DNA from: Halovivax ruber XH-70
GTDB taxonomy: Archaea; Halobacteriota; Halobacteria; Halobacteriales; Natrialbaceae
DNA length: 64,000 bases
Direction of reading: 5' to 3'
NCBI RefSeq assembly: GCF_000328525.1
Contig: NC_019964.1
Span: forward strand, 2,790,001 to 2,854,000
Part shown: piece after piece, positions 1-64,000 of the stretch
How the letters are laid out: every line of letters begins with the position of its first letter
How positions within the stretch are numbered: position 1 is the stretch's first letter
Notes under the pieces: model-generated
The model's database searches: none
Told to the model about the DNA's origin: nothing
What the model saw: only the letters and a program-made list of their open reading frames with translations
Position numbers and translations under genes: made by a program

Positions 1-74
1 AGCTCATCGCGATCCTGTTCGCGTTCCTCATGGTCTCGTCCGTGGTCGCGTACAGCGCCTCGGCGCTTCTCTGA
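1..74 (+). CDS. C-terminal end of a membrane protein (partial)
   Basis: The window opens inside a reading frame that runs from base 3 to a TGA at 72-74. The visible 23 residues are almost entirely hydrophobic (LIAILFAFLMVSSVVAYSAS, then ALL) and would form one membrane-spanning helix at the extreme C terminus. The N-terminal part lies outside the window, so the family cannot be named. It points rightward and converges on the leftward helicase gene 20 bp away. Confidence 0.5.
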   Translation, partial: LIAILFAFLMVSSVVAYSASALL

Positions 75-94
75 AGACGGCTCGACCGCACCGA

Positions 95-1948
95 TCACCC
101 GTCGGTGTCCCAGACGTCCGCCAGCGGGCTCGACTGTTCTCGGCGGGAGCGTCGTGTCGGGGAGTCAGTCGAATCGCTCTCGGTGCCGGGCGGCGAGCGG
201 TCGGGTGTCGGCGCGGGGGTCGCACTCGCGTCGCCGACTGCGGCCGATGGCTCGAACGCCGGGAGGTCCGGCGTCGACATGCGATCGACCTGTTCGGCGA
301 ACCAGTCGGGCATGTCGGATCGAGCGCGGTCGAAACAATCGAGCAGGCTCTCGTCGGCGAGGTAGGTCGCCCCGTAGTCGTCGGGGGCACGGACGACGCG
401 ACCGCAGGCCTGCATGACCGTTCGGAGCGTCGCCCGGTAGTACCAGGCCCACTGTCCCTCGGCGAGGCGGTGGGCCACCCGGGAGTCACTGGTGTTCTGG
501 AACGGGGCCTTGCAGAGGACCTGCCAGCGCGCGAGGTCGCCCTTCAGATCGAGCGCTTCCTCCATCTTCACCGAGAGGAAGACGTCGGACTCGTCCGAGG
601 CTTTCCAGGCGTTCAGGGCGGCGTCGCGGCCGTCGCGATCGTGCGTTCGGACCCGGGCACCGACGCCGAAATCGGAGAGTGTGTCCGCGAGTTGCTCCTG
701 GATGTCGTAGGAGTGGGCGTGAACGATCCCCTTCTCGTCGGGATGGGCCGCCATGATCCGGACGATGGCGCGGGCGATCTTCGGGAGCGTCTCGTCGCGG
801 TGCTCGTAGGTCATCTTCCCCTGCGTGACGTCGTATAGCGGCCGGTTCTCGACGGGGAAGGTGTGGCCGACATCGACAAGCGCGACGTCGTCGGGGTCGA
901 GGCCGACCTGTCGACAGAACGCGTCCTTGTTGAGAATCGTCGCCGAGAGCAAGGCGAACTTGTTCCCCCGATCCCAGACCGTGTGCGCGAGGTAGCGCTC
1001 GGGGTCCATCGGCTTGATCGTCACCGGCCCGCCTGCGGGTTCGTCGCCCGCGCCGTCCGACGGCCCGACAGCCTCGTCGCTCGTCGACGCGTCGGCCGGC
1101 GGGGTAGTCTGGTCGACCAGCCACGTGGTCGGACTCTGGGGATCGCGATAGTCGGAGACGAACCAGTCGAGTTCGCCGATGAGTTCCTGCAGGCGGTCGC
1201 GCTCGCGGACCCCTGCGGGCGTGAGTTGTTCCTGGGCGAGCAACTCGTCCTTGCGGCGGGTACAGACCTCGGCGAGGTTCTCGGCGTAGGTGGCCGCGCG
1301 CTCGATCGGATCGGTGTCGGCGGCGTCCAGATCTGGCACCCGAAGGTCGTCCCAGAACGGGATCGTCCGCGGGCCGAGGTGGATCGTCGCGTACATCTCG
1401 GCCCACTCGGCGAGGCCGTGGGCTTCGTCGATGACGACGACGTCGCGCTTGCGAAAGACCTCGCTGCCCGCGGTCTGCATGAAGTACGCGAGCGTCATCG
1501 CCGCGATCTCGCGATTGGAGGCGATGGCGCGGTCGGAGAAGTACGGACAGCGGTGCTTGACGTCGCAGTCGTAGCCGCGCTCGCGCACACAGGGCGCCTG
1601 GTTCACCGGCGTACCCTCTTCGCCGGGGAGGATACAGCTGTAGTTGCCCTTCCCGCGGATGATGTTGAGGTCGGCCAGCAGGTCGTCCTCGGCGACGTCG
1701 TCTAACTGAGAGACCTGCGGCGTGGTGTAGTAGGCGCCGCTGGCCTCGCTCGGCTCGGCCTCCTCGACGGTGCGCGCACAGCCGGCTATCGCGCGAGCGA
1801 GCAGGGACTTGCCGCTGCCCGTCGGTGCGCGCACGAAGACCACGTCGTTGTCGGCCGCGAACGCGTCGCGAATGTCCTGGAGGGCTCGTTCCTGATTCCC
1901 GCGGTAACTCGGGGCGGGAAAGGCGTCGAAGATCCGCGCTGGTTGCAC
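95..1948 (-). CDS. XPD/DinG-like Fe-S superfamily 2 DNA helicase
   Basis: This is a 617-residue ATP-dependent DNA helicase of the Rad3/XPD/DinG group. Walker A (APTGSGKS) is at residues 41-48 and the DEAH box (VVIDEAH) at about 171-177. Between them four cysteines, C105, C120, C128 and C134, have the spacing of the Fe-S cluster that this family uses to separate strands. The C-terminal part contains a motif VI-like segment (MQACGRVVRAPDDYG). The final ~60 residues are a low-complexity Pro/Ser/Thr/Asp tail. I chose a GTG start at 1946-1948 because a TTTTAG box lies about 27-32 bp upstream, as in leaderless haloarchaeal genes, and because similarity-like sequence begins there. The frame stays open to an ATG at 2062, but that extension is low-complexity. 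The likely role is DNA repair; the substrate is not shown by the sequence. Confidence 0.88.
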   Translation of the reverse strand: MQPARIFDAFPAPSYRGNQERALQDIRDAFAADNDVVFVRAPTGSGKSLLARAIAGCARTVEEAEPSEASGAYYTTPQVSQLDDVAEDDLLADLNIIRGKGNYSCILPGEEGTPVNQAPCVRERGYDCDVKHRCPYFSDRAIASNREIAAMTLAYFMQTAGSEVFRKRDVVVIDEAHGLAEWAEMYATIHLGPRTIPFWDDLRVPDLDAADTDPIERAATYAENLAEVCTRRKDELLAQEQLTPAGVRERDRLQELIGELDWFVSDYRDPQSPTTWLVDQTTPPADASTSDEAVGPSDGAGDEPAGGPVTIKPMDPERYLAHTVWDRGNKFALLSATILNKDAFCRQVGLDPDDVALVDVGHTFPVENRPLYDVTQGKMTYEHRDETLPKIARAIVRIMAAHPDEKGIVHAHSYDIQEQLADTLSDFGVGARVRTHDRDGRDAALNAWKASDESDVFLSVKMEEALDLKGDLARWQVLCKAPFQNTSDSRVAHRLAEGQWAWYYRATLRTVMQACGRVVRAPDDYGATYLADESLLDCFDRARSDMPDWFAEQVDRMSTPDLPAFEPSAAVGDASATPAPTPDRSPPGTESDSTDSPTRRSRREQSSPLADVWDTDG

Positions 1949-2119
1949 TGTCAGAGAGGGAGGCCGGGGTCGTCCTAAAACTGACGACTGTCCACGAACG
2001 GTGACAGTCGAAAACGGTTTCCTGGCTGTCGATTTCGATCCAGCGTCCGGCGAAACCACCACCTACTGCGCAGTAACGAGCCGATTACGAATATCGAACC
2101 GGCCATCGAAGTCGAGTGC

Positions 2120-2209
2120 GGAAGGGTCGCTCAGCGGCAAGAGCACCGCGGTGCCATCCGGCCCGCGGCGGCCGAGAGGCCGAGTGGCGTTCAAATCCCA
2201 CCCCTTCCG
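2120..2209 (+). tRNA. tRNA-like gene or tRNA fossil, anticodon not resolvable
   Basis: A 90-nt stretch folds partly as a class II tRNA. It has a perfect 7-bp acceptor stem (ggaaggg / cccttcc), T at position 8, a perfect 4-bp D stem (gctc / gagc) around agcggcaa, a long variable-arm hairpin (cggcc-gaga-ggccg) and a canonical T loop (ttcaaat) with discriminator G. The anticodon arm is abnormal: the only good stem (ccgcg / cgcgg) encloses 13 nt instead of 7, and the T stem has mismatches. I therefore cannot assign an isotype. A trailer like those behind the two certain tRNA genes in this window follows it, which supports a tRNA origin. It may be a decayed tRNA or one with an unusual insertion. 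Confidence 0.4.
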
Positions 2210-2600
2210 CTTCTCTGAGCGCTAGCGAAGGAAGCGAAGACTGTGGGATTTGAGCAGACGAGTCGCAGCCCGGGACGCGAACGAAGTGAGCGACCCGGAC
2301 CGTCTCGGCGCGTTCAAATCCCACCCCTTCCGTTGCGCGGTTCGAGGACCGCAGGTCCGAGAACCGCGATACTGCGAACGGGGAGCGTAGCGATCCGTGA
2401 GCCGCGAGGCCGAGTGATAGCGAGGCCTCGTGTACCCGAAGCAACGCAGTGCTCGGGAAACGGCGCGGCTCACGAACGCGCTCCACGAAACCGTCCAAAG
2501 AACACGCACCCTGTCACGAGCGAAGACGTGCGCACCCTGTCGACGTGCGACTGCACGTCTCATTTCCCCCCACATAGCTTTCGACCGCCGAGGGGATAAC
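2210..2600. repeat. tRNA-trailer repeat region with serial hairpins
   Basis: No gene is supported between the tRNA-like sequence and the cysteine-cluster gene. The segment begins with a hairpin, then at about 2240-2252 an inverted copy of the preceding T-arm (gtgggatttgag). A block gagtcgcagcccgg at 2259-2272 also occurs behind tRNA-Asn. A direct copy of the T-arm and acceptor end (gcgttcaaatcccaccccttc) recurs at about 2309-2331. Several stem-loops follow whose loops are variants of gagcgtagcga or gaacgaagtga, for example ccggg/cccgg, ggttc/gaacc, acgg/ccgt and gaggcc/ggcctc. Confidence 0.6.
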
Positions 2601-2651
2601 TCGCTCTCCGGGCGGGGTGAGAGTTTTTGTCATCGGGGTCGATGGTCGCGT

Positions 2652-3647
2652 ATGGAAGTGCAGTGTCGCAACTGCGCCGGCTGCTGTCTCGACTGGCGGC
2701 CGCTGATCGACGAGAGCGAATCCAATGAGACCGACGAGAGCGAGGGCGACGACGAGACGAAATCGACCGCGTCGGCGGCCGACGACGGCCAGCGTGGGCC
2801 GTTCCCGTCGTTAGACGGCGTGGCCAACCTCGTGCCGCTAGCGCGAGACGAGGTCAGGGCGTTCGTCGACGCCGGGCTGGGCGACGTGCTGACACCGCGG
2901 CTGTGGGCGGCTGGCGAAGCCGATCCACACGTCGACGTCGGCGAACGGCGGGTCGCGGCCGTGCACGGACGACCGGCCTTCTTCATCGGGTTGCGAAAAT
3001 CCCCGAAACCGGTGGCCCCGTTCGGACGAACCGAGGCTGCCGTGGTCCCGGCCTGTGTTTTCCTCGACCCGACGACGTTGCAGTGTCGGATTCACGAGGA
3101 CGAACTGTATCCGGCCGAGTGTGGCGCCTATCCGGCACACAACGTCGCGCTCGATCAGCCGACCGAGTGCGAGCGAGTCGAAGCGGCGACGGGTGAGCGA
3201 CGGCTCCTGTCGACCGACGGCGCGGCGGCGATTTCCGGTGAGGACGGACCGCTCTTCGGCCCACAGGCGGTCGGCGGCAAGGTGTTCTGCCATCCGGATC
3301 CGAGCGCAATCGAGGGGGCGGTCGACCGGATCGCACGCGGCGAGCCGACCGCGGCCGACCGGGCCGAGTTCGTCGCCGTCGCCGCGGCATCGAGTCCCGG
3401 CACGCTGGCGCACTCCGAACCGCACTACGAGCAAGCGCGCGAGAAGACCCTCGAGACGACCTCGTGGGCTGGTTCGGCGATCGACGAGTGGGAACGGCTG
3501 GCCGCCGCAGAGCGAGATGGGGAATCGGACGCCGGTTCGAACCTGTCCCCCGCACTCGCGGAGCAGCTCGAAGTCGATCGCGGTGCTCCGGAGACACCGG
3601 GCTGGGAGGATGGCGGAGAGACGACCGCCGACGAGACGGAACCCTGA
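2652..3647 (+). CDS. YkgJ/UPF0153-type cysteine-cluster protein
   Basis: The product is 331 residues and begins with the signature cysteine cluster C5-x2-C8-x2-C11-C12 (MEVQCRNCAGCC), typical of the YkgJ/CxxCxxCC family, proposed to bind zinc or an Fe-S cluster. Further conserved-looking cysteines follow in PACVFLDPTTLQCRIHEDELYP and ECGAYP, also family hallmarks. An acidic insert lies at about residues 20-50 and the last ~70 residues are acidic and poorly conserved in appearance. The ATG at 2652 places the Cys cluster at the very N terminus, as is usual; the frame is open far upstream through the repeat region but that part is not protein-like. The biochemical function of the family is not established. 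Confidence 0.85.
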   Translation: MEVQCRNCAGCCLDWRPLIDESESNETDESEGDDETKSTASAADDGQRGPFPSLDGVANLVPLARDEVRAFVDAGLGDVLTPRLWAAGEADPHVDVGERRVAAVHGRPAFFIGLRKSPKPVAPFGRTEAAVVPACVFLDPTTLQCRIHEDELYPAECGAYPAHNVALDQPTECERVEAATGERRLLSTDGAAAISGEDGPLFGPQAVGGKVFCHPDPSAIEGAVDRIARGEPTAADRAEFVAVAAASSPGTLAHSEPHYEQAREKTLETTSWAGSAIDEWERLAAAERDGESDAGSNLSPALAEQLEVDRGAPETPGWEDGGETTADETEP

Positions 3648-3755
3648 CGGTCCAGAGAGTGCGTCAGACCCCGATGGAGCCGGAAACTGGAGACGATAAC
3701 TGGAGCCGGCAACTACGCTCAGTGCGCCGCACTACGGCAGCCGGGAAAAACGGAC

Positions 3756-3929
3756 TCAGTTGGATTTGATCTCCTGGAACTGGTTCAACAGCGCTTCTGC
3801 GGAGTCGCCGGAGTCGTACTCGACCTGCCCGTGGTAGATCGTCCGTTCGTCGTCGAAGTCCGTATCGACCGTCGACGCTTGCTTCTCACGACGTTCGTGT
3901 TCGTCGTCGTCATAGGCACCCATTGACAT
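3756..3929 (-). CDS. Small acidic haloarchaeal protein (DUF5786-like)
   Basis: A 57-residue very acidic protein beginning MSMGAYDDDEHERRE and ending LLNQFQEIKSN. It matches, as far as I can recognise by eye, the small haloarchaeal family DUF5786, which also starts MSMGAYD. I took the ATG at 3927-3929; an internal ATG two codons later is possible. It is convergent with the cysteine-cluster gene and divergent from the next gene. No function is known to me. Confidence 0.75.
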   Translation of the reverse strand: MSMGAYDDDEHERREKQASTVDTDFDDERTIYHGQVEYDSGDSAEALLNQFQEIKSN

Positions 3930-4117
3930 GGTAGGTATGAACACTGTAGGGCGGTATTCGATATCAATGTAACGGTCGTTCACGACAGTCCGGGCGCTGG
4001 ATGAAATCGAAAGCCAGGCCAACAGGGGTCAACATGCAGGTTCAACCCGAGTTGGTGGGCAACCGGACGACCGTGAGAAAGCGAAGACGTATGAATCTCA
4101 CCGGCGTAGTTTTGATC

Positions 4118-5125
4118 GTGGCACGGCCGCTTCGCTTTCGATACTCGCCCAACGCCTGGAGCCCGGGGCGCGTCGACCGGCAGGTTCTCCAGCCCCTCCA
4201 GGAGAACATCGGCGCCAGCGACGTCGACACCCGATTCGACGTCGGTGGCGAGTGGCGAACCTACCGCTTCGAGATGGACAACGGGGACGTCGCCCTCTTC
4301 GCCAGCAGCGACGACGAGGCCTACTGGATGGGCAACACGGAGACCCCACAGGCGCTCTGGCGAACGAACAAGATCGGCTGGGACGATGCCCCGTATCGTA
4401 TCGCCCGCTGGGCGAGACGCGAACTCCTCGAGACGCTCTACGACGAGGACCCGTGGCTCGAATCGTACCCGCACCTCTCGTGGTTCTTCCTCCCCGTATT
4501 CATGTCGAAGGACGGTCGCGATTCGACCCGGACGTTCTTTCGCGAGTACGACGGCGGCTTCCCCGATACCGACCGCGACACCGTCCTCCAGTACTTCGAA
4601 GACCTCCTCCGGCCGGGCACGCTCGATCCCTACCGACACACGATGGCCGGGAAACTCGGAACGAGCGAACACGTCGACGACGTTCGGATGAGCGCCGCCA
4701 TGGCGGAGTTCATCGCCGCCAGGATCCTCACGGACGCCGGCTACGGCCTCACGCCGGAGATCGAGGTGACGACTGGTCACTCGCTCGACTTCCGCGCCGA
4801 GGGTGACGAGACCAACGTCCTCGTCGAGGTGACGCGACCGCAGGCACCCTCGACGCGCGCCGCATCGGGGCCGATCGCCGCGATCCGGGATACCGTCCAG
4901 ACGAAGACCAGCGGCCAGCTCTCGAAACACGGTGGTGGGGCCGTCCTCTTCGTCGACTGCTCGTCGTTCCCCGACGACGCCTGGGCCGCCATCCGCGGCG
5001 AACGCCCCGACGTCCGTCACCGACCGGCCGTCGTCTATCGAGCCCGACCGTCGGGACATGTCGAGGGGTACCGCCGGGGATCGGTTCCAATCGATCTCGC
5101 GCCGGCGGTCGACTTCGTCGGCTGA
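4118..5125 (+). CDS. Haloarchaeal conserved protein (DUF5784-like), possible nuclease fold
   Basis: A 335-residue protein starting VARPLRFRYSP. I recognise it tentatively as the haloarchaeal family DUF5784. Its C-terminal third contains an HTGH-like segment and the series AEFIAARILTDAGYG, then SLDFRAEGDE, then VLVEVTRP. This resembles the E...D...(D/E)-x-(K/T) order of the PD-(D/E)XK nuclease fold, with T in place of the usual lysine. That is an inference from pattern only. The GTG at 4118 is preferred because the MARPLRF-like start looks family-typical; an in-frame ATG at 4091 is the alternative. Confidence 0.72.
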   Translation: MARPLRFRYSPNAWSPGRVDRQVLQPLQENIGASDVDTRFDVGGEWRTYRFEMDNGDVALFASSDDEAYWMGNTETPQALWRTNKIGWDDAPYRIARWARRELLETLYDEDPWLESYPHLSWFFLPVFMSKDGRDSTRTFFREYDGGFPDTDRDTVLQYFEDLLRPGTLDPYRHTMAGKLGTSEHVDDVRMSAAMAEFIAARILTDAGYGLTPEIEVTTGHSLDFRAEGDETNVLVEVTRPQAPSTRAASGPIAAIRDTVQTKTSGQLSKHGGGAVLFVDCSSFPDDAWAAIRGERPDVRHRPAVVYRARPSGHVEGYRRGSVPIDLAPAVDFVG

Positions 5126-5147
5126 GCGACGATCGGACCCGTTGCAG

Positions 5148-5345
5148 CTATCCTGCCGATTCGTGACCGGGAGCTGGCGTGGCTAGCACGGCGAGCCACA
5201 GCCCGACGATGCCGGCCAATCCCAGTACGAGGCCAGCGTAACTGATCGGGTTCAGGCCGCCGCCGATGAACAGACCGGCGACCAGCACGACCATTCCGAG
5301 GAGTAAGGCGAGCGTCGGAAGCTGAAAGCCAACGGACGGAGCCAT
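5148..5345 (-). CDS. Small membrane protein with two helices
   Basis: A 65-residue hydrophobic protein (MAPSVGFQLPTLALLLGMVV...) with two predicted membrane helices at about residues 10-30 and 37-57, joined by a short Gly/Asn/Pro loop (GGGLNPISYAG), and a short polar C terminus. I started it at the ATG at 5343-5345 rather than eight codons upstream because the extra residues are not hydrophobic. It is convergent with the preceding gene. No specific family was recognised. Confidence 0.65.
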   Translation of the reverse strand: MAPSVGFQLPTLALLLGMVVLVAGLFIGGGLNPISYAGLVLGLAGIVGLWLAVLATPAPGHESAG

Positions 5346-5420
5346 AGCGATCGCACCACGACCAGCCACAAAAGCGTGCGCTGCGGCCGATCAGCGTCGG
5401 AAGTCGCGAGAGAAACCGCC

Positions 5421-5708
5421 TCAGAAAGAGAGTTGCTGGGGCTGGTAGACGCTCCCCGGTGGATTCGGATCCCGGTCGCTGTAGCCGACGCGGCCGACCG
5501 CCTTGTCGCTCAGCGCGCTCTGGAGCGTGAGCCGGAATTCGTCGGGCGACTCGAACGTCTCCCGGGATATTCGGCCGAGCGCGTCGCCGACCGTCTCGGT
5601 GCCGTTCGGGAGTTCGATCGGCTGGTCGCCGTACGCAGCGATCAGTTCGTCCGTCGTCGCCGGGTACTCGAGTTCGTCCGCGAGCGTGACGGTGCCGGGC
5701 AAGTGCAT
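5421..5708 (-). CDS. Small haloarchaeal protein (DUF5789-like)
   Basis: A 95-residue protein starting MHLPGTVTLADELEYPATTDELIAAYG and ending with GRVGYSDRDPNPPGSVYQPQ. The pattern of a short helical domain with 'YPAT..EL', 'F.S.DE' and 'VGRVGYSDRDP' recalls the haloarchaeal DUF5789/DUF2795-like small proteins; this is recognition by eye. A 58-bp GA microsatellite (CT on this gene's strand) lies about 54-111 bp upstream of the start, inside the likely promoter region. Confidence 0.72.
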   Translation of the reverse strand: MHLPGTVTLADELEYPATTDELIAAYGDQPIELPNGTETVGDALGRISRETFESPDEFRLTLQSALSDKAVGRVGYSDRDPNPPGSVYQPQQLSF

Positions 5709-5758
5709 TGCGACGGGATCCACACCGACCCCAACCTTAACTATTGTCCATTATAGAT

Positions 5759-5820
<62 letters not shown>

Positions 5821-5937
5821 GGCAGTCTTCACCGACCCGACAGACGGCGAGTTGCTCCAGCCTACCCACCCTGCGGTCGACACGCCATCACGTACGGAGA
5901 CCCAATGGCTTTGGCGCCAGCACGCGTCGGCACAGCC

Positions 5938-6810
5938 ATGACGGCGACGCGAACGGCGCCCTACGCCGATCTCCACGTACACACGACGCGGTCTGATGGT
6001 TCGCTCGATCCCGAAGCGGTCCCGACGGTAGCGGCGCGAGCGGGGCTCTCCGTCGTCGCCATCACGGACCACGACGTCGGGGCGCCGTTTGCGGGACCGA
6101 CGATCGAGGCCACCGAGTGGACTGATGCCGACGCCGCACCGGCTGGACCTGGCGAGACCACAGCCAGTGAGACGCCTCCTGAGGGCGCCGACGTGACACT
6201 CGTGGCCGGAATCGAACTCCGGGTCGAACCCGCCGACGGCGAGGCCGTCGACCTGCTCGGCTACGGGCTCCGACGGACGAGCGCACTCGAGTCGACGATC
6301 GATCGGATCCAGCAGAACCGACGCGAACGCGGTCGAGCGATCGTCGACTGCGTCGCGGATCGACTCGATATCGACCTCGACGTGTCGATCGACGACGGGT
6401 TCGGTCGCCCACACGTCGCGCGTGCGATCGACGACCACCCCGACACCGATCTCGACTACCAGGAGGCGTTCGACGACCTGATCGGCAGCGACGGGCCCTG
6501 TTACGTCTCGCGGGAGCTGCCGAGCTTCGAGCGCGGCCGACGACTGCTCGCCGACGCCTGCGACGTCGTCGCGCTCGCCCATCCCCTTCGCTACCGCGAC
6601 CCGAGTGCGGCGCTCGACCTGGCGAGCGAACTCGATGCCGTCGAACGCTTCTACCCCTACGGTCGGACCGTCGATACCGCGGTCGTCGAACGGGCGATCG
6701 AGCGACACGACCTGCTCGCGACCGGCGGGAGCGACGCGCACGGCGATCGGCTCGGGCTCGCCGGACTCGACCGGGCACAGTACGACCGTCTCGCCCCACC
6801 AGGCTGGTGA
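5938..6810 (+). CDS. PHP-domain metal-dependent phosphoesterase
   Basis: A 290-residue member of the PHP (polymerase and histidinol phosphatase) superfamily. The N-terminal motif DLHVHTTRSDGSLDPE gives the paired metal-binding histidines, ITDHD is the second motif, and the C-terminal GGSDAHGD completes the metal site. The middle part (ERGRAIVDCVADRLDID...GRPHVARAI) resembles the RNase AM/TrpH (5'-3' exonuclease, 3',5'-nucleotide phosphatase) branch. Activity on nucleotides or RNA ends is an inference from the family. I use the ATG at 5938, just before the conserved N terminus; an ATG at 5905 is also in frame. Confidence 0.88.
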   Translation: MTATRTAPYADLHVHTTRSDGSLDPEAVPTVAARAGLSVVAITDHDVGAPFAGPTIEATEWTDADAAPAGPGETTASETPPEGADVTLVAGIELRVEPADGEAVDLLGYGLRRTSALESTIDRIQQNRRERGRAIVDCVADRLDIDLDVSIDDGFGRPHVARAIDDHPDTDLDYQEAFDDLIGSDGPCYVSRELPSFERGRRLLADACDVVALAHPLRYRDPSAALDLASELDAVERFYPYGRTVDTAVVERAIERHDLLATGGSDAHGDRLGLAGLDRAQYDRLAPPGW

Positions 6811-6911
6811 TCGAGCGGGCGACATCGCTGCCGGGCGCCAACGTGATCGGTGATAGCGGCAGGGTCGGTCCCGAGCGGTGGGTTCAAATCGGTCGGGGAT
6901 CTAGGCGGGGT

Positions 6912-7076
6912 ATGCACTGTCATTACTGCGATCGACCGGCGGCGTTCGCCGCCGAGTCGGACGGAGTGACGGTGGGTCTCTGTGAGACGCACTTCCAGGA
7001 ACGCCTGGAGGAACTCGCCGACGCCGACGGTCTCGACGCCCTCAAAGAACACGTCGACGTCGATCGAACGGAGTAA
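6912..7076 (+). CDS. Small zinc-finger-like haloarchaeal protein (DUF6757-like)
   Basis: A 54-residue protein, MHCHYCDRPAAFAAESDGVT..., with C3-x2-C6 and a second Cys/His pair in GLCETHF, consistent with one zinc site. It fits the small haloarchaeal family I know as DUF6757. A TTCAAAT box at 6883-6889 lies 23-29 bp before the ATG, which indicates a leaderless transcript. Function unknown. Confidence 0.8.
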   Translation: MHCHYCDRPAAFAAESDGVTVGLCETHFQERLEELADADGLDALKEHVDVDRTE

Positions 7077-7290
7077 CGGCCAGCGACGTCCCTCACCGCT
7101 CACTGTCTCGCCCTCAAGCTGCACTCGACACACTGTCTCCCGCTCACTAGCCCCGACAGCCGTCCCCCCGCTCCGTTTCAGGCCCCGAACGACGGTCAGC
7201 CGGCTCCCAAGCAGTAGTCCCCGACCGGGTCGAGTTGACCGCAACCACCGACCAATCACTGGTCGTGCTCCGTCGTCGAGCGACACAAAC

Positions 7291-7296
7291 ATTAAG
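7291..7296 (+). promoter_or_regulatory. TATA box of the AhpD-like gene
   Basis: ATTAAG lies 25-30 bp before the ATG at 7321, the spacing of leaderless haloarchaeal promoters. The 244 bp between 7077 and 7320 hold nothing else that I can support. Confidence 0.55.
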
Positions 7297-7320
7297 CGAC
7301 GGCCGACCCCACCCGGCGGT

Positions 7321-7905
7321 ATGGTCGACCTCTCAGCCGACGCCATGGGGAACTTCCCGGTACCCGAATTCGAGGATCTCCCCGAGGACCTTCGAGAACG
7401 CATCGCCGAGGAGACCGAGCGCGCGGGCTTCACCCCGAACGTCTTCGCCGGGTTCGCCTACAAGCCCTCACACTTCCGGGCCTTCTTCGCGTACCACGAC
7501 GCGATCGTCGACGACGCCGCGCTCGCCCGGGAGGAGATCGAGATGATCATCGTCGCCGTCTCCGGCGTCAACCACTGCTACTACTGCAACGTCGCCCACG
7601 GCGCCCTCGTGCGCATCTACGCCGAAGACCCACTGCTGGCCGACCAGCTCGTCGCGAACTACCGAACGGCGGACATCAGTGACCAGCACCGGACGATGCT
7701 CGACGTCGCCGTGAAACTCACCGAGCGACCGGCCGAAGTCACTCGCGAGGACCTCGACGAACTCGCCGACGCTGGCTTCTCCGAGGAGGCAATCTGGGAC
7801 ATCGGGGCCGTGACGGCGCTGTTCAACCTCTCGAACCGGATGGCGATGTTCGCGGACATGCGTCCAAACGAGGAGTTTCACACGCTGGGACGCGGCGGAG
7901 AATAG
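7321..7905 (+). CDS. AhpD-like peroxidase-related protein
   Basis: A 194-residue member of the alkylhydroperoxidase AhpD / carboxymuconolactone decarboxylase fold. The diagnostic active-site motif is visible: acidic residues in REEIEMI at about 70-76, then C86-x2-C89-x3-H93 (HCYYCNVAH). The two cysteines are the redox pair of the family. The length and the N-terminal 'GFTPNVFAGFAYKPSHFRAFFAYHDA' match 'uncharacterised peroxidase-related' proteins. It probably reduces peroxides with an unknown thiol partner in the cytoplasm. Confidence 0.88.
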   Translation: MVDLSADAMGNFPVPEFEDLPEDLRERIAEETERAGFTPNVFAGFAYKPSHFRAFFAYHDAIVDDAALAREEIEMIIVAVSGVNHCYYCNVAHGALVRIYAEDPLLADQLVANYRTADISDQHRTMLDVAVKLTERPAEVTREDLDELADAGFSEEAIWDIGAVTALFNLSNRMAMFADMRPNEEFHTLGRGGE

Positions 7906-7917
7906 TCAGTCGCAATC

Positions 7918-8508
7918 TCACTCTGGATACGTCACGCTCCCGTTCGACCAGTGGACAGGCCGGTCTTCGTACAGCCGGAGACACCCGGTGTCAGGCCCCG
8001 AGCTGGACCCACCGCAGGCCTGGAATCGCCCGTCGATATAGCGCTCGACGCGCATCGCGTCCGCCGCGTCGGGGTAGGGAGTATCGTACTCGACCCGAAA
8101 GACGATCTTGCCTGGACAGGATTCGTTTCCGGCCGTCGTGTTGTGGGTCTCGAGATGGACGCGATACGCCGCGACGGTCGCCTCCGGTCGCGTCGCACGC
8201 CGAATCTCCGCCGAGACGTCGGTGTCGACCGACGTCTCGTTGATCGTGCCGACCCAGAGACCGCCGGTCGAGGAAGCAGCTCGTCCACGAACCTCGTCGT
8301 GACACCCCGCGTCGACCACCGAAACGGATTCGATACGCGGCTCCGGTGGGTCCCCACCGTCGCCGAGAGGTAACTCTCCTACGACCAGAAGCGTTGCGAG
8401 CACGGCGACGAGGGCAACGAGCAGCATCCGAACGACCGAACTCCGGAGGGATGAGCGGAATCGTTCTCCCGGATCGATAGCGGACATTAGCATTCGTTCA
8501 TCCGACAT
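7918..8508 (-). CDS. Membrane-anchored exported protein, unknown
   Basis: A 196-residue protein with a basic N terminus, one hydrophobic helix at about residues 27-46 (VVRMLLVALVAVLATLLVVG) and an external domain with four cysteines in pairs (GCHDE, SCPGK, QACGG, GCLRL) that could form disulfides. It looks like a signal anchor with a small extracellular domain. No family recognised. The start could be the ATG at 8508 or the one at 8487. A GA microsatellite lies 40-68 bp upstream, in the promoter region. Confidence 0.7.
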   Translation of the reverse strand: MSDERMLMSAIDPGERFRSSLRSSVVRMLLVALVAVLATLLVVGELPLGDGGDPPEPRIESVSVVDAGCHDEVRGRAASSTGGLWVGTINETSVDTDVSAEIRRATRPEATVAAYRVHLETHNTTAGNESCPGKIVFRVEYDTPYPDAADAMRVERYIDGRFQACGGSSSGPDTGCLRLYEDRPVHWSNGSVTYPE

Positions 8509-8547
8509 AAGCGTTCAAATATCCTCCGTCTCCACTCAGGAGTCCTC

Positions 8548-8579
<32 letters not shown>

Positions 8580-8809
8580 TAACCACCGCGAACCCGTCTA
8601 GCAGCCGGCAAATGAGCGGAGCTCGGCAGACCTCTCGATAGCAGGTATCGGAGGGGAGGGTGTTCAGCTCCCCTGATGACGTCGATACGGTTGGCCGGAC
8701 GAGGACGAACGGGAGCCGACTGACGTGCGCCGCGCGATCTGTGACACCAAAACTCGCCACAGCGTTTCGAAACCGCTTAGGAACGACACCACCGACCTCC
8801 GGAGACGAG

Positions 8810-8992
8810 ATGCAACTCCAAAGTTTCGTCCTCGCGACGGCCGTCGCCCACGTCGGACTCGCGATCTTCGTCACCGCGCACGCCCACCTGAGCGGCGAGG
8901 ATCGCGGCAACTGGCCGTTGATCACGCTCTTCCTCGGGATCGCGGGCGTGGCCGGGTACTTCTTCTACGAACCGGAAAACGAGCGAATATAG
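8810..8992 (+). CDS. Small membrane protein with two helices
   Basis: A 60-residue protein (MQLQSFVLATAVAHVGLAIF...) with a helix at about residues 4-24, a short polar loop HLSGEDRGNW and a second helix at 35-52, ending FYEPENERI. The ATG at 8810 places the first hydrophobic segment at the N terminus. Family not recognised. It converges on the PitA-like gene. Confidence 0.7.
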   Translation: MQLQSFVLATAVAHVGLAIFVTAHAHLSGEDRGNWPLITLFLGIAGVAGYFFYEPENERI

Positions 8993-9012
8993 CTATCGAC
9001 GGCGACAGCCGA

Positions 9013-10659
9013 TCAGGCCAGGAACACGTGCCGCGGTCGTTCTTCTAAGACGTCACGACCGTACTCGACGGTCTCGGCGAAGTCGTCGCTGCGGAAGAAC
9101 GCCATCGCGTCCTCGCGCGAGTCCCAGCGGCTGGCGATGAACATGTCGTTCTCGTCCTCGCGATTGGCGAGGAGGTCGGTCTTGCGGTGGCCGTCCATGC
9201 CCGAAAGCGCCTCGCCGACGTCGGCGAAAGTGTCGACGAAGTCCGTTCTGTAGTCGGGTTTGACGGTGTAGAACATCCCCATCGTTCCCCAGGAATCGTC
9301 GTTCGCGGGGCGATCGCCCCGCTCACCATCGGCGCCAGCGGGCGCCCTGTCCCCTGCCTGCCGTACTACCTCGGGCAAGTCCGCGAGGAAGCCGGCCGCG
9401 GTCTCCGCGGCGCTCTCGGTCTCCCAGAGGCTAGCGACGGCGGTCTCGGCGTCCTCACTCGCGACCTCGGTGGGTTCGTACACTGCGGTCATCACGTGCG
9501 TGTCGTAGTGGTCGAAGTTGGTCCGGAGGCCGTCGACCTCGGAGAAGAGTTCGTCGGGGTCAGCCGCGGAATAGAGGACGACCGCGTGGACGTCCTCGCC
9601 GTGGGGCTTCCCGGCGTAGACGCCGAGGTCTTCGAGTTCACTCCGGACGCCGTCGGGCGCGCCCCCGGCGTCGTCGCCGTGTGCGTGGTCACCGCCGTGG
9701 TCGTGCGATCCGTCGCCGTGATCGTGTGTTCCGTCGTCGTGACCACTGCCATGGCCGTGTCCGCCGCCGTGGGGCCTCCCCGACTCGTCGCCGTGTGGAA
9801 AGCCGTCCGCTTCGCCGCCGTGTTCGCGGCCCGTGCCGGTCGCGTGCGGCGAGTCGGTGGCCCCCGACGGCTCGCCGGTCAGCGAGTCGCCGGCCATGTA
9901 CGCACCGAGCTTCGCGGGCTCGAACTGCCGGCCAATGCGGAAGCGGCCGAATTCGGCGAACTTCGAACTGGAGGGATCGAAGCGCATCTCGTAGAGCAGG
10001 TCCTTGATGTCAGCCGGGTCGTCGGCGAAGAGGGTGACGCCCCACTCGTGGTCGTCGAGGCCGGCGCTGCCGGAGATGATCTGGCGAACTTTGCCGGCGT
10101 AGGTCTTGCCGATGTCGCCGTGACTCGACATGTGCTCGGCACGCTCGTCGAACGGCAGGTCGTACCAGTTGTACTCGGAATCGCGGCGTTTGTCCATCGG
10201 GTAGAAGCTGACGTAGTCCGCGTCGGGGATGTCGGGGTGGAGTCGCGACTCGATGTAGCGCTTCATGCCCGGGTCGGCCTCGGCATCGGGGTCGAAGTAG
10301 TCGTTCGCGCCGCCGTAGCCCGAGGCCTCCGTCACCGAGACGTACGAGTCGCTGTGCTCGGTGAACGCCGCGAGTTCGGTGCGCTCGAACCGGCGTTCGA
10401 GTGCGTTTAGATCCGAGAGCGTCGGTCGGAGGTGGATGAAACACAGATCGGCCTCGTGACCGAGAACGGCGACGCTCGTCGACCCACCCGAGTCGGCGTC
10501 GGCGACCGCCTCGGCGGCCTCGAGATAGGCGACACCGTCCGCGAGCGCCCGTTCACGTCGTCGAGCGGGCGCCTCGCGCCAGGCGTCCCAGTCGACGGTC
10601 CGAAAGTCGTGGAGCATGTACCAGCCTTCCGCGGTATCTGGTGGCGTCCGTCGGTCCAT
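9013..10659 (-). CDS. pitA: PitA-like heme protein: chlorite-dismutase fold fused to a monooxygenase-like domain
   Basis: A 548-residue protein with an N-terminal chlorite dismutase/HemQ-like domain (residues ~1-260; note GWYMLHDFRTVDW, YVSFYPMDKRRD, YNWYDLPFDER, SGSAGLDDHEWGVTLF), a linker at ~275-345 very rich in His, Gly and Asp (HGHGSGHDDGTHDHGDG), and C-terminal ferredoxin-like halves of the antibiotic-biosynthesis-monooxygenase type (MFYTVKPDYRTDF, FIASRWDSREDAMAFF). This is the arrangement described for haloarchaeal PitA. In related HemQ proteins the fold takes part in heme b formation; that role here is inference. The His-rich linker may bind metals. The start at 10659 follows the divergent intergenic region; upstream codons to 10686 are also open. 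Confidence 0.85.
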   Translation of the reverse strand: MDRRTPPDTAEGWYMLHDFRTVDWDAWREAPARRRERALADGVAYLEAAEAVADADSGGSTSVAVLGHEADLCFIHLRPTLSDLNALERRFERTELAAFTEHSDSYVSVTEASGYGGANDYFDPDAEADPGMKRYIESRLHPDIPDADYVSFYPMDKRRDSEYNWYDLPFDERAEHMSSHGDIGKTYAGKVRQIISGSAGLDDHEWGVTLFADDPADIKDLLYEMRFDPSSSKFAEFGRFRIGRQFEPAKLGAYMAGDSLTGEPSGATDSPHATGTGREHGGEADGFPHGDESGRPHGGGHGHGSGHDDGTHDHGDGSHDHGGDHAHGDDAGGAPDGVRSELEDLGVYAGKPHGEDVHAVVLYSAADPDELFSEVDGLRTNFDHYDTHVMTAVYEPTEVASEDAETAVASLWETESAAETAAGFLADLPEVVRQAGDRAPAGADGERGDRPANDDSWGTMGMFYTVKPDYRTDFVDTFADVGEALSGMDGHRKTDLLANREDENDMFIASRWDSREDAMAFFRSDDFAETVEYGRDVLEERPRHVFLA

Positions 10660-10744
10660 ACGAAGACCTTCGGACGGCATCGTCAAGAAAGACCGGTTTT
10701 CGCCCGGTCACCCAGACCGCCACGCGTCGGGGGAACGGCCGCCG

Positions 10745-10793
10745 AAACCGATGGTTTTGCAGGGTACCGAAACGCTTTACCAACTTCCGTTTC
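10745..10793. promoter_or_regulatory. Inverted repeats between pitA and the PadR gene
   Basis: Two dyads sit in the 147-bp divergent spacer: AAACC-gat-GGTTT at 10745-10757 and GAAACG-N13-CGTTTC at 10769-10793. The second brackets CTTTACCA, a plausible promoter core for the PadR gene. They are candidate operators for the adjacent PadR-family regulator, which binds as a dimer; binding is inferred. Confidence 0.45.
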
Positions 10794-10806
10794 AAACGAG
10801 AGCCGT

Positions 10807-11328
10807 ATGCGGAAAAGTGGACCACCGAAGGGACTCATCGCCTATCTCGTCCTCGAGCTACTCGAAGAGAAGCCACGGTACGGGTACGAGATACTCAAGG
10901 AGATCAAGGATCTGAGCGGTGGCCACTGGGAACCGTCCTACGGATCGGTCTACCCCATCCTCTACAAGTTCGAGGAGAAGGGCTGGGCCGAGCGGATCGA
11001 ACGCGAGGACGAACCGGATCGCAAGTACTTCGAACTCACCGACGACGGCGCCGAGGAACTCGCAGACCGGCGCGAGGAAACCGCCGACAACGCCCGCGAG
11101 TTCGCCGACGTCATCCTCGGCTTCTACCACGTCTACGCGGTCATCGCGACCGACGAGCGCTTTACCGTCCCCGAACTCGAGAACACCTGGCACTTCGACG
11201 AGGACTTCAGCCGCTGGATCGTCGAACAGGTCGCCAGACACCACGAACACTACTTCGACGCCGACTTCGATCGTCTCGACGAGACACCGACGGAGTTCTA
11301 CGAGCGCCACGGCCTCGACGAGGAGTGA
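10807..11328 (+). CDS. PadR-family transcriptional regulator
   Basis: A 173-residue protein with the PadR winged helix at residues ~10-90: GLIAYLVLELLEEKPRYGYEI, SYGSVYPILYKFEEKGWAERI and RKYFELTDDG are typical of recognition helix and wing. The C-terminal half is helical and acidic and would form the dimer interface. It is transcribed away from pitA with two inverted repeats between them, so it may regulate pitA and itself; the effector is unknown. Confidence 0.88.
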   Translation: MRKSGPPKGLIAYLVLELLEEKPRYGYEILKEIKDLSGGHWEPSYGSVYPILYKFEEKGWAERIEREDEPDRKYFELTDDGAEELADRREETADNAREFADVILGFYHVYAVIATDERFTVPELENTWHFDEDFSRWIVEQVARHHEHYFDADFDRLDETPTEFYERHGLDEE

Positions 11329-11460
11329 GGGAGTTGACGTGACGCCGGCGGGGTAGCGCCGGAGATACGACACCAGACCAGCCATGGCATCGCCGCGGCG
11401 ACTCCCCGTCGAGAATTGAGACGGAAATTCCAGCGATACCGACGAGCGACCACGCCGGCC

Positions 11461-13263
11461 TCAGTGAAGCACCGTGGGAGCGAAGACCATCACGAGGAAG
11501 GTTGCGAGCATCGTCACGCCGACGGTCGTAGTGACGACGCGGACCATCCCGCGCGTCGCCTCTATGCCGGGAATGCGAGAGAGGACGGCCTCGGTCGAGG
11601 TGCGCAGGATGTGCCCGCCGTCGAGCGGGAACGCGGGGATACAGTTGAAGAAGCCGAGGTTGAGATTGATCCAGCCGGTCCAGAACAGGATGTTCGCGAT
11701 CGCGAAGACGGCCGGCTCGCCGAGGACGCTCGAAACCTCGTAGAAGTTCTCGACGCCGCCGGCGAAGCCCGCGAAGTTAAAGCGCATGCCAGCGATCGCC
11801 ATGATCGGGAGCATGAGGGCGATGAAGATCTTGCCGAAGAACGTCTCTCCGAGCGAGCCGAAACCGTTCGGGCTATCGCCGCCGAGGGCACTGTGGAAGG
11901 TCTCGACGGGATAGAGCTGGACACCGATGTCGTTGACCTGCATCCCCGAGATCCCGGAGTGAACGGCGGGGCCGAACTGCGTGGCGTCCGCGTCGACCGT
12001 GACGTCGAAGCTGGCCCGTTCGCCGTTCAGAAAGCCGGTCAGTTCGACCGTTTCGCCGTCGCGCTCCTCGATCAGGGATTCGAGGGCCGAGCCGTCGTGG
12101 ACGCGTTCGCCGTCGGCTGTCGTCACGACGACGAACGAGTCGACCGGAGCCCCGGCGTCTGCCAGCGGACTGCCCTCGAGTACCTGCATCGAAGCGCCGA
12201 TGGGAACCTCGCGAGTCTCGGTCGTTCCGTCTGCAGCCTGAGTGGTGATCGAGACGCGTTCGGCCTGGCCGACGGCGTCGACGAGTTCCTCACGCGTCGA
12301 GACGTCCTCGCCGTCGACCGCGAGGATTCGCTCGTTCAGCCCCAGGCCTGCAGGGCCGTCGGAGAGCGTCGAGACGACGATCGGCGCCCGGTCGACGGTC
12401 GCCTCGCGTTCGCCGTCGATCGTCACGGAGATCGTCCCCGCGTCGGTTTCGTCGAGTGTGTCGATGAACTCCTGATTGTCCGCGACTGCCTGTCCGTCGA
12501 CGTGGGTGATTCGGTCGTGCTCACCGATGCCGGCTGCCTCGGCGGGCGAGTTGTCGACCACGCCCCCGATGGCTGCACCCGGAGCGACGGCGACGACGGA
12601 GCCCACGAGCCAGAACAGTGCGAGGAACGCGAGGATCGTCACGGCGAAGTTGTTGGTGACGCCGGCGGCGAACATGCGCGTCTGGCCGCCCCGACTCGCC
12701 GCGTCGCTGCTCTCTTCGTCCGGCTGGACGAACGCCCCAATTGGCAACACGGCGAGCATGGCGACGCCCATCGAGTCGATGTCGATGTCCTCGACCCGAC
12801 AGAGCAGGCCGTGGCCGCCCTCGTGAACGACGAGGCCGATGAATAGCCCGGCGACGATACCCGGCGTGGCCGACAGCGGGAGGAAGTCGTTGACGCCGGG
12901 GATGACCAGGACGTTCTGGGGTTGCTGAATGCCGGTCGGCTGCGGCGCCAGCAGAGCGCTGATGGCCGAGATCAGCAAGAACACGAACATCCCCACCATC
13001 GCGACGAGTGCGATACCGACGCCGAGGTTCGTCCACGCTCGCCAGAGCCGCTTCGGCTGAGCCAGCCAGTCGAGGAAGTCGCGACCCCGTTTCGTGTGGA
13101 ACGTCACGATCGGCCCCTGCGTCCCGATCCACTCGGGCAGGACGCCGCGCTGTTTCAGGGCGAGGAGTCCCGCCCAGTAGAGCCCGATCCCGATCAGCAC
13201 CCAGGTCACGAGCGTCGATCCGAAAAGTTCGGGGACAAATCCGGCAGAGAGGGCAGCATGCAT
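11461..13263 (-). CDS. Site-2-type intramembrane metalloprotease (M50) with PDZ region
   Basis: A 600-residue polytopic protein. The zinc-binding motif HEGGH is at residues 147-151 in a membrane helix, and the second M50 motif (FPLDGGHILR) is near residue 550. Between them are one or two PDZ-like domains (AIGGVVDNSPAEAAGIGEHDRI, then GLNERILAVDGEDV). At least six hydrophobic helices are visible. Family members cleave membrane-bound substrates, often transcription-factor anchors. The substrate is not indicated by neighbours. It lies downstream of lysS in the same direction, 124 bp away. Confidence 0.92.
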   Translation of the reverse strand: MHAALSAGFVPELFGSTLVTWVLIGIGLYWAGLLALKQRGVLPEWIGTQGPIVTFHTKRGRDFLDWLAQPKRLWRAWTNLGVGIALVAMVGMFVFLLISAISALLAPQPTGIQQPQNVLVIPGVNDFLPLSATPGIVAGLFIGLVVHEGGHGLLCRVEDIDIDSMGVAMLAVLPIGAFVQPDEESSDAASRGGQTRMFAAGVTNNFAVTILAFLALFWLVGSVVAVAPGAAIGGVVDNSPAEAAGIGEHDRITHVDGQAVADNQEFIDTLDETDAGTISVTIDGEREATVDRAPIVVSTLSDGPAGLGLNERILAVDGEDVSTREELVDAVGQAERVSITTQAADGTTETREVPIGASMQVLEGSPLADAGAPVDSFVVVTTADGERVHDGSALESLIEERDGETVELTGFLNGERASFDVTVDADATQFGPAVHSGISGMQVNDIGVQLYPVETFHSALGGDSPNGFGSLGETFFGKIFIALMLPIMAIAGMRFNFAGFAGGVENFYEVSSVLGEPAVFAIANILFWTGWINLNLGFFNCIPAFPLDGGHILRTSTEAVLSRIPGIEATRGMVRVVTTTVGVTMLATFLVMVFAPTVLH

Positions 13264-13387
13264 TGGTCGTCGTCCGTCCTCACGGTTTCGAGTGATTTGG
13301 GTCTGGCGCTTCGGGACTCCGTCACACGCAACTCGCTCACAGGGCCGAGGATTCGTTCACGAACGAATGGATCTGCTGACCGGACAG

Positions 13388-15220
13388 TCACCGCTCTCGC
13401 CGGAGGCGATCGACCACGAAGTCGCGATCGAGTTTCGCGAGGAACTGGCCGAGTTTCGGCCCCTGCTCGTCGTCGAAGAACAGGCGGTAGCCCGCGGCGA
13501 AGAAGTCGCCGACAGGAACGTCGTGGCGCTTGGCCGTCTCGTAGATCTCGCCTTGCAACTCCTCGGGGTCGTCGCCGCCGTCGGCCACGAAGTCGGCGAG
13601 GTCGGCGAGCGCCGCCCCGGTCGCGTCGTCGAAGTCGTGGGCCGGGATCGCGGCGCGTTTGAGTTCGTAGTCGAACTCGTTGCCCGTCCGTCGGGCCCAC
13701 GCCTGCGCGTGTTCGACCCGATCGAGGGCGGCGTCGACGGCCCACTCGGGCGCGTCGTCGGGGATGTGGCCCTCTGTACGAGCGATCTCCTCGCGGATCG
13801 ACGGGTCCTCAGTCATGCCGAGGACCGCGGCGAAGGTGTAGGAGAGGCGAATTCGGTCCGGATCGGGCTCGGAAACGACGAGCGGGTAGACCCGCTCCGC
13901 GAAGCGTTTCTCGTCTTCGCTCGCGTCGATCTCGCCGAAGTAGATGCGCTCGAAGCGATCGAACTCGTCGACCAGCTGGTCGAGCCGTTCGATGCTGAAG
14001 TCGCGGGCCTTCGAGGGATCCTTCGCGAAGAAGTATCGGAGTACCTCGGGTTCGATCAGTTCGAGGACCTCGGAGACGAGGACGACGTTGCCCGCCGAAG
14101 AGGAGAAAGGTTCGTCGTCCAGGGTGAACCACTCGTAGACCATCGGGACCGGCGGCTCGTTTTCGAGAACGGTCCTGGCGATGTCCTCGCCGCTCGGCCA
14201 GGAGCCCTCGGCGTGGTCCTTGCCGAACGGTTCGAAGTCGACGTCGAGCGCCTCCCACTGGGCGGGCCACTCGAAGCGCCAGGGGAGTTTGCCCTCGCGC
14301 AGGGTGGCCGTGCCCTCGTGGCCACAGCCCGCGATCGTCTGCTCGCCGGCCTCCAGGTCGGTGCACTCGTAGTCGACAGTTGCCGCGGTAGTGGTCTCGC
14401 GGGTCGCTTCGCTCCCCGCTCGACTATTCGAGGCGCTTCGCGCCTCGCTATCAACGTCGACGCTCGTCACCGTCTCGGTGAGCTTCCCGCAGTTCGCACA
14501 GATCGGGTTGAACGGGACGTAGTCGCCGTCGGCGTCGACCGAGTCCTGGTAGTCGGCAAGGACCTCGCGTGCGCGGTCGCGGTGTTCCAGAAGGTAACGG
14601 GTGACGGCCTCGAACGTGCCGTCCTCGTAGAGAGCCGTGTTCGAGAGCAAGTCGATGGGGACGTCCATCGCGTCGGCACTCTGTGCGATGATCGTCGCGA
14701 AGTGGTCGCCGTAGGAATCACAGCAGCCGAAGGGGTCCGGGATGTCGGTGTACGGGTGACCGAGGTTGCGCCCGAGAGCGCCAGCGTTCACGTCGCCAAG
14801 ATCGACGAGGTTGCCGTCGAGATCGGCGAGCGTGCGGGGAAGTTTCCGGAGCGGGTCGCGATCGTCGGCCGTGAAGACCTGTTTGACCTCGTGTCCGCGC
14901 TCGCGGAGCACCTCGGCGACGAAGTAGCCGCGCATGATCTCGTTGACGTTGCCGAGGTGGGGCACGCCAGAGGGGGAGATCCCGCCCTTGACGACGATGG
15001 GATCGTCGGGGTCGCGCTCGCCCGACTCGATCCGACGCTCGATTCGGGTTTCCACCCGGTCGGCGACGGCGTCGGCCCAGAAGACGTGGTGGTCGTCGGT
15101 CCCTTCCTCGCCGTCGCCGCGCTGGAGCGTGTACGGGTTCGTTTCGGCGGCCCCGCCGTCGCCCGAAGAATCAGCTGCGGCGTCGGCTCGCGGATCGGCT
15201 GTGGCGTCGTCTGCGCTCAT
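13388..15220 (-). CDS. lysS: Lysyl-tRNA synthetase, class I
   Basis: A 610-residue class I LysRS. The HIGH-type motif reads PSGVPHLGN at residues ~83-91 and the KMSKS-type loop SSSAGNVV is near residue 377. The zinc-type cysteines around CANCGK and CGHEG are present. The start ATG at 15220 overlaps the stop of pyrH by 4 bp (ATGA), so the two are translationally coupled. The first ~25 residues are a low-complexity acidic extension. Residues ~258-274 (SEARSASNSRAGSEATR) are an in-frame insertion encoded by an intergenic-type double hairpin (see the repeat at 14399-14447), which makes this protein longer than I expect for the family. Confidence 0.95.
   Translation of the reverse strand: MSADDATADPRADAAADSSGDGGAAETNPYTLQRGDGEEGTDDHHVFWADAVADRVETRIERRIESGERDPDDPIVVKGGISPSGVPHLGNVNEIMRGYFVAEVLRERGHEVKQVFTADDRDPLRKLPRTLADLDGNLVDLGDVNAGALGRNLGHPYTDIPDPFGCCDSYGDHFATIIAQSADAMDVPIDLLSNTALYEDGTFEAVTRYLLEHRDRAREVLADYQDSVDADGDYVPFNPICANCGKLTETVTSVDVDSEARSASNSRAGSEATRETTTAATVDYECTDLEAGEQTIAGCGHEGTATLREGKLPWRFEWPAQWEALDVDFEPFGKDHAEGSWPSGEDIARTVLENEPPVPMVYEWFTLDDEPFSSSAGNVVLVSEVLELIEPEVLRYFFAKDPSKARDFSIERLDQLVDEFDRFERIYFGEIDASEDEKRFAERVYPLVVSEPDPDRIRLSYTFAAVLGMTEDPSIREEIARTEGHIPDDAPEWAVDAALDRVEHAQAWARRTGNEFDYELKRAAIPAHDFDDATGAALADLADFVADGGDDPEELQGEIYETAKRHDVPVGDFFAAGYRLFFDDEQGPKLGQFLAKLDRDFVVDRLRRER
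14399..14447. repeat. Double-hairpin repeat inserted in frame in lysS
   Basis: On the lysS strand the DNA reads stem cgaggcgc / gcgcctcg (3-nt loop), a short linker containing tcga, then stem gcggg / cccgc with the 11-nt loop gagcgaagcga. The second hairpin has the same stem as the one at 16025-16045 in the intergenic array and the same loop as the one at 15997-16007. The reading frame is kept open across it. Confidence 0.8.
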
Positions 15221-15942
15221 CGGTCGTCGAGCGCCCAATAGGAAGGTTCGTCGCCGGCGCTCGTTGGGATTACGTCGGTTCCGTCGTGCGATCCGGAGCG
15301 GACGGCGCGGGCGATCCGGTCGGGGTCGGTGCCGTCGATGACGATGGTTCGCATCCCCGAGCGCTGGATGATCTTCGACGCGAGCAGGTCCACGGGTGCG
15401 GACGCGCCCGCGGTCATCTCCAGATCGGCGACGACGTCGACGAGGTCGCTCGCGGTCAGTTCCTCGAACTTCGTGGCGCCGTCGTGCTCGTTGGGATCGT
15501 CGCTGTAGACACCCGGAACGCTGGTCGCGTAGACGAGGAGATCGGCGTCGATGTACTCGGCGAGGGCGGCACTCACGGCGTCGGTCGTCTGGGCCGGTGC
15601 GACGCCGCCCATGACGGAGAGTCCGTCACGCCGGAGCGCCTCCGCGGCCTCCTCGTAGTCGTGGGCCGGCGCAGTAACGGAATCTTCGCCGAGCGCCGCG
15701 ATCAACAGGCGTGCGTTCAGGCGCGTCACGTCGATGCCGAGCTGGTCCAGTTCGATCTCGTTCGCGCCGAGATTCCGCGCCGCCCCGATGTACTCCCGGG
15801 CGACGCCGCCGCCTCCGACGACACAGCCCACGCGACAGCCCTCGGCGACGAGGTCCTCGACGACGGCTGCGTGTTTCGACACCCGCTCGGAACCGGGTTC
15901 GGGCATCAACACGCTGCCACCGATGGAGACGACTACTTTCAT
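15217..15942 (-). CDS. pyrH: UMP kinase (archaeal PyrH)
   Basis: A 241-residue member of the amino-acid-kinase fold that phosphorylates UMP to UDP. Visible features are the N-terminal VVSIGGSVLMPE, the glycine loop VVGGGGVAREYI, the DADLLVYATSVPGVYSDDP nucleotide-binding segment and the C-terminal IDGTDPDRIARAV. Length and motifs match archaeal UMP kinases. It starts the pyrH-lysS pair. The ATG at 15940-15942 has a TATA-like CTTAAGAT 26-33 bp upstream. Confidence 0.93.
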   Translation of the reverse strand: MKVVVSIGGSVLMPEPGSERVSKHAAVVEDLVAEGCRVGCVVGGGGVAREYIGAARNLGANEIELDQLGIDVTRLNARLLIAALGEDSVTAPAHDYEEAAEALRRDGLSVMGGVAPAQTTDAVSAALAEYIDADLLVYATSVPGVYSDDPNEHDGATKFEELTASDLVDVVADLEMTAGASAPVDLLASKIIQRSGMRTIVIDGTDPDRIARAVRSGSHDGTDVIPTSAGDEPSYWALDDR

Positions 15943-15967
15943 GCTGTCGCGTCGTAACTCGGTTGGA

Positions 15968-15975
15968 ATCTTAAG
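15968..15975 (-). promoter_or_regulatory. TATA box of pyrH-lysS
   Basis: CTTAAGAT on the minus strand, 26-33 bp upstream of the pyrH ATG, with a short leader at most. Confidence 0.5.
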
Positions 15976-15983
15976 GGTTGTCA

Positions 15984-16240
15984 AGTGCGTGGATCCGAGC
16001 GAAGCGAGGATCCACGGTTATCGAGCGGGGAACGAAGTGACCCGCGAAGTGCGTGGACGCGAGGGGACCGAGAGTCCACGTTTATCGAACGGCGAACGAA
16101 GTGAGCCGTGAGATGCGAGAGGGCCTGAGCGCACGCGAAGGCCCTCGACTTTCTGAGCGGCGACCACCGGGAGCCGCGAAGTGGGCGGCCCGGAGTAACG
16201 CTGAGGGCCGCCACCTGCCGAACGGAGAGCGAAGTGACCC
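15984..16240. repeat. Tandem array of four double-hairpin modules
   Basis: Each ~60-70-bp module has hairpin A and then hairpin B. A stems: cgtggatcc/ggatccacg (15988-16016), cgtggac/gtccacg (16052-16080), gagggcc/ggccctc (16119-16146), ggcggccc/gggccgcc (16184-16212). B stems: gcggg/cccgc (16025-16045), acggc/gccgt (16089-16109), gcggc/gccgc (16157-16177); the fourth is weak. The B loops are 11 nt each; the first two are identical (gaacgaagtga) although their stems differ, so stem bases covary. Modules begin with aagtg or agatg and the A-B linker is often tatcga. Confidence 0.85.
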
Positions 16241-16738
16241 GAAAGGTACGAGGCGAAACCGGAGAAGCTGCAGTAGACCCCGATTTCTGCGGAGACAACT
16301 GGGTGAGTGAGCAGCCCAACGGAAGCAGAACCTCGCTAGCGACCATACCCAACAATAGCTATAGAGAATCTGTTCCAGGTACTGCTTTAAGTCATTAGGA
16401 ACAGTATAAACCGAACAAAAATTGTTAACGGCTAGTTTTACCACGGTAACGGACGGGTAAATGGGCACAAGTGTTCATTATTGATTATTATCTGGATTAG
16501 CTGAATAAAAGAATATGTCCAAATATACCTATAGTTATGTCCCCCAGACAAGTAATTTCCAGATTGTAAGTGAATTAAGACGTTTCGTTGGGCCTGTAGA
16601 ACGTGATGAATATAACCAGAGTCGTCCATCGCGAAATAAATAATAACCAATGGTAGACAAGTTCACGAATAGTTAATACAAAAGTTGTGATGGATGTCAC
16701 GATGTGTGTCACGGGATGTCGACACACGCTGCAGAGAC
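16241..16738. other. AT-rich intergenic region before the giant subtilase
   Basis: About 500 bp between the hairpin array and the subtilase gene, with base composition much more AT-rich than the flanks. Short open frames here lack protein-like composition. It probably contains the subtilase promoter, but several TATA-like sequences compete and I cannot choose one. Confidence 0.4.
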
Positions 16739-19700
16739 ATGAGAGGTACACACCACTCGACCCTGATCAGGGTCATGGCACTCGTGTTCGCGTTCCTCAT
16801 GGTGAGCTCCATGCCCGCGATGGCGTTCGCGGGAGGCAGCCTCGGAGGAGCAACGACACAGGCAGATCTCGACAGCGGTGTCGGGACGGAGAGTATCGAA
16901 TCGGACGCCACGACGGCGTCCGTAGACATTTCAGAAGAGTTGCTAGAATCCGAGGAGCGGATCGAGGCGATCGTCCGCTTCGAGGATGCAGACCTGGCTA
17001 CGGCATCGTCAGCCGTCGAAGCCCAATCCCTGCTCAAGACGCAGGCCCAAGAGACACAGGGAGACTTCGTCGATTGGGCTCAGGAGACGCCAGGGGTTGC
17101 GGTCCAGAACGATTTCTGGGTCACTAATGCCGTGTTGATATCGGTCGACACCGACGCGGCAAGGGAGAACGACCTGTTCGAGAAAATGGCGAATCAGCCA
17201 CACGTCGAACGGATCCACGAGAACATGGAGTTCTCGCTCCCAGGTGGCGAATCCGCCGACGGCGCCCAGGCTGGTGGATCGGCCAGTGCTGCCGAAACCA
17301 GCCCGTCACCCCAGAACGAGAACGTCACGTACGGACTCGACCAGATCAACGTGACTGAAACCTGGTCGCAGTTCGGTACCAAGGGTGACGGCGCGAAGAT
17401 CGCCGTCCTCGACACGGGTGTCGACGTCAGTCACCCGGACCTCGACCTCTACACCGAGGACGAGTCTGACCCGACCTACCCGGGCGGGTGGGCGGAGTTC
17501 GACTCCAACGGTAACCAGGTCGAAGGCTCCGAACCGCACGACAGCGGCGAACACGGGACGCACGTCACCGGCACCGTCTCGGGCGCCGAAGATCCCGCGG
17601 GAGACGTGCCAACCTACGGCGTCGCACCGGAAGCCGACGTCATGCACGGGATGGTCCTCCCCGGCGGCGGGGGCTCGTTCGCCCAGATCGCCGGCGGCAT
17701 CGAGTGGGCGGCCGAAGAGGACGCCGACGTCGTCTCGATGAGTCTCGGCGCGACAGGTAAAAACGGCGAGCTCATCGACGTCGTCGAGAACGCCAACGAC
17801 GCCGGCACGCTCGTCATCGCGGCGATCGGCAACCAGGGCCTGTTCGACCCGGACCCGCCGGGCTACAGCGCCTCCCCGGGTAACTACTACTCGTCGTTCG
17901 GCGTCGGCGCGGTCGACGCCAACGCGGACGTCGCGTCGTTCTCGCTCGGCGAAGAGATCGACACGGCGAGCGCGTGGGGATCCGACGCACCCGATTACTG
18001 GCCGGACCAGTACACCGAACCGGCCGTCTCCGCACCCGGTGTCGACGTGCTGAGTTCGGTCCCCGGTGGGAACTACGACGGCTCCTTCTCGGGCACGTCG
18101 ATGGCCACGCCGCACGTCGCCGGCGCGGTCGGGCTGATGGTCTCGGCCTCCGGCGACGCTGCCAGCAACGAGATGATGGTCGACGCGCTCGAGGAGACGG
18201 CCTGGAAACCCGACGACTGGGACCAGCCGGCCGACGAGCGTGACAACCGCTACGGCAGCGGGATCATCGACGTCCCCGCCGCGACCGCCCTCGTGGCGCT
18301 CGACAGCGGGGTCAACGGCACGGTGACCGACTCGGCAGGCGAGCCGATCGAGGGCGCGACCGTCTCCCTCGACGCCGGTCGAACCGCCCAGACGGACGGA
18401 AACGGCAGCTACCAGCTGCTGGCTCAGCCCGGCACCTACGAGGTGACGGCGAACGGCTTCGGCTACGCCGAGACGAACGCGACCGTCGAGATTCCGGACA
18501 ACGAGACGGTCGTAGAGCAAGACTTCGAACTCGCCGACGGGCTCGGAACCGAACTCCTGTCGGGACAGCCCGAAGACGTCAACCGGGGCGAGTCGTTCAC
18601 GGTGACCGCCGACGTGGCGAACGTCGAGACGATCACGATCGACAACCTCGGTGGCTACGACGGTGACCTCACCCTCACCGTCAACGGTGACGAAGTCGCG
18701 GTGGGCGAACCGCACGACTTCGACGAACCGTTCACCGGCGAGCTGACGGTCGACGTCCAGACCGATTCGCTCGGCGTCGGGGACATCGAACTGCACCACA
18801 CGTTCGACGGACTCGGCGATCAGAGCGAACTGACGACCGGGCCGACGACCGTCTTCGAGGATGTCTACTCGGTCGCGGTCCTCGACGACTCCTCGTCGGC
18901 CACCGACACGCTCGTCAGTCGGATCGAGGACAACACACCCGGCTACGTCGAGGTCGACGCGGTCTACGACGACGCCGGTGATGCACTCGCCGACGATCCC
19001 GCCTCCTACGACGGCTGGATCGTCCACAATATTCCGGCAGACGACGCCGGAGCGTTCGTCGACGCGACCGACGACGCGCTGACGGGCGTCGTCTGGATGG
19101 ACCAGTGGGGATCGGGCAGCGACGCGATCCCGTCGAAATCCGCAGCGGTCGGGAACCCGGCCGAGACGGATCAGGGCTTCTCCGCGCCGAACCCGAGCAT
19201 GGAGATCCTGGACGAGCACCCGATCTTCGACGGCGTCGGCGAGCCCGGCGACGAGGTGCAGCTCCACACCGCCGGCTTCGCCGACACGACCTGGTTCGAC
19301 GGCTACGACGGCCAGGTCATCGGGCACGTTCAATCCGGTTCGGTCACGGATGGCTCCGGCCTCGGCATCGACGCCGAGAAACAGAGCGTCCTCCTCGCGT
19401 CGTCCGGCCTCACGACCTTCGTGGACGCGGGAGACTACACGGCCGAGGCAGACGCGATCTTCGGCAACGCCGTCACCTGGGCGGCCGAGCCGCCCCACAG
19501 CCGCATCGTCGAAGACCAACCAGACCACGTCGCCGAGGGCGAGGACGTCGGCGCGACCTTCGACGTCGAGGGCCTCGAGAAGGTCTCGACGAGCCTGCAC
19601 GAGTCCTCGACGATCGATCAGGACGACCTGATGCTGTATCTCGACGGGTCCGTCAACGCCTTCGACCAGTGGCGATCCTACCCCGACTACGTCACGAAAG

Positions 19701-22258
19701 AGGACTACTCGGTCCACGTCGAGGTCGACGAGGGTGCGGTCGGCTCCGTCGTCCTCGAACACACGTTCGTCGATCGACAGGGCGAGGAGATCGTCCTGAC
19801 GACCGGGCCCACGGCCGTCTACGACGCGCCGCTAGACGTACCCGGTGACGTCGGCACGATCCAGGAGGCCGTCGACCTCGCACCCGACGGCGCCGAGATC
19901 GTCGTCGCCGACGGCACCTACGAAGAGGCCGTCACGATCGACGAGACGCAGGATCTGACGCTCACGAGCGCCGACGGCGCGATGCCAACGATCGTCGCCC
20001 CCGAGGACGCCTCGGGTGACACCGTCTCGATCGGTGCCGACGGCGTCAGCCTGAGTGGATTCGACGTCGACGCCGGTGGCAACGGCGGCGTCGCCGTCAC
20101 GGCGGCCGACGCCACCGTCTCAGATGTGAGCGTGTCGAACGCCAGTAGCGCCATCTCGCTCGACGGCGCGACGGGCGCGGCCGTCTCCGACGTCAGCGTC
20201 TCGGACGCCGCGACCGGCATCGCCGTCTCGGACAGCCGGAACAGTTCCGTGACGAACGGCGAGGTTTCGGCGACCGACATCGGCGTCGGCGTCGCCAACT
20301 CCGAATTCGTCGACGTCTCCGAGACGTCGGTCGACGCGGGCGAGCACGGCATCGGGATCGATGGCGCTGACGCCATCACCGTGACGAACAACTCCGTGAC
20401 GAACGCGTCGGTGGGCATCGGCGCCACCGACAGCGCCGTCGACACGATCTCCGGTACCGACGCGACCGACGTCGGCGTTGGAATCGGCATCGACGGTGGG
20501 TCGGTCGAAGCCGTCACCGAGAACGGCGTGACGGGAGCGGAGACCGCTATCGCCGTCGAGAACGACGCCAGCGTGGCCGACCTCTCGCACAACGATGTCG
20601 CCGACAGCACGGCCGGACTCTCGATCGCTGGTTCGTTCACGAGCGTCGACGCCACGATGAACGCCATCGCGGCCGAGACCGGGATCGAGACGGGTGACGT
20701 CTCGAACGACCGTGTCTCGATCGGCTTCAACGACCTCGAAGCGACCGAGACCGCCATCGCCCACACCGGCGAAGATGCGTTAGACGCGCGTCACAACTGG
20801 TTCGGCGACCGCGGCCCGGTTGCGAACAACGGCGTCAGCGGCGACGTCGTCTACAGTCCGTTCCTGACCGAGGCGCCTGACAGCGTCGACGCGAACACGA
20901 CGGAGATCGCCGTCGACGTCGTCATGGACGAAGGCGGGACGTACACGATCGGCGTGCCCGGCACGACCGATCAGACCGTCAGCGACGTCTTCGGCGACGA
21001 CTTCGGCGGGACGGCCTACGGCTACGATTCCGGTGACGGGAAGTGGAACCAGCTGAACGACAACCACGACCTGAGTTCCCTCTCGGCGATCCTCGTGACC
21101 GACGCCGACGCGGGCGCCGCCGTCCTCGACTTCCAGGTCGAAGACGACTTCACCCTGCCGGGCTCCGAGAACCTGAACCAGGGCTGGAACCTGGTGAGCC
21201 CGACCGCCTACACGGACACGGCGGACGGCTTCGGGAACTCGAACAGCCCCGACAACGTCCACGTCGCCTACGACCACGGGTCGAACCACCTCGGTGAGAC
21301 CGTCGACGCGCTCGGCAACGAGTACGACGGCGACGCGGAGGTGAACCCGTTCGGCGGCTACTGGGTCCACATCGAGAGCGAGGACGACGAATATCAGCAA
21401 AGCGTCGACCTCGAACGGAACCCAACGACCGACGAGCTCTATTCGGAACTCAGCCTGCTGTCGTCGGACGATGACGACGGCGACGACGGGCCGACGCTGC
21501 CCGACGAGGTGAACGTGGCCGTCGTCGACGAAGCGAATTACCACGAGGGTGCGCTCGAAGGCGTCCTCGACGAGCAACTCGACAGCCGCTACACGGTCGA
21601 GACGCTCACGGCCGACCAGGTCATGGATTCGATGGGCGACTACGACGTCTTCGTCGTCCAGCGCTTCGGGAGCGACGAACTCGCCCAGGACTTCACCGAT
21701 GCGCTCGGCCCCAACCAGGCGACGATTTACCTGGATTCCTACCAGGGTGGCACGTCCGAGGCCTACGCGGACGGCGTCTACCGGCTCCACAACATCCGCG
21801 AGGATCCGGCCGTCCGGACCGAGGAGGCCACGGCCACCGACGGTGAACCGGTCGAACTCGACATCAACGCGGATCACCCGATCTTCGAGGATGTCGGGAG
21901 CGCCGGCGACACCGTCACGGTCTACGACGGCTCGACGACCTGGGGCGCCTGGTTCGACGACTACGGCGGGACGGTTCTCGCCGACGGCGACTGGAGCGCC
22001 GGCATCGACGGCGAGCACGAAGGCAGCGCAGTCGCGGTGGACACGGATCGAAACGAGATCCTGAACACGGCCATCGCGCGCGACTACTTCACCGACGAAG
22101 AGAGCTTCACGGAGGCGGGCAGTCAGTTGCTCGCGAACTCCGTCGAACACGGCGCTGACCTCGCGTTCGGCGTCGCGTCCGCGGGCGAGAGCGAGACGAG
22201 CGCCCCGAGCGCCAGCGCCGCGATCGGACCCGCACCGACCGGCGCCATCGCCGGCTAG
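16739..22258 (+). CDS. Giant secreted subtilisin-like protease (S8), multi-domain
   Basis: An 1839-residue exported protease. Residues 1-~33 form a signal peptide (MRGTHHSTLIRVMALVFAFL). A pro-domain follows, then the S8 catalytic domain with D225 (VLDTGVD), H272 (EHGTHVTG), N in AIGNQG and S454 (SGTSMATPHVAG). Downstream come a carboxypeptidase-regulatory-like beta domain (~524-588), a Rossmann-like module (~705-850), a NosD/pectate-lyase-like right-handed beta-helix (~1033-1377), a second beta region, and a second copy of the Rossmann-like module (~1590-1780) that shares HPIF..VG..GD.V and WFD.Y.G. with the first. There is no C-terminal anchor: it ends APTGAIAG. I start at the ATG at 16739, 15 codons inside the open frame, because it precedes the signal peptide directly. 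Probably an extracellular or surface protease. Confidence 0.9.
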   Translation: MRGTHHSTLIRVMALVFAFLMVSSMPAMAFAGGSLGGATTQADLDSGVGTESIESDATTASVDISEELLESEERIEAIVRFEDADLATASSAVEAQSLLKTQAQETQGDFVDWAQETPGVAVQNDFWVTNAVLISVDTDAARENDLFEKMANQPHVERIHENMEFSLPGGESADGAQAGGSASAAETSPSPQNENVTYGLDQINVTETWSQFGTKGDGAKIAVLDTGVDVSHPDLDLYTEDESDPTYPGGWAEFDSNGNQVEGSEPHDSGEHGTHVTGTVSGAEDPAGDVPTYGVAPEADVMHGMVLPGGGGSFAQIAGGIEWAAEEDADVVSMSLGATGKNGELIDVVENANDAGTLVIAAIGNQGLFDPDPPGYSASPGNYYSSFGVGAVDANADVASFSLGEEIDTASAWGSDAPDYWPDQYTEPAVSAPGVDVLSSVPGGNYDGSFSGTSMATPHVAGAVGLMVSASGDAASNEMMVDALEETAWKPDDWDQPADERDNRYGSGIIDVPAATALVALDSGVNGTVTDSAGEPIEGATVSLDAGRTAQTDGNGSYQLLAQPGTYEVTANGFGYAETNATVEIPDNETVVEQDFELADGLGTELLSGQPEDVNRGESFTVTADVANVETITIDNLGGYDGDLTLTVNGDEVAVGEPHDFDEPFTGELTVDVQTDSLGVGDIELHHTFDGLGDQSELTTGPTTVFEDVYSVAVLDDSSSATDTLVSRIEDNTPGYVEVDAVYDDAGDALADDPASYDGWIVHNIPADDAGAFVDATDDALTGVVWMDQWGSGSDAIPSKSAAVGNPAETDQGFSAPNPSMEILDEHPIFDGVGEPGDEVQLHTAGFADTTWFDGYDGQVIGHVQSGSVTDGSGLGIDAEKQSVLLASSGLTTFVDAGDYTAEADAIFGNAVTWAAEPPHSRIVEDQPDHVAEGEDVGATFDVEGLEKVSTSLHESSTIDQDDLMLYLDGSVNAFDQWRSYPDYVTKEDYSVHVEVDEGAVGSVVLEHTFVDRQGEEIVLTTGPTAVYDAPLDVPGDVGTIQEAVDLAPDGAEIVVADGTYEEAVTIDETQDLTLTSADGAMPTIVAPEDASGDTVSIGADGVSLSGFDVDAGGNGGVAVTAADATVSDVSVSNASSAISLDGATGAAVSDVSVSDAATGIAVSDSRNSSVTNGEVSATDIGVGVANSEFVDVSETSVDAGEHGIGIDGADAITVTNNSVTNASVGIGATDSAVDTISGTDATDVGVGIGIDGGSVEAVTENGVTGAETAIAVENDASVADLSHNDVADSTAGLSIAGSFTSVDATMNAIAAETGIETGDVSNDRVSIGFNDLEATETAIAHTGEDALDARHNWFGDRGPVANNGVSGDVVYSPFLTEAPDSVDANTTEIAVDVVMDEGGTYTIGVPGTTDQTVSDVFGDDFGGTAYGYDSGDGKWNQLNDNHDLSSLSAILVTDADAGAAVLDFQVEDDFTLPGSENLNQGWNLVSPTAYTDTADGFGNSNSPDNVHVAYDHGSNHLGETVDALGNEYDGDAEVNPFGGYWVHIESEDDEYQQSVDLERNPTTDELYSELSLLSSDDDDGDDGPTLPDEVNVAVVDEANYHEGALEGVLDEQLDSRYTVETLTADQVMDSMGDYDVFVVQRFGSDELAQDFTDALGPNQATIYLDSYQGGTSEAYADGVYRLHNIREDPAVRTEEATATDGEPVELDINADHPIFEDVGSAGDTVTVYDGSTTWGAWFDDYGGTVLADGDWSAGIDGEHEGSAVAVDTDRNEILNTAIARDYFTDEESFTEAGSQLLANSVEHGADLAFGVASAGESETSAPSASAAIGPAPTGAIAG

Positions 22259-22303
22259 ACGCACCGATTCCTGACCACCCATTTATCGATACACACCACT
22301 CCA

Positions 22304-22996
22304 ATGCACCCAAACTCACGAATCCGAACGGTCGCCCTGGTCGTGATAGTTACCATGGTCGCGGTGAGTACGCTTTCCGCCGCCCCGATCGCAGCGAGCG
22401 ACGATCCGCCGCCACCGCCACACTCGTTCCACGGCGAGGTGTACGTCGACGGCGAGCCAGCACCGCCTGGCACCGAGATCGTCGCCATGATCGACGGCGA
22501 GGAGCGTGGCGAAATCGTCGTCTCCGAGAACGGAACCTACGGCGGCCCCACGGTCGGCGACGAGAAGCTCGTCGTCCACGGCGAGGAGGGCGACGATGGG
22601 AAGGAAATCACCTTCCTCGTCGACGGCGAGGCGGTGAGCGAAACCGCCACGTGGACGGCAGGCGGCGACGACGAATTCCACCTCGTCGTCGGCGACGCGC
22701 CCAGCGGCGGTGGCGGCGGTGGATTCGGCGCCCCGCCATCGGATAGCGACGGCGACGACGGCGGATCCGCCCAGGCAACGTCTGAGGAGACGGACGGCGA
22801 CGATGACGAGAACGCTGGCGATGGGACTGACGATGGAGACTCGGACGGCGACGACAGCGACGAAGCCACCAGCGAAGACGGTGACGACGGCTCCGGATCG
22901 CCAGACGACGATGCGTCGTCGATGCCCGGCTTCGGGAGTGCCAGCGCCCTCCTCGGCCTGCTCGCGAGCGTCGCCTTGCTCGCTCGGCGCCGGTAA
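22304..22996 (+). CDS. PGF-CTERM surface protein
   Basis: A 230-residue exported protein: signal peptide at residues 1-~31, a small beta domain (FHGEVYVDGEPAPPGTEIVA...), a poly-Gly patch and a long Asp/Glu/Ser/Thr linker, then MPGFGSASALLGLLASVALL followed by ARRR. That tail is the PGF-CTERM tripartite signal (PGF, hydrophobic helix, basic end), which archaeosortase ArtA processes and exchanges for a lipid anchor. The linker is suited to O-glycosylation. It follows the subtilase gene by 45 bp in the same direction and may be cotranscribed. Confidence 0.88.
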   Translation: MHPNSRIRTVALVVIVTMVAVSTLSAAPIAASDDPPPPPHSFHGEVYVDGEPAPPGTEIVAMIDGEERGEIVVSENGTYGGPTVGDEKLVVHGEEGDDGKEITFLVDGEAVSETATWTAGGDDEFHLVVGDAPSGGGGGGFGAPPSDSDGDDGGSAQATSEETDGDDDENAGDGTDDGDSDGDDSDEATSEDGDDGSGSPDDDASSMPGFGSASALLGLLASVALLARRR

Positions 22997-23009
22997 CGGC
23001 ACCTCCTGA

Positions 23010-23029
23010 CGCCCACTGTGGGCGTTTTT
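23010..23029 (+). terminator. Hairpin plus T-tract terminator
   Basis: CGCCCAC / GTGGGCG forms a tight hairpin followed immediately by TTTTT, 14 bp behind the PGF-CTERM gene stop. It is a good candidate end of the subtilase/PGF-CTERM transcript. Confidence 0.6.
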
Positions 23030-23119
23030 CGACGGGCTGATTGCCCTACTGCTATCAACGGCTCGAGACACAAACGGAGCAAAGCGCGAGCGCCGTGAGC
23101 AAGGTGGCCGAGCGGATAG

Positions 23120-23836
23120 TCAGCCGCACTCCCAGAGGTCCGCAGTGAGTCGATCGGCCCACCGGATGTTTTCACCGGGTTCGACATACGCCTCGTGCCC
23201 GGAGACGACGTCAGTGACGTCTACGCTCTCGAAGATCGCTGGCGGACCGGCCAGGGAGTCACGACAGTCGACTCCGCGACACCCGAGGCCGGCACTGCGC
23301 GAGAGGAGTCGATAGAGCCAGCAGACGGTCCGGTCGGTTCTGGAGTGGTAGGACAGCACCCGTGTGGCCGACTCGCGGATACCGGCTGTGTACCGGGTCC
23401 CATCGCAGACGGAATCGGCGTCGACACCGGGGGCCAGGAGGGCGACGGTATCGACGACGAGGTCGCCAGCGAGGTCGACGAGCGCCTCGAGGACCACGCG
23501 AGCGCCGAGCGAGTGGGCGAGCAAGACGAGAGTCGCGTCGGACGCCCGCGAACGAATCGTCCGAAGCCGGTCGGCGAGCCGACGGCCGGCAGCGTCCGCC
23601 CGCCGGCGCGCCCGCCAGAAGTTGACCGTGTGTGCGTCCCACTGGGCCGGGACGACCGAAACGTCGACGCCGCGGCGGTCGAACGCCCGTTCGAAGTCGG
23701 CGGCGTACCCGTCACTCGCCGTCCGCCCGAACCAGCCGTGGACGAAGAGACAGCAGGTATCACCGTCCCAGAACTCGGCCGGGGTGGTCGGGGCGGGTTC
23801 GGTCAGGTCCACCACGGGAGCGTCACCGTCGGTCAT
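23120..23836 (-). CDS. Alpha/beta-hydrolase fold protein
   Basis: A 238-residue cytoplasmic protein. CCLFVHGWFGRT is the oxyanion-hole strand with HG, LLAHSLGARVVLEAL is the nucleophile elbow (Ser in AHSLG), LLAPGVDAD lies near the expected acid and the C-terminal VSGHEAYV provides the histidine. The arrangement resembles lipase-like hydrolases of the DUF676/DUF726 type. The substrate cannot be inferred. Downstream on this strand, toward lower coordinates, it converges on the PGF-CTERM gene. Confidence 0.82.
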   Translation of the reverse strand: MTDGDAPVVDLTEPAPTTPAEFWDGDTCCLFVHGWFGRTASDGYAADFERAFDRRGVDVSVVPAQWDAHTVNFWRARRRADAAGRRLADRLRTIRSRASDATLVLLAHSLGARVVLEALVDLAGDLVVDTVALLAPGVDADSVCDGTRYTAGIRESATRVLSYHSRTDRTVCWLYRLLSRSAGLGCRGVDCRDSLAGPPAIFESVDVTDVVSGHEAYVEPGENIRWADRLTADLWECG

Positions 23837-23975
23837 TGGATCGAACGATCGTCGAACAGCCAGCGACGTCGAGACGGGTCGCTGACCAGACAGGTTGCGA
23901 TGCGCGTCGAGCGCCGATAGTCGTTTCGACGAGACGGTTGTGCTCGCTCCCGGTGGTCGCTGCGCGCACTGCCAC

Positions 23976-24055
23976 TGGTCTGCTCAAATCTCCGTGTTAG
24001 GGTTTCCTTCAGCACAGACTGCTCGCTACGCTCGCAGTGTTGTGCTGAAGAGAAA
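23976..24055 (-). repeat. Trailer of tRNA-Arg with inverted T-arm copy
   Basis: Directly 3' of tRNA-Arg on the minus strand: ttcagcaca / tgtgctgaa brackets an inner ctgc-gagcgtagcga-gcag hairpin, and the sequence then continues as an inverted copy of the tRNA's own T-arm (cggagatttgag at about 23983-23994). The inverted arms together are about 33 nt each. Further on, gcgaccaccgggagc matches the third B hairpin of the array near 16160. Confidence 0.75.
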
Positions 24056-24128
24056 CGTCCTGACGGAGATTTGAACTCCGGTCCCTGGCTCCGCAAGCCA
24101 AGAGGATAGTCCACTACCCTACCAGGAC
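24056..24128 (-). tRNA. tRNA-Arg (anticodon GCG)
   Basis: Acceptor stem gtcctgg/tcaggac with G73, D stem around ggg...tcc, anticodon stem ttggc/gccag enclosing loop ttgcgga (anticodon GCG), T stem cggag/ctccg with loop ttcaaat. All four arms pair. CCA is not encoded. It decodes CGC (and CGT). Confidence 0.95.
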
Positions 24129-24277
24129 TCGAATATTCCTATCGCGGGTTCGGTTAAAGCCCTTTCGAAACGGACACGTGCAGTCCGGTGATTGCACCGC
24201 AAATAATGTTGATACGGCACGCCCGCGAGAGGGTAAAATACAGTCGGTGAAATACCTATTTCACCCTCCAGAACAGA

Positions 24278-24285
24278 TTTTATAA
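24278..24285 (+). promoter_or_regulatory. TATA box of the lipoprotein gene
   Basis: TTTATAAT lies 20-27 bp before the ATG at 24305, a strong archaeal TATA box for a leaderless transcript. An inverted repeat, gtgaaatacc-tatttcac, lies just upstream at about 24247-24264 and could be an operator. Confidence 0.6.
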
Positions 24286-24304
24286 TTGGCGGCGAAGTGG
24301 GGGT

Positions 24305-24886
24305 ATGCGCCGACGCAAACTGCTCGCAGGCCTCGGAAGCACAGCAACGATCCCACTCGTCGCCGGTTGTCTCACCGACGACGACGAGGATGATGACGAA
24401 AACGAGGAGGAAGAGGAGAACTCCTCCGACGACGGCAACGAATCGATCGACGATGGGGAAAACGGCTCGGAGGACGGGAACGAATCCGATGACGGAAACG
24501 AGTCCGAAGACGGGAACGACAACGAGTCGACGACGAATTCGATCGAGACGCTCTCACAGACCGAACTCGACGACGCTGCCGAAGACGACCGAAACGTTGA
24601 GGCCACCGCGACGGTCACGGCCGACGGCGAGAGCGTCGTGATCGAAGGACAGCTCGAAGCAGCGACGCCGTGTCACGAAGCCGTCGTCACCGGCACGACG
24701 CTGGAAGACGGCACGCTGACGGTGAGGGTCGGGCTCGAGAAGACGGACGCCGACACGTGTACGCAGATGATCAGTCAGATCGACTACAAGGCAACGGTCG
24801 ACATCACGGACGGTGAGGCGACATCAGTAGTCGTCGTTCACACCGACAGGGTCGACGAGACGACCGCCGCCGACACCGAGCTGTAA
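24305..24886 (+). CDS. Tat-exported lipoprotein with FxLD-like domain
   Basis: A 193-residue protein with a Tat-type signal (MRRRKLLAGLGSTATIPLVAG) and a lipobox ending at C21 (LVAGC), so it should be lipid-anchored outside the membrane. An acidic linker of about 60 residues (runs of D, E, N, S) precedes a ~110-residue beta-rich domain with two cysteines (TPCHEA and DTCTQM) that could pair. The domain has the look of small haloarchaeal periplasmic-type beta domains; the function is unknown. Confidence 0.8.
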   Translation: MRRRKLLAGLGSTATIPLVAGCLTDDDEDDDENEEEEENSSDDGNESIDDGENGSEDGNESDDGNESEDGNDNESTTNSIETLSQTELDDAAEDDRNVEATATVTADGESVVIEGQLEAATPCHEAVVTGTTLEDGTLTVRVGLEKTDADTCTQMISQIDYKATVDITDGEATSVVVVHTDRVDETTAADTEL

Positions 24887-25047
24887 CCAGTTCGCGAATC
24901 GCGACTATCGCCCCGCTGACGACACCCCCAGCCTCACCGCCAGATCACTTTTCTTCGCAGTTACCCGCCTCCGGGTGCCGATTCGTCGCGAACCAGCCAG
25001 CGCGTTTGACAATACTTATGCGCGGTTGCATCCTGTTCGGGCATAGC

Positions 25048-26478
25048 ATGAGCGACATCGAGGGGATCTACGAGGATCTCGAGGCGGACGTCTCCCTCGA
25101 GAAGTTTCGCGAGGCCGTCGAGGCCAAAGTCGAGCAAATGGGCGGGCTCGCGGACGAGGAGACGGCCGCCATGCTCGTCGCCCACGAGGTGGGCGAGAGC
25201 GAGGTCGGCGGGATCGCAGACATCGAACCGGGAATGGAAGAGGTGAAATTCGTCGCGAAGGTGACGAACGTCGGGGAGGTGAAGACCTTCGAACGCGAGG
25301 GCGAGGACGACGACGGCCGCGTCGTCAACGTCGACGTCGCCGACGAGACAGGGGCCGTCCGGATCACCTTCTGGGACGAGCGTGCCGTAGCCGCCGTCGA
25401 GGAACTCGAAGCGGGACAGGTGCTCCGGATCAAGGGCCGACCGAAGGACGGCTACAGCGGCGTCGAGGTCAACGTCGACGAGGCCCAGCCGGACGACGAC
25501 ACGGAGATCGAGGTGAACGTCTCGGATACACACACCGTCGAGGCCCTCACGATCGGGCTCTCGGACGTCACCCTCGTCGGCGAGGTGCTGGAGACGGGTT
25601 CGATACGCACGTTCGACCGCGACGACGGCTCCGAGGGGAAGGTCTCGAACCTCACCCTCGGCGACGAGACCGGACGCGTGCGCGTCACTCTCTGGGACGA
25701 GCAGGCCGATCTCGCCACCGAAATCGACGACAGCGAGGTCGTCGAGGTGGTCGACGGCTACGTCAAAGAACGCGACGGAAACCTCGAACTCCACGTCGGC
25801 AATCAGGGAACGGTCGAGGTCGTCGACGAAGACGTCCAGTACGTCCCGGACAGCACACCGATCGAGGACGTCGAGATCGACCAGACGGTCGACCTGAAAG
25901 GCGTCGTCCGCTCGGCCGACCCGGTTCGCACCTTCGACCGCGACGACGGCTCCGAGGGACAGGTTCGAAACATCCGCGTGCAGGACGCGACGGGTGACCT
26001 CCGGGTCGCGCTCTGGGGCGAAAAGGCCGACATCGACATCGGCCCCGGCGACGAGGTCGCGCTGGCCGACGTCGAGATCCAGGACGGCTGGCAGGACGAC
26101 CTCGAAGCCTCCGCCGGCTGGCGCTCCACCATCACGGTGTTGAACGCGGCCGAGACCGACGCAGGTAGTGACTCGGAAGGGGGCAGCGATTCCTCGAGCC
26201 TCTCGTCGTTCGCCGACGGCGGTGGGTCGAAGTCGTCAGCGTCGGATTCGGACGATACCAGCGAGACGAGCGCCGATCCGGCCGAATCGAGCGGCCCGGC
26301 GGACGGCGAGGAGATCGAGTTCACTGGCGTCGTCGTGCAAGCGGGCGAGCCAATCATCCTCGACGACGGCGAGACGACGATGCGCGTCGACTCCGGGACC
26401 GACGTCGGTCTCGGCGAAGAAGTGACCGCCCGTGGGCCGGTCGACGACGGCGTCATCGACGCCGAGGAACTCTTCTAG
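25048..26478 (+). CDS. rpaC: Replication protein A, three OB folds
   Basis: A 476-residue single-stranded DNA-binding protein. After a helical N-terminal domain (residues ~1-60, ending ADIEPGM), three OB-fold repeats are obvious because each contains the same block: 'VKTFEREG..DDGRVVNVDVADETGAVRITFWDE', 'IRTFDRDDGSEGKVSNLTLGDETGRVRVTLWDE' and 'VRTFDRDDGSEGQVRNIRVQDATGDLRVALWGE'. A Ser/Asp-rich linker leads to a last small OB-like domain (IEFTGVVVQAGEPIILDDGETTM). It protects ssDNA in replication and repair. Next come a histone gene and a deacetylase-like gene in the same direction, an order I believe is conserved in haloarchaea. The ATG at 25048 is preferred over 25006 because it begins MSDIEGIYEDL. 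Confidence 0.92.
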   Translation: MSDIEGIYEDLEADVSLEKFREAVEAKVEQMGGLADEETAAMLVAHEVGESEVGGIADIEPGMEEVKFVAKVTNVGEVKTFEREGEDDDGRVVNVDVADETGAVRITFWDERAVAAVEELEAGQVLRIKGRPKDGYSGVEVNVDEAQPDDDTEIEVNVSDTHTVEALTIGLSDVTLVGEVLETGSIRTFDRDDGSEGKVSNLTLGDETGRVRVTLWDEQADLATEIDDSEVVEVVDGYVKERDGNLELHVGNQGTVEVVDEDVQYVPDSTPIEDVEIDQTVDLKGVVRSADPVRTFDRDDGSEGQVRNIRVQDATGDLRVALWGEKADIDIGPGDEVALADVEIQDGWQDDLEASAGWRSTITVLNAAETDAGSDSEGGSDSSSLSSFADGGGSKSSASDSDDTSETSADPAESSGPADGEEIEFTGVVVQAGEPIILDDGETTMRVDSGTDVGLGEEVTARGPVDDGVIDAEELF

Positions 26479-26520
26479 CAACCGGGTTCCCCCGATACCT
26501 GACCGGTCAGTGACGGAAGG

Positions 26521-26526
26521 GTTAAG
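26521..26526 (+). promoter_or_regulatory. TATA-like box of the histone gene
   Basis: GTTAAG lies 25-30 bp before the histone ATG at 26551, so the histone gene probably has its own promoter despite its place behind rpaC. Confidence 0.5.
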
Positions 26527-26550
26527 GGGGTCACACGCGGCCGTTTTCGT

Positions 26551-26982
26551 ATGAACGTCGAGTTGCCGTTCGCGCCGGTGGACACGGTTATCCGCCGAAA
26601 TTCGGACGAGCTGCGCGTCAGCGCCGACGCCGCCGAAGAACTGGCACGGCGGATCCAGCTCCACGGGGCCAGCCTCGCCGAAACGGCCGCACAACAGGCC
26701 GAAGCCGACGGTAGAAAGACCCTCATGGCCGAGGATTTCGACGTCGAGACGGTGATCGACGACGACGAGTTGACGCTCCCGATCGCCCCCGTCGACCGGA
26801 TCGCACGCCTCGACATCGACGACCGCTATCGAGTGTCGATGGACGCCCGGATCGCCCTCGCGGACATCCTCGAGGACTTCGCCGACAACGTCGCCCGGGC
26901 GGCGGCGATTCTCGCTCGACACGCCGACCGACGCACCATCATCGACGACGACATCGAGACCTACTTCGCCCTCTTCGAGTGA
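26551..26982 (+). CDS. hstA: Archaeal histone with two fused histone folds
   Basis: A 143-residue protein made of two histone-fold repeats: ELPFAPVDTVIRRNSDELRVS...RKTLMAEDF (residues ~3-68) and ELTLPIAPVDRIARLDIDDRYRVS...DRRTIIDDDIETYFALF (~75-142). The two copies align (LPxAPVDxxxR, RVS, A..., DD/ED), so one chain equals a histone dimer, the usual haloarchaeal form. Unlike eukaryotic histones it is acidic and has no tail. It binds or organises DNA, or regulates genes globally. Its stop is 7 bp before the next start. Confidence 0.94.
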   Translation: MNVELPFAPVDTVIRRNSDELRVSADAAEELARRIQLHGASLAETAAQQAEADGRKTLMAEDFDVETVIDDDELTLPIAPVDRIARLDIDDRYRVSMDARIALADILEDFADNVARAAAILARHADRRTIIDDDIETYFALFE

Positions 26983-26989
26983 CCACCTG

Positions 26990-28003
26990 ATGCGCTTTGG
27001 GTACAGCGAGACCTGTCTGCGACACGACCCCGGCCCGCGCCACCCCGAGGCACCGACCCGTCTCGACGCGATTCGCGACCGACTCGCGAGCGTCCACGGT
27101 GTCTCCTACGTCGAGAGTGACCCCGCGCCCGTCGAGACCATCGAGGCGGTTCACGACCCGGCGTACGTCGAGGAGTTTCGCTCGTTCTGCGACGATGGCG
27201 GTGGCGAGTGGGATCCGGACACCAGCGCCGTCGAGGCGACCTGGGACGCGGCCCTGCAGAGCGCCGGACTCGCCTGTTGGGCCGCCGACGAGGCACTCGC
27301 TGGGGAGGTCGGGCGAAAGACGCCATTTTCTATCGGGCGACCGCCGGGCCACCACGCCGTCGCCGACGACGCGATGGGATTTTGCTTCTTCAACAACGTC
27401 GCCGTTGCCGCCCAGCACGCTATCGACGACGACGGCGGCGCCGATCGGGTCGCGATCGTCGACTGGGACGTCCACCACGGAAACGGCACGCAGGATCTGT
27501 TTTACGACCGCGAAGACGTCTTCTTCGCGTCGATCCACGAAGATGGGCTCTACCCCGGCACCGGCGAGGTCGACGAGACGGGCGAGGGGGCCGGCGAGGG
27601 AACCACGATGAACGTCCCGATGCCCGATTCGGCGACCGACGCCGCGTACCTGGCTGTCTTCGACGAGCTACTCGGGCCGGCACTTCGTGACTTCGACCCC
27701 GATCTCCTCCTGCTAAGCGCCGGGTTCGACGCCCACCGACACGATCCGATCTCGCGGGTCCGACTCACCACGGAAGCCTACGCGCTGATGGCCGATCGCG
27801 CCCGGTCGATCGCCGAAAGCGTCGACGCCGGACTGGCTGTCGTCCTCGAAGGCGGCTACAGTCTCGACGTACTCGCCGACAGCGTCGCACTCGTGCACGA
27901 GACATTCGACGGTCGCGAGCCGATCGAACCCGACGACGGGATCGACGAGTCGGTCGACGCACTCCTCGACGACGTGGCGTCCGCTCACGGACTGGACCGA
28001 TAG
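26990..28003 (+). CDS. hdaI: Histone-deacetylase-family enzyme (HdaI/AcuC type)
   Basis: A 337-residue zinc-dependent deacetylase fold. Motifs include HDPGPRHPEAPTRL at the N terminus, RPPGHHA (catalytic His pair, ~119-123), GFCFFNNVAVAA, the metal ligands in VDWDVHHGNGTQ (~158-168) and the C-terminal AGFDAH and EGGYSL. Family members deacetylate lysines, acetyl-CoA synthetase (AcuC) or polyamines. Adjacency to a histone gene is suggestive, but haloarchaeal histones lack lysine tails, so the substrate is open. Probably cotranscribed with the histone gene. Confidence 0.93.
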   Translation: MRFGYSETCLRHDPGPRHPEAPTRLDAIRDRLASVHGVSYVESDPAPVETIEAVHDPAYVEEFRSFCDDGGGEWDPDTSAVEATWDAALQSAGLACWAADEALAGEVGRKTPFSIGRPPGHHAVADDAMGFCFFNNVAVAAQHAIDDDGGADRVAIVDWDVHHGNGTQDLFYDREDVFFASIHEDGLYPGTGEVDETGEGAGEGTTMNVPMPDSATDAAYLAVFDELLGPALRDFDPDLLLLSAGFDAHRHDPISRVRLTTEAYALMADRARSIAESVDAGLAVVLEGGYSLDVLADSVALVHETFDGREPIEPDDGIDESVDALLDDVASAHGLDR

Positions 28004-28067
28004 GGAGTCTGTCGGGACAGGAACGACGAACCCGTCGACAGAACCCGACGTGAGTCGTGCCGACGGG

Positions 28068-29480
28068 TCAAACCGACGGTCGAACGTACCTCGCCAGCTC
28101 GAGCCCGAACTCTGGACAGAGTTCAGTGACGTCGTCGCCCTGCAGCACGTCGTAGCCTTCCTCGAGTGCGGTCTCGACGTGGGCGCCGAGACGAACGCCG
28201 AAGAGGGCGTCACTATCGAGGAACGCTGGGGCAGTCCGATACTCGCGTTCGCGTTCGACGACGTAGCGATCGCCGTCGAGGTACGGGCCATAGACGTCCG
28301 GGTCGTCGGCGTAGGCGTCGAAGAACCCCTCGGCGTGCTCGCGGACGTGGACCGGCGGCCCCTCGTGAGGCTCGATCGCCGGGCGCTCGGCGACGGCGAG
28401 TTCGACCCAGAGGACGGCCGTCTCGTCGGCCCAGGCGGCGCTCCGGCAGACGTCGAAGCCCTGCCGGTTCAGTGCGTCGACGAGCCCGTCCCGTGACCGT
28501 TCGAGCTGTGGGTAGAGTTGATCGTCGACGAGATCGGGTGCGTCGAACCGGATCGCGACCGGCGTGGTGGCGCGGTCGGCCAGCACGGTCTCGAGTTCGG
28601 CGGGTGTGAGCGGCTCCGGATCGGCGGATTCGAAGTGGTCGAGTTCGGGATCGGCGAGGAGCGCTCGGGCGTGGTGCTGAAAGCGAGCGACGTTCTCGGC
28701 CGAGCAGACCGCGGCGACGTTGCGGCCGGGGTCGGTCGGGTCGATGACGATCAGTGGATCGTCGAAGGGGAGGTCGACGTCGTCGACCTCCGGGTCACGA
28801 GACGGTGACGGTGCCGTCTCGCCGTGCGCTTCGGGGTCGAGGTGGACTGGCGGGTGCCAGTCGGCCGCCGCCTCGAGGAGTGGGCGAAAACCGCCGTACT
28901 CGAGGACGAGTAATTCCGTGAGGTAGCCGCTGAAGCCGCGTGTTCGGAGGTCGCTCCCGTAAACACCGATCGCTTTCAGGAACGCCTTCGCGAGGCGCAC
29001 CTCTGCAGTGAGGGCGGGATCGAGTCGTTCCTGCAAGTACGTCGTGTGGAACGGCGTTCGATCGACGGCCGACCGGATGTCGGTCGCGGCATCGAGACGG
29101 TAGCATGGCACGACGTCGACCGCGAAGCCATCGCGCTCGCCGGTCACGTATGGATGCTCGGCGTACTCCTCGTGCCCGTCGGGCAGCGTCTCGTGCCCGA
29201 CCGCGAGGCCATCCCGTTCGAGCGTCTCGCGGTCGGTACCTGCCGGAAAGCGCACGAAGACGTCGATGTCCCGATCCCCACTGATCCAGGTGTCCCGTGC
29301 CGTCGAGCCGACCAGCATGACGTCCGCGTCCGGATGACGCTCGGTCACCGCCGTTTCGGCCCGATCGAGCAGGGAATCGGCGACGGCGTCCAGCGCGGCT
29401 CGTTCGTTCGCGTCGGGTTCGACGCGATCAAGAACCGTCGACAGCACGTCCGCGAGCCGGTCGTCACCGTCGGTACTCAT
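28068..29480 (-). CDS. cca: CCA-adding enzyme, archaeal class I
   Basis: A 470-residue tRNA nucleotidyltransferase. The nucleotidyltransferase motif GSTARDTWISGDRDIDVFVRF gives the G-S and D-x-D catalytic residues, and YAEHPYVTGERDGFAVDVVPCYR supplies the third acidic residue. The remaining domains (YLQERLDPALTAEVRLAKAFLKAIGVYGSDLRTRGFSGYL...) match archaeal CCA enzymes. It adds CCA to tRNA 3' ends, which is needed here because the tRNA genes in this window do not encode CCA. It is divergent from tRNA-Asn. Confidence 0.95.
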   Translation of the reverse strand: MSTDGDDRLADVLSTVLDRVEPDANERAALDAVADSLLDRAETAVTERHPDADVMLVGSTARDTWISGDRDIDVFVRFPAGTDRETLERDGLAVGHETLPDGHEEYAEHPYVTGERDGFAVDVVPCYRLDAATDIRSAVDRTPFHTTYLQERLDPALTAEVRLAKAFLKAIGVYGSDLRTRGFSGYLTELLVLEYGGFRPLLEAAADWHPPVHLDPEAHGETAPSPSRDPEVDDVDLPFDDPLIVIDPTDPGRNVAAVCSAENVARFQHHARALLADPELDHFESADPEPLTPAELETVLADRATTPVAIRFDAPDLVDDQLYPQLERSRDGLVDALNRQGFDVCRSAAWADETAVLWVELAVAERPAIEPHEGPPVHVREHAEGFFDAYADDPDVYGPYLDGDRYVVEREREYRTAPAFLDSDALFGVRLGAHVETALEEGYDVLQGDDVTELCPEFGLELARYVRPSV

Positions 29481-29613
29481 CGACTGACGCTTCGCGGGCC
29501 CGTCGGGAAAGCGTATCGAAGCGTCACGGCCCGCTCGGACGCCCTGCGTGCAACTGATTCGCAGGCCGGCAAAGCGAAAGCCCTATGAAACACTCTCGTC
29601 TACTCGAAATCGA

Positions 29614-29686
29614 GCCGAAGTAGCTCAGATGGTAGAGCACCTCGCTGTTAACGAGGTTGTCCCAGGTTCGAGTCCTGGCTTCGGCG
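29614..29686 (+). tRNA. tRNA-Asn (anticodon GTT)
   Basis: A canonical 73-nt cloverleaf: acceptor gccgaag/cttcggc with G73, D stem gctc/gagc, anticodon stem cctcg/cgagg with loop ctgttaa, T stem ccagg/cctgg with loop ttcgagt. CCA is not encoded. Confidence 0.97.
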
Positions 29687-29850
29687 TCCACTTCTCACAG
29701 TTTTCTCGTGAGGAGCGGTAGCTCCGAGCGAACTCGAGTGAGAAGCGGACGGTACAAACAGGACTCGGACACGCGAGTCGCAGCCCCGGAACGGCCGAAC
29801 GGAGCGCGGTTCGGAACGAGGTGAGAACCGCGTTGCGAACGGTGAAACCG
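29687..29850 (+). repeat. Trailer of tRNA-Asn with inverted copy of its 3' end
   Basis: Bases 29738-29770 are an imperfect inverted copy of the tRNA 3' third plus first trailer bases (29668-29698): gtgagaag and then caggactcg pair with cttctcac and cgagtcctg. Between the arms are short hairpins. After the second arm come cgcgagtcgcagccccgga, also seen behind the tRNA-like locus at 2.1 kb, and hairpins gcggttc/gaaccgc and acgg/ccgt. The rest of the 338-bp gap to the next gene, 29851-30024, holds only its promoter region. Confidence 0.75.
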
Positions 29851-30024
29851 TGAGCAGTGTGAGGACGCACGCTCGAAACGTCTCGCATCTATTCGAGTCT
29901 TGGCTTCAGAACAGTTCTTTGAACAGTGCCCAAGGAAATCTGCGCGAGCTGTCGGAGTCGCGACGGAGTTTCGAATACATCATAGTAATAAGCACTAAGT
30001 ACGGCCGAATTTCATGCACCTCTA

Positions 30025-31683
30025 ATGACTAATTATTCGAAGTCCAGACGATCACTGCTGGCCGCAGTTGCGAGTGGTGCGGCAATAAGCGCAGCGGGCT
30101 GTACAGAGATGGCCGATGAGACGCCCGATGACGAGGACGATGGCGGTTCGGGCAAGGCGACGATTGCACTCTCAGAACAGTTGACAGCTACGGAGATCCG
30201 GATCGATTCGATCGAGACGGAGGTCGACGCACAACTCGAGGTCGTCGGTGAAAACGGTAGAGCAGTCGCGCAACCCGTCGTGCTCGATGCCGGTGACGAA
30301 TTGACAGATTACACTATTTCGTACACGGAGGCGCTCGACGAGTCGCAGACGGTGACGGCCAAGGTCGTCGCCGATGGGGAGGGGACACTCGCGTCCGCGT
30401 CGGCCTCCGTACAGCCCGGCCTCGTCGAACTCTCGACGGAAACGGTGACGCTCGTGGACGCGTCGCCCGACCACGGATTCGAGTACCCGTACTTCGCGTA
30501 CGTTCCGGCGGACATCGGCTCGAACGGGCCGGTATACGTAGAACCGAACAACACCGGAACATCCACTGACGATTTCGAGAAACACCGTTTGCGTGCCAGA
30601 GAGCTGCTCAAGTCGGAAGCCTGGCAGCGAAAGATCCCGGAACAGCTCGGCGTCCCGTATCTGGTCCCCGTTTTCCCGCGGCCACGGGACGACCCGGAGA
30701 GTTGGCGCCACTACGTACACGCGCTGGACGCGGAGACGATGTCGATCGACGACGGGCCGCTGAAACGCGTCGATTTGCAGTTGCTCTCGATGATCGATCA
30801 CTTCCGTGCGTCGTTGAAGGGGTCGCTCGGGTACACGGCCGCAACTGACGTCCACCTTAACGGGTATTCGGCGTCCGGAAATTTCGTCAACCGATTCACG
30901 GCACTCCACCCGGACCGAGTACGGGCCGTCACCGCAGGTGGCGTCAACGGAACCCTGATACTCCCCCGTTCAGCGGCCAAAGACAGGTCGCTTCCGTACC
31001 CGATTGGCGTCGAAGACGTCACCGACCTGACCGGCGACGAGTTCGACGAGGCCGCGTGGACATCGGTGCCACAGTTCGTCTATCTCGGTGAGGAAGATAC
31101 CAACGACACGATTCCGTACGACGACGCGTGGAACGCGGAGCTTCGAGAGATCGCACTCGACGTCTACGGCGAAGATATGCAGGACGATCGGATGCCGTAC
31201 TGCGAATCTGTCTACGAGGATGCGGGGGCGAACGCTCAGTTTCACGTCTACGGAACAGTCGGTCACACCGTCGGGAGGTGGATGATTCGCGACATCTACG
31301 AATTCCACCACAATCACCTCGAGGGTGAGAGCGACTTCAAGCCGATCGACGTTCGGGATGCACCGGCGATCGATGTCGGTTTCGAAACGCCGCCGAGCGG
31401 TGGCGATACGCAGATCGACGTCCGGATCACCATCCCAGCAGACTTCATCCTCGACGGGACGTTCTCCGGCGGGTCCGTCTCTGTGATGCTGGATACGGGC
31501 ACCGAAATCGAGTGGAGAAATCGCATCGGTCTCACGGGAGATCGCCACATCCTGCCGGACCAGCTACCGGCCGAAGAGGTTAGATCGTTCAGCACGGACC
31601 AAGTGCTAGAGTCCGGCACGCAGGTTACCGTCGGGTTGATGGACGGCGCGATCGTCACGGACGAAACGGTCACCGTCGAGTGA
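30025..31683 (+). CDS. Tat lipoprotein with esterase/depolymerase-like alpha/beta-hydrolase domain
   Basis: A 552-residue exported protein. The N terminus MTNYSKSRRSLLAAVASGAA is a Tat-type signal with a lipobox cysteine at ~C26 (SAAGC), then an acidic linker and a beta domain to ~residue 140. The main domain starts YPYFAYVPADIGSNGPVYVEPNN and contains the nucleophile elbow LNGYSASGNFVNRF, with HP..V and GTVGHTVGRWMI supplying a candidate histidine; this resembles PHB-depolymerase/esterase LpqC-like proteins. The C terminus is a further beta domain. It probably hydrolyses an ester outside the cell; substrate unknown. Confidence 0.8.
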   Translation: MTNYSKSRRSLLAAVASGAAISAAGCTEMADETPDDEDDGGSGKATIALSEQLTATEIRIDSIETEVDAQLEVVGENGRAVAQPVVLDAGDELTDYTISYTEALDESQTVTAKVVADGEGTLASASASVQPGLVELSTETVTLVDASPDHGFEYPYFAYVPADIGSNGPVYVEPNNTGTSTDDFEKHRLRARELLKSEAWQRKIPEQLGVPYLVPVFPRPRDDPESWRHYVHALDAETMSIDDGPLKRVDLQLLSMIDHFRASLKGSLGYTAATDVHLNGYSASGNFVNRFTALHPDRVRAVTAGGVNGTLILPRSAAKDRSLPYPIGVEDVTDLTGDEFDEAAWTSVPQFVYLGEEDTNDTIPYDDAWNAELREIALDVYGEDMQDDRMPYCESVYEDAGANAQFHVYGTVGHTVGRWMIRDIYEFHHNHLEGESDFKPIDVRDAPAIDVGFETPPSGGDTQIDVRITIPADFILDGTFSGGSVSVMLDTGTEIEWRNRIGLTGDRHILPDQLPAEEVRSFSTDQVLESGTQVTVGLMDGAIVTDETVTVE

Positions 31684-31780
31684 TCGAGACAGGGGGAACG
31701 CACTCCAACGGACGTTACTCTCGGAGCAGCCCCCTGGTCGCTTCCCAGCCTATTTCGCAATCGGGCGACGAAGGGTCGGT

Positions 31781-32371
31781 ATGACGCCTTCAGAGCGACG
31801 AACGACGGATCACCACGGTCACGACGTCGTCGACCCACTGTCCGTCGCGGTCGTGACGGTGTCCAGTTCACGAGCGGCGCAGCGGTCGGATCCGGACGCC
31901 GAAATCGACGATCCCGGCGGCGATACGGTCGCAACGTGTTTCGAAGGCAAGGGACACGAGGTCCGCGAGCGGGTGCTGGTCCGGGACGATTTCGCGGCGA
32001 TTCGCTCTGCAGTACGGGGCCTGGCCACCCGCCACGAAATCGACGTGGTCGTGACGACCGGCGGAACGGGTGTGAGTGCGGACGACGTCACGCCAGAAGC
32101 GGTTTCGTCGCTGTTCGAACGCGAACTGCCCGGGTTCGGCGAGCTGTTCCGCATGCTCTCGTGGGAAGAAGTCGGGACGCGAGTGATGGCCTCTAGAGCG
32201 ACCGCCGGGCTCGCCGCGGACACGCCGGTGTTCTGTCTCCCGGGGAGTCAGAGCGCCTGCGAAACGGCCTGCGAAGAGTTGATCGTCCCCGAAACGCCAC
32301 ACCTCGCTGGCGTGGCCACCGCGCATCGGATAACAGTCGAGGGAACGATGCGGGACGGCGACGAGGAGTGA
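31781..32371 (+). CDS. moaB: MoaB/Mog-type molybdopterin adenylyltransferase
   Basis: A 196-residue protein of the MoaB/MogA fold, which adenylylates molybdopterin in molybdenum/tungsten cofactor synthesis. The family motif is VVTTGGTGVSADDVTPEAV at residues ~88-106, followed by ELPGFGELFRMLSWEEVGTRVMASRATAG and the substrate-loop VFCLPGSQSACETACE. The N-terminal ~20 residues are a variable, His-containing extension. It is 56 bp upstream of the intron-containing tRNA. Confidence 0.93.
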   Translation: MTPSERRTTDHHGHDVVDPLSVAVVTVSSSRAAQRSDPDAEIDDPGGDTVATCFEGKGHEVRERVLVRDDFAAIRSAVRGLATRHEIDVVVTTGGTGVSADDVTPEAVSSLFERELPGFGELFRMLSWEEVGTRVMASRATAGLAADTPVFCLPGSQSACETACEELIVPETPHLAGVATAHRITVEGTMRDGDEE

Positions 32372-32427
32372 CGGGAGTCGCGCCGGACAGAAACTGTTAC
32401 TACCGTGGCGAAATTTCCCTGAGACGA

Positions 32428-32532
32428 GGGCCCTTAGCTCAGTCTGGTAAGAGCGCTCGGCTCATAACGAAGCCGGTGTCTCCGGAATCGTGGGATACCG
32501 AGTGGTCGTTGGTTCGAATCCGACAGGGCCCA
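32428..32532 (+). tRNA. Intron-containing tRNA, anticodon CAT (Ile2 or elongator Met)
   Basis: The 105-nt gene folds into a cloverleaf when about 30 nt after position 37 are removed. The acceptor stem is gggccct/agggccc with A73, the D stem gctc/gagc, the anticodon stem ctcgg/ccgag with loop ctcat-a|a, and the T stem gttgg/ccgac with loop ttcgaat. The intron, starting about acgaagccgg, carries an inner ccgg/ccgg hairpin as expected near a bulge-helix-bulge splice site. The body (gggcccttagctcag... tggtcg.tggttc.a.tcc) resembles tRNA-Ile2, whose C34 is modified to agmatidine in archaea; automatic tools would call it Met. The accessory region begins just behind it. Confidence 0.9.
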
Positions 32533-32709
32533 TGCAGAAACTACTCGATTTGTGACCGCCCCGGGAAAGGCGTTTTTCGGGCACATCACCCGCATAATAA
32601 CCCGTTTTCCTGATTCGGAAATCGGGAGTTCGAAAGTGGAGCCCAGGTGGCTACTACTCGCGGGTCGCCGCCGTCTTGCGATTTCTATAGCCGTAAATTG
32701 GTGGTCAGA

Positions 32710-32946
32710 ATGAGCTCGAAATTTGCCGCAATCGAGCTCGAAACACTTCAAAAGCGCGCTTCCAGCAATCCGGCACCCGAGAAGGACCGGGAATTTCGCT
32801 GCCCGGAGTGTAACGCCCGTTGCACGCGGCTCCTCGACGGGCAATCGGAGGCGGGCCACGCGCGGACGTGTTCTCGTCGTCTAGAGCGTACAGGTTCGTA
32901 TAGAGTGGGTCCGACTGTCGCTGGCGAGACGGAGGCTGGGCAATGA
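32710..32946 (+). CDS. Small zinc-finger protein, first gene of the element
   Basis: A 78-residue protein with C-x2-C (FRCPECNARC) and a later HARTC, a plausible single zinc site, after a helical N terminus (KFAAIELETLQKRA). A TATA-like TATAGCCG sits 17-24 bp before the ATG. Its stop overlaps the next ATG by 4 bp (ATGA). Similar tiny zinc genes fill the left ends of many haloarchaeal elements; no function is known to me. Confidence 0.6.
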   Translation: MSSKFAAIELETLQKRASSNPAPEKDREFRCPECNARCTRLLDGQSEAGHARTCSRRLERTGSYRVGPTVAGETEAGQ

Positions 32947-33071
32947 CGGGATTCGTCCCCGCGTCGTCGCTATACAACGTCGAGACGCAGACGTCGATTC
33001 CACACCCCGCAGTCGACGAATCCACCCCAGACCGTGAGAAGAGTGAGGGTTCCCAAGGTGATTCGGCATGA
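32943..33071 (+). CDS. Tiny ORF of 42 residues in the overlap chain
   Basis: MTGFVPASSLYNVETQTSIP... ends EGSQGDSA. It has no recognisable motif, but it overlaps its neighbours on both sides by exactly 4 bp (ATGA at 32943 and at 33068), as do the other genes of this chain. That is the main support for it being translated. Confidence 0.45.
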   Translation: MTGFVPASSLYNVETQTSIPHPAVDESTPDREKSEGSQGDSA

Positions 33072-33184
33072 GCCGTCTCGTCGAGCGAGACTGTCCTCGG
33101 TGTGGGGAGCCCGTCTCTGCATCGCGTCCCTTGTGTCCCGAGTGCTCTCGCGAGATCAACCGCGTCCGAGGTGACGTCTTGTGA
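33068..33184 (+). CDS. Tiny zinc-ribbon protein, 38 residues
   Basis: MSRLVERDCPRCGEPVSASR continues PLCPECSREINRVRG: a complete C-x2-C ... C-x2-C zinc ribbon in 38 residues. It starts in an ATGA overlap with the gene before and ends in a GTGA overlap with the gene after. Probably a small nucleic-acid-binding or accessory protein; function unknown. Confidence 0.6.
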   Translation: MSRLVERDCPRCGEPVSASRPLCPECSREINRVRGDVL

Positions 33185-33645
33185 GCGTCGCGGACAACGC
33201 GGACTGGGGACGGACCGTTGAGACTGCCGCGTGCGAACGCTGGCCGCTCGAGCACGTCGCCGGCGACGACAGCGAACCCGACTGGTTCGACGCGCGGTTC
33301 GTCGCGCCCCTCGAAACGGAACTCGCTCCCGTTCCGATCGTCGAGGCCGGGACGCCAGTCGAGGTCAAGTCCTGTCGACGGCGGTATCAGGGGCGATATG
33401 GACGCTGGTGGATCAAGCGTGAGAGTCACGAGCAGCTGCTCGAGGCCGGCGGCGAGTACGTTCTGGCAGTGACAGACCGATCCGGAATCGTGCGGATGTC
33501 GCTGCTGGACGCGGAGACGGTCGACTGTCTGTTTTCGACCTGGTGGGGAACAGGTAACGGTGGAAAGGACGCCGAGGAGTACCGACAGGTTCCGTGGACG
33601 GCTGTCTTCGATGACCTCGTCGGGCAAGGAGGTGAGGTCCTGTGA
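33181..33645 (+). CDS. PD-(D/E)XK nuclease-like protein
   Basis: A 154-residue protein with a GTG start in a GTGA overlap. The core VEAGTPVEVKSCRRRYQG contains an E-x-K motif (VEVKS), with an acidic pair upstream (DWFDARF) and a following strand (GRWWIKRESHEQLLEAGGEYVLAVTD). This is the layout of small PD-(D/E)XK nucleases of the Holliday-junction-resolvase/restriction type found in haloarchaeal viruses and plasmids. Activity is inferred from the motif. It is the only enzyme-like member of the small-gene chain. Confidence 0.6.
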   Translation: MSVADNADWGRTVETAACERWPLEHVAGDDSEPDWFDARFVAPLETELAPVPIVEAGTPVEVKSCRRRYQGRYGRWWIKRESHEQLLEAGGEYVLAVTDRSGIVRMSLLDAETVDCLFSTWWGTGNGGKDAEEYRQVPWTAVFDDLVGQGGEVL

Positions 33646-33833
33646 CGCGCTGTTACGAGTGTTCCGCGTTCGTCGATTCGCAACTTGTTGCGGTGAACAT
33701 TCCGCCGGACGAGGACTACGGATTCACGCTCTGTGTCTCCTGCCAGCCGTTGTATCCCCGTGACCGTCAGTACAGGCCCCGACGTCTCCCTAATCTGTCC
33801 TGTATTCCGCTTCGGGAGGGTGATCTGTCGTGA
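33642..33833 (+). CDS. Small zinc-ribbon protein, 63 residues
   Basis: Starts at GTG in a 4-bp overlap. MTRCYECSAFVDSQLVAV... has C-x2-C twice (CYEC and CVSC), a zinc ribbon. It ends in a further GTGA overlap with the next gene. Function unknown. Confidence 0.55.
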   Translation: MTRCYECSAFVDSQLVAVNIPPDEDYGFTLCVSCQPLYPRDRQYRPRRLPNLSCIPLREGDLS

Positions 33834-34117
33834 GCGTCGAGCCTGACCGGGACCTGAGTTCCGAGCTCGCGAGTCCGAAGTCGGGCCTCCAGGGCTTTCC
33901 CGTCGACGCGATCTGCACCGGCTGCCAGCGCGTCCACGTCAAGCAGGTACGCCCGGAAGACGTCGGCCAGTCGGTTAACGTCGATCCAGTGACGCTCGAG
34001 GCGGCTGCGCTCACGTCGTTCAAACACGTCTGCCACCGGTGCGGGTCGGCGACGTGGTGGAACCCGACGGCTGTGCTGTCCGGGTTGATCGAGACCCAGC
34101 GGTCCGCGGAGGAGTGA
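33830..34117 (+). CDS. Small zinc-finger protein, 95 residues
   Basis: GTG start in a 4-bp overlap. Two C-x2-C pairs are seen: ICTGCQRVHVKQV and HVCHRCGSATWW. The central region is helical. It ends 3 bp before the large winged-helix gene and is presumably in the same transcript. Confidence 0.6.
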   Translation: MSVEPDRDLSSELASPKSGLQGFPVDAICTGCQRVHVKQVRPEDVGQSVNVDPVTLEAAALTSFKHVCHRCGSATWWNPTAVLSGLIETQRSAEE

Positions 34118-34120
34118 CCG

Positions 34121-35746
34121 ATGTCGCAGGTCGCGGACGCCCCTCACGAGAGCCACGGCCGGTGGAAGTGGGACGAGTGGGGCCGCGGTCCATATCAGGC
34201 GCTCTCGAAGGTGATGCTCGGACCACCGTACGAGGGATACCTCGAATTCACGACCGAAATCGACGGCGAACCCTGGTTCATCAAAGTGAAGTATTCGAAA
34301 TCGGGGTTTGCACCGGCGGAGAGCGATCCGATAGATGCTCCTCGTCTCTACGAGTGGGACATTATCGGCCGTGGGCCGGGTGAATCGAAGTCCACATACA
34401 ACATCTCTCCGCGGTTCACCGATATGCGCCATTGGGAGACCGGTGAACCGGTGAATCTCCCGTGGGAGAACCAATTCGGCGAGACCGAAGGCGTCGACGT
34501 CGAGTATAAGCCCTCGAACGTGACGCCCGAGCGGGCGCTCGAACTGCTGCCCGAATTCTTCCAGGCGATCTTTGCGGAGGCCGGCGAGCCGGTGTATCGC
34601 GAGTACTTCCGTGAGCCGCCACATCCAGAGTACAGCCGCGAGTGGGCACACGAGCGATACGTGCGTGCTCGACGAGAATGGGCCGAGCGGATGGCACAAT
34701 CGGGTGTCCTCCAGAAGATCACGCACCACTTGGCCGATACCGAGGGCGTGAAGATGACGCTCGATATCGACAACGAGGAGGTCGTGAACCACCAGAACCG
34801 GCTTACTCTCCCGCCGTCAGCCGTGAGCGAACTGTTTCCCGGCCACAGCTACGGTCGTAAGTTCGAGATCTACCTACTCGCCGATCCGGACGCAGTGAGC
34901 AAGGATCACCCGTCCTACCACCCGAAGGTGGAGGTCCTCGTGAACCAGTCGTTCAACGACGGCGAGTCATGGGCGTGGGCCGAGCGCCAGAAGGTCGTCG
35001 AGGAGATCGAAGAAACGCTGATGAACTTCCTGGCGTGGGAGGACATCCCGCTAAATCCGGACGGCAGCGGCGTGTACGTCGCAGACGACCACTTTGCCGC
35101 GGAGACGCGAGAGAAACCTGTCGAGATCTACCAGGACCCGACGCCTGGCCTCGAAGCGAAAAGTGACCACCTGCTGGTGACTACGCTGCGCGAGATGGGC
35201 GATACGGCCGAGGAGGTCGCCGGCACGATCGCGACGGACGGCGGCCAGCGGGTCGGCGACCTGGCCGACACACTGGGGAAGCACCCCGCGACGATCTACC
35301 GGGCGATACAAGAACTCGGCGAGCTCGTCGAACTCGATTCGGGCCACGTCTCTTACCGGGCGCGGAAGTTCCAGGAGGAAATTCGTGCGCTCGTCGAGAG
35401 CGCCGAGTACGCCATCGAGAGCACGGCTGACCGACTCCAGCAGGTGATGCACCTCGCGGAGCACGTGGCTGATGTCTCGCCGTTTCAGCAGTGGGTCGCG
35501 GAGTACGGCGCCGAGATGCGATACGACGACAAGACCGGTGATCCGGAGACGCTTCGGATTGACGGCATTCTATCCTGGCTGAAGACGAGTTCCTACGAGT
35601 CGGTTCAGGCGGCAGCTCGCCAGGCGATCGAGAAGTGGCGCCACTCGGGGAACGATCCGGCGGTGATCCGTGGCGCGATCATTAAGTGGCAAACGCCGGA
35701 CGGCGGGACTGAGACTGGCTATATCGGCGCCGTCGCCGACCGCTGA
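34121..35746 (+). CDS. Large winged-helix protein of haloarchaeal elements (DUF7845-like)
   Basis: A 541-residue protein. Residues ~1-370 are a large domain with no catalytic motif that I recognise (NISPRFTDMRHWETGEPVNL..., RLTLPPSAVSELFPGHSYGR). Around 385-425 is a winged helix (ATDGGQRVGDLADTLGKHPATIYRAIQELG). The C-terminal part is helical and ends in a small beta domain. Proteins of this build are common in haloarchaeal plasmids and proviruses, often annotated MarR-like or DUF7845; a replication or regulatory role is plausible but unproven. It ends the overlap chain; a T-run at about 35769-35774 may terminate the transcript. Confidence 0.7.
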   Translation: MSQVADAPHESHGRWKWDEWGRGPYQALSKVMLGPPYEGYLEFTTEIDGEPWFIKVKYSKSGFAPAESDPIDAPRLYEWDIIGRGPGESKSTYNISPRFTDMRHWETGEPVNLPWENQFGETEGVDVEYKPSNVTPERALELLPEFFQAIFAEAGEPVYREYFREPPHPEYSREWAHERYVRARREWAERMAQSGVLQKITHHLADTEGVKMTLDIDNEEVVNHQNRLTLPPSAVSELFPGHSYGRKFEIYLLADPDAVSKDHPSYHPKVEVLVNQSFNDGESWAWAERQKVVEEIEETLMNFLAWEDIPLNPDGSGVYVADDHFAAETREKPVEIYQDPTPGLEAKSDHLLVTTLREMGDTAEEVAGTIATDGGQRVGDLADTLGKHPATIYRAIQELGELVELDSGHVSYRARKFQEEIRALVESAEYAIESTADRLQQVMHLAEHVADVSPFQQWVAEYGAEMRYDDKTGDPETLRIDGILSWLKTSSYESVQAAARQAIEKWRHSGNDPAVIRGAIIKWQTPDGGTETGYIGAVADR

Positions 35747-35828
35747 AACGGCCCTCGTAGTGGCAACGCTTTTTTGGCACTTATTTTAAGCAAATAGACC
35801 TTCGTCTGTTAGTGTCTGTTCCAATTTT

Positions 35829-35939
35829 GGTTGCGTTCGAGCCGTGGGCATGGGTTCGACCGACGTGATCGAACCGCAACCCCTGCGGGTCGTTTCGCGC
35901 TGCGCGCGAAAACCCCTTGGGGCGTGTCCCCAAGGGGAC
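35829..35939. other. Compact multi-hairpin intergenic structure
   Basis: The 340-bp gap behind the winged-helix gene holds a dense structure: an outer stem ggttgcgttcga / tcgaaccgcaacc (35829-35840 with 35870-35882, one bulge), then gtttcgcgc / gcgcgaaaac, then a 10-bp perfect palindromic stem ccccttgggg / ccccaagggg with loop cgtgt. It could be a structured RNA, a terminator complex or a replication/transfer origin. No gene is visible in 35747-36081. Confidence 0.55.
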
Positions 35940-36093
35940 AGAGCCAAAAAATTACACTGCCCCCGCCCCTCTCCGCACTGCAGATCTCCAGTTGAAGCAG
36001 TCGAAACGTTTAGACACCGATCCGACTATAGTCCTGTAAGCAGGTAATGGCTTTACTTACTCTGTTTCAACGTCTCTGCTGGTGTTCCATGTC

Positions 36094-36633
36094 ATGTCAG
36101 CCTATACAGACTATGCACCAATCCTGGGAAGATACATTATTAATGATTCTCTGAGAACTGACTTGACAACGATGGAATCTGGAGTCGGAAACGGGTCAGC
36201 GATACAACTTATTCAACTCTTCATAGTGATTTTTGCAGGGTTTGCTACGCTACTCTGGCGGATCTATGAGACAGACGTTGAGGAAATGCAGTCCGGTAGT
36301 CCGGAGATATTAGCGTGGCTTTTCATGTCGATCAGTGTTATGCCGATATATCCAGCATTTCTGTTAAGTTTAATTCTGTTGACTCGTGGGGGTAGTGTAC
36401 TAACAGAATATATCGCGTACCTGCTCGGTATTTTCATTACGATTCCAATATTGATATTGACCTCAATTAACCTTCATGTGGGGGTGATGAACAGTGAAGA
36501 CATAGAATTTTCACCATATCAACGGGCGATAATTTGCGTGTCTACGATTGTAGTTTGGGCATCTCTATTAGCGATAGTTGCTTGGCATTTATCCCCGGGA
36601 GCGTTGGATTCTATATTGAACTGCTATCAATAG
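36094..36633 (+). CDS. Four-helix membrane protein, unknown
   Basis: A protein of about 179 residues with four hydrophobic segments (IQLIQLFIVIFAGFATLL; ILAWLFMSISVMPIYPAFLL; YIAYLLGIFITIPILILTS; AIICVSTIVVWASLLAIVAW) and short loops. Codon choice is AT-richer than in the core genes. The start may be at 36082, 36094 or 36172. Its 3' end overlaps the convergent gene by 23 bp. No family recognised; small four-helix proteins of this kind are frequent in defence cargo. Confidence 0.6.
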   Translation: MSAYTDYAPILGRYIINDSLRTDLTTMESGVGNGSAIQLIQLFIVIFAGFATLLWRIYETDVEEMQSGSPEILAWLFMSISVMPIYPAFLLSLILLTRGGSVLTEYIAYLLGIFITIPILILTSINLHVGVMNSEDIEFSPYQRAIICVSTIVVWASLLAIVAWHLSPGALDSILNCYQ

Positions 36634-37528
36634 CCAATACCAACTCATTGGGGCCGTTCTCTTTACGATTGATGTCCATCATCTGCCTTGCCCCACCTTC
36701 ATCAAGGACTTGTTTTAGTTCACTAACTTTTTCCTCAGGACCATGGCCCATCCCTCGTACGTGGATATACTCAATATCAACAGGCAGAGTGTCTAGGTGG
36801 TTGCTTTTTTGTAAGACTAGATAACGGAGTTCACCGACACTGAGATCGGCCCCTCCTGATACGAAGATGACAAAGGGGCGATTTCGGATGAGGTCATTAA
36901 ACAAGTCTTGGAAATCTTTGTCTTGAGTATCGCTATCTGAAAGCTGGTCGTAGATGTCACGGAATAAGCCGTGCTCTTCAAAGTAACCAGCTGAACAAAG
37001 ACTTGGCACATTCTGCGCGGGAGTATCGTATTTATCGCCTAGCTTCCCTCGACGTTCGTACTCCTCATTGGGATCCACGTTGAAGTTATCAAAATACTTG
37101 CTGAGGTGATATGCTTCCTCGAGCATACTGCTTTGTGCGGAAGTTAGAACTGGGTCAAAAAAGTCCATCACGTCGTTAACGTCGCCTTTGCTTGCCCGAA
37201 TGGAGAGATAGAGCCCAAACGCCGACTCGGTGAATGCACGCCCTTTTTCTTCTCGCCAGTATTCCTTTAGTTCTTCCTTGCTATCACCCCAATCTCCTCG
37301 GGTTGGATCAACCGTTACTATCTTCTCTGTTCTATCAATATCAAACGGTTGGCTACCCGATACGTTTCCGATTTTTATTATGTATTCATCGTCAAGAACA
37401 GGTTCATCAGTCCCATGGTTGGCCGTTGCTGTATCTGATTCTGTGTCAGAACCAGACGGGGAAAAGGGACTCAAATCTGAAGGGAGGTCAGTATCTGGAT
37501 AAAGCTTCCTGAAAAATTCCCGTACCAC
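36611..37528 (-). CDS. Unknown protein, second gene of a two-gene cargo operon
   Basis: A 305-residue, AT-rich gene. The N-terminal ~50 residues are Ser/Asp/Thr-rich. The rest looks like a mixed alpha/beta protein with RNRPFVIFVSGGADLSVGELRYLVL and a C-terminal strand LVLAIDSSS. No catalytic motif is certain. It starts 2 bp after the stop of the small upstream gene, so the two are one operon. No similarity recognised. Confidence 0.6.
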   Translation of the reverse strand: MVREFFRKLYPDTDLPSDLSPFSPSGSDTESDTATANHGTDEPVLDDEYIIKIGNVSGSQPFDIDRTEKIVTVDPTRGDWGDSKEELKEYWREEKGRAFTESAFGLYLSIRASKGDVNDVMDFFDPVLTSAQSSMLEEAYHLSKYFDNFNVDPNEEYERRGKLGDKYDTPAQNVPSLCSAGYFEEHGLFRDIYDQLSDSDTQDKDFQDLFNDLIRNRPFVIFVSGGADLSVGELRYLVLQKSNHLDTLPVDIEYIHVRGMGHGPEEKVSELKQVLDEGGARQMMDINRKENGPNELVLAIDSSSI

Positions 37529-37530
37529 GG

Positions 37531-37770
37531 TTATTCTTCAACTTCGGTAGTATAGTGTAGAATATCTCCGACATCGTCCTTTACATAATGTTCGGAGCCA
37601 TGATAGACAATACCAAGATCTTCAATCGTTAGCTTTTTTCCAGTATTGTCGTCTTTGACTATCTCACCAGAGTTTCGATCGCGGAGATACCCTTCATCAG
37701 TTATGATCTTATTGAAGAGATCTGCTAAATACTCTTTTCTGTCCTCTCCAAACACGATCTCTGGTGACAT
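37531..37770 (-). CDS. Small unknown protein, first gene of the cargo operon
   Basis: A 79-residue protein (MSPEIVFGEDRKEYLADLFN...) with KKLTIEDLGIVYHGSEHYVKDDVGD. Start at 37770 in preference to 37776. It is tightly linked to the 305-residue gene. Function unknown. The gap 37777-38185 to the next gene holds the divergent promoters and no supported gene. Confidence 0.6.
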   Translation of the reverse strand: MSPEIVFGEDRKEYLADLFNKIITDEGYLRDRNSGEIVKDDNTGKKLTIEDLGIVYHGSEHYVKDDVGDILHYTTEVEE

Positions 37771-38185
37771 AGTCAACCTCTTGGTCAGTCTTTATCGGCC
37801 ATGTGCCTTGAACCTTATTCTCTACTTTTTACCATGCGGCTATAGCTACAGTAGCCTACTAGAAGTTTGTAGACTATAATAAGGCTATGGGCAGTGCCGG
37901 TGATATACACGTCTGAAAAGTAGGAAACTATGGATTGATAAAATACACAAAGAGAATACCCTGTACTCCTCCACCGTCAATAATAACTCCCTGGGGTCGC
38001 ACGTCGAGAGAATCCGTTTCCCGAATATGAACACGAGCACGAGCCAACGGTGTTCATATCGCGCCAATCTAACTACGATCGAGAGCGCGATCCGCACTGA
38101 TCGCGGTCGTGGGCTGTAGACTACTTAAACGAATCCCGTTCCAGTGACCGTAAAAATCTAGGATTTGCGGCTCGTGTTCACGAGT

Positions 38186-38467
38186 ATGGGACAAACTACG
38201 ATCCCTTCGAGCGTTCGAATTCGTACTGACGATGGCAACAAGTGGCGGTTCCGATCAATCGAGAAAGCAGCCGAATTCTACGGCTGCAATCGGAGCGACG
38301 CGGTCGCTTACGCCTGTGAGGATCTCGTCTCGCAGGTTGGGGCCGCCAGGAAGGTCCTCAATCGCGAGGATTTAACCACCGAGCAGCGCAAAGAAATCGC
38401 CGAGACGCTGTCGACCAGAGCGGTAACGTTCGAAGTCAGCTCGGTTACTGAAATACAGAAGGGGTAA
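38186..38467 (+). CDS. Small haloarchaeal DNA-binding-like protein (RHH-type)
   Basis: A 93-residue protein: MGQTTIPSSVRIRTDDGNKW..., then SIEKAAEFYGCNRSDAVAYACEDL. A short beta strand followed by two helices in this order suggests a ribbon-helix-helix-like fold; similar proteins (I recall DUF7692) recur in haloarchaeal plasmids. No toxin partner is adjacent. The ATG at 38186 is used; an earlier in-frame ATG at 38165 is less likely. Confidence 0.6.
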   Translation: MGQTTIPSSVRIRTDDGNKWRFRSIEKAAEFYGCNRSDAVAYACEDLVSQVGAARKVLNREDLTTEQRKEIAETLSTRAVTFEVSSVTEIQKG

Positions 38468-38693
38468 GAGTTGGAGTCACCGCACTCGACAGCTGATGGA
38501 GATAGTTTAGCCGTTCAAATGTGAAATAGTTGAGGCAACCGTATCAATGGTACTCCGGAGTGACACTGATAATCATAACAATGACGTTTGTAAATTAGGC
38601 TATAGCGGCAAATAGCTGGGTTTCACACACAAACTACTCAAATAGGGCTCAAGGGAAAAACTATTACCAATCAAGTTAATTGTACTTTCCAAC

Positions 38694-39725
38694 ATGAATT
38701 CGGAGATCCACTCGATGACCTACTCACCTGTTTCTCCTGATCTCGACAATGCAAATCAATGGAAAGAATCGGTGGGTGGAGACATCGACGAGGATTTGGA
38801 ACTCTTTGAGCGGTACATCCAGCAGGTTGTGGAGAAAACCGACATAGGTGACGTCACACGTGGCGACTTCGTCACTTCAGATACGGATTCTGAAGAATGG
38901 CTAGAAACGGTGAGAATGACCGACTTTGATGACTCTCCCGATGAATTTGAAACAGCATCGAAGGCACTAGCCGAAGAATTGAATTCACAGATCCATCCTC
39001 GGGCAAAGGATGGCGTCCTTTTTATTATCAATGCCACAATTTCTGGAGATATTCTTATCGGCGATGGCGAACGTCAGATTGTTTCCGTTCTCAAACTTGA
39101 TTTAGTTGAGGAACAAAGGCTGAAACTGGCGGACGATCGAGGTATCGAGGAACTTGACTTAGAAGACATTTTTCCTGAACCGAAAGAACTGCAGAAGGGC
39201 CTCATCTATCCGATTGTGCAGTCTGAAGGTTATCGACTGCCAGGAGATGTTAAATTCTACCAATCAGGCTCTGTCTCTGACTATTTTCATGAGTTCCTTC
39301 AATGTGATATAGAGGAAGGCTCTCTGGAGCAGGCAAAGAATGTGTTCGAGGTGGTGAGTGAATTAAAGAAGGAGCATACCGGCCAGAGTGCTGACGGCGC
39401 TGATACTTCACGCTTTAGAGACCTGAAAGACCGAACAGAATCGGGCATTGTTGGGATTGATGAGGTGACCGAGGTAGCCAGCGACATCGTTGGGCGAGAG
39501 GTTTCACGCGAGGAGTTAGCCGATCGCCTTGGAGCGGATAATCCAGACGCTCTCGCCATTGACACGGAAAACCTTCCAAGTACAGTGAAGTATGAAGTGG
39601 ACAAACAGATACGCGTCCGCTTTCCGTCGACTGCGGAGGACATGGTTGAAAAGGAAGAAAGCGACGATGGGGTAACTGTGACAATACGTGGAACTGAACT
39701 CGACTCGGAAGTACTAGACAGCTAA
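38694..39725 (+). CDS. NA37/YejK-like nucleoid-associated protein, candidate defence component
   Basis: A 343-residue protein. Several blocks resemble the NA37 (YejK, 37-kDa nucleoid-associated) family: FETASKALAEELNSQIHPRA then KDGVLFIINATISGDILIGD, VSVLKLDLVEEQRL, LQKGLIYPIV and DVKFYQSGSVSDYFHEFLQCD. The assignment is by eye and tentative; the related-looking DUF4868 (KwaB of Kiwa) is an alternative. The stop TAA overlaps the ATG of the next gene (TAATG at 39723-39727), so the pair is translationally coupled. The gene is AT-rich and lies among cargo genes between a nuclease/zinc cluster and a restriction system. Confidence 0.6.
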   Translation: MNSEIHSMTYSPVSPDLDNANQWKESVGGDIDEDLELFERYIQQVVEKTDIGDVTRGDFVTSDTDSEEWLETVRMTDFDDSPDEFETASKALAEELNSQIHPRAKDGVLFIINATISGDILIGDGERQIVSVLKLDLVEEQRLKLADDRGIEELDLEDIFPEPKELQKGLIYPIVQSEGYRLPGDVKFYQSGSVSDYFHEFLQCDIEEGSLEQAKNVFEVVSELKKEHTGQSADGADTSRFRDLKDRTESGIVGIDEVTEVASDIVGREVSREELADRLGADNPDALAIDTENLPSTVKYEVDKQIRVRFPSTAEDMVEKEESDDGVTVTIRGTELDSEVLDS

Positions 39726-41422
39726 TGTTGTCTAACTTGGAATCGTCTATCGACCGATTTCAGGATGACTGGGCTACAGAGATCGTCGGCCGGCGTCTGA
39801 AAATCGAAGATGACGTCTCTGCCGGCGAAGTCGGCTCAGTCTTCGATATTGTTGAGAATATCCGCGAGTTTATCGATGGTCGCAACCTAGTTTTTGAACT
39901 TGACCATCAGGCTGGTTCATTCGAGTATCGGACTCTCTGGGAGACCTCGGGCGACGTAACGATTACTAATAGTATTGATAATGATGCGGACGCTGATCGA
40001 TTATTTAGCCAGGCTGATTCACAGGCGGCTATTCAATCGCTTCGCAGCGACACGGTGTCTTCTAGAGCTGATCTCGAAGGCTGTATACGTTCGTTAGTGG
40101 AGACGGGTTCTGTTGACTGCCAATTTCAATACATGGTTGACGGGTCTCACATCGATGAGTACGTTCAGAGCCAGCTTGACCACAGTTGCTGTTCGAGCTA
40201 CTACTTTGAGAAGTCCGGCCTAATCAATGACATTCAGGATTCCTCGTTCGCAGAACTGAAGGATGTTTTCTACTGTGATGAGGGCAAGCGGTTGTTCGTC
40301 ATCAGGAATTTGAACCAGGCGGTTTCAGGCCCCGAGGTAGGATATTTCCCCCCAGAGCGTCTTGGCGAATCCGACCTAAAGTCATTCTTCCAGCGGGACT
40401 CATACATCAGCGACCAGCATCAGCGGATTCGGCGGGAATGCGCCATCGACCACTTTGACGACCAGTACCTTCCTCCAGATTACACGAAACTCGACTCCTC
40501 TTCCCAGTCTGAATTCGCAGACCAAGTTCGCACTCTGTTACGGCCCTATCGACTAGCTTCTGGGATACTTGGCATCTCGAACATTAGTCGAGTAATGGAT
40601 GACGGGTGGCAAGTTCGAATAAACGGTCGTCGAGTCATTGAATCGGATCTGCTTCTGAATCACGAGGAAGGGGGACTGATACTCGAGGAAAGTGCCGTAG
40701 ATGATGGACTTCTCGATACTGATCAGAATACCGTCGAGAAATTCATCGAACTGTTCAACTGGATATATAGCTCGCGGACGACCGATCGAATCAACGTATT
40801 CAGGAACATCGCTACTCTCTACTCAACCACTGTTTCCGGGATGATAACGGAGATAGATGACATCGGAGAGGGTGTCAGGTCGAACTTCGAGTTTTACATC
40901 CGAGACAGCATCGAGGAATTCGTCAAAGTCCAGCAGGATGTCACGGAGTACGTATTCAACACGCATCGAGAGCTTTCCGACATTCGAAGAGGGTTGGCCA
41001 ATAACCTGAATCGAGACCTGTTCCGAATGGTTGCATACGTTGCAATCACCTGGGCGGGGATAATCTCGCAGTTGTCGGGCATCACAGCGATTCAAACTGC
41101 GCTGACTGCTTCACTAGTCCCTGTTATCGTGTATATTGCCTTGGGGCTTCGAACGGCATACAGCCTGAGTCAACAGTTCCAAGCCACTGAGGCCGGTCGT
41201 GAGCAATATTATTCGATGTACGAAAATCGAATTGACGAGAACACATTCAACGGCATCAAACAGGGCGACGGCAGCGACGACATGAAGCGGCAGTTCAAGA
41301 TCGACTTGTGGATCTACTACGTACTGTTCACGCTTATGCTCATTCTCTGCGCATACGCTATCGTAGATCTGACGTGGCTTGACGGGCCCTTGACCGGAAT
41401 AATTGAATCCATTGTAAATTGA
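39725..41422 (+). CDS. Membrane protein coupled to the NA37-like gene
   Basis: A 565-residue protein. Residues ~1-430 are soluble, acidic alpha/beta without a motif that I recognise; a helical, probably coiled stretch at ~365-425 (TEIDDIGEGVRSNFEFYIRD..., VFNTHRELSDIRRGL) leads to three hydrophobic helices at about 437-456, 463-482 and 530-552 near the C terminus. The layout suggests a cytoplasmic sensor or effector domain anchored by a C-terminal membrane bundle. It is read by coupling from the NA37-like gene. Role in defence is inferred from context only. Confidence 0.65.
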   Translation: MLSNLESSIDRFQDDWATEIVGRRLKIEDDVSAGEVGSVFDIVENIREFIDGRNLVFELDHQAGSFEYRTLWETSGDVTITNSIDNDADADRLFSQADSQAAIQSLRSDTVSSRADLEGCIRSLVETGSVDCQFQYMVDGSHIDEYVQSQLDHSCCSSYYFEKSGLINDIQDSSFAELKDVFYCDEGKRLFVIRNLNQAVSGPEVGYFPPERLGESDLKSFFQRDSYISDQHQRIRRECAIDHFDDQYLPPDYTKLDSSSQSEFADQVRTLLRPYRLASGILGISNISRVMDDGWQVRINGRRVIESDLLLNHEEGGLILEESAVDDGLLDTDQNTVEKFIELFNWIYSSRTTDRINVFRNIATLYSTTVSGMITEIDDIGEGVRSNFEFYIRDSIEEFVKVQQDVTEYVFNTHRELSDIRRGLANNLNRDLFRMVAYVAITWAGIISQLSGITAIQTALTASLVPVIVYIALGLRTAYSLSQQFQATEAGREQYYSMYENRIDENTFNGIKQGDGSDDMKRQFKIDLWIYYVLFTLMLILCAYAIVDLTWLDGPLTGIIESIVN

Positions 41423-41533
41423 GAATTGACTGTCGGCACCTCCATTCAAACACCATAGAAATCATCTTCTGACATCACAATCGAAATCCTTCTACTATAT
41501 GGCTATAAAAGAGATTGTTGTGAACTGTTGGAA

Positions 41534-42256
41534 ATGAGCATCGTCACAACGTTACTCTCAGGTGCTGTCGGTGGTCTCGTCGCAACTCTCGGAGCTAAAT
41601 GGCTCTGGCGATTCTACTCCCGTCCTGAACTAAAATTTAAATCGGGGATTCTCAAGGAGGGAGAATCGCATCCACAGGAGCCGATGGCCTGGGGTCAATA
41701 CCGAGTAGAGATTTCGAATATCGGTCGGTCAGTTGCCTCTAATTGTAAACCGCGGATTCGCCTCGTTGGGCTTCAGGAGACGTCCAAGAAAGTGGCTGAC
41801 TTAGGCCCAGATGGGCGCGAGTTTCATGATGTGAGTATTATGAAAAGATACGTCATTGATCTAGTTCCAACTTGGAATGAGTCGGAGACTCCAACGAGAA
41901 TTGATTTGAACCGTGGAGAATCCGCCCAGTTTGATCTATTCTCCGTGCACTCCGAGGCGGCTCCACCAAGCGGAAGTGATACTGACATTCGATTCGGGGA
42001 TCAGAAGTCACTTGATGAGATTGAAGAGACAGGAGATATCTGGGAAACGGAGCCCATTCGGATCGAAACCTCTCAACAGGGAGATTTCTCGCGCCCCATT
42101 GTAGAAACGAAATCGGAACTAACGAAGGAGATTTTTAAGGAAATTGAATGGGTTGAACAGAGTGTTAACATCACCTCCGCAGATACGAATAAAATAGAAG
42201 GTGATTTAGACTTCGTTTGGGATGACGTCATCCCTGAGGTGAACATTCACCAATAG
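41534..42256 (+). CDS. Membrane-anchored protein, unknown
   Basis: A 240-residue protein with one N-terminal hydrophobic helix (MSIVTTLLSGAVGGLVATLG) and a beta-rich domain (WGQYRVEISNIGRSVASNCKPRIRLVG) that resembles the immunoglobulin-like domains of small membrane-anchored cargo proteins. The ATG at 41534 is used (a TTG at 41528 is in frame); GGCTATAAAAG ends 23 bp upstream and is a good TATA box. It follows the NA37-like pair in the same direction after 111 bp. Confidence 0.6.
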   Translation: MSIVTTLLSGAVGGLVATLGAKWLWRFYSRPELKFKSGILKEGESHPQEPMAWGQYRVEISNIGRSVASNCKPRIRLVGLQETSKKVADLGPDGREFHDVSIMKRYVIDLVPTWNESETPTRIDLNRGESAQFDLFSVHSEAAPPSGSDTDIRFGDQKSLDEIEETGDIWETEPIRIETSQQGDFSRPIVETKSELTKEIFKEIEWVEQSVNITSADTNKIEGDLDFVWDDVIPEVNIHQ

Positions 42257-42261
42257 TTACT

Positions 42262-42633
42262 CAGCCGAAATTTAAGGGCACCCCAGTAAGCATCGTTGCT
42301 GGATGGATCAGCCGACCCCTCACACACCCTACGCAGATCGTTAATGAGTTCCCACTTGCCGAGATACTCAGAAACGGGTTTATTCTGATTCTACCGGTAG
42401 CGGAGAAACTGTGCCTTGTCAAGGCCGGTGAGGTCCTTGTCCCTGTCGACTCATGTTCGGAGGCCTACGTTGGTTGGAGAACCTACGGAGCCAATGCTGT
42501 CGAGATGATGCACTCCTTCTCATTTCCAGATTCTGTATCCAAGTTATTAGCTTCCCTTACGAAACCCTCCTCACTCGATGGAAGTCCATCTTTGGAACGG
42601 AGAATGGATTATTCCCTGTTTCGCACCTCTTAA
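42262..42633 (+). other. Open frame without start codon, possible gene remnant
   Basis: A frame of 123 codons runs from about the end of the previous gene to a TAA at 42631, with protein-like content (IVNEFPLAEILRNGFILILP, VAEKLCLVKAGEVLVPVDS). No ATG, GTG or TTG lies near its 5' end, so as it stands it is not translated from its own start. It may be the tail of a decayed gene. The remainder, 42634-43139, shows no gene; ACTTTTATGGG at ~43093 is the likely promoter of the next gene. Confidence 0.25.
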
Positions 42634-43139
42634 GTAGGTTCTCTTCCTAATCTCGCTCTTACTGCAACGAATTTTGTAACTTGTTACCGATCAAACTCTT
42701 CATCTCAATAAGTGTTACTGGGAGCTCTATTCCACATTCACTTCGGACAGCATTGAACCCTCTTCCGATACTCTTGGGCACCCATTCCCAGAGAAAACTG
42801 TGGTTTGTTCAGCTTTGCTGTAGTAGTCGGGGCCTTGCCCCCGCTCTCAGGGTCGCTACCGGGCTCGCCCCCTCCTTAGGTAGACGGCGCGTGGTGGAAC
42901 AGGGTGGGAAGGGATGCAAGTCATCAATGGGTGTTGGATATCCAGTCTCGTACTAGGGTCTCAAGTCTACAGAGAGATGAACGAGACTGTGTCATAGGTG
43001 GAACAAGCGGGTACGGATGCCAGATAATACCTGTCCCAGGTGTATTTGATCTGGACAGCTGTCGAACGTTGGACGGTGTCACCCTATCTGTACTTTTATG
43101 GGAGGGATGGCTGAACCTTCATAATAGAGACCTCCTCAC

Positions 43140-43817
43140 ATGGATGACGAAAGCCCGCACGACCCTGGAACCAAAAATGAGTCGCGATCGATTAACCCGC
43201 ACCTGGGGGGCAAGGACATTCGGTTCCTGCAGGCGATACAGACAGTGAACGAACGAGCAGGATACGAACCTGGTGCTGACGATCGACCACCGGCAACGAC
43301 GGGGAAGATCGCCTCCGAGGCCGATTTGAACAAGAACGAGGTGAACTATCGGTTCAATCAGCGTGGATTCGACACAACGGGCCTCGGATATATCCGGGTA
43401 TACGGGTCTGAGATGCTCCCCAACGGCGCCCTCTCTGCAAAAAGTGCAGAGCTCATGGAGAAGGGCGAGGTTGCCCTCCAGGAAGTTCTCGATAGTGGGG
43501 GTCCGACTAGTGTCGATGGCGATGACGACCTGGACGATCGCCTTTCCGAGGTCGAGGAAGAAATCACCAAGCTGCGTGAGGAAAACGAACTGCTCCGTGA
43601 AACCGTTCAGCAGTTCGTCGAGAGTGAGACCGGCGCGTGGAGTCTCAAACAAGAGGAGAAGTTCGACGCCACGCTGAACGCGATGATTGCCTATCAACGG
43701 ATCTTTAGCGGGGTCTTCAATATCGATGTAGGTGAGTTCCGAGACGACGGTGGGGTTTCAAAACAAACAGTTTCTGAGGCCCGCCAGCACTTGCGAGAGA
43801 TGACCACCACCCATTAG
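43140..43817 (+). CDS. HTH and coiled-coil protein next to the restriction system
   Basis: A 225-residue protein. Residues ~20-80 (GKDIRFLQAIQTVNERAGYE, TGKIASEADLNKNEVNYRFNQRGF) form a winged-helix-like DNA-binding domain, followed by a coiled coil (DLDDRLSEVEEEITKLREEN) and a helical end. It converges on hsdR with 76 bp between stops. Such genes accompany haloarchaeal restriction or plasmid loci; regulation of the cargo is a guess. Confidence 0.65.
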   Translation: MDDESPHDPGTKNESRSINPHLGGKDIRFLQAIQTVNERAGYEPGADDRPPATTGKIASEADLNKNEVNYRFNQRGFDTTGLGYIRVYGSEMLPNGALSAKSAELMEKGEVALQEVLDSGGPTSVDGDDDLDDRLSEVEEEITKLREENELLRETVQQFVESETGAWSLKQEEKFDATLNAMIAYQRIFSGVFNIDVGEFRDDGGVSKQTVSEARQHLREMTTTH

Positions 43818-43893
43818 TGCTTCTGTCTCCTGTAAGCCAGCCACTTTGGCTCGTTGGACAACTGAGCGGAACACCGGTTTGAGGTCCGGAGAA

Positions 43894-46851
43894 TTATCTT
43901 GGTTGGCTCTCTTGGTACACTTGTTGACGAAGGTGTTTGGTAATCACCTTCTGGACTTCTTTGTTGTCCATGAACTCCGCAAATAACTCCTGGTTCTGGT
44001 CCATCCGCTCGATGAACATGCTAGTTAGCGCATCGTCGAACTCTAGCGCAAAGTTCTCACGACTATTCGCGCGCGCCGAGCGTCGGAGGTGATCGTCGTT
44101 GAGCGCGTCTTCCTTGAGTTGCTCGAGGAACAGTTGGTCGGCTTCCGTGAAGTCGGTCCCGAGCTTCTCGTTGATTTTCTCGACGATGGTCGAGAGCTCT
44201 ACTTCATCATCTCCTTTTGAGCCTCCCGTTCCGGTCTCTGTGGGACCATCGACCTCACCACGGGTCGGACTGAGCCCGATGGATCCCTCCTCGGATTTCT
44301 CAAGTCGATAATACTGAAGGGCTAGTTCGTCGTCGAACTCGACGGAAGATTCGTGTGAATTCTTCGGCAGTTCCTTATACAGGAAACGACCGAAGGTATA
44401 GAGCTTCTCTAGGCGTGTGTCCGCATAACTAACGATTTGAGACTGAAACTTGTATAATCGCAGGAATGATCGAAGCGTCGTGCGAAAGTCCTCCTTGGTT
44501 TCCTCATTTTTGGCGATGAACCGGTCGCGAGCTGGCTGAACAATGCTACTGAGCTTCCCGTGTGATCCCTCAGTCCCCGTGTTAGACGGGTCAAAGAAAA
44601 CCTTCGCGAAGCGGTCGACTTCTTCCTGTTCGTAGATACGAAATGCATCAAGATCGGACGCCAACTGTTGGATATGCTGCGGATCCATATCCTCCTTCAC
44701 AGTCGTCTTCCCGTAGAAGGGTTCAAACGCCTCCTTGATCTCGTCTTGCTCGTTCTCGAAGTCCAGCACGAAAGTATCCTCTTTCCCGGGATGCTGGCGG
44801 TTCAGCCGGGATAGCGTCTGGACAGCTTGGATCCCAGAGAGCTTCTTGTCGACATACATTGTGTGGAGGAGCGGTTGATCGAAACCTGTTTGGTACTTAT
44901 CAGCGACGACTAGAACCTGATACTCCTGCGTATCGAAGGCGTTAGGCAGTTCCGACTCCTTGAGGCCGTCGTTCATCCCCTTTTCTGTGTAGCTTCCATC
45001 ATCCTCTTCGACCGTTCCGCTGAAGGCGACAAGCGCACTGATATTGTATCCGTTCTCCTCAATATGCTCGTCAATTGCCTTCTTATACCGGACAGCGTGA
45101 GAACGAGAGGACGTTACGATCATCGCCTTCGCCTTCCCGCCGATCTTTTGCTGGGTGTGGTTTCGGAAGTGTTCGACGATGATCTGAACCTTCTGCGAGA
45201 TATTGTGTGGATGGAGCTTCAGAAACCGCGAGATAGCCTTCACTGCCTTCTGTTCGGGGACCTGCGGATCTTCTTCGACGACCTTAGCGACGTTGTAGAA
45301 CGTCTCGTACGTCGTATAGTTTTGGAGGACGTCGATGATGAAGCCTTCATCAATCGCTTGCTGCATCGAGTAGAGGTGGAACGGCTCGTGGCCACCATCT
45401 CCGTCAGGTTCACCGAACGCCTGTAAGGTCTTGGCCTTAGGCGTTGCTGTAAACGCGAAAAAGCTAATGTTGGGCTGTTTGTTCCGAGCCTTCGCAATTT
45501 CTGCCATTTTGTCCTCCCAATCCTCGATATCCTCTTCGTCAACACCCGAGAGTATCCCCTTCATCTCGGCAGACATCTCTCCGGTCTGGCTACTGTGAGC
45601 CTCGTCGACGACCACGGCGTAATCTCGCTCTGGCAGTGATTGCGTGTGTTCGATGACGTACGGGAACGTCTGCAGCGTCGTAATGATAACTGGCTTGCCA
45701 GCTTCGATGGCCTCTGCGAGCTCCTCCGATTTCGATCGATTCTCACCTTTAATTGCGTGAACAACGCCAGTTTTATGATCGAGTTCGTAGATAGTATCCC
45801 GGAGCTGCTTGTCTAGAACGGTCCGATCAGTGACGACAACGACGCCGTCGAACACCGCGTCGTCTTGGTCGTTGTGCAGCGACACGAGCCGGTGGACGAG
45901 CCACGCGATGGACTTGCTCTTCCCGCTCCCCGTAGAGTGCTGGATGAGGTAGTCCTCACCAGGACCCTCTTCTTTCGCGTTGTCAACTAGCTGGCGGACA
46001 CACTCCAGCTGGTGGTAGCGAGGAAAGATTATCGTCTCGTCCTCGTCGACGGTGATGCCGTCTTTCTTGATCTCCTCTATGTCAATGTGAATGAACCGCT
46101 GAATGATTTCCATCCAGCTATCCTTTGCCCAGACCTCTTTCCAAAGGTATGCAGTGCGGTGGTCGTTCTCTCGTGGGGGGTTTCCACCGCCCATTTCGTG
46201 GCCCTTGTTGAACGGGAGGAATTTGGTGTCCTCTCCATCGAGATCCGTTGTATAGTGGATCTCGTGCTGGTCGATCGCGAAATGAACCAATGCACCGCGT
46301 TTGAACCGGAAAATGGGTTCGTTCGGGTCGCGATCCTGGCGGTACTGCTCCCGGGCATCCCTGTTAGCCTGATCAGTAAAGGTATTCTTAAGCTCGGCCG
46401 TCGCGACTGGGATGCCGTTGACGCTCAGTGTGAGGTCAAGACTTAGATTCGGGTTCGTTGCCGAGTAGTGGAGTTGTTGGGTGATACCGAGGCAATTCGC
46501 TTCGTACCGAGCCTGCAGTTCGGGATTGATACCCGTATTGGGCTGGAACGTTGCGAGGTCGATCTTCGTTCCAGTGGTGTGAAGCCCATGGCGTAGGAGT
46601 TCGAGCGTGCCTTGGCGTTCGAGCGCGCTGGTCAGTTCCTGAAGAAAGCGATCGCGAGCACTGCCCTTGTGGGCGGTCTCCAGTTGTTCCCAGGCCTCGG
46701 GCTGGGTCTTTTGTACGAACGAGATAACCTCGTCGGGAAAGATGCCCCGTTCGGCGTCAAAGCCGTCGCTGGGGATGCGCGTGTAGCCGCGTTCCAGGAG
46801 AGCGGCAGCAATTTCGTTTTCAAAGGCTTCTTCGTCATATTGTTTACTCAT
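43894..46851 (-). CDS. hsdR: Type I restriction enzyme, R subunit
   Basis: A 985-residue HsdR. The N-terminal PD-(D/E)XK nuclease is seen as D139 and E153-L-K155 (ATAELKN). The SF2 translocase has Walker A STGSGKS at 306-312, DEAH at 416-419 and a FAFTATPK motif III. Motif VI-like sequence is in VQTLSRLNR. The C-terminal helical region should dock on the methylase. It is last in an operon hsdM-hsdS-hsdR; its ATG overlaps the hsdS stop by 4 bp. Confidence 0.96.
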   Translation of the reverse strand: MSKQYDEEAFENEIAAALLERGYTRIPSDGFDAERGIFPDEVISFVQKTQPEAWEQLETAHKGSARDRFLQELTSALERQGTLELLRHGLHTTGTKIDLATFQPNTGINPELQARYEANCLGITQQLHYSATNPNLSLDLTLSVNGIPVATAELKNTFTDQANRDAREQYRQDRDPNEPIFRFKRGALVHFAIDQHEIHYTTDLDGEDTKFLPFNKGHEMGGGNPPRENDHRTAYLWKEVWAKDSWMEIIQRFIHIDIEEIKKDGITVDEDETIIFPRYHQLECVRQLVDNAKEEGPGEDYLIQHSTGSGKSKSIAWLVHRLVSLHNDQDDAVFDGVVVVTDRTVLDKQLRDTIYELDHKTGVVHAIKGENRSKSEELAEAIEAGKPVIITTLQTFPYVIEHTQSLPERDYAVVVDEAHSSQTGEMSAEMKGILSGVDEEDIEDWEDKMAEIAKARNKQPNISFFAFTATPKAKTLQAFGEPDGDGGHEPFHLYSMQQAIDEGFIIDVLQNYTTYETFYNVAKVVEEDPQVPEQKAVKAISRFLKLHPHNISQKVQIIVEHFRNHTQQKIGGKAKAMIVTSSRSHAVRYKKAIDEHIEENGYNISALVAFSGTVEEDDGSYTEKGMNDGLKESELPNAFDTQEYQVLVVADKYQTGFDQPLLHTMYVDKKLSGIQAVQTLSRLNRQHPGKEDTFVLDFENEQDEIKEAFEPFYGKTTVKEDMDPQHIQQLASDLDAFRIYEQEEVDRFAKVFFDPSNTGTEGSHGKLSSIVQPARDRFIAKNEETKEDFRTTLRSFLRLYKFQSQIVSYADTRLEKLYTFGRFLYKELPKNSHESSVEFDDELALQYYRLEKSEEGSIGLSPTRGEVDGPTETGTGGSKGDDEVELSTIVEKINEKLGTDFTEADQLFLEQLKEDALNDDHLRRSARANSRENFALEFDDALTSMFIERMDQNQELFAEFMDNKEVQKVITKHLRQQVYQESQPR

Positions 46852-48179
46852 GTGAAACTGGCCTTAGGTGCCATTTTCACTTCTGATACATCAATCTGGC
46901 CCGTGACCGCAGCGGTGATGAGTGCTTGGCGTTTCTCTTCGAGGAGATCGATAGTTTCCTCTACTCGATCGATGAGTTCCCAAAGACGTTCAGTTTCGGC
47001 CTCGATATGGTTGACGATTTCGCGCTGTTCTTCGAGCGGTGGGAGCGGAGTTTTGAACGACTTGATGTCGGGCATGTAGATAGTTTGGTGAGTAGAGCCC
47101 TGCATCAGCCGATCGAACTCCTGATCCATCGAGCGGAAGACGTAGAGCAGGTACTCCGGAATGATCTCGTCGCCACAAACCCAGTTAGCAAAGTCCTGTG
47201 AGGTCGCCATCGGCTCGCCCATGATACCGGAGAAGCCAACCGACGCAGTACGTGAAAGGAAGACAGTACCCTCAGGAAGGAGATGTGCCCCGGAATTTTC
47301 CATCCCGAATTCGCTGATCTGGTACTCGGTTTCGTAGAGATAACGCTTACGTCCTTCGCGGAAAGGCTTGATGTCGGAAGTCGTGACCCACGGAATGTCG
47401 GTGTTCTCCCAGTACTCGTCGTTAGAGCGGTCAGGAGTGTGTCCGGATTCCAGTTCGGCGACGAAGCGAGTGCGGACTATGTCCCAGTGTTTGGGGACTT
47501 CGCCTATCCAATCTACTCCTGAGTCTACGGATGTCTCGCAAGGCGATTCCGCACCCAGAATGAGTTCCCGTTGTAGGTGATCCTTCTGATTGAGTAGATC
47601 CTTCTTATATCCATTCAATCGGCCTACATTTTGTTCTATCGAATCTAACCATGGGTCTAAATAAGCACAGATTCTCTCCTGCTGGGTGATTGATGGTACG
47701 GGAATCACCATATCTGACAGGCGGCCCGTGCTAATCGCCGGATACGACACGCCTTCTGAGTTTGCGACAACCCAATCTATAAATGGAGTCGACTGCAGGA
47801 CATACCAGAGATAATCCGGATTGATTCGCTCGTTGGGGCGCAATACCCCAAAACCAGAGGAGACAACCATGTTCTCGGGAGGTGATTGAATCTGAGCAAT
47901 CGCCTTCAAATATGTCCTGACTGTCGAAATCAAAACATCACCGGGTTGAACTAAACGCTGTGCCCTACTCGGTGCTTCTCCAAATTCGACCATTTGAGTG
48001 TCTGTTATCTCTCCTCTTGCGTTTACAGACGAAATCTCAACATATTCAATCTCGTCTGAATCGCTAAACTGGCCAGTCACCGAATCTGGATTGACATCAA
48101 CGAGATATTTTAGTCGTATTCGATCATGATCATGACGAACAGAGCTGAGCGGATCGTCGTTATCTCTCAAGTTATTCAT
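46848..48179 (-). CDS. hsdS: Type I restriction-modification specificity subunit
   Basis: A 443-residue HsdS with two target-recognition domains. The first is N-terminal, ending in STGRLSDMVIPVPSITQQERI; the second begins at GVDWIGEVPKHWDIVRTRFV and ends IYMPDIKSFKTPLPPLEEQREI. Each is followed by a helical spacer (ICAYLDPWLDSIEQNVGRLN; VNHIEAETERLWELIDRVEE) that sets the gap in the bipartite target. The target sequence cannot be read from the protein. The start overlaps the end of hsdM by 8 bp. Confidence 0.95.
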   Translation of the reverse strand: MNNLRDNDDPLSSVRHDHDRIRLKYLVDVNPDSVTGQFSDSDEIEYVEISSVNARGEITDTQMVEFGEAPSRAQRLVQPGDVLISTVRTYLKAIAQIQSPPENMVVSSGFGVLRPNERINPDYLWYVLQSTPFIDWVVANSEGVSYPAISTGRLSDMVIPVPSITQQERICAYLDPWLDSIEQNVGRLNGYKKDLLNQKDHLQRELILGAESPCETSVDSGVDWIGEVPKHWDIVRTRFVAELESGHTPDRSNDEYWENTDIPWVTTSDIKPFREGRKRYLYETEYQISEFGMENSGAHLLPEGTVFLSRTASVGFSGIMGEPMATSQDFANWVCGDEIIPEYLLYVFRSMDQEFDRLMQGSTHQTIYMPDIKSFKTPLPPLEEQREIVNHIEAETERLWELIDRVEETIDLLEEKRQALITAAVTGQIDVSEVKMAPKASFT

Positions 48180-50172
48180 TGTCTTCCCCTGCGCACTGTA
48201 CCAGGCTCACTATTTCCGACTCCACCTGCGCAATCTCTTCATTAATATCCTCAAGTGCCCGGGGTTCCTCATACTCGTAGAAGTACCTATCAAAGTTTAT
48301 CTCGTATCCCACAACTCCGAGTTCCTCATCTTGGTCGTCGTGATACTTGCTGCTCTCGTTGATCCAAGCATTTTCCAGGTACGGCGCTACCTCCTCCTCA
48401 AAGTACTCCTGTAGGTCCGTCCCAAGGGGCACGCGTTCGCGTTCACGCAAATCGCCGTCGTGCTCGGGGTTGCCGTTCCCGTCCCGACAGATCTCGGCGT
48501 CGTCGTTCTGCTCGCCAAGTGCACGCTCTATCGCGTTGTAGACACTGTTACGAACGTCGACGCCATGCATGTTGAACGTCAGTTCCACTTCGTCGATGAA
48601 CTCCTCGCGGTCCATCCACTGCGTCTCCGAGTCCAACTCATAGAGCGCCTCCTTCACTGCCTCCTGTACCTCTTCGTCGCGGTTCGTGAACGCCCGCTCG
48701 TCGTCGAGGCTCTCGATGCGCTCCTCGGTCGCACGGAAACTCATTCGTAGCGGCCGGTCAATGACGATGCGGCGGTAGCCGAACTCCTCGGTGGGGACGA
48801 CCTTCGAGCGCCCGTTGGCCTCCAAGTCACCGAAGATGCGAGAGATCTCGTTGATGTGTTCCTGCGTGAGCTCGTGGCGCTTCTCGCCCAGGCTTTCGTC
48901 CATCTCGGCATACAGATCCTGGGCGTCAATGAGCTGTACAACATCTTCACGCTTCTTGGGCTTGTTGTTGGAGAGCACCCAGATGTACGTCCGGATGCCC
49001 GTGTTGTAGAATAGGTTCTCCGGCAGGCCGACGATGGCTTCTAACCAATCGTTTTCCAGAATCCAGCGTCGGATGGCTGATTCTCCGCTGTTGGGTCCGC
49101 CGTTGAACAGTGGAGAGCCATTGAACACGATGGCAATACGGGAGCCACCCTCCGCGGGCCGCTTCATCTTACTGATCATGTGTTGGAGGAATAGGAACGC
49201 ACCGTCGTTTGTCCGTGGCGTCCCCGCACCGAATCGTCCGGCGAACCCTTCTTCCTCGTGTTCGCGCACAATCTCGTCTTTGACCTTCTTCCAGGAGACC
49301 CCGAACGGTGGATTGGAGAGCATATACTCGAAGGTCCGACTCGGGAAGCCGTCCTCGGTGAAGGAGTTCCCGTAGATGATGTTCTCGGGCTCTTGGCCCT
49401 TGATGAGCATATCCGAGTTACAGACGGCATAGGACTCGGGATTCAGCTCCTGCCCGAAGACGTGGAGGTTTGCGTCAGTATTGAGTTCACGAACGTACTC
49501 CTCGGCCACACTGAGCATTCCACCTGTCCCACAGGCCGGATCGTACACCGTCCGGATGGCGTCCTGCTCGGTTAGGGCCTCGTCATCTTCTTGGAAGACG
49601 AGGTTGACCATCAGTTCGATGACTTCTCGCGGGGTAAAGTGCTCGCCAGCAGTCTCGTTGCTGAGTTCGTTGAACTTTCGAATGAGTTCTTCGTAGATGT
49701 AGCCCATCTCCTCGTTGGGGACCTCATCCGGATGGAGGGGGAGTTCCGCAAACTGTCGAACCACCTTGTAGAGGAGATTGGCCTCTTCGAGGCGCTGGAT
49801 CTGGTGGTCGAAGTCGAACTTCTCGAAGATCTCCTTCGTCTCCTCGTCGTACTGATTTATGTAGTACTGGAGGTTCTCCGCGATGTCGTCGGGATCGTTG
49901 CACAGCGACTTGAACGTGTACTCGCTGGTGTTGTATACCTCTGCGTTGGCAGCCTGCTTCAGTGCCGGTGCGACGTTTTCGATGCCCTGTTCCTGTAGCT
50001 GCTCGTATCGCTCTCGCACCTCTTCTTGATGCCGCTCAGTAACGCAGTCAAGACGTCTGAGGACTGTTAGCGGGAGAATTACTTTTTGGTACTCTGACTG
50101 TCTGTAGTCTCCTCTGAGTAGGTCCGCAATAGACCAGATGAAATCCGCTTTCTCGTTGAAGTTCTCGACCAT
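48172..50172 (-). CDS. hsdM: Type I restriction-modification methylase subunit
   Basis: A 666-residue N6-adenine methylase subunit. The SAM-binding motif DPACGTGGML is at residues 211-220 and the catalytic NPPF at 287-290. The N-terminal helical domain (FIWSIADLLRGDYRQSEYQK) is typical of HsdM. A C-terminal extension of ~200 residues is acidic and helical. It is the first gene of the operon; GGTTTATCGG about 30 bp upstream is a possible TATA box. The 251-bp gap to the VirD4-like gene shows no gene. Confidence 0.96.
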   Translation of the reverse strand: MVENFNEKADFIWSIADLLRGDYRQSEYQKVILPLTVLRRLDCVTERHQEEVRERYEQLQEQGIENVAPALKQAANAEVYNTSEYTFKSLCNDPDDIAENLQYYINQYDEETKEIFEKFDFDHQIQRLEEANLLYKVVRQFAELPLHPDEVPNEEMGYIYEELIRKFNELSNETAGEHFTPREVIELMVNLVFQEDDEALTEQDAIRTVYDPACGTGGMLSVAEEYVRELNTDANLHVFGQELNPESYAVCNSDMLIKGQEPENIIYGNSFTEDGFPSRTFEYMLSNPPFGVSWKKVKDEIVREHEEEGFAGRFGAGTPRTNDGAFLFLQHMISKMKRPAEGGSRIAIVFNGSPLFNGGPNSGESAIRRWILENDWLEAIVGLPENLFYNTGIRTYIWVLSNNKPKKREDVVQLIDAQDLYAEMDESLGEKRHELTQEHINEISRIFGDLEANGRSKVVPTEEFGYRRIVIDRPLRMSFRATEERIESLDDERAFTNRDEEVQEAVKEALYELDSETQWMDREEFIDEVELTFNMHGVDVRNSVYNAIERALGEQNDDAEICRDGNGNPEHDGDLRERERVPLGTDLQEYFEEEVAPYLENAWINESSKYHDDQDEELGVVGYEINFDRYFYEYEEPRALEDINEEIAQVESEIVSLVQCAGEDNE

Positions 50173-50423
50173 TATACGGTTCGATGTATGTATATCCGAT
50201 AAACCCCACGGAGCATCCTCGATGAGCCACGTGTCGACGCTCTTGAAAAAGGAGTTAGTGTTACCAGAAAATCAATTCTATCGCTTATCCGGAGTATCTC
50301 CGCCATATCCGAGAAAACATTACTGGAACACTGCTATCCTCCGGAGAACAAAACCATGGTGATTGCCTAACAGAGCGCCCGGTAAAGTTTGATAGGTACA
50401 TCAACTAAGAGCAATAACGAGTG

Positions 50424-53400
50424 TCACCGCTCGTCTTCATTAAATTTCGTTGCCATCATGCTGACGAACTCGTCGACGTCGTTTTGATCCGCATTGGATT
50501 GATCCTTCTTCTCTGATCCTCTTTCGGACGCTCTGCGCTCACTCTCAGTCCTCTCTTCGTTGCGGTCTTCTTCTCCGTCCGCAGACTCGGGGCTTCCTAC
50601 ATCGGCGTCTTCGTCGAAGGCGGCGTCACCGATGTCAAGCTCCTGGTGCAGCGGCTGGAGGTCGCCTTTCTCGTAGATCTGAGGTTCATCGAATTCTGAG
50701 TTATCTCCATCGGGGAAGACGACGAGTGCGAAGTCGTTTTCCGTTGGCATCCGATCAAATTCGAGTTCAGCGACGAACGGAGCGTATACGCGTTTCCAGT
50801 CAGCTTCGAACTCCTCACGTGAGTTGTAGAGGTGCTTTTCACCCTCAACCCACACGATGAACTCTCCTTCGGTGCGGTCGTACTCGTAGTACGCGGGGAA
50901 GGCATTCGTCGATGGCTCTTCGAGCTCCTCCAGGTCGTCGAACCTGGCGTGAACCGTCCCGCTGCTATCGCGACAGACGACGCCGTCGTCGGTCTCGACC
51001 CACTCAAGGGAGATCGAACGCTCCGTATCCTTGTCGTAGGCTGGCCGAAGAGCATACACGCCATCGTCGAACTCCACGAAAGACGCCTTGTTGTAGAAGT
51101 GACGGCGTCCATCGTCGTCGACGCTACTCGCGAACGTTAGCTGGCCGTGATCGATCGCCGTTTCGTTCCCATCTCGCCAAGAATCGTAGAGTACCTGTTC
51201 GGCCCGACGTCCCCAGTACCCAAATTCGTCCCTGGTGGCACTCTCGTCCTTGAGCGCGAACACACAGAATCGATCCGTGTTCACGGCTTTCCGGAGATTC
51301 GTCAGCGTCTGCTTGGGCTTCTCGATCGTCGATGTCTCCGCTTCGATGTTGACAGGCCGCCCCTCACTCAGTCTCCATATCGCGGGGTACTCTTCCCGGA
51401 GTTCATCGCGACGGGCCTCCACCTCGGCCAGCGTCTCGCCGTCCATTGGGTCGATCGGGAGATCTGCAATCCCGTCGGCAAGCTCGTCACCCTCTTGCGT
51501 CGGGAGACTGGTAACGTAGCCGAGTTTCGTGAACGCCTCGTAAGACTTCTGGAGGATAATGCGGTGGTCGTCACTTCCACCGCTCGCGCTGCTCCCGGTG
51601 TCCTGGCCGAAGAGTTCGACGAGCCCGGCACTGGTGAGCTTCACGACCGACTGCCCGCTTCGCCGATCCACTTCGGCGTACTGTCCGTCGTAGAGGGTCT
51701 GTTCGATGACGTTCGATAGCTGGGACTTGTAGCCGGTGTCGCCCATCCGACGCTCGATCTCACGCTTGGCGTCCGCGATCGCGACGAACCCCTCGTCGTC
51801 GACATCGATCTCCGGTCGGATCTGCGCGGCGAACACGCCTTCGAGGATTCGATCAGTTGGAATGCTCTTAGCATCCGCTTCCAGTTCACTCTCCTCGTCG
51901 TCATCTTCCGGCGTGAGGATCTCGTTGTACTCGCCATAGATCAGGTTCGCCCGGATCTCCTCGTCGGTGAGGACGTCGGCACCGTACCGTTGCAGACTCT
52001 CCTCGATTATCTCGTCGACGGCCTCGTGCGACCGGAGTGGCGGATAGGGTGGGAACGTCCGGAGTTTCACCGGCTCGGAGTACTTCCCACCCTCGAGCGG
52101 CAGCTTCGTCCAGACCGTGTACTGGTCGGTCGACATGAGGTCCTCGGCGGTGTAGCCTCGGAACCGCTTCATCAAGATTGCAGCGTCCTCATCGTCGTTG
52201 ACGCTGAACGTGACCAGATTGTCGCAGTTGTTTTTCATCGCTTTCACGACCGATTCTTCGAGCTGTGAGGGATACTGTGAGGCGAGCGTGACCGAGAGAC
52301 GCATCGATCGGGCCCGGGCGAGCATCGATTCGACATCCAGACTCTCGCTGGCGATGTCGTCGAACTCGTCCGCGAAAACGAAGTACGGCTTCGGCGTCTC
52401 GCGCATCTCGTAGGAGCGACGCTGGATCGCCGACCAGACGTTGCGCATCACGCCCAGCGTCACCATCTTCTTGATGTCCTTGTTCTCGACCGGCGTCCGG
52501 ACGATTACGATACGATCCTCGTCGACGACCTCTCGGAAATCGACCGTACTCTCACGACGGGCGATGATCCGACGGATGATCGCGTTCTCGACCCAGGACT
52601 TGATCCGCTTTGTGAGCGGTCGGACGACGTCGTCTTCCATGTCCGCGATCTCCTGGCAGAACTCGGCGATGAATGGGTCCTCGACCTCCTCGGCGAACTG
52701 CTGGCGCCGCTCGGCGTTGAGGAGGATGAAGTACATATCGATCACCGAGAACTCGCGGTCGGACTTCATCATCGCCCGACCCATGGACTCGGTGATCGAC
52801 TCCATGTTGATCCCCCAGTACTCGTCGGTGTCGAAGATCGCTTTCAGGTTCTCGATGCGATTCTCGATCTCGTTCTCGAGATCGGCCTCGGTCTCCGCTG
52901 CCGGCGTTTCGAGAAAGTTCAGCCCGATACTCCGGTCGTGGTCGCTCGATCCCGGCTCGACCCAGATGACGTCGTCGAGCCGATCCTTCGGGAGGCGTTG
53001 CAGAAGTTCCCGCGAGTCCTTCCCCTTGGGGTCGAAGTAGACGAAGCCGTGGCCCTGGTAGGCGAGCTGGAGCATCGAGTTGACGAGCCACGTCGTCTTC
53101 CCGTATCCCGTCGTCCCGGCGATCCAGACGTGCCGGAACAGCGAGTTGAACTTGATCGGGGCCTCTCGAAATCCGGTCTGGGCCCCGTCGTCGTAGCCAA
53201 TCCAGAGGGGTTTCTCGGGCTCGTCGACGCCACTCTCGAACATCTTCCGGACGTGGGGCCCCGCGACGAGCCCTTCCTCTTCCGTATGGGTGATGACGGG
53301 CTTGCCGCCGACGCGAGTGTGGTCACGTTCGACGATCTGGTACGGCTCTCCGGTACTCGTCGACGGGCCATTATCAGCTCCCTCGTGGGACTGATCGCTC

Positions 53401-53477
53401 TCCGACTCTGGAGGATGGCCCTCCTGTCCGTCCGCTTCCTCGTCGTCTCCGGTGAACCGGCCAAACATCGGGCTCAC
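50424..53477 (-). CDS. VirD4/TraG-like coupling ATPase
   Basis: A 1017-residue ATPase. After an acidic N terminus, Walker A GTTGYGKTT is at 121-129 and Walker B YFVFADEFDD at 365-374; between them FVYFDPKGKD is typical of the TraG/TraD/VirD4 group. The ~500-residue C-terminal part is a haloarchaeal addition ending in an acidic, low-complexity tail. No N-terminal membrane helix is seen, unlike classical VirD4. It should deliver DNA or protein to the secretion channel. Its start overlaps the previous gene by 4 bp and it ends the eight-gene operon. Confidence 0.85.
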   Translation of the reverse strand: MSPMFGRFTGDDEEADGQEGHPPESESDQSHEGADNGPSTSTGEPYQIVERDHTRVGGKPVITHTEEEGLVAGPHVRKMFESGVDEPEKPLWIGYDDGAQTGFREAPIKFNSLFRHVWIAGTTGYGKTTWLVNSMLQLAYQGHGFVYFDPKGKDSRELLQRLPKDRLDDVIWVEPGSSDHDRSIGLNFLETPAAETEADLENEIENRIENLKAIFDTDEYWGINMESITESMGRAMMKSDREFSVIDMYFILLNAERRQQFAEEVEDPFIAEFCQEIADMEDDVVRPLTKRIKSWVENAIIRRIIARRESTVDFREVVDEDRIVIVRTPVENKDIKKMVTLGVMRNVWSAIQRRSYEMRETPKPYFVFADEFDDIASESLDVESMLARARSMRLSVTLASQYPSQLEESVVKAMKNNCDNLVTFSVNDDEDAAILMKRFRGYTAEDLMSTDQYTVWTKLPLEGGKYSEPVKLRTFPPYPPLRSHEAVDEIIEESLQRYGADVLTDEEIRANLIYGEYNEILTPEDDDEESELEADAKSIPTDRILEGVFAAQIRPEIDVDDEGFVAIADAKREIERRMGDTGYKSQLSNVIEQTLYDGQYAEVDRRSGQSVVKLTSAGLVELFGQDTGSSASGGSDDHRIILQKSYEAFTKLGYVTSLPTQEGDELADGIADLPIDPMDGETLAEVEARRDELREEYPAIWRLSEGRPVNIEAETSTIEKPKQTLTNLRKAVNTDRFCVFALKDESATRDEFGYWGRRAEQVLYDSWRDGNETAIDHGQLTFASSVDDDGRRHFYNKASFVEFDDGVYALRPAYDKDTERSISLEWVETDDGVVCRDSSGTVHARFDDLEELEEPSTNAFPAYYEYDRTEGEFIVWVEGEKHLYNSREEFEADWKRVYAPFVAELEFDRMPTENDFALVVFPDGDNSEFDEPQIYEKGDLQPLHQELDIGDAAFDEDADVGSPESADGEEDRNEERTESERRASERGSEKKDQSNADQNDVDEFVSMMATKFNEDER

Positions 53478-54613
53478 CCCTCCACCGGTTCTTCGCTGAT
53501 CGACTCTCGTTGCTCCGGGACGTCGGTGTCGTCGTACCGAGCCGCATCAGCGGGGATACGGTCACCGCGCTGCGTGTATCGCCAATCGATCCTCGGCGTC
53601 TCGATCTCGTCGTTGGGGATATGGGCGACGCCGGCGAGCTCGTCGACAGTCATGATCATGCGCCGGTCGAGCCACTCCCGATCGGCCATTCGCTGGACGT
53701 GGTTCCTGAGACTCCTCGCCCGTAACGTCTTCCGATGGTGCCAGACAGGTTTGTCGTCGAGTCCCTGCTCGGTGACTGCGTTGTAGTACTTCCTGTACAT
53801 CCCAGAGACACCACGGGCCCGCGCCTCTGCCTCGTCGGGACTCGGCGAGATGGCGAGAATGCGGATGTTGACGTGGAACGCCTGTTCGCCGCGCTGCTCC
53901 TCGATCGTCTTCGCCGCTTGCTTGTCTTTCGCGCTGGCGGGCCGTGTCGTCGGGTCCATCCAGCCGACCGACGTTCCCTGGCGGAGCCCGTGAGCGAGGT
54001 CGTCGACGCTGTTGTGCTTGAACCGGTCGCCGTCGGTCCAGGACTGTTTCGCGGGGCGGAACACGACCTGTGTGATGACCCGGCTCTCGTCCGTCGACAG
54101 CATCTCACTCGTGATCTCGCCGTATGGATCGGTCTCCCACCCCTCGGCATTGTGGTGGCGAATCGGGTAGTACGGCATCTTCTCCATCTCCATCCACGCG
54201 CCGGCGACGTATTCGTCGGGTTCGATCACCGGGAACGCGTAGCCGTCTTCGACCGGGAACACCTCGCTGTTGGCGTAGCTGTTCCCGACGCGACGGCGGA
54301 ACTTGTCGGCAGCCCCCTCCGTCGCGGCGTGCATGTAGAACTTGATCTTCCCCTCGTCGTACCAGACCTCGAACGAGTGGTGATCGCTCGTGTTCTTCCC
54401 CCGGAAGTTGGTCGTCACGTCGTGGACGGACTGGAGCAATCCGGCTCCGTCGACGACCCCCTGATTTTCCTTGTACGGGCGGATTCGGAGCAGGACCGCG
54501 GGTGCGCTTTCGGGTTGTTGGACGTATGGCTCGTCGAGCCCGGGCTTCGTCGCGACGTACTGCGGTGACCCGAAGACGGCGCGGTTGACCTTGGATACCA
54601 GTTTGGACATCAT
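53474..54613 (-). CDS. T4SS-associated protein of unknown role
   Basis: A 379-residue protein beginning MMSKLVSKVNRAVFGSPQYV. It has no membrane helix. It contains LLRIRPYKENQGVVDGAGLL, HHSFEVWYDEGKIKFYMHAA (recalling the N-terminal domain found in front of some TraG-like ATPases) and a C-terminal segment LDRRMIMTVDELAGVAHIPN which is often found after such domains in archaeal coupling proteins. It lies between the VirB4-like and VirD4-like genes, 16 bp after the first and overlapping the second by 4 bp, so it probably works with the coupling ATPase. The start at 54613 is chosen for operon spacing. Confidence 0.7.
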   Translation of the reverse strand: MMSKLVSKVNRAVFGSPQYVATKPGLDEPYVQQPESAPAVLLRIRPYKENQGVVDGAGLLQSVHDVTTNFRGKNTSDHHSFEVWYDEGKIKFYMHAATEGAADKFRRRVGNSYANSEVFPVEDGYAFPVIEPDEYVAGAWMEMEKMPYYPIRHHNAEGWETDPYGEITSEMLSTDESRVITQVVFRPAKQSWTDGDRFKHNSVDDLAHGLRQGTSVGWMDPTTRPASAKDKQAAKTIEEQRGEQAFHVNIRILAISPSPDEAEARARGVSGMYRKYYNAVTEQGLDDKPVWHHRKTLRARSLRNHVQRMADREWLDRRMIMTVDELAGVAHIPNDEIETPRIDWRYTQRGDRIPADAARYDDTDVPEQRESISEEPVEG

Positions 54614-54629
54614 CCTTCGTCGGTAGTGC

Positions 54630-57600
54630 TTAGTCGCTCGTTTCGCCGCCATCCGGGCGGGCGAGCGGTTCTTCGTGTTCCTCAGCCGGTTCTGATTCGG
54701 TTCCTGACTTCGGGTTGGCGTCCTCCTCCCCATCGGCGTACGCTTCCACCTGTTCGAGGACCGATTCACTCACACCGAACCGGTTCCGGAGTGCGTTCCG
54801 CTCGGCCTCCCCTTCGAGGAACTCCTCGAAGTCGACGATCTCCTCGGGGTCGCTGTTGATCGCTCGCTCGATGATGGCCTGATCGTCGGGCGAATAATCG
54901 ATCACCCGCTTCTCGAAGTCGTCGGCGACGACGTGGAGCGGGTAGGTTCCGTGTTCTTCGACGCGAACGAGCGATTGCGAGTAGCCGAGTTCCTCCTTCC
55001 CGGCGTCTGCACTCCTGACGTACTGGCGCTGTTCGCGAGTGAGGCCGACTTTGTCGGCCGTCTCGTCGTCCAGATCGGGCAGCTTGTGGAACACCTTGAT
55101 CGGGCACATCCCGATGATCTTCTCGGCCTGGTCGGTCTCGTAGAACTCCTGTGCGGTCTGGGAGAGTAACACCATCCGCAGGCCAGCGTGGCGCTGGTGA
55201 CGGAACGCCGTCTCGAGGAAGTCGAGATTCGCCTGATCCTCGAAGAGGTAGTGGGCCTCGTCGATCGCGACCTCCACGTTCTTGTCCGTCTTCTTCGCCT
55301 GCTGGTAGACCGTCGACAGGAGCAGTTGCATCAGGAACGTCTGGCGATCGATCCCCGACGCGGTCCCCTCGATCTGACCGAGGTCGATGTAAACGACCTT
55401 GTCGTTGCCCTCCAGGATGTCGACTTCCGAAGGTTCCGAGAGGTTTTCGTACGCGCCGCCCTCACGGAAGGGCTGGAAGGCAATCGCGAGCTCGTCAGCG
55501 TACTGTGCCGCGCGTTCGCGAGCGGATTCGGATTCGGCGATGTTGTGCTCGTCGGGGTTCTCGGCGATATCGGCGAGAACCTGGTGGACGTCCGCCATCG
55601 TTGGCGAGTTCTTCGGCGTGTGCGTACTGACGTCGTCTTCGACGACACCCGCCTGCCGGTACGCCTCGTCGATCACGTACGACAGCACACCGGTCTCGGT
55701 CCCGAGGTCGATCTCCCGGGCGGTCAGGAAGTTCTCCAGAACGGCCAGCACCTCGTCTTTCTTCGCCGAGAGTGGTGAGGCTCCGTCGTCGGATTCGAGG
55801 ATTTCCTCGGGCGTCTCACGGATCTCGAGCGGGTTCAGGCGCGTGTCGCCACCGACAGTGATCGTCTTCGCGTTTAGGGCATCTGCGATCCCTTTGAAGC
55901 CACCGACGGGATCGATCATCACGAGCATCGTGTCCTGCCGGCGTTTCATCATCCGGAGCATCCGCATGATGGCGCCGAACGTCTTCCCGGCGCCGGGCAT
56001 CCCGACGACGAGTTCACTGTGACCGGTCTCCAGCTCCCACGGATCGATACGTACTGGCGATCCGTTGTGGCCGTGATATCCGTACTCGACGCCCTCGTCC
56101 ATCATCATGTAGTTCGACGAGAACGGGAACATGGCGCCGACCGCCTGGTTCGTCATCGTCGACATTCGGTCACGACCGAGTTCGTTCTGTCCGAGTGGTG
56201 AGACGGTCGCGAGTCCCTTCTCCTGCCAGCGACTGGCTACCTTGAGGGTGCTGTTCGCGGGGGCGTCCTTGACGATCGAGCGGAGACGCGTCGTCTTGTT
56301 GTCGAGCTCCTGCTTGCTCTCGGCGGAGAGTCGGATGAAGACCCCACCTCGGTAGAACGAGGCCTTGTTGGCGCGGACAAGCGACCGCATGACCTTCGCC
56401 CGGTCGATGTCCTCCTGGAGGTCCTCCGACTGGAGACTATTCGAGTCGTGCTGATTGACCTTCAGATCGGAGATCCACGCGGCCATCATGTCCTCTGCCG
56501 AGTGGTTGTCGAACGGATCGAGATGGATGCTGATGTCCGTCTGCAGATCCGTCTCTAACAGCAACCGTTCGAACATGCCGTTGGGCGGCTCCTCCGGGAA
56601 CTGCTCGATCCAGAACGTCCGCACGTACGTCTCGTCGTTGATGACGGCGTAGGTCGTCTCCCAGTCGACCGTCGACGGGGCGATGACCGACTGGTGCATC
56701 GTCGCGGGGTCGTCGAGCCGATCCTCGGGTTCGGTGGATGGCTCGGCGTCCGACGACTCCCGGCCCTCGTCATCGTCGAACTCTTCGAGTGGGAACGTCC
56801 ACTCTGATTCTTCATCGGATTCCCGATCGGCATTGTGAGGTCGCTTTCGACTCGCCGCCTCGTCGATCGCGTCGACGACGGCGTCCGGATGCGGATTCGA
56901 TGGAACCTGCTCGCTTAACCCATGTGCGACGACCGGGAACGTTCCGATCGCCTCGGTGATGTCGCCGTACGTCTCCGTCTGTCCGGTCCAGTACTCCTTG
57001 GTGACGCGAACCAGCTCGTAGGCGTCGACGGTGCCGACAGAACACCGGTAGAGGGACGCACCACCACGTCGGAGCTGCGACAGACGCGATTCGAGTTTCT
57101 CCTCCTTGAGTCGCTCCCGTTCTCCGTCGGAGAGTCCGTCCGACTGGAATCGACTGAATAGGCGGCCAACGACTCGAAGATCGGCCAAGAACGCCAGCAC
57201 GCTATCACCGGTTTCGTCGAGATGCTCGACGTCACTATCCCCGACAGCCGTGATGATGTAGAACTCCCGGATGGTGGTCCGTTCGGAGTCGACGTCGCCG
57301 TTCGCGTTCGTGTTCCGGGCGACGTACTCTTCCAGCAATCGCTGAAGGACCGGTCGCGAACGGATGTCGGCGTCACCGAGTCGGTGCTGGTGGTCGCGAA
57401 CGGTCTCGTCCTGATCGACTTCGCGGCTGGTGATGTAGAACTTGACCGGGAAATCGACGGTTGCGTTGACGAACTCGGAGAGCGACTGGACGGCCCGCGC
57501 CCACGCCTCCTCGTCCTCCAGGGCCATGTTCGCCGGTTCGACCTTCACCGCGCCGACGAGGGCACCATCAGTCCGCTCGATAGCGTGTGGGTAGACCCGT

Positions 57601-57947
57601 CCGACACGGGTCAGGTACCGGACTTCGCTATTGTCCGGTCCGTGCGTGTACTCCTTGTTCTTGACCGCCCAGCCGAGCCGAGCGACCAGCCACTCGGTGA
57701 GCCACAGGTACGAGGGTTTCACTTTGTGGAGGATAGCAAGCACCAGACCGAGCATCAATCCGAAGCCGACGACCGGAATCGTGAGCGCAGCTGGAACGAC
57801 TGCGGCGCCCACCAGTGTGAAGAACGCCACTCCGAGGAAAAGCAACAGTTCGTCGATCGAATAGCCGTGGAAGAACGCGGTCGTCCCGCCGAGTGTCCGG
57901 TGTATTCGCCGCGCGCTGTACTCGCCGTCGTCCGTGTTCGTACTCAT
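54630..57947 (-). CDS. virB4: VirB4-like T4SS ATPase with VirB3-like N-terminal membrane domain
   Basis: A 1105-residue protein. Residues ~1-70 contain a membrane hairpin (DELLLFLGVAFFTLVGAAVV, PVVGFGLMLGLVLAILH) like that of VirB3, so it looks like a VirB3-VirB4 fusion. The conserved VirB4 N-domain follows (ALVGAVKVEPANMALEDEEA). The ATPase has Walker A GMPGAGKTF near 645-655 and Walker B VEVAIDEAHYLFED near 890-900. The C terminus is acidic. It should drive assembly of and transport through the cell-envelope apparatus. It starts 5 bp after the VirB6-like gene. Confidence 0.9.
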   Translation of the reverse strand: MSTNTDDGEYSARRIHRTLGGTTAFFHGYSIDELLLFLGVAFFTLVGAAVVPAALTIPVVGFGLMLGLVLAILHKVKPSYLWLTEWLVARLGWAVKNKEYTHGPDNSEVRYLTRVGRVYPHAIERTDGALVGAVKVEPANMALEDEEAWARAVQSLSEFVNATVDFPVKFYITSREVDQDETVRDHQHRLGDADIRSRPVLQRLLEEYVARNTNANGDVDSERTTIREFYIITAVGDSDVEHLDETGDSVLAFLADLRVVGRLFSRFQSDGLSDGERERLKEEKLESRLSQLRRGGASLYRCSVGTVDAYELVRVTKEYWTGQTETYGDITEAIGTFPVVAHGLSEQVPSNPHPDAVVDAIDEAASRKRPHNADRESDEESEWTFPLEEFDDDEGRESSDAEPSTEPEDRLDDPATMHQSVIAPSTVDWETTYAVINDETYVRTFWIEQFPEEPPNGMFERLLLETDLQTDISIHLDPFDNHSAEDMMAAWISDLKVNQHDSNSLQSEDLQEDIDRAKVMRSLVRANKASFYRGGVFIRLSAESKQELDNKTTRLRSIVKDAPANSTLKVASRWQEKGLATVSPLGQNELGRDRMSTMTNQAVGAMFPFSSNYMMMDEGVEYGYHGHNGSPVRIDPWELETGHSELVVGMPGAGKTFGAIMRMLRMMKRRQDTMLVMIDPVGGFKGIADALNAKTITVGGDTRLNPLEIRETPEEILESDDGASPLSAKKDEVLAVLENFLTAREIDLGTETGVLSYVIDEAYRQAGVVEDDVSTHTPKNSPTMADVHQVLADIAENPDEHNIAESESARERAAQYADELAIAFQPFREGGAYENLSEPSEVDILEGNDKVVYIDLGQIEGTASGIDRQTFLMQLLLSTVYQQAKKTDKNVEVAIDEAHYLFEDQANLDFLETAFRHQRHAGLRMVLLSQTAQEFYETDQAEKIIGMCPIKVFHKLPDLDDETADKVGLTREQRQYVRSADAGKEELGYSQSLVRVEEHGTYPLHVVADDFEKRVIDYSPDDQAIIERAINSDPEEIVDFEEFLEGEAERNALRNRFGVSESVLEQVEAYADGEEDANPKSGTESEPAEEHEEPLARPDGGETSD

Positions 57948-57952
57948 AGGAG

Positions 57953-59149
57953 TTACCACCGGGAAACCTTGTTTTTCGTGTTTCTGAACGACTGCTTCGC
58001 CTGTGACTTCGCGATCTTCGCCGACTGACCGGCGTCGAGTTTCGCTTTGTCGCGCATTCTGCCTGTCTTGGTGTTCCGTAAGTTGTTGTACCGGTGTGCG
58101 TGATTTTTCGTCGATTGGGCTGCTGATCCTATCTTATACGTTCTTGAACCGGCATTTTCGATTGCTTTCTCCCCATCCTTGGTCACCACACTAGTGGTGT
58201 TCGTCGAGTAACCGCGATGGACGTTCCGTGCGCCCCTGACGCCCGTCCCCATACCGCGTTTCGTGGCAGCACCTGCCGCCGCTGGATTCGTCCGCTGGAC
58301 GCTCTGATGAGCAAGCGCCTTCATCGCCGGCGCGGACCAGTAGACCGTCATAATCGCCGCGATGAACGCTGTGGGAATGAGCGCGAGCCCGAGCATCATA
58401 CTGAACAGGCCGTCCGTGCTCGGCGACGGGTCCAGCTGCCAGCCGATCCGGAACACGACTGCACAGGGGATTCCAGCCAGGATGAGACCCGGATAGACCC
58501 CGGCAGCACGCCTAGTGAGTTGCGACGCCGGGGATATCGGCCAGATATCCATCGCCCAGAGGACGCCGAGGAGCGGCATCAGGAGCGTCAGGAGGATGAT
58601 GCTGAGGTACCTGATCGCGAAGATGAACGCCCCCACGAACAGGAGGAAGTTCGAGACGAGAACGACGAGGAGGGTGACGAACACACCGCCGACTCCCGCC
58701 TTGATGAGTTCGCCGAACCCGCCGGACATATCGTCGATCGGGGCCAGCGTCATCCCGATGTCGTTCACGAGTTGTAGCGGGAGCGAGACGATCGGGAACC
58801 AGACGAACGTCCCCAGAAAGACGAGCCCGAGACGTCGAAGCAACCGTTTTCGCTTGTAGTTGCTGATCGATCCGGACCGCAGTCCGATGAAGGCGAGTGC
58901 GAGGAACAGCAGCATGATCGTCAACGGCACGACGTGCTGGAGATAGAACTCCGAATACAGCTCGTCCCAGGGGCTGTTGTCCGGTTCCCCGATGACGATG
59001 TACCGAGAGTCAGAGGTCGGCGAGGGGACCCCGACGATCGGCTTCAGGAGAGACTGGAACAGGTCATCGGCGAATCCCAGGAACGCTTCCTGGATGGATC
59101 TGATGACGCCCTCGATGGCCCCTTCGACCTCTTCACGGAGCCATCCCAC
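57953..59149 (-). CDS. VirB6/TrbL-like polytopic membrane protein
   Basis: A 398-residue protein with about six to seven membrane helices (for example FYLQHVVPLTIMLLFLALAF; LLFVGAFIFAIRYLSIILLT; GLALIPTAFIAAIMTVYW) between an amphipathic N terminus and a basic C-terminal tail of ~120 residues rich in Lys, Arg, Asn and Ala. The topology and the operon position suit the VirB6/TrbL channel component. The basic tail, unusual in a haloarchaeal protein, may bind DNA or RNA. Confidence 0.75.
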   Translation of the reverse strand: MGWLREEVEGAIEGVIRSIQEAFLGFADDLFQSLLKPIVGVPSPTSDSRYIVIGEPDNSPWDELYSEFYLQHVVPLTIMLLFLALAFIGLRSGSISNYKRKRLLRRLGLVFLGTFVWFPIVSLPLQLVNDIGMTLAPIDDMSGGFGELIKAGVGGVFVTLLVVLVSNFLLFVGAFIFAIRYLSIILLTLLMPLLGVLWAMDIWPISPASQLTRRAAGVYPGLILAGIPCAVVFRIGWQLDPSPSTDGLFSMMLGLALIPTAFIAAIMTVYWSAPAMKALAHQSVQRTNPAAAGAATKRGMGTGVRGARNVHRGYSTNTTSVVTKDGEKAIENAGSRTYKIGSAAQSTKNHAHRYNNLRNTKTGRMRDKAKLDAGQSAKIAKSQAKQSFRNTKNKVSRW

Positions 59150-59151
59150 CG

Positions 59152-59991
59152 TTACTCACCTCCGGCAGTGGACTCGACCGGTACTCCGTCGACGATGGAG
59201 AGGTCGCAGGAACCCTCCGTCTCCCCGTACTCGACAGTCTGCGAGTACGACGGATTCTCACCGGCCTGAACGATCGCCGTCGCGGTCAGTTCGTCAGTCT
59301 CGATCTCGCTGCAATCGATCGACTCACCGAACCGTCCGTCCGTTGCGTAGACGGCCGCACCGTAGATCGTAGTGGTCTCACCAGCTGGAAGGAGGACACG
59401 GTGATAGAACTCGGTCTCTGCCGGATACATCACCTTGGAGAGTGGTGCGTCCGTCCACCGGATCTGCTCTACGTACGACGGGGCAGTCCCCGTGTTCTCG
59501 ATCTCGATAGCTGCGCGGTCTTCCCAGTCGGATTGGTCTTTGTCCCACTCTAGATCAGGGTGTTCCGCTGCCCACTTGACGTCCGTGATCGTGAACTCTG
59601 GATCGAGCGAAACGGTAGTCTCACCGATCGCCGAGTCTCCGTCCGACGCGACGAGACGATACTTGCCCGGTTCGTACCCGTCTTCCGTCTCACCAAGTAG
59701 CGTGAAGGACACATCCGCAGTGTCCTGTGGATGATCCCGTCTGAGCGTCTCTCCGTTCGGGTCGACGAGATCGACGTAGGTGGCCGAGACATCCGTGGCG
59801 AGCGTTGCACAAAGCGTCGGCCCATCCCAGTCGACCGAGTCGAACGTCTCGCTTTCAGGCTGATCTTCATTTGGCTCGTCTGGGGTTTCACTCGAGGTAG
59901 TGCACCCCGCGAGACCGGCAATACCACCTGCGACGCAGGCGAGGGCTGTTCGTCGGGCGATTCGTGGCTGGTTTCCGTCGTGTAATTTCAT
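59152..59991 (-). CDS. Tat lipoprotein of the T4SS operon
   Basis: A 279-residue protein with a twin-arginine signal (RRTALACVAGGIAGLAG) and lipobox cysteine at C30 (LAGC). It is followed by an acidic linker and a beta-rich domain with cysteines in LCATL, IDCSEIE and GSCDLS. Its stop is 2 bp before the VirB6-like gene. A surface lipoprotein in a T4SS operon could play the part of VirB7-like or adhesin components; no homology was recognised. Confidence 0.72.
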   Translation of the reverse strand: MKLHDGNQPRIARRTALACVAGGIAGLAGCTTSSETPDEPNEDQPESETFDSVDWDGPTLCATLATDVSATYVDLVDPNGETLRRDHPQDTADVSFTLLGETEDGYEPGKYRLVASDGDSAIGETTVSLDPEFTITDVKWAAEHPDLEWDKDQSDWEDRAAIEIENTGTAPSYVEQIRWTDAPLSKVMYPAETEFYHRVLLPAGETTTIYGAAVYATDGRFGESIDCSEIETDELTATAIVQAGENPSYSQTVEYGETEGSCDLSIVDGVPVESTAGGE

Positions 59992-60021
59992 AGTATCTTC
60001 TCGTTGGTTGTTTTCTGTCGC

Positions 60022-61785
60022 TCACGAGTTGCGCTCGAGGCCGACCAGCTCCCCGTCAGTCACGTAGTCGAGTCCGAACACCAGGAGGCTGAGCGGGAGG
60101 AACCACAGCAGGGTCACGACGACCAGATCGACGAAGGCCTTGAAGTCGAACGTGTCTCCGCGAACGATCGTCGTGTCCTCAGCTGAGGAGTAAGCGTGGT
60201 CGGTCTGCCACCACTTCCCTGGGACGTATTCCCCGCGAACGATGTGTTCCGGGTTCGAGACCGTGATCGTGGCTTCTCCGCTCGCATCGAGCGGAACTGA
60301 CTGGTTTCCGATTTTGACCTGTCCAGCCGTAACTGGCTCGTCGGTGGAGGCGTCCACCACCGTCGCCTGGACGGTCGCGGACGAGGAGTTTGACTCCTGA
60401 ACAGTGAGCGAGAGCGTTGCCTCTCGAACCGTCTGTGACCTCCCCAGCGAGATCGTCTCCGACTGTCCTCTGACGATCCCGTCGACGGTGACTTCGTCCA
60501 GTGCCGCTGCATCGATCGTCTCCGAACTGAACGCGACCGAATCAGCGTTCGAGTACGGGCTGGCTGGCTCGAGGTCGATATTCGACGGGAGTGTCGGTCC
60601 CGTCCGCTCTTCGCCCCATACCTCTTCGATCTGCATCGAGGCGGATCCATCTGCAGTCGTTCCCGATACGTACGGTGCCACTTCGCTCGGGAACGCGTGG
60701 ACCTCGACAGGTCGAACCGACGACGGTGACGTCGTCGACCCATCGGCCTCGTGCGTGACCAGTTCGTTCCACCCTGGCGTCCCGGCCGTGTAGAACCACC
60801 AGTTGCTGCGCGTCTGGGCGTCTTCGTCGACGGTGATCGTCGACCACTCCGTATCCGGGTTGACGACAGCGCCGACCTGACCGGGCACTGCTTCGAACTC
60901 GACACGGTTTCCGGAGAGGTTCGACAGCTCGTTCACGACGACCGATCGCGAATCCGAGACGGTCTGCTCGACGGCGATCTCGTCGTCGATGGACGACCAC
61001 TCGTCACAGGTGCCGCCGGTTACGTTCCAGTCGGTACAGATCTCCTTGTCGACGTTCAACGATGCAGAGATCGTTGTCTCGACGGAGAGGTTGACCGAGC
61101 CGGACAGGTCTGAGTACTCAAGAACCGAGCGATGAGCATCGGCCTCACTCAGCGTTTCACCGTTCGCTTTGAGGGTAACCGACTCCAGCGAGGTATCGAC
61201 GAGCGACCACTCTTCCTCTCGCTTTTCGTCCTCCCTGTCATCGGGGATCGCGACTCGATAATCGGTGACCGCCAGTACCTCGCCGTCTGGAGCGATGTAC
61301 TGGGTTGGATCCGTTTCGTTCGTGTCGTGGAGAATCGTCGAGGACTGGATCGCCCCGATGCTCACGAACGCATCTTTGATGTAGGCGCCGTCGGTGAGCT
61401 GTGCGTTAGATGGAGCGACGGATGCCCCAGAGCCGCCTGGATTGTAGTCACTCAGATCCCCACGGTTCCAGATCTCCGGCGCCGCTGGCGGCTGTTCGAA
61501 CGGGATATCGGTCGACTCTGCGAGGGCTCGTTCGAACTCCTCTTGTGAGACGTTTTCGCGGTCCTCGAGAGCGTCTTCGGGAATCTCAGCATCGTCGACG
61601 TCGTCGGACCAGAGCTTGTAGAAGTCACTGCTGTTGACACCGTATGCTGGCCCGTCTTCTGGGAGGGTCGTCTCGGAAACATTCTCGTTCGGCGCCGCGA
61701 CAGGAGTGCCGCCGATCGCGAGAGAGACGGAGCTACAGACGAGCAGTGCTCCAATCAGGACGACGGCCGTTCGATGCAGGGACAT
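60022..61785 (-). CDS. Large exported membrane-anchored protein of the T4SS operon
   Basis: A 587-residue protein with an N-terminal signal peptide (MSLHRTAVVLIGALLVCSSV, then SLAIGG), a large acidic extracytoplasmic region with beta-sandwich-like repeats (VEVTA-type 'ASTDEPVTAGQVKIGNQSVP' block near the C terminus) and a single C-terminal helix (LVVVTLLWFLPLSLLVFGL). Two cysteines in EICTDWNVTGGTCDEW may pair. It is the largest exposed protein of the operon, and could be the cell-contact or surface part. The ATG at 61785 directly precedes the signal peptide. Confidence 0.72.
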   Translation of the reverse strand: MSLHRTAVVLIGALLVCSSVSLAIGGTPVAAPNENVSETTLPEDGPAYGVNSSDFYKLWSDDVDDAEIPEDALEDRENVSQEEFERALAESTDIPFEQPPAAPEIWNRGDLSDYNPGGSGASVAPSNAQLTDGAYIKDAFVSIGAIQSSTILHDTNETDPTQYIAPDGEVLAVTDYRVAIPDDREDEKREEEWSLVDTSLESVTLKANGETLSEADAHRSVLEYSDLSGSVNLSVETTISASLNVDKEICTDWNVTGGTCDEWSSIDDEIAVEQTVSDSRSVVVNELSNLSGNRVEFEAVPGQVGAVVNPDTEWSTITVDEDAQTRSNWWFYTAGTPGWNELVTHEADGSTTSPSSVRPVEVHAFPSEVAPYVSGTTADGSASMQIEEVWGEERTGPTLPSNIDLEPASPYSNADSVAFSSETIDAAALDEVTVDGIVRGQSETISLGRSQTVREATLSLTVQESNSSSATVQATVVDASTDEPVTAGQVKIGNQSVPLDASGEATITVSNPEHIVRGEYVPGKWWQTDHAYSSAEDTTIVRGDTFDFKAFVDLVVVTLLWFLPLSLLVFGLDYVTDGELVGLERNS

Positions 61786-61810
61786 GGTGGAGGGTCGAGG
61801 TTCGATGGCG

Positions 61811-62245
61811 CTATATCGGCTTGACGCAGTCCGAGAAGGCGAACCCCATCTGACTGCCAACCTTGTCGACGAGTTCGGGCGACACGAGGGCGGTTACGAT
61901 AATCGCGAATCCGAGTCCGGACATCACGAGCTTCTGCTTCGCGTCGTTCTTTTTCTCGGGATTCCCGCCTGCTCGCATGTACGAGAGCCCTGCTCGACCG
62001 ATGAAGAAGGCGGTCGCGGGCAGTCCGAGGCCGGCGAGTGCGCCGAATACCAGCGAGATGCCAGTCTCGACCCCCGTATCGCAGTAGACGTCACCGACAT
62101 CGGCGGAGACGGGGTTGGTTGCGACGACGAGGAACGCCAGCCCGACTGCGAGCTGTACGACAGGCGGACGTGCGAGGGTTTGTAGTGGCGCACTCAGTGT
62201 GTTCGTGGCCGATTCAGCGGCGGTGGAGGGTGACTGCTCACTCAT
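61811..62245 (-). CDS. VirB2/TrbC-like pilin candidate
   Basis: A 144-residue protein starting MSEQSPSTAAESATNTLSAP. A signal-like hydrophobic segment VVQLAVGLAFLVVATNPVSA is followed by DVYCDTG, a second helix GISLVFGALAGLGLPATAFFIG, a short basic loop (NPEKKNDAKQK) and a third helix MSGLGFAIIVTALVSPELV. This order (cleavable helix, two helices joined by a basic loop) is that of VirB2/TrbC pilins. Cys in CDTG and SDCVK could form a disulfide. It overlaps the preceding RHH gene by 8 bp. Confidence 0.65.
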   Translation of the reverse strand: MSEQSPSTAAESATNTLSAPLQTLARPPVVQLAVGLAFLVVATNPVSADVGDVYCDTGVETGISLVFGALAGLGLPATAFFIGRAGLSYMRAGGNPEKKNDAKQKLVMSGLGFAIIVTALVSPELVDKVGSQMGFAFSDCVKPI

Positions 62246-62522
62246 GACTTGCGGGTTGTGGATGATCAGTTTCTTCGAGTATTGCCTCGAGATCGTCGAG
62301 ACTCGACGTGTGCTTGCACAAATCGTCGAGGTCACGGTCTCCGTCTTGGACGGTCCGTTCTACGAGCTCGATGAGGCGATTGCGGTCGATATCTCGATAC
62401 GCCATCTGTTCCGATAGAGCCTCCCGAAAGAGGCCAGATGCGTTGATTCCAGCAGCCCAGCTGAGGAATACCGCATCTGCCGGTTGAATTGAGATGGACG
62501 TCGTGACTTTGGTTGATTCCAT
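62238..62522 (-). CDS. Ribbon-helix-helix protein, first gene of the T4SS operon
   Basis: A 94-residue protein. VTTSISIQPADAVFLSWAAG, then INASGLFREALSEQMAYRD, is a beta strand followed by two helices as in MetJ/Arc RHH regulators. The C terminus is helical and acidic. Being first in the operon it may autoregulate it; an AT-rich inverted repeat lies 155-178 bp upstream. AAATAA about 20-25 bp before the ATG is a possible TATA box. Confidence 0.65.
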   Translation of the reverse strand: MESTKVTTSISIQPADAVFLSWAAGINASGLFREALSEQMAYRDIDRNRLIELVERTVQDGDRDLDDLCKHTSSLDDLEAILEETDHPQPASHE

Positions 62523-62676
62523 TACTGCGAATTCTTGCGGAGGTTATTTCGGCCCGTAGCAGTCTCGTACGGGTCTGGCTTCGGCCTCTGCAATTTTCCC
62601 ACCGGTGCGGTGGGGTCGATTGCAATTGTTACTGTCAAACAATTCTTACCACGATTGGATCCCGAATACACAATAT

Positions 62677-62700
62677 TATAAATGTATGCATATATTTATA
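62677..62700. promoter_or_regulatory. AT-rich inverted repeat, candidate operator
   Basis: TATAAAT and ATTTATA are separated by 10 bp whose centre is ATGCAT. It lies in the 393-bp divergent spacer between the T4SS operon and a small membrane-protein gene, and is far more AT-rich than its surroundings. Two direct copies of gtggtgcacc occur nearby at about 62717 and 62819. The spacer holds no gene. Confidence 0.45.
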
Positions 62701-62915
62701 TTAAGCATGGTCGCGGTTGTGGTGCACCGAATTAGCTGAGGTATATACAGACTCCTCTTTCTGATCTACTCAGATAGTCCACGTTCCTTATTCCTTGAGA
62801 GTGGCGTGCTTCATTTGCCGTGGTGCACCTCTCTGGTTCCACAAGGTTTGTCATCTTCCCAACTTAGCCTCAAATCATACCGAAAGTTGAATACAGTTTA
62901 CCGGCTCAAGCCTGT

Positions 62916-63110
62916 ATGGCGTCAATTCGAGGTAGAATCACCATTTTTGCAGTAGCACTCGTCATAGCAATGCTCATGATGGAATTCAGTGGAGTCTCGG
63001 ACGAATTAGGTATTCATGCAAGAGATGTGTTTTCGATAATCCCTGCAGCGATTGCCGGACCGATGATTTTGTTCGTGGGGATTCTTTGGATTCTCAACCC
63101 GGACCTGTGA
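62916..63110 (+). CDS. Small membrane protein with two helices
   Basis: A 64-residue protein: ITIFAVALVIAMLMMEFSGV and IPAAIAGPMILFVGILWILN are two hydrophobic helices with a short loop between (SDELGIHARDVFS). Unknown family. Confidence 0.55.
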   Translation: MASIRGRITIFAVALVIAMLMMEFSGVSDELGIHARDVFSIIPAAIAGPMILFVGILWILNPDL

Positions 63111-63168
63111 CGTTCGCTTTCACCCGCCCACCTCAAACTTTATTCTCAATTGACTGGTACCTGACCAT

Positions 63169-63555
63169 ATGAAATCACCAAGCGAGCCATCCGAAGCCGA
63201 ACAGGTTCACGCGAAACACCTCGCGGCGTACTTCGCTCGGACGACAGACCTTACTGAAAACGAAGCTGAAACGGCCGCCTGGAAACAGTTCAGTGGGTCT
63301 GCATCGTGGGTCGCCAAGCAGACTGACACCTCACAGGGGACCGTCGAGAGTCACTGCGACCGGATCGCCGCCCAGTACGGGCTCTTTGCTATCCACCCTT
63401 CGAATCCTGACGACGGTGAAATGATCGATCTCGAGGATCCTACTCCCGAGGAGATTGATGAACTTGGACCAGACGTCCGCGATAGCTGGTTCGATCTTGT
63501 AGAAGACCACCCAGACGTTGCGCCCGAGTGGGCGGTCGAAAAGCTTGGACTCTAA
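63169..63555 (+). CDS. Small HTH protein, unknown regulator
   Basis: A 128-residue acidic protein. TENEAETAAWKQFSGSASWV, then AKQTDTSQGTVESHCDRIA, resembles a sigma-70-region-4/LuxR-like helix-turn-helix (two helices with the recognition helix GTVESHCDRI). The C terminus DVAPEWAVEKLGL is short and helical. A regulatory role in the element is likely but not provable here. Confidence 0.6.
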   Translation: MKSPSEPSEAEQVHAKHLAAYFARTTDLTENEAETAAWKQFSGSASWVAKQTDTSQGTVESHCDRIAAQYGLFAIHPSNPDDGEMIDLEDPTPEEIDELGPDVRDSWFDLVEDHPDVAPEWAVEKLGL

Positions 63556-63795
63556 ACCGATCAATTCAAGTACGAATTTTTTCGGCTATCGAAATTGAGA
63601 ACGAGGAACATACAGCTTGTACTATACATTTCGAGGTGACCTCAAGCTTGTACCACCCCGAAATCTTTTTTATAGCCGCGCCACAACGGATTTGTATCGC
63701 ATGATCGGCAGCTCTGATTTGTCGACGGCGCACCCCACAAGCACCACTGAGAGTGCGAAGCGCCAACGAGAACGCGGTAACGAGGTGAGACAGTC

Positions 63796-63936
63796 ATGGG
63801 ATTTAGCAAAGCCAAGATGCGACGCGAGATGCGTAAGGCGATGCGCAAGGCCGAACGTGAAGCGGAACGTGAACTCCGAAAGGCCAAGCGCGAGGCCGAA
63901 CGCGAGATGCGTCGTGCACGCCGACGGAACCGGTAA
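63796..63936 (+). CDS. Very basic 46-residue miniprotein
   Basis: MGFSKAKMRREMRKAMRKAE continues as repeated K/R-A-E-R-E units and ends RRARRRNR. It would be one long, highly charged helix, strongly basic in a genome whose proteins are mostly acidic. The repeated 7-residue spacing suggests a coiled coil or a nucleic-acid-binding helix. A TATAGCCG lies 118-125 bp upstream. Expression is not shown by the sequence. Confidence 0.45.
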   Translation: MGFSKAKMRREMRKAMRKAEREAERELRKAKREAEREMRRARRRNR

Positions 63937-64000
63937 CGGCCGTCGACCTCGAACCTGGGACTGATCCACCAGTCCCGTTGATATCTCTTTTATTTGACTG

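Follow-up and report, generated by a model that had tools for sequence, protein, structure and literature searches.

In Escherichia coli, the tyrT gene (the rtT RNA region) is followed by tandem, non-coding repeats of about 178 bp, each of which carries a copy of the tRNA 3' end. To our knowledge, these repeats are limited to one locus in one bacterial group, and we know of no inverted T-arm among them and of no such cassette family that extends across many tRNAs. The 3' ends of tRNA genes are usual targets of integrases, and casposons, which integrate in a Cas1-type manner, can use them too. SNJ2-type integrases use tRNA 3' ends and leave a copy of the 3' end; theirs are single insertions that carry genes. 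SNJ2-type haloarchaeal tRNA integrases are named in PMC8371274. The small mobile repeats of Haloquadratum, or PATEs, are non-coding elements of about 80–110 bp with inverted ends that insert into other palindromes, and their mobilisation mechanism is described as not established (PMC3119063).

Does any of these systems account for the DNA that lies behind haloarchaeal tRNA genes? A sequence-only reading of one stretch of the Halovivax ruber chromosome had pointed to a segment in the trailer of tRNA-Asn that repeats the 3' end of this tRNA in inverted orientation, and knew of no description of such an element. No earlier description was found in the open-access literature (5.39 million papers) either; subscription journals lie mostly outside it, and an earlier note there is possible. 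The relevant passages of two haloarchaeal genome papers contain no description of units in tRNA tails.

The window, meaning the whole stretch of 64,000 nucleotides that was analysed, corresponds to positions 2790001–2854000 of the single 3,223,876-bp contig of H. ruber, and coordinates are given in window numbering unless they carry the prefix G000:C1. Behind tRNA-Asn, the window contains a unit made up of two hairpins (H1 and H2), an inverted cognate T-arm (iT) and a segment that repeats the tRNA 3' end in direct orientation (T'):

29614–29686, plus strand: tRNA-Asn(GTT), the anchor of the unit, whose positions 53–73 are the copied segment (ARAGORN; Rfam RF00005, 72.7 bits)
29687–29751, plus strand: H1 of the Asn unit, whose outer stem is formed by the first trailer bases and 29738–29751 (sequence, inverted repeat)
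29759–29770, plus strand: iT of the Asn unit, which complements the T-loop and the 3' strand of the T-stem (inverted repeat, cognate test, shuffles)
29771–29891, plus strand: H2 of the Asn unit, of the class ..GCGAGTCGCAGCCC...AACGTCTCGC.., whose tip encloses a nested hairpin module (approximately 29802–29855)
29892–29909, plus strand: T', a degenerate direct 3'-end copy of tRNA-Asn (repeat family D2, 94% over 16 nt)

The inverted repeat behind tRNA-Asn was recovered with arms at 29666–29698 and 29738–29770, which are 33 nt long and 76% complementary. Its ungapped score is 17, compared with 8.2 ± 1.3 for dinucleotide shuffles, and none of 300 shuffles scored as well. The inner part of the repeat is iT and the outer part consists of the first trailer bases; opposite the acceptor there is no match. 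An Rfam scan of the 64-kb window returned tRNA matches only, with no RNA family above its gathering score in the trailer.

The same architecture had been read behind tRNA-Arg and behind a tRNA-like locus near 2.1 kb, and it recurs at both:

24056–24128, minus strand: tRNA-Arg(GCG), the anchor of the second unit (ARAGORN)
24001–24055, minus strand: H1 of the Arg(GCG) unit
23982–23995, minus strand: iT of the Arg(GCG) unit, ACGGAGATTTGAGC
23930–23981, minus strand: H2 of the Arg(GCG) unit, whose T' is lost in H. ruber and complete in the sister species
2118–2210, plus strand: degenerate tRNA-Arg(CCG), the anchor of the third unit (ARAGORN with introns allowed, interval 2120–2210)
2211–2241, plus strand: H1 of the Arg(CCG) unit
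2242–2255, plus strand: iT of the Arg(CCG) unit, TGTGGGATTTGAGC, which, at positions where the two T-stem strands disagree, tracks the 3' one
2256–2311, plus strand: H2 of the Arg(CCG) unit (match to the covariance model R1 at G000:C1:2792241–2792324, E 2.6e-6)
2312–2332, plus strand: T' of the Arg(CCG) unit, GTTCAAATCCCACCCCTTCCG

Behind tRNA-Arg(GCG) the inverted match scores 12, with 2 of 300 shuffles as good; at the 2.1-kb locus it also scores 12 (1 of 300), and the direct 3'-end copy scores 19 (0 of 300). The tRNA-Arg(CCG) at 2118–2210 has a four-base extra in its anticodon loop and a poor T-stem, as it does in the sister species, and is probably either decaying or interrupted by a tiny intron. 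Elsewhere in the window, tRNA-Met (32428–32532) has an intron of 30 nt (ARAGORN) and a trailer without a unit.

Is the inverted copy specific to the tRNA that precedes it? Over 42 tRNA genes, the inverted match is 18.57 for cognate pairings and 15.75 ± 0.39 for shuffled ones, the highest of 2000 permutations reaching 17.3, and the direct match is 29.3 for cognate and 17.2 ± 0.63 for permuted tRNAs. The inverted T-arm is cognate, recurrent and not due to chance, as the sequence-only reading had it, while the direct 3'-end copy that normally closes each unit and the tandem arrangement of units had been overlooked. The purine-rich 11-nt loops that it described belong to nested hairpin modules, and some of these modules are present at other places in the genome as well.

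Arrays follow the order tRNA, H1, iT, H2, T', repeated one to five times, in non-coding units of about 105–140 bp. A unit consists of a T-rich start with H1, a spacer of about 6–12 nt, iT (e.g., GGGATTTGAA), H2 (e.g., TTAGACCAGTCGCGCGCAGCGAAGCGAGCACGTCTGGGCGTC) and T' (e.g., GTTCAAATCCCAGACGGAGCA), after which the next unit follows. If S stands for the 3' part of the tRNA, the pattern alternates S, loop 1, inverted S, loop 2 and S, and continues in this way. H2 is built on a conserved imperfect stem, TAGACNAGTCGC...ACGTCTNGGCGT, with about five sister classes, and iT, H2 and T' are predicted to fold as a single long hairpin. Over 30 diverse sequences, 89.5% of the cells of this hairpin are paired compared with 83.0% in shuffles, and two-sided changes are found at 12 of its 21 pairs compared with 5.8 in shuffles, a value that none of 500 shuffles reached. 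Within the H2 stem, 98% of cells are paired and G:T pairs are few (3 of 118). The commonest type of hairpin tip (66 of 219), though not a general one, is the terminal C(GNA)G loop, which has high stability in DNA. Runs of four or more T follow about 28–32% of tRNA ends and T' ends. All 42 tRNA loci of the H. ruber genome were inspected; at least one T'-ended unit stands behind 24 of the 41 surveyed tRNA genes (37 copies, the few weakest of which are remnants), and about 40% of the tRNAs have none.

The two copies of the tRNA differ in extent, as seen in 292 units, of which 249 have a recognisable iT; the units stand behind 168 tRNA genes and represent many genera. At T-stem positions 62, 63, 64 and 65, iT matches its cognate tRNA with z = 12.6, 8.0, 11.6 and 5.1, respectively, and from position 66, where the acceptor starts, matching is at background; iT ends at the boundary between T-stem and acceptor. 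Where the two T-stem strands differ, iT follows the complement of the 3' strand in 26 distinct cases and the 5' strand in 13. The alternative that iT joins the 5' T-stem strand, copied in direct orientation, to an inverted loop is disfavoured by the same 26 to 13, although not overwhelmingly. T' is 91–100% identical to the tRNA at positions 53–73 (21 nt); at positions 52–51 matching is weakly above shuffled values, and by position 50 it is at background. A one-base insertion is found in 40 of the 292 T' copies, behind several different tRNAs; with few exceptions it lies in the T-loop (TTCACAATC or TTCATAATC). Among the mismatches of iT with T', G:T is mildly enriched (0.24 versus 0.174 ± 0.02). 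The G:T tests of the H2 stem and of iT:T' contradict each other, and thus no conclusion on DNA versus RNA was drawn from them.

The position-53 edge is also met within tRNA genes. In a tRNA cluster on a plasmid of Haloarcula halophila, a class-B H2 and a short hairpin lie inside tRNA-Cys at approximately positions 53/54, and when the two sides are rejoined, the tRNA-Cys is recognised by ARAGORN. In another genome, a unit holds bases 27–53 of tRNA-Phe (26 of 27 identical), which are followed directly by hairpins and then by T'. These interruptions point to the boundary between T-stem and T-loop as the insertion place, and T' starts there too. The H. halophila cluster, at 1847–6662 of plasmid unnamed2 (record 236157–244203), contains 23 ARAGORN-called tRNA genes and adjoins genes for a TROVE-domain protein and for orc1/cdc6; at least one additional tRNA, the uncalled Cys, is interrupted at the T-loop by a unit, and further ones apparently have hairpin insertions in the T-loop.

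How widespread are these units? In a search of 84,980 species genomes, the exact motif GATTTGAANNAGACNAGTCGC was found on 88 contigs, almost all from Halobacteria, and 79 of 86 occurrences lie behind a same-strand tRNA (80 loci inspected, in named genomes). Units of H. ruber are shared with a contig of H. asiaticus. Two of the 88 contigs, a Dehalococcoidia MAG and Methanoperedens, have neither a tRNA nor a T' copy at the motif, and these occurrences were set aside as chance. R1, a covariance model of iT-H2-T' whose matches have E-values down to 1e-19, gives 29 forward matches in the H. ruber genome, all behind tRNAs. Across Halobacteria, 281 of 292 genomes have a match, as do 72 of 77 genera; eleven genomes have no R1 match, four of them none even at E 0.01. 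There were no R1 matches in about 204 other genomes sampled from the phylum, and a tRNA lies upstream at 41 of 42 R1 loci sampled in further genomes. Both of the two plasmid matches adjoin or lie within tRNA genes. The exact motif was absent from viral contigs, and phage records gave no match. A looser pattern had three matches in viral contigs, none of them near an ARAGORN tRNA; the one sequence inspected had no unit, and these matches were taken as chance.

Comparison of H. ruber with its sister species (G001) reveals that the arrays change. Units stand in the opposite order at Ser(TGA), Ser(CGA) and Lys(TTT); at Gly(CCC), there are two units in one species and one in the other, with the junction at iT; and the Cys and Phe arrays differ by units on the tRNA-proximal (leader) side. 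In other genomes, arrays of the form ABA, BCBC and AAA are found, in which units denoted by one letter are identical or nearly so. T' copies are more decayed the further they lie from the tRNA: the last copy is the worse in 50 of 89 arrays and the first in 5 of 89. Recombination would produce the same pattern of decay polarity and leader-side extra units.

Modules are also exchanged between unrelated tRNAs of one genome. Near-identical H2 modules are shared by Thr and Asp (59 nt) and by Ser and Pro (about 175 nt), with both edges at the T-loop. H1 modules have their edges at the tRNA end, as in the 32 nt that are identical behind Lys and Ser, and the tRNA flanks around such modules have only a few T alike. 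When H2 sequences were compared across genera in a nearest-neighbour test, the result was nearly flat both for tRNA and for genus or genome, and little above chance. Recombination between T copies alone would explain the changes within arrays, but not the H1 modules common to unrelated tRNAs. Module sharing and polarity alone do not tell transposition apart from gene conversion.

H2 tips can enclose a further hairpin of about 55 bp (GCGGTTCGGAACGAAGTGAGAACCGCGATGCGAACGGTGTAACCGTGAGC); this module lies at approximately 29802–29855 of the window and at Leu(TAG), Ser(CGA), Lys(TTT), Ser(GGA) and Pro(TGG), and also occurs elsewhere in the genome, for example at G000:C1:412485 and 82132. At Leu(TAG) and Ser(CGA), H. 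ruber and its sister species differ by a hairpin module of 55–56 bp in the H2 tip. The module is absent from the sister species at these two loci and so looks independently mobile; by description, such nested modules look like the small mobile repeats of Haloquadratum.

The H. ruber genome contains five TnpB-type genes and three tyrosine-recombinase genes, one of which is near an array, 2.7 kb from tRNA-Ala(GGC). The sole recognisable integrated element found is located at tRNA-Pro(GGG) (G000:C1:2076900–2096899); an integrase-family frame of 411 aa is found at 2078503, and 13 nt of the tRNA 3' end recur about 18.5 kb away from the tRNA.

How do the units compare with the systems already described? 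They resemble the tyrT repeats in being tandem repeats of a tRNA 3' end behind a tRNA gene, and are set apart from them by description. A likeness may be drawn to CRISPR arrays and casposon targets, in which the tRNA would correspond to the leader, T' to the repeat and the material in between to the inserts, with decay at the leader-distal end and, in some comparisons, extra units on the leader side. However, the inserts are recurring hairpin classes found across tRNAs and genera, and not unique, diverse spacers; the repeat, taken from the 3' end of the tRNA itself, differs from locus to locus; and no cas1 was linked to the units. Arrays of integron cassettes (attC) are similar in that tandem cassettes have an imperfect hairpin conserved by fold and not by sequence, and in that their order varies between relatives. 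Unlike integron cassettes, the units are free of genes, have no integron-integrase locus and recur at most tRNA genes; the ends of their hairpin are T-loop sequence, which is distinct from the attC consensus.

Among haloarchaeal elements, SNJ2-type insertions differ from the units, which have a 21-nt copy starting at position 53 and no genes; the core at Pro(GGG) in H. ruber is 13 nt, at 61–73. The passages on PATEs describe no tie to tRNAs and no cognate tRNA copies (PMC3119063), and the units are set apart from them by description. An absence of target duplication, expected of IS200/IS605-type elements and PATEs, does not hold for the units, which bring a 21-nt copy of the tRNA 3' end. Like MITEs and other small mobile repeats, they are short and non-coding, have terminal inverted repeats (iT and T') around H2 and are found at many tRNA loci; unlike those of MITEs, the terminal repeats are not constant across the family, as the T-loop part alone is constant and the remainder is cognate to the host tRNA. 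Each of the nearest known kinds differs from the units in at least one defining feature, save for the general label of a small non-coding repeat with inverted ends.

We infer that the cassettes act at the level of DNA, with entry or recombination at 53/54. They would insert at, or recombine through, the T-loop boundary of tRNA genes; the tRNA would retain an intact 3' end, the displaced or duplicated 3' end would stay behind as T', and older T' copies would decay further from the tRNA. The match between iT and T' might be upheld by mutual correction of the palindrome arms, through a cruciform or template switch, or alternatively the hairpin itself may be recognised by a putative enzyme. The arrays would then be anchored at tRNAs and built from a non-coding hairpin cassette that duplicates or moves as DNA, an interpretation to which we assign about an even chance. 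Most likely they are in the main a family of modules that propagate themselves, with tRNA 3' ends as safe harbours, and are not required for tRNA maturation; the conservation of the H2 motif across the class suggests some constraint beyond selfish spread. More tentatively, and with well under an even chance, haloarchaea may possess an enzyme-driven system akin to CRISPR or integrons that writes gene-free hairpin cassettes beside tRNAs; the tRNA would serve as leader and the tRNA 3' end as repeat, the T-arm being re-copied in both orientations and the cassettes shuffled within and between arrays.

Two ideas had been offered by the sequence-only reading, a trailer that folds back on the T-arm as RNA and the scar of a repeated insertion mechanism. 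Judged from the sequences compared here, the scar fits better, because of the 21-nt direct copies edged at 53, the tandem units, their decay, the swaps, the sharing of modules and the insertions at 53/54. Were the trailer an RNA element, a read-through transcript would form the iT-H2-T' hairpin, or iT would fold onto the T-arm; this would tune 3' end formation, sequester T' or act as antisense to the T-arm, and selection for pairing would keep iT and T'. The hairpin is indeed conserved with covariation, the complementarity of iT stops exactly where the T-arm meets the acceptor, G:T is mildly enriched among iT:T' mismatches as RNA pairing would give, and T-runs stand at a share of tRNA and T' ends. 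In predicted folds, moreover, trailers are far more stable than shuffles (z −3.95 for Asn and −5.45 for Arg), and the T-arm pairs with the trailer in 10 of 23 folds of tRNA plus unit, including that of tRNA-Asn. Yet those T-runs, where they directly follow the tRNA, would halt much of the transcription, the tRNAs without a T'-ended unit would have to do without the element, and pairing requires no 21-nt direct copy that includes the acceptor strand. H2 classes are not tied to their tRNA, and the shuffling by which unit number and order come to vary between sister species is left unexplained. An RNA role of this kind is unlikely to be what the arrays are for. Could they instead be the product of neutral recombination, with neither a mobile element nor a function? 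Unequal crossing-over or replication slippage would duplicate the 3' end in tandem, template-switch (quasi-palindrome) correction would write the inverted copies, and gene conversion through the T-loop would spread H1 and H2. Unequal crossing-over between T copies in one array could yield the same changes as cassette movement, and several observations suit it: whole units are in exact tandem repeat, the Gly(CCC) difference has its junctions at iT or T, the T-loop GTTCAAATC, common to most tRNAs, is a possible microhomology, and the terminal T' is the most degenerate, which is what a homogenising array would show at its edge. What it explains poorly are the H1 modules that unrelated tRNAs have in common although their flanks match by only a few T, the insertions at 53/54 within tRNAs, and the class-wide H2 motif and classes, which have no match in the other archaea of the phylum even though these have tRNA genes too; we regard such an origin as doubtful.

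Two further explanations carry less weight. Proviruses or plasmids that integrated at tRNAs might have decayed to their att flanks; T' does look like a regenerated 3' end, and a tyrosine-recombinase gene (G000:C1:869814–870374) lies 2.7 kb downstream of the unit-bearing tRNA-Ala(GGC). However, no second 3'-end copy was found within 60 kb of that Ala integrase, the units carry no genes, and, as to viruses and plasmids, the exact motif is absent from viral contigs, phage records have no match and both plasmid matches are at tRNA genes. The element at tRNA-Pro(GGG) lacks a unit at both of its ends, and its core of 13 nt covers positions 61–73, whereas T' begins at 53; on this comparison integrase remnants were rejected as the main explanation, being highly improbable. 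As for chance, GC-rich trailers could by composition yield inverted matches to a conserved T-loop, and since T-loops are alike among tRNAs, any inverted T-loop will match many of them; this is refuted by the permutation and shuffle tests and by the covariance-model matches behind tRNAs of one class, which leave it virtually no probability.

In nearly every haloarchaeal genome, the arrays constitute a conserved feature that immediately follows most of the tRNA genes, which rank among the most studied genes in biology, and the open-access literature yielded no description of it. If the cassettes move, haloarchaea own an unrecognised way of writing DNA beside tRNA genes. If the trailers act as RNA, there is an extra, unrecognised layer in the tRNA 3' processing of a whole class. 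On either reading, the units account for part of the intergenic repeats of haloarchaea, and they are directly testable in genetically tractable strains.
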